Source: Actinomycetota bacterium (GTDB lineage Bacteria; Actinomycetota; Thermoleophilia; Gaiellales; Gaiellaceae). From it: a stretch of DNA of 8,710 bases. Position numbers and translations under genes: made by a program. The stretch covers positions 1 through 8,710 of the forward strand of contig JACCTK010000383.1 in NCBI GenBank assembly GCA_013812465.1, given 5' to 3'. The notes beneath the pieces are model-generated. The model was not told where the DNA came from and did no database searches. It worked only from the letters and a program-made list of their open reading frames with translations. Shown piece by piece: positions 1 through 8,710 of the stretch; positions within the stretch are counted from its first letter, which is position 1; every line of letters starts with the position of its first letter.

Positions 1-603
1 TGCGCCCCGGCGCACGAGCAACGCCGCCTCCAGCCGCTGTTCGCGACGCTCGTGCAGGAGATCGTCGCGCACGCGTACGACCGCACGACTGAAACCGGCC
101 AGCCTCTCGATCCGCCGCTTCTCCTCGTCCTCGACGAGTGCGCCAACATCGCACCGCTTCGCGACCTCGCAACGCTGGCATCGACCGGCGCAGGCCAGGG
201 GATCCAGCTGGTCTCGGTATTTCAGGACATCGCACAGATCAATGCGGTCTATGGAAGAGACCGCGCTCCGACCATCGTCTCGAACCACCGCGCGAAAGTC
301 ATCCTCTCAGGCATCGCCGACCCTCAGACGCTCGAATACGTGGCCCGTCTGCTCGGTGACGAGGAGGTACGCCAGACGTCAGCGACCTCGGGAGCCGAGG
401 GACGACACTCAACGACCGAGTCCGTCGCGTACCGCAACCTCGCGCCGGCGAACGTGCTCCGCGAGATGCGGCCGGGACAGGGCGTTCTCGTCTACGGCCA
501 TCTCGCCCCGGCGCGAATCGCGCTACGGCCGTGGTTCAAGGACCGCCGGCTCCGTCAGCTCGCGAGGCGCCCCGCTCGCCGTGTGGAAGCCGCGCTACCG
601 TGA
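1..603 (+). CDS. TraG/TraD/VirD4-family type IV coupling protein, C-terminal part (5' truncated by window)
   Basis: Frame 1 is open from the first base, so this is the last 200 residues of a longer protein; the GTG at 52 is internal, not a start. Visible are the Walker B-like segment LLLVLDECANIAPL (about residues 40-53 of the fragment, acidic pair D45-E46), the STGAGQGIQLVSVFQDIAQ block (61-79) and NHRAKVILSGIAD (95-107). These are hallmarks of the TraM-recognition/ATPase C-terminal region of TraG/TraD/VirD4 coupling proteins. Such proteins are inner-membrane hexameric ATPases that bring the relaxase-DNA complex to the type IV secretion channel. The Walker A and membrane segments must lie upstream of the window. 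The stop overlaps the next gene's GTG by four bases. A MobF relaxase at the other edge of the window supports a conjugation role. Confidence 0.9.
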   Translation, partial: CAPAHEQRRLQPLFATLVQEIVAHAYDRTTETGQPLDPPLLLVLDECANIAPLRDLATLASTGAGQGIQLVSVFQDIAQINAVYGRDRAPTIVSNHRAKVILSGIADPQTLEYVARLLGDEEVRQTSATSGAEGRHSTTESVAYRNLAPANVLREMRPGQGVLVYGHLAPARIALRPWFKDRRLRQLARRPARRVEAALP

Positions 604-1103
604 ACCTCATCCTCGAAGACCTGACCACACTGGCGCCCAAGCGCCTCGAGAAGCGCCTTGAGCAGCTCGCGCGCGATGCTCTTCCTTGCCACTCGGCGAC
701 CGTGTTCGACGGCAATCCCGATGACGGTCTGACCGTGGCGGTGCACGTCGACTCTCGGAGACGGGGTGATGTCCTTGACCTCGCGCGCGTCGTCGAGGAC
801 GACGCTGCCGTTCAGGCCTCCTGCGGCTGGTCGCTGCTTGCCCCGAGCCGTCGGCACTCGTACTGGCGTCTGCTCCTCCGCGTGAGCTTCGAGCGTCCCG
901 TGAAATGCATCTTCACCGTCGGCTTCGAGGTGCGGCAGCATCCGAGTGACCCGCTGGGAGCGACACTGCCGCTCTTGCTAGCCGCGAACCGGTTCGTCTT
1001 CGACTTTGACGGCCGGCTAGACCCCAATCGCCCGCTCGTCTGGCTCGCAGCACCGTTTGCACGCGAATGCGTCGTGGAGCTTCTGGCCGCGACTCGCACG
1101 TGA
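600..1103 (+). CDS. Unrecognised 167-aa protein translationally coupled to the coupling-protein gene
   Basis: I chose the GTG at 600 because it forms a GTGA overlap with the upstream stop and has a GGAAG Shine-Dalgarno-like run at 585-589. An in-frame ATG at 531 lies well inside the coupling-protein gene and is unlikely. The product is a small soluble-looking alpha/beta protein with no signal peptide or clear membrane segment. It starts with a charged helix-like stretch (APKRLEKRLEQLARDAL) and has a central arginine-rich strand region (WRLLLRVSFERP). I recognise no family or catalytic motif. The tight coupling suggests co-expression with conjugation functions, perhaps as an accessory of the coupling protein, but that is inferred from position only. 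It ends 26 bp from the convergent stop of the next gene. Confidence 0.7.
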   Translation: MNLILEDLTTLAPKRLEKRLEQLARDALPCHSATVFDGNPDDGLTVAVHVDSRRRGDVLDLARVVEDDAAVQASCGWSLLAPSRRHSYWRLLLRVSFERPVKCIFTVGFEVRQHPSDPLGATLPLLLAANRFVFDFDGRLDPNRPLVWLAAPFARECVVELLAATRT

Positions 1104-1129
1104 CCGCGGAAGTGGGCCGAATCGGAGAG

Positions 1130-1942
1130 CTAAACGCCGTGTTGCCAGCGACAACTTCCGTGCAGCTTGCCGTCGGCACGGAGCTCGAGGTCAACGCAAG
1201 CGATACGCCGGAGATGAGTCGTGATCGCGGTGTGATTCATCAGGAGTGCGCTCAACTCGTCGGCGTGCCTGTCAAGCGTCTCTAGATCTGCCTGCGGCGT
1301 TTCCAAGAACTGGTACAGCAGCACGTAGCCATCGAGGCGTGGCTGCTCGGTCGGTGGGAACGCGCCAGTTGGCATGAACTTGCGGAGTCGCTCGTACTGG
1401 TCTCTCGTGGCCAGATGGACAGCTCCCGCGAGCATCTGGATGAGCGCCGTGAACGGATCCTTGTCACTGCGGATCTTCAGCTCGCCGACGATGGGGGTGC
1501 GATTGTCGGAGCTGACAAGCAGCAGGTCGACCATCATGCCGGAGCGCCACGACCCCCCGTCGTCGTCGAAGTGGGCGCGGTTGGTGGTCCGGGCAGGTCT
1601 GATCTCGTAGTCGAGATACTCGGCGTTCAACCTCGGGGTGTTGCCGACCTCGAGGAGCGCCTGCTCGCGCAAGTACCAGGCGACGTGATGGGTCTTTGTG
1701 ATCTGCCCGATCGGGTCGGGCGCTTTCGGTGCACGATTCTTGTTGCTGTAGAAGCCCTCGGGGTTGCCATAGCGCCGGAAGGCCTCGATACCACTCGTGA
1801 ACTCCGCCACCAGAGGCTGAGGATCGGCGATCAGTTCTCTGGCGAGCACGCTCCGCTGCGCGTAGTTCATCTTGCAAACGCGTTGGTAGTAGCGCTGGAT
1901 CGTCGTGCGCGGAATTGGGTTGCGCTTACTCACACCTCCCAC
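1130..1942 (-). CDS. Putative PD-(D/E)XK-like nuclease-fold protein, function unknown
   Basis: The product is about 267-270 residues and I recognise no named family. The centre reads GMMVDLLLVSSDN then PIVGELKIRSDKDPFTALIQ. This gives a D139...E154-x-K156 pattern on two predicted strands, followed by a helix with Q169. That arrangement is typical of PD-(D/E)XK nuclease cores, and an upstream acid (E108, in LNAEYLDYEIR) could complete the site. The start is ambiguous. GTG at 1942 has an AGGA about 9 nt upstream. GTG at 1933 forms a GTGA overlap with the preceding stop, but its GGAGG lies only 1 nt away. Either way the gene is last in an operon directly after the beta-CASP nuclease gene, so the two are probably co-translated. 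No terminator hairpin is seen in the 26 bp after its stop. The nuclease assignment rests on the motif pattern alone. Confidence 0.75.
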   Translation of the reverse strand: MGGVSKRNPIPRTTIQRYYQRVCKMNYAQRSVLARELIADPQPLVAEFTSGIEAFRRYGNPEGFYSNKNRAPKAPDPIGQITKTHHVAWYLREQALLEVGNTPRLNAEYLDYEIRPARTTNRAHFDDDGGSWRSGMMVDLLLVSSDNRTPIVGELKIRSDKDPFTALIQMLAGAVHLATRDQYERLRKFMPTGAFPPTEQPRLDGYVLLYQFLETPQADLETLDRHADELSALLMNHTAITTHLRRIACVDLELRADGKLHGSCRWQHGV

Positions 1943-3174
1943 CAGACACCATCCTGATGGATCTCGACGTTCGAGAACAGATCGGCGTAGCGCTCCGGTG
2001 CCGCCGTGTGGATCGGCACCACGCGTTGCGCACCGATAGCAGCAGCGAGTGCCTGGAGATCGGCGGCCGCCGCGTGCCCCGAGGCGTGGATCGTTGTGAG
2101 CGGGATTTCGTGATCACCCAGCCACTCACATAGACGGCGGCCTGAAGGGGCGTCGAGGTAGCCTGGCCACATCGACCATACGGCAGCGGCTCCTCTAAGG
2201 CATCGTGCCCGCTCGAGTTCGCGCGTCATGGAACCGCGCATGGTCAACACGAGTCGTGGTCCGAGACTGGCCAACTGCTCGGGGAAGATCCGGTGCGAGC
2301 GGATCGCGTCGATCGCGTCGAACCTCTTCTCCTCGATGATGCGGCGGCGCTGCGCGTGCGGCACGAACACCCTGACGTCCTCCCAAGAAGCCTGGGGGAT
2401 AGTCTTGCGCCTCGTCGCGGCGGCGACGGCCGCGCCGTACAGGTCGAGTACGAGCATGCGGCCGGCGCGCTTCGAGGCGCGGTACACCGACACGAGTCGG
2501 TCAATGTTTTGGCCCGAGTAGCAGACCAGGACGATCCCCTCTGTCTCCCCACACAGCTTGGCTAGCTGGTGCTCGACCTCGCGTTCAGTCGTGTTTTGTT
2601 CCCCCGGGCGGCTGAGCCGAGTGCCTTCCAATACCAGCGCGTGCACGCCCGCGGGTGGCTCGTCAATCAGGCGCCGCCAAGTAGATGGCTTGCGGCCGTG
2701 CGCACGCAAATCCCCGCTATAGAGCAAGCGTCGGCCTCCCGCCTCGACCAGCAGCGCGTAGGCGTCGAACGCGCTGTGATCCACGAGCAGCGGCGTGACG
2801 GTGAACGGTCCAACCGCTAGCTGCTCGCGGTCGCGCATCGGCAGCCACTGGCGTGGCGCCTTGCCGGCGGGCATGAACGGCGCCGCCGCCTGCGATACCC
2901 GTCCCGCCGCCTCACCGCCATAGACGGGAACATCGGACGCGACGACCGCTAACAGCCCTATGTGGTCGGGATGCGTATGGCTGATCACAACGGCAAGGAG
3001 ACCATCCCGGTCGGTTCCAGGGGAAAGCCCCTGCACCGCTGGCAGGATAGGAGGATCGTCGGGGTCGTGCGAGAGCGGCAAGCCGATATCGAGCACGATG
3101 CGCTCGCCGTCGTGTTCGAGTTCGACGCAGCTGCCTCCGATCTCGCGTGCCCCGCGGTGGATCCGTGCGCGCAC
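1930..3174 (-). CDS. RNase J-like metallo-beta-lactamase/beta-CASP family nuclease (short form)
   Basis: The 414-residue product opens with IHRGAREIGGSCVEL, the usual beginning of RNase J-type proteins. It carries the zinc-ligand motif HTHPDH (residues 66-71), motif 3 in VDHSAFDA (H133) and motif 4 in LYSGDLR (D155). The beta-CASP region follows: an acidic residue after the MBL half (VLEGTRLSR, E183), the HASGH motif (363-367) and a C-terminal VVPIHT (H389). All expected metal-binding residues are therefore present and it should be an active hydrolase, by family an RNA endo/5'-exonuclease. At 414 residues it is shorter than housekeeping RNase J (about 550) and ends after the MBL/beta-CASP core, so the C-terminal RNase J domain is missing. 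The GTG start at 3174 lies 3 nt after the upstream stop with no strong ribosome site, implying translational coupling. The natural substrate is unknown. Confidence 0.9.
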   Translation of the reverse strand: MRARIHRGAREIGGSCVELEHDGERIVLDIGLPLSHDPDDPPILPAVQGLSPGTDRDGLLAVVISHTHPDHIGLLAVVASDVPVYGGEAAGRVSQAAAPFMPAGKAPRQWLPMRDREQLAVGPFTVTPLLVDHSAFDAYALLVEAGGRRLLYSGDLRAHGRKPSTWRRLIDEPPAGVHALVLEGTRLSRPGEQNTTEREVEHQLAKLCGETEGIVLVCYSGQNIDRLVSVYRASKRAGRMLVLDLYGAAVAAATRRKTIPQASWEDVRVFVPHAQRRRIIEEKRFDAIDAIRSHRIFPEQLASLGPRLVLTMRGSMTRELERARCLRGAAAVWSMWPGYLDAPSGRRLCEWLGDHEIPLTTIHASGHAAAADLQALAAAIGAQRVVPIHTAAPERYADLFSNVEIHQDGVWWEV

Positions 3175-3177
3175 CAG

Positions 3178-3636
3178 TCAGGCGGCGATCCACGCTGGCC
3201 CGGCCGCCGTCAAGCCCGGCATGACAAAGCGCTCGAAACCCCTGGCTAGATCGTCGCCGTCAACGGGAACCCGCCAGGAGCAGACGGAGCCGGTCCCATC
3301 CGGGTCGACCTCACCGAAGTGGAAGGAAACCGCGAAGTCGATCAGCTCGTCCGGGAGCTGAACCTCAAGGCGTTCCGGAACCCAGTCCTGACCCGTCATG
3401 CGAGCAACCGCCGCCGCGGTTCGGAGGGACTCGAACCGCATCACCCAGCGCCCCTCACCCGCCCACACCGGGTCGTCCGATTCGCCTACAGCGCATTCCA
3501 TCGCCTGAGCAAGGATGCACTCACGCTCATCGTCAGGGTCGGCACCGAGCGTCCCGAGGTTGCGAAGAGGGTTGAGCCAATGCTCGGCCCGGACCTGATT
3601 GATGAAACCAAGTAGACGAAGAGCGGCGTCACTCAT
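3178..3636 (-). CDS. Unrecognised small acidic protein, first gene of the nuclease operon
   Basis: This 152-residue product starts with ATG at 3636. No in-frame alternative exists close upstream, and the nearest Shine-Dalgarno-like GGAGG (3655-3651) is 14 nt away, which is long. It has no lysine at all and clearly more Asp/Glu (about 26) than Arg (12), so it is strongly acidic. Four features stand out: a short N-terminal helix-like region (LRLLGFINQVRAEHWLNPLR), a Cys-containing helix (ECILAQAMECAVGE, residues 38-52), several tryptophans, and a WIAA end. No signal peptide or transmembrane segment is visible. Its stop lies 3 nt before the beta-CASP nuclease start, so it is expressed with both downstream genes. 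An inhibitor, adaptor or DNA-mimic role for an acidic partner of nucleases would fit, but this is speculation. Confidence 0.75.
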   Translation of the reverse strand: MSDAALRLLGFINQVRAEHWLNPLRNLGTLGADPDDERECILAQAMECAVGESDDPVWAGEGRWVMRFESLRTAAAVARMTGQDWVPERLEVQLPDELIDFAVSFHFGEVDPDGTGSVCSWRVPVDGDDLARGFERFVMPGLTAAGPAWIAA

Positions 3637-3729
3637 CGAACCACTATCGGCCTCCGCGCAGAGCCACTTTATTGAGAACCGTGCGACCCCGAATTGGCCC
3701 TGACCTGAACCCGCCCGCCAGATCCGCCG
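3637..3729 (-). promoter_or_regulatory. Intergenic spacer, possible promoter of the nuclease operon
   Basis: This 93-bp spacer lies between the second TcmP-like gene and the small acidic protein gene, and is the largest gap inside the - strand gene run. Its middle is more AT-rich than its surroundings and, read on the - strand, holds TAAAGT (3671-3666), which fits a TANNNT -10 element. The would-be -35 (TTCGGG, 3693-3688) is poor. No hairpin followed by a T-run was found, so I cannot show that transcription from the three-Cys module stops here. An independent promoter is only a possibility. Confidence 0.25.
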
Positions 3730-4683
3730 TCAGCTAGCTGCCTCCCAGCGGGCCTGTTTGTCACGCAGTCTCACGGCTTCCTGGAAGAACCGCGGTGCGA
3801 GAGGATGTCGGCTCGCGAGGAGCAGATCGTAGAGTTCGCGCTTGCGCCCGCGCAGGTAGACCGTCACGCCCTCAAGCTTGTCGAAGCCCTCGGCGGCGAG
3901 TCGCCTGCGGTACCAATCGCGCACTGACGCGCCTTTCGTCTCGCTCCCCTCGATCAGCCGAAGCGGTTCAGCATGGCCGAGCATGGCGGCCGCCTTAGCG
4001 TCGTAGCCGGCGGCGAGTGCGCGGACGACGCCGGTTGTTGGGAGGTTGAGCAGAAGATCGAGGTGCGGGTACCGGTCGACAAAGAACTTGACCGTTTCCC
4101 ACCGAAGGTCGAGGCCTTCCTGGTCTCCGTAAAGGACGACGAGCGCGGTCCGCGGGACGAGCTGGGCGATCGTGTCGAGCACCTCAGCCCCGTTCGCATT
4201 GCCGCACAGGACGTGAGCGCGCGAGCTGTGCGCGACGCGGCGTCGTAGCGACTCGGCGCATGCTTCGTTCAGATCAGCGAATACGTAGCCGTCGAACGGC
4301 TTCCGGATCGCCATCGCCTCGAGCGGGGAGCCAGGAACGAAATCGCCGGTCTCGCGGACGTAGAGCTGGCCGGGGCCTGCGAAGAGCTCGATCCACCACA
4401 ACTGCCACTTCCCGCCCATCGCGGTCCCGACGATGTCCGCGTACCGACGAGCGTAGGCCGCTTTCGCGGCCGAGTGAAGGTGGACGGCGCGTGAAAAGAG
4501 CATGTCGTCGTCAGGTACGAGCCCTTTCGTCTCCCGACGCGGCTTCGGCCCGATCTGGAGCGCGAAGGCATCACGATCGAACAGACCGAGCTGTGGCGAC
4601 TTCTCGCGACGCCTGCGGCGTGGCGAAGCCTCGTGTTCGATCACGCGCCGGATGTGCTCGTCGAGGTCGTAGGGCCGGGTCAA
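3730..4683 (-). CDS. Divergent second TcmP-like protein (three-Cys-motif partner paralogue) with clamp-binding-like QLGLF
   Basis: This 317-residue protein shares the TcmP layout of the gene two places upstream. It has a nucleotide/SAM-binding-like IELFAGPGQ (98-106), PGSP (117-120), an acidic second motif VFADLNE (134-140), YGDQEGLDLRWETVKFF (185-201) where TcmP has IDPFGAEEIP, and LLNLPTTGVVRAL (211-223). The fold therefore looks Rossmann methyltransferase-like, though no activity is established for the family. An N-terminal extension of about 60 residues is basic (RRRRREK, 22-28) and followed by QLGLF (31-35), a match to the bacterial sliding-clamp-binding pentapeptide. The only initiator before residue 14 is TTG at 4683, with no Shine-Dalgarno site; GTG at codon 14 (4644) is an alternative and keeps the motif. 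The gene is 60 bp after DUF5131, in the same frame, so re-initiation or readthrough is possible. Confidence 0.8.
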   Translation of the reverse strand: MTRPYDLDEHIRRVIEHEASPRRRRREKSPQLGLFDRDAFALQIGPKPRRETKGLVPDDDMLFSRAVHLHSAAKAAYARRYADIVGTAMGGKWQLWWIELFAGPGQLYVRETGDFVPGSPLEAMAIRKPFDGYVFADLNEACAESLRRRVAHSSRAHVLCGNANGAEVLDTIAQLVPRTALVVLYGDQEGLDLRWETVKFFVDRYPHLDLLLNLPTTGVVRALAAGYDAKAAAMLGHAEPLRLIEGSETKGASVRDWYRRRLAAEGFDKLEGVTVYLRGRKRELYDLLLASRHPLAPRFFQEAVRLRDKQARWEAAS

Positions 4684-4743
4684 AAGGGTTCGGACCGTAA
4701 CGCGACGTCCGGACGGGCTTGAACTTGCTGGAGGTTGCGAAAA

Positions 4744-5604
4744 CTAGCGAGCGAGCGCGAATAGTGACGGGTCAAGGGCTGCGGGGGGCATCTCTCGCCG
4801 CTTGAGCTGCGGCGGGAAGGCATCGAAGTCGCCGCCCTTGCGGTCGCGGATGTTGCGAGCTCGGCCGAGCACGCTTCCGAGCTGCTTCATGAAGAATGGG
4901 ATGGAAACTTGGTCGCACGCTGCTGCGAGTTCGAGCGCCCACGACACGTCGAGCGGTCGTGCGCCTGGGCCACTTTCGCCGCCGACGATCAGCCAATCGA
5001 TGCCATCGAGGTCGAGCGGCGTTCGGCGGCCGGAACTCTCGAAGAGGCTTCCCAGGAGCGGCTCGGCGGAGATGAACCGGACCTCAGCAGGCACGCCGCG
5101 CAGAGCGTCAGCTCGCCACGTGAAACGGCTGTTTTCGATCGAGACACCAAGCCAGACATTCGCCCAGCCTTTGTCCCAGTCGTCAGGAAGACGCCCGGCC
5201 ACGAGCTCGGGGCGCTTCGTCAGGATCTGGTAGGTGAGATGAGGCGTTTGCCGAACGACATCCCATGCCTCGTCGCGCCAAGCATCGGCGCCAGGGTGGA
5301 ACCAGTCCGACCAAGAACAGGTGAAGACGAGCGTCGGCTCGCGCCATCGCAGGGGTTCGAAGAACTTTGTCTTCGAGCGGCGAAGCGCCTCAGGGTCGTG
5401 CCCGTACTGCCGCTGCTCGCGATACATGTAACAGTGGGCGCAGCCTGGACTGACGCGCTCGCAGCCCATCCACGGGTTCCAGGTCGCATCGGTCCACTCG
5501 ATCGCGCTAGCCGCCGCCACCGCACCGCCTCTCGGAGTTGCCCGCGGCTCGTCGGCCGTCGCAAAGCGAGCTTCGAGCAACCTGAGCTGGTTCCTGCCGG
5601 ACAT
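4744..5604 (-). CDS. DUF5131 / phage Gp37-Gp68 family protein (three-Cys-motif protein)
   Basis: The 286-residue product matches the DUF5131 (formerly Gp37_Gp68) family. Seen are IEWTDATWNPWMGC (35-48), the cysteine cluster C48-x6-C55-x2-C58 (with VSPGC and HCY), FTCSWSDWFHPG, YQILTKRP (125-132), FISAEPLLG (177-185), WLIVGGESGP (204-213) and FFMKQLG (237-243). The clustered cysteines resemble an iron-sulphur or radical-SAM-like site, but the family has no established reaction. Members are commonly found beside TcmP genes, as here on both sides. The start is uncertain. ATG at 5604 abuts a LexA-type palindrome and has no Shine-Dalgarno site. GTG at 5520 has GAGAGG (5533-5528) 7 nt upstream and would place the conserved IEWTDATWNP block near the N-terminus, with an 85-nt leader after the operator. 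The 28 extra residues have coding-like GC at third positions, so I keep the long form. Confidence 0.88.
   Translation of the reverse strand: MSGRNQLRLLEARFATADEPRATPRGGAVAAASAIEWTDATWNPWMGCERVSPGCAHCYMYREQRQYGHDPEALRRSKTKFFEPLRWREPTLVFTCSWSDWFHPGADAWRDEAWDVVRQTPHLTYQILTKRPELVAGRLPDDWDKGWANVWLGVSIENSRFTWRADALRGVPAEVRFISAEPLLGSLFESSGRRTPLDLDGIDWLIVGGESGPGARPLDVSWALELAAACDQVSIPFFMKQLGSVLGRARNIRDRKGGDFDAFPPQLKRREMPPAALDPSLFALAR
5518..5533 (-). promoter_or_regulatory. Ribosome binding site supporting an alternative DUF5131 start
   Basis: Reading the - strand, GAGAGG (5533-5528) is followed by a 7-nt spacer and an in-frame GTG (5520-5518). This is a better initiation context than the upstream ATG at 5604, which has no recognisable Shine-Dalgarno sequence. 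Use of this start would remove residues 1-28 and leave the conserved family core intact. Confidence 0.4.
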
Positions 5605-5618
5605 CGAACATATGTTCG
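5605..5618 (-). promoter_or_regulatory. LexA-type SOS box (CGAACATATGTTCG) upstream of DUF5131
   Basis: CGAACATATGTTCG is a perfect 14-bp palindrome. It fits the SOS box CGAACNNNNGTTCG recognised by LexA in actinobacteria and Bacillus, and has the expected AT-rich centre. Including the next base on the gene side, the + strand reads TCGAACATATGTTCGC, close to the extended mycobacterial form. It lies in the 39-bp gap between the tcmP stop (5644) and the DUF5131 ATG (5604), directly touching that ATG. Looking for GAAC-N4-GTTC elsewhere in the window by eye, I found no second copy. The TATGTT inside it also fits a TANNNT -10 element, so LexA binding would block a promoter for DUF5131 and the second TcmP-like gene. 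LexA itself is not encoded here. Confidence 0.8.
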
Positions 5619-5643
5619 CACGAGGCGCGGACGACTCTTCCGG

Positions 5644-6774
5644 TCACGGGGACTCGTGCCACCAGATGAAGCGCATCCGTGTGCCGGGCGTAAACGAGCC
5701 AGCCCGCTTCCCCGCAGGTCTTCGAACCTCGATCGCACCCGCTGCCTCAGCCGTCTTGAGCCTCGGCTTGAGGTGGCCGTTGTCACGGAAGGCCGTCTCG
5801 AGCAGCGTGAACTGCTCTGCCTGCTCGATCGTGAACCACCGGGCGCCGAACCTCTCGTGCAGCATGTCCTGCAGCCGGCCAAGATCGGCTTCCTGCTCGA
5901 AGAGGACAGGATGATCGGCGAGCGTTGAGTCTCGGAACGCTTGTCCGGTCTCCGGATCGACCTGCCACATCGCGTCCTTCATCCGACGCAGCCCCATCTT
6001 CGAACCGGTACAGAAGAAGAGGTAGTAGGTGTTGCCGCCGACCTCGGCCGCCGGGGTGATCTCGAACGAGCGCACGCAAGGGACGTGCCGCTGGAGCTCG
6101 GCGAGGAAGAGGTCGTGGAGAATGCGCTTCTTCGTCTCGAAGTCGGGCGCGGCGAGCGCCTTCTTCCACTCCTGGCCGCCGTAGAGGCCGTCAAGGATCG
6201 GCTTGAATTCTGGACCCTCTGCGAAGCGGGCGAGGAACCCGACCGGGAAGTAGACCAGCTCTTCGCAGCGAGGGATCCGGAGAAGCGGCGTCGACAGCGC
6301 GGCGGGGATCTCTTCTGCGCCGAACGGATCAATGAACGCGAACGTCGGCGGCAGCTGCCCGAACTGCGTCCTGAGCCGCTCGATCAGGACAGGAAACTCG
6401 TCAACAAACGAACCCTCGAGGATCTCGACCTCCACCTTCGACGGAAGCGTCAGCGCCGCGACCTCGCGGCGCAAGTGCTCGCAACGCTCGCCGTGCTCCT
6501 CGATGAAGAAGAAGTGAGCGGCGGCGTCGAGCGTCGCAGAGTGATCGAGATATGCCTTGATCATGATCAACGGCGAACCTGGCTCGCCGCCCGAGTAGCG
6601 GCCGGGACCGGCGAAGCCGTCGATGAGGACAACGTGTTCGTGCGCATGACGCCCTGCGCCGAGGATGGGAAGCCAAGCGTCGAGATACTTCCGCAGGATC
6701 GTGTGCTTCGCCTGCGTCGGGCGCGTCATCGGCCAGACGGTGTCTTTCTTCGCCACGGTGTCTGCCTGTGTCAA
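5644..6774 (-). CDS. tcmP: Three-Cys-motif partner protein TcmP
   Basis: The 376-residue product fits the TcmP family (TIGR04474-type). It has KHTILRKYLDAWLPIL (23-38), VLIDGFAGPGRYSGGEPGSP (49-68), an acidic FFIEEH segment (89-94), FAFIDPFGAEEIP (145-157) and ELVYFPVGFLARF (172-184). A winged-helix-like C-terminus (about 305-372) ends in a GSFTPGTRMRFIW strand. The GFAGPG and IDPFG motifs suggest a Rossmann methyltransferase-like fold, but the biochemical role of the family is not established. It is known as the neighbour of DUF5131 proteins, which follow here after 39 bp. The start is TTG at 6774, supported by GGAG with a 7-nt spacer; a later in-frame ATG at residue 16 is less likely because the conserved upstream tryptophan would be lost. 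It begins 17 bp after the relaxase stop, so it can be transcribed with the relaxase gene. Confidence 0.9.
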   Translation of the reverse strand: MTQADTVAKKDTVWPMTRPTQAKHTILRKYLDAWLPILGAGRHAHEHVVLIDGFAGPGRYSGGEPGSPLIMIKAYLDHSATLDAAAHFFFIEEHGERCEHLRREVAALTLPSKVEVEILEGSFVDEFPVLIERLRTQFGQLPPTFAFIDPFGAEEIPAALSTPLLRIPRCEELVYFPVGFLARFAEGPEFKPILDGLYGGQEWKKALAAPDFETKKRILHDLFLAELQRHVPCVRSFEITPAAEVGGNTYYLFFCTGSKMGLRRMKDAMWQVDPETGQAFRDSTLADHPVLFEQEADLGRLQDMLHERFGARWFTIEQAEQFTLLETAFRDNGHLKPRLKTAEAAGAIEVRRPAGKRAGSFTPGTRMRFIWWHESP

Positions 6775-6785
6775 CCTTTTGCTCC
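6775..6785 (-). promoter_or_regulatory. Ribosome binding site deciding the TTG start of tcmP
   Basis: On the - strand GGAG (6785-6782) is followed by CAAAAGG and then the TTG codon at 6774. Spacing is 7 nt, ideal for initiation, and it justifies the rare start codon over the downstream ATG. The site falls in the 17-bp gap after the relaxase stop codon. Confidence 0.6.
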
Positions 6786-6791
6786 AGCCAT

Positions 6792-8710
6792 CTACCGCTC
6801 GAGAGTGAGCCTGAGTCCCTCGCGGGTTCCGCCGGCGCGCTCGACTTCCTGTGCGCGGTCCTTTGGCGCCCGATCAGCCCGCTTCAACTCAAGCTTTGCC
6901 TTCTCAAGCACAGCCACGCTCTCGACGAGCCGCTCGCTGACAAGTTCGATCGAATGACGTTGCAGCTCGATTTCCCCACGGAGTTCATCACGGCGGCGCC
7001 GTCGCAGCGCGCCACACCTCGCCAGTTCGCGTTCGGCGACGCCGAGCTTTCCCTCAGCCCTTTCCTGCGTCTTCGTGAGTACGCGGCGCTTCTGCTCGAG
7101 GAGCCGAAGGTGCAACTGGTCATCCGGTCTAGCCGCCGGGCGCTCGATCTCTGGCCGCGCGGCATGCCTCGGTCCGGACGGGAGCGGTCGCTGGTCGACC
7201 GCGAGCCGCTCGACTGCTGACTCCTCAAGTGCTCGGCCGAAACGGGCGAGTGGGTCACGGTCGTCGAGGTTGTGGAAATGGCTCTCGTGCTCGCGCGGGT
7301 TGCCGGTCACGTAGAGACGGGTCTGCGCTCGCGCGCGCGAGAGGGCGACGTAACCCCACTCCTGCAGCCGCGCCTCTCCGGCTCCAAGGACGAAGGCGCG
7401 CTCCACCGTAAGGCCCTGGGCGGCGTGGCCGGTGAGGGCGTACGCGTGGCGGACGTTGCCCGTCTCCAGGTAGCGGCGGCTGAGCTCGACGCTCGGACCG
7501 CGATCGGTTGAGACGGTGAGCGTCCGCTGGTTGAGGTCGACTCGCTCGACTGTTGCACAGGTGCCGTTCTTGACGTCGAGGACGTCGGAGTTGCGTAGGC
7601 AGACGACGCGGTCGCCACTGGCGAACTCGCGGCCTGAGACGGTGAGCCGCGCCTTGCCGAGACGGCAATCGGCATCCATGAGCGAGCGGGCGAGCTGGTT
7701 GAGGTCGGCGACGTCACGCCGGTGGAGTGCGAGCATGACGTTGCCGGCGAGATCGTCACGGGCGTGCTCCCACCAATCGATGAGCAGGCGGGCTCGCGTC
7801 GTGACAGGGCTCTCGGAGACGACGAGCCGCTCGCGCTTCTCGGCGTAGGCGAGGTAGTCGCGGCCTACACCACCGCGGACGCGAGCAAGGGCTTCCCGCT
7901 CGAGCTCATCGCGCTGGCGGCGGTTCTCCTTCAAGACAACGGCGCCTTCGCGCTCGACGACGCCGGCGAAGAGCCCTCCGGCGCCGACGGCGGGGAGCTG
8001 GTGCGGGTCACCGATCAGGATCGCCTTGCCGTGCGCCTGCTCGACGAGCTCGAGCACGGGTGCGAGGATGCGCGTCTCGGCCATGCCGGCCTCGTCGACG
8101 ACGAGCACGCACCCGTGCGGCAGGCCGCCGTCGCGCCGCGCCTCTTCGAGCACGCGGTGGAGCGTGGCGGAGCGGATGCCGGTCTCGTCCTGGAGCTTCT
8201 CCGCGGCGACGCCCGACGGCGCGGCGCCGAGGACGTGAATGCCGGCGTGTGCGAAGACCTGGCCAACGGCGTGGGTGGCGGTCGTCTTGCCTGCGCCCGC
8301 GAGGCCGACGACACAGACGACGCGGCTCGGGCTGGTCGCGACCTCGCGCACCATCGCCTCCTGCTCGTCGGAGAGGGCGATCCTGTCGGCACGCTCGATT
8401 TCGGTCAGACGCTGTTCGGGGATCGACGGAGCTCCGGCGTCGCGGCCGCGTTCCACGAGCGCGAGTGCAGCCTGTTCGATAGCAACGAGCTCGGCCGTCG
8501 AATAGCGGGTCGGACGGCCCGGTGACGGCGCCTCGCCGACGCGCTCGACGCCATCGGTCTGCGTGAGCCGTGCGGCGAGCTGTCGAACTCGGTCAGCGGA
8601 CACGCCAGCCGCGTGTGCTTCCGACCACGCCATGACGACGTCGGGATCGGAGAATGCGGTCCGCTTCTCGGTCAGTCCCTCTGGCCCGAGCATGCGCCGG
8701 GCGATCCGAA
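6792..8710 (-). CDS. MobF (TrwC/TraI-like) relaxase-helicase, C-terminal helicase part (5' truncated by window)
   Basis: The frame stays open through the right edge (codons before the ATG at 8693 read RIARR), so this is the C-terminal part of a larger protein; about 639 residues are visible. Numbering from the ATG at 8693, the superfamily 1 helicase motifs are Walker A GLAGAGKTT (130-138), Walker B VLVVDEAGM (196-204), LIGDPHQLPAVGAGG (226-240), ENRRQ (256-260), TGHAAQGLTVERAFV (421-435) and YVALSRAR (448-455). This RecD/TraI-like 5'-3' helicase would unwind plasmid DNA during transfer. The C-terminal 100 residues (about 526-610) are charged and heptad-like, suggesting a coiled coil. The N-terminal HUH relaxase domain with catalytic tyrosine(s) should lie outside the window. 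The only protein expected to show this helicase set with an adjoining coupling protein is a conjugative relaxase, though the relaxase domain itself is not seen. Confidence 0.88.
   Translation of the reverse strand, partial: RIARRMLGPEGLTEKRTAFSDPDVVMAWSEAHAAGVSADRVRQLAARLTQTDGVERVGEAPSPGRPTRYSTAELVAIEQAALALVERGRDAGAPSIPEQRLTEIERADRIALSDEQEAMVREVATSPSRVVCVVGLAGAGKTTATHAVGQVFAHAGIHVLGAAPSGVAAEKLQDETGIRSATLHRVLEEARRDGGLPHGCVLVVDEAGMAETRILAPVLELVEQAHGKAILIGDPHQLPAVGAGGLFAGVVEREGAVVLKENRRQRDELEREALARVRGGVGRDYLAYAEKRERLVVSESPVTTRARLLIDWWEHARDDLAGNVMLALHRRDVADLNQLARSLMDADCRLGKARLTVSGREFASGDRVVCLRNSDVLDVKNGTCATVERVDLNQRTLTVSTDRGPSVELSRRYLETGNVRHAYALTGHAAQGLTVERAFVLGAGEARLQEWGYVALSRARAQTRLYVTGNPREHESHFHNLDDRDPLARFGRALEESAVERLAVDQRPLPSGPRHAARPEIERPAARPDDQLHLRLLEQKRRVLTKTQERAEGKLGVAERELARCGALRRRRRDELRGEIELQRHSIELVSERLVESVAVLEKAKLELKRADRAPKDRAQEVERAGGTREGLRLTLER

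Follow-up and report, generated by a model that had tools for sequence, protein, structure and literature searches.

We found a perfect 14-bp palindrome, CGAACATATGTTCG, directly in front of a DUF5131 gene in a stretch of 8,710 nucleotides of actinobacterial DNA (hereafter, the window). This palindrome is very likely a LexA operator overlying the DUF5131 promoter, so that DNA damage would induce DUF5131 and probably also the second TcmP gene downstream, and the two products would most likely form a nucleic-acid repair or modification pair. What can be read from the DNA is the site itself, its match to the lexA promoters of the probable host class, its recurrence at other loci despite unconserved flanks and the exchange of the switch for others across lineages.

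RESULTS

Gene content of the window

The predicted features are collected in Table 1. The PF07505 score of the DUF5131 protein (227.5 bits) lay far above the curated cut-off of 28.9 bits, and both TcmP proteins exceeded the TIGR04474 cut-off of 53 bits, the first of them with 168.3 bits. The second TcmP gene lies 60 bp downstream of DUF5131 on the same strand and, by co-transcription, would probably share a LexA-controlled transcript with it. The first TcmP gene (5644-6774) lies upstream of the box and is outside its control. For two close relatives of the DUF5131 protein (identities of 88% and 70%) the source is named; they came from an Actinomycetota and a Gaiellaceae MAG, which makes Thermoleophilia the probable class of the host. 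Judging from its genes, the window appears to be a segment of a mobile element, and the RNase J-like gene is possibly an extra member of the element's cargo.

Table 1. Predicted features of the window in order of position
Feature	Positions	Strand	Basis
TraG/VirD4-type coupling protein, C-terminal part, cut by window start	1..603	+	PF12696, PF02534
RNase J-like metallo-beta-lactamase gene, after the module on the same strand	1930..3174	-	
Second TcmP-family gene	3730..4683	-	TIGR04474 83.1 bits (cut-off 53); PDC-M41A
DUF5131 gene, 286 aa from ATG 5604	4744..5604	-	PF07505 227.5 bits; PADLOC PDC-M41B, PDC-M30B
LexA (SOS) box CGAACATATGTTCG, predicted	5605..5618	.	Matrix score; identical 14-mers elsewhere
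Possible -10 element TATGTT (TANNNT) inside the box	5607..5612	-	Inferred from reading the sequence
First TcmP gene, RlmJ-like methyltransferase fold with C-terminal winged helix (model)	5644..6774	-	
Helicase part of TraA/TrwC-type conjugative relaxase, cut by window end	6792..8708	-	TIGR02768 286 bits (cut-off 590); PF13604

A predicted LexA box adjoins the DUF5131 gene

A first-pass annotation of this DNA had placed a palindrome between tcmP and the DUF5131 gene, at 5604 to 5619. We confirmed the palindrome; those bounds take in one extra base on either side. A gap of 25 bp (5619-5643) separates it from the tcmP stop, where that gene ends at 5644, and on its other side it directly adjoins ATG 5604 of the longest DUF5131 open reading frame. 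No Shine-Dalgarno sequence precedes this ATG, since the position where one would stand is taken up by the palindrome. An alternative start, GTG 5520, is preceded 7 nt upstream by GAGAGG (5528-5533) and may be the true start of DUF5131; relatives in the database begin at either type of start. The palindrome would thus stand either at the start of the gene or 84 bp before it, as is appropriate for an operator at the promoter of the controlled gene. The candidate -10 element sits within the box, so that LexA bound there would cover the promoter. A promoter scan of the locus returned no sigma-70 consensus promoter, and no terminator-like site was detected between positions 4600 and 5800.

No second match to CGAACATATGTTCG with up to 3 mismatches was found anywhere in the window. 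In 200 dinucleotide shuffles of the window we obtained a mean of 0.24 such matches, with at least one in 43 of the shuffles, and base composition arithmetic gave an expectation of about 1e-5 perfect matches per window.

The box agrees with lexA promoters of the probable host class

As a stand-in for the class of the host we used Thermoleophilia, the class of a Thermoleophilaceae genome (locus L068 of genome G001). A search of 149 genomes of the class recovered lexA in 141, and all 30 lexA loci examined carried GAACN4GTTC within 300 bp upstream; at one of them (L152), the exact 14-mer of the window stands 36 bp before the lexA match. The first-pass annotation had likened the palindrome to the actinobacterial/Bacillus LexA box and had considered that the host LexA might recognize a different motif. 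The likeness was borne out, since the same type of box is used by the lexA promoters of the probable host class without exception among those 30. The site resembles CGAACN4GTTCG, the LexA box shared by B. subtilis and S. aureus (PMC9578287, Table 1), in sequence, in palindromy and in its place just upstream of a gene; the difference is that the DUF5131-TcmP family is not named in the portions of the published regulon descriptions consulted. Upstream of recA, the GAACN4GTTC box was present in only 5 of 30 genes of the class (L170-L199), and recA in Thermoleophilia thus appears to be mostly outside the control of this motif.

We then scored the window with a LexA matrix. Its training set comprised 16 sites close to Thermoleophilia lexA genes, 15 of them from plus-strand lexA loci and the remaining one, the lowest-scoring (L162), not upstream of its lexA. 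The palindrome reached 24.5 bits, within the range of the training sites (13.4-25.8 bits), and every other position of the window scored below 13 bits.

The box recurs before DUF5131 genes in Thermoleophilia

Of 399 Thermoleophilia genomes, 53 contained DUF5131, and 40 loci were sampled after exclusion of weak or partial matches. In 12 of these 40 other loci, a box scoring 18.5 bits or more lay 42 to 121 bp ahead of the conserved core, compared to an expected 0.16, a value derived from 7 sites of at least 13 bits in 449,561 positions outside -250 to 0 in the same loci and the window. In five of the 12 (L204, L206, L207, L213 and L218), the 14-mer was identical to that of the window. The first-pass annotation had held that the palindrome was unlikely to be there by chance and had made this claim depend on enrichment of LexA boxes upstream of DUF5131; this recurrence in the same place supports it.

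The DUF5131 cores of the 12 box loci are 66 to 82% identical among themselves, and the 40-bp flanks of their boxes average only 0.29 to 0.33 identity (0.28 to 0.33 over all box flanks). The free inner positions of the boxes are also biased, the fixed letters being conserved by construction. All 12 box loci have a TcmP neighbor; among Thermoleophilia loci with an adjacent TcmP, the frequency is 12/23, versus the 5/30 recorded for recA in this class. L201, the nearest relative located in a genome (64% identical in a partial alignment), has no box, and no TcmP was seen within its 14 kb; the G001 locus (L127), which was outside the sample of 40, was not among the 45 best-scoring rows of the matrix scan. 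The loci compared lie outside the window's own clade, the closest relatives with 80 to 89% identity, and common descent within each group keeps the counts from being fully independent.

The type of switch matches the host in other groups

DUF5131 was also found in 46 of 337 Alphaproteobacteria genomes, 24 of 296 Actinomycetes genomes, 28 of 303 Gammaproteobacteria genomes and 58 of 299 genomes of the phylum of a Desulforudis genome (hereafter, the Desulforudis phylum). From each of these groups we took about 30 best-scoring loci, minus duplicates and loci without a DUF5131 frame. Together with 39 Thermoleophilia loci (L225, whose sequence begins only at the core, with nothing upstream, was excluded), this gave a motif-by-group matrix of 157 DUF5131 loci. 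Eleven permuted versions of each motif served as controls, with means of 0 to 0.45 and a maximum of 3 in any cell.

GAACN4GTTC was observed in 12/39 loci of Thermoleophilia, 8/31 of the Desulforudis phylum (permuted average, 0.09) and 3/30 of Actinomycetes, and in none of 30 Alphaproteobacteria and 27 Gammaproteobacteria loci. The alphaproteobacterial type GTTCN7GTTC, known as the Caulobacter SOS box (PMC9578287, Table 1), showed the reverse distribution: it stands before DUF5131 or its operon in 13/30 Alphaproteobacteria loci (permuted average, 0.27), versus 0/39 in Thermoleophilia, 0/31 in the Desulforudis phylum and 0/30 in Actinomycetes. This box belongs to another LexA motif class and is a parallel to the window site. 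Two of 27 Gammaproteobacteria loci also carried it (controls averaged 0.45, with a maximum of 1). The E. coli-type box was present in a single Gammaproteobacteria locus (L307, 1/27) and in no other group; the lexA locus of that same genome has no E. coli-type box, and we rejected the Gammaproteobacteria as support. A recognized host-type box was absent from 120 of the 157 loci.

Some of the LexA patterns tested had been selected from known motifs, and a de novo dyad enumeration, in which pairs of 4-mers were counted with no motif assumed, agreed with them. The top dyads of Thermoleophilia (AACAN3GTTC, 10/39; ACATN2GTTC, 10/39; GAACN4GTTC, 12/39) belong to GAACATNNGTTC, and those of Alphaproteobacteria (GTTCN6TGTT, 8/30; GTTCN7GTTC, 9/30) to GTTCN7GTTC. 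Moreover, the motif of the box was also present in the lexA promoters of the same genomes: in all 12 Thermoleophilia box genomes (for one, G127, by coordinates) and at 10 of 10 lexA loci recovered from the 13 Alphaproteobacteria box genomes, two of which yielded no locus while one lacked a lexA match. For the Desulforudis phylum, the match was strict in 3/8 genomes and near in 4/8, with neither in 1/8.

The first-pass annotation had proposed scanning such loci across actinobacteria. Enrichment held for Thermoleophilia and was weak in Actinomycetes, where permuted controls gave 0 and the three boxes lie further upstream, at -145 to -165. Separately, the dyads CGGAN4AGCG and TGGCN7AGCG were enriched before DUF5131 in Actinomycetes (L276-L304), as was TTGCN6TAAT in the Desulforudis phylum (L334-L362); these match no recognized switch.

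Relatives of DUF5131 are encoded by 400 of 72,556 plasmid records. We examined 8 plasmid regions, chosen from 25 of the 400 records, and observed a damage switch on four of them: the alphaproteobacterial type on plasmids of Sphingomonas sp. NIC1 and Agrobacterium Q15/94, GAACN4GTTC on that of Rhodococcus sp. USK13 and, with 1 mismatch, the mycobacterial P1 promoter (see below) on that of Mycolicibacterium chubuense. The other four regions, from R. leguminosarum, Phenylobacterium, Bartonella and R. ruber plasmids, contained no damage switch. On a viral contig (L037), too, DUF5131 was seen with a LexA-type box, CCGAACGCGTGTTCGA, located 47 bp ahead of the core.

The box stands before DUF5131 or the first gene of its operon

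The layout of the TcmP neighbor varies among the Thermoleophilia box loci. TcmP is downstream on the same strand in L203, L204, L208, L218 and L220, upstream of DUF5131 as in the window in L207 and L219, tail-to-tail with it in L206, L211 and L216, and divergent from it in L205. In L213 (the same gene as L124), DUF5131 and TcmP are fused in a single open frame of about 1,899 nt, an arrangement that points to joint action of the two proteins; this fusion, in genome G127, lies about 5 kb from the lexA of that genome. Scanning of the tail-to-tail loci located the box at DUF5131 and none before TcmP. Where TcmP leads the operon, as in L334, L336, L346, L349 and L352 of the Desulforudis phylum, the box precedes TcmP. 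From the tail-to-tail and TcmP-first layouts, the switch therefore follows DUF5131 or the leading gene of the operon.

Over all groups, a host-type box was found in 36 of 101 loci with an adjacent TcmP, compared to 1 of 56 loci without one (Fisher P = 2.6e-7, relatedness ignored). Thus, 36 of the 37 box loci have an adjacent TcmP, and 65 of the 101 TcmP-adjacent loci have no host-type box.

Matches to a LexA-independent damage promoter precede most mycobacterial DUF5131 genes

Of 69 genomes from a single mycobacterial genus, 13 had TcmP (TIGR04474), and DUF5131 adjoins TcmP in 14 of the 15 loci (L363-L377). Read from the coordinates, 12 of these pairs are convergent and two are divergent (L369 and L377). 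Mycobacteria have a damage promoter, P1, with the consensus tTGTCRgtg-8-TAnnnT, that is independent of LexA and RecA (PMC5656591). With up to 2 mismatches allowed, we found matches to P1 upstream of 9 of 14 mycobacterial DUF5131 genes, one match being exact; the controls gave 0.13 (shuffled) and 1 (reverse strand). The species are related, and the nine matches are not nine independent events. P1 is a damage promoter in the same position before DUF5131, acting without LexA, whereas the window site is of LexA type. In one locus (L373) without P1, a LexA box stands some 55 bp ahead of the core instead. The upstream regions of the TcmP genes themselves matched neither P1 (0/15 loci) nor a LexA box.

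No recA gene was seen in the 15 loci. In M. tuberculosis, recA is among the most up-regulated mitomycin-responsive genes, and Rv2734, Rv2735c, recX and recA form one mitomycin-responsive cluster, the direction for each gene not being stated in the part of the source consulted (PMC5057432). Rv2735c is cotranscribed with recA-recX (PMC3062782). In BCG, recX carries the number BCG_2749c, and a three-Cys-motif partner domain is present in BCG_2748c (PMC7387457). BCG_2748c being numbered next to recX and having this domain, Rv2735c is very probably a TcmP gene. Rv2734 is presumably the DUF5131 gene, as the layout suggests.

Protein families and likely biochemistry

The predicted structure of TcmP has the fold of RlmJ-type methyltransferases, RlmJ being a 23S rRNA adenine-N6 methyltransferase. 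Unlike RlmJ, TcmP has an additional C-terminal GMT-wHTH domain (29 of 32 relatives) and the motif DPFG, and the two align with 15% identity. By sequence, TcmP does not fall within the RlmJ family: besides GMT-wHTH, the best Pfam E value among the 32 relatives was 0.015.

In DUF5131, the cysteines C48-x6-C55-x2-C58 are invariant among 24 relatives. The usual cluster motif of radical SAM enzymes is C-x3-C-x2-C, and it is absent from those 24 proteins. DUF5131 itself was the sole Pfam match at 1e-3, with no radical SAM family matched. There was a weak but consistent likeness to radical SAM mobile pair protein A (TIGR04471), seen in 24 of 24 members, with 63.8 bits, far under the family cut-off of 355 bits. 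The predicted structure of DUF5131 was poor (pLDDT 60), and Foldseek returned nothing at 0.001 with this model; SuiB and a viperin-like enzyme turned up alongside many other barrels, which proves no kinship. Sequence searches yielded no relative of solved structure for either DUF5131 or TcmP. DUF5131 is thus possibly a radical-SAM-like enzyme with a C-x6-C-x2-C motif. LexA of S. venezuelae targets vnz_31145, a radical SAM protein induced by damage that has been likened to thymine cross-link repair enzymes (PMC9380542); its likeness to DUF5131 is one of description only.

Close relatives of DUF5131 carry QLRLLE or QLSLLE near the start (residues 1-10, window 5575-5604), and the second TcmP protein has QLGLFD at about residue 31. 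We take these to resemble the sliding-clamp-binding motif. N-terminal QLxL[LF] was present in 8 of 26 extensions of close DUF5131 relatives (shuffled, 0.01) and in none of the N-termini tested from five wider groups; it may be a feature of the clade or may be untranslated.

DUF5131 and both TcmP proteins matched no named, tested anti-phage system, the only hits being the PADLOC candidates PDC-M30 and PDC-M41, which come without description. Some loci of these candidate defense types may be damage inducible.

DISCUSSION

We propose that, in the undamaged cell, LexA sits on the palindrome and would block transcription of DUF5131. DNA damage, or single-stranded DNA such as enters during conjugation, would activate RecA; active RecA would promote self-cleavage of LexA, and DUF5131 would be made, probably together with the second TcmP protein encoded downstream. 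Binding of LexA, induction, cotranscription with the second TcmP gene and the biochemical role are what we infer from the sites and their distribution, the most likely role being that of a damage-induced nucleic-acid repair or modification pair.

The palindrome is one site in one window, and degenerate matches turned up in 43 of the 200 shuffles; the presence of the box in the same place at 12 of 40 other loci, against 0.16 expected, nevertheless makes a functionless palindrome extremely improbable. The site might instead be the operator of another repressor that resembles a LexA box, for instance one encoded by the element itself, and it is general knowledge that element repressors can have similar palindromes. 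We consider this quite unlikely, since the type of site changes with the LexA type of the host across groups and equals that of the same-genome lexA promoters in Thermoleophilia and Alphaproteobacteria, and since P1 takes the place of the box in most mycobacterial loci.

A more serious question is what a genuine operator would serve. SOS control may benefit the mobile element, in establishment after conjugation, in transfer or in anti-phage defense, rather than DNA repair in the cell. The DUF5131-TcmP pair is often found on mobile elements; there are conjugation genes in the window, DUF5131 and TcmP match the PADLOC candidates PDC-M30 and PDC-M41, DUF5131 relatives are present in those 400 plasmid records, and the phage protein family phrog_2045 takes in DUF5131. 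Set against this are the M. tuberculosis recA-recX operon, to which a very probable TcmP gene belongs (PMC3062782; PMC7387457), and the DUF5131-TcmP fusion of G127, which stands near lexA, beside a DNA damage gene. We hold service to the element to be a possible but doubtful explanation and retain a damage-induced repair or modification pair as the preferred reading.

LexA control is known in itself; recognition of the DUF5131-TcmP family as a damage-response module appears to be absent from the literature searched. Our literature search returned no paper naming DUF5131, and the accessible portions of the literature on the three-Cys-motif partner are silent on SOS control of the pair. At least three switches can be named at these loci from sequence comparison, namely, the Gram-positive-type LexA box, the alphaproteobacterial LexA box and mycobacterial P1. 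We lean, with some reserve, toward the view that DUF5131 and TcmP form a previously unrecognized, widespread DNA damage response module, kept by selection under the switch of the host in several phyla, and a new nucleic-acid repair or modification pair. The families DUF5131 (also annotated as phage Gp37/Gp68) and TcmP are common, have no known role and occur on plasmids and viral contigs as well as on chromosomes. Their recurrent damage control in different phyla makes of this "unknown function" a testable claim, and candidate anti-phage loci and conjugative elements would thereby be joined to the SOS response.
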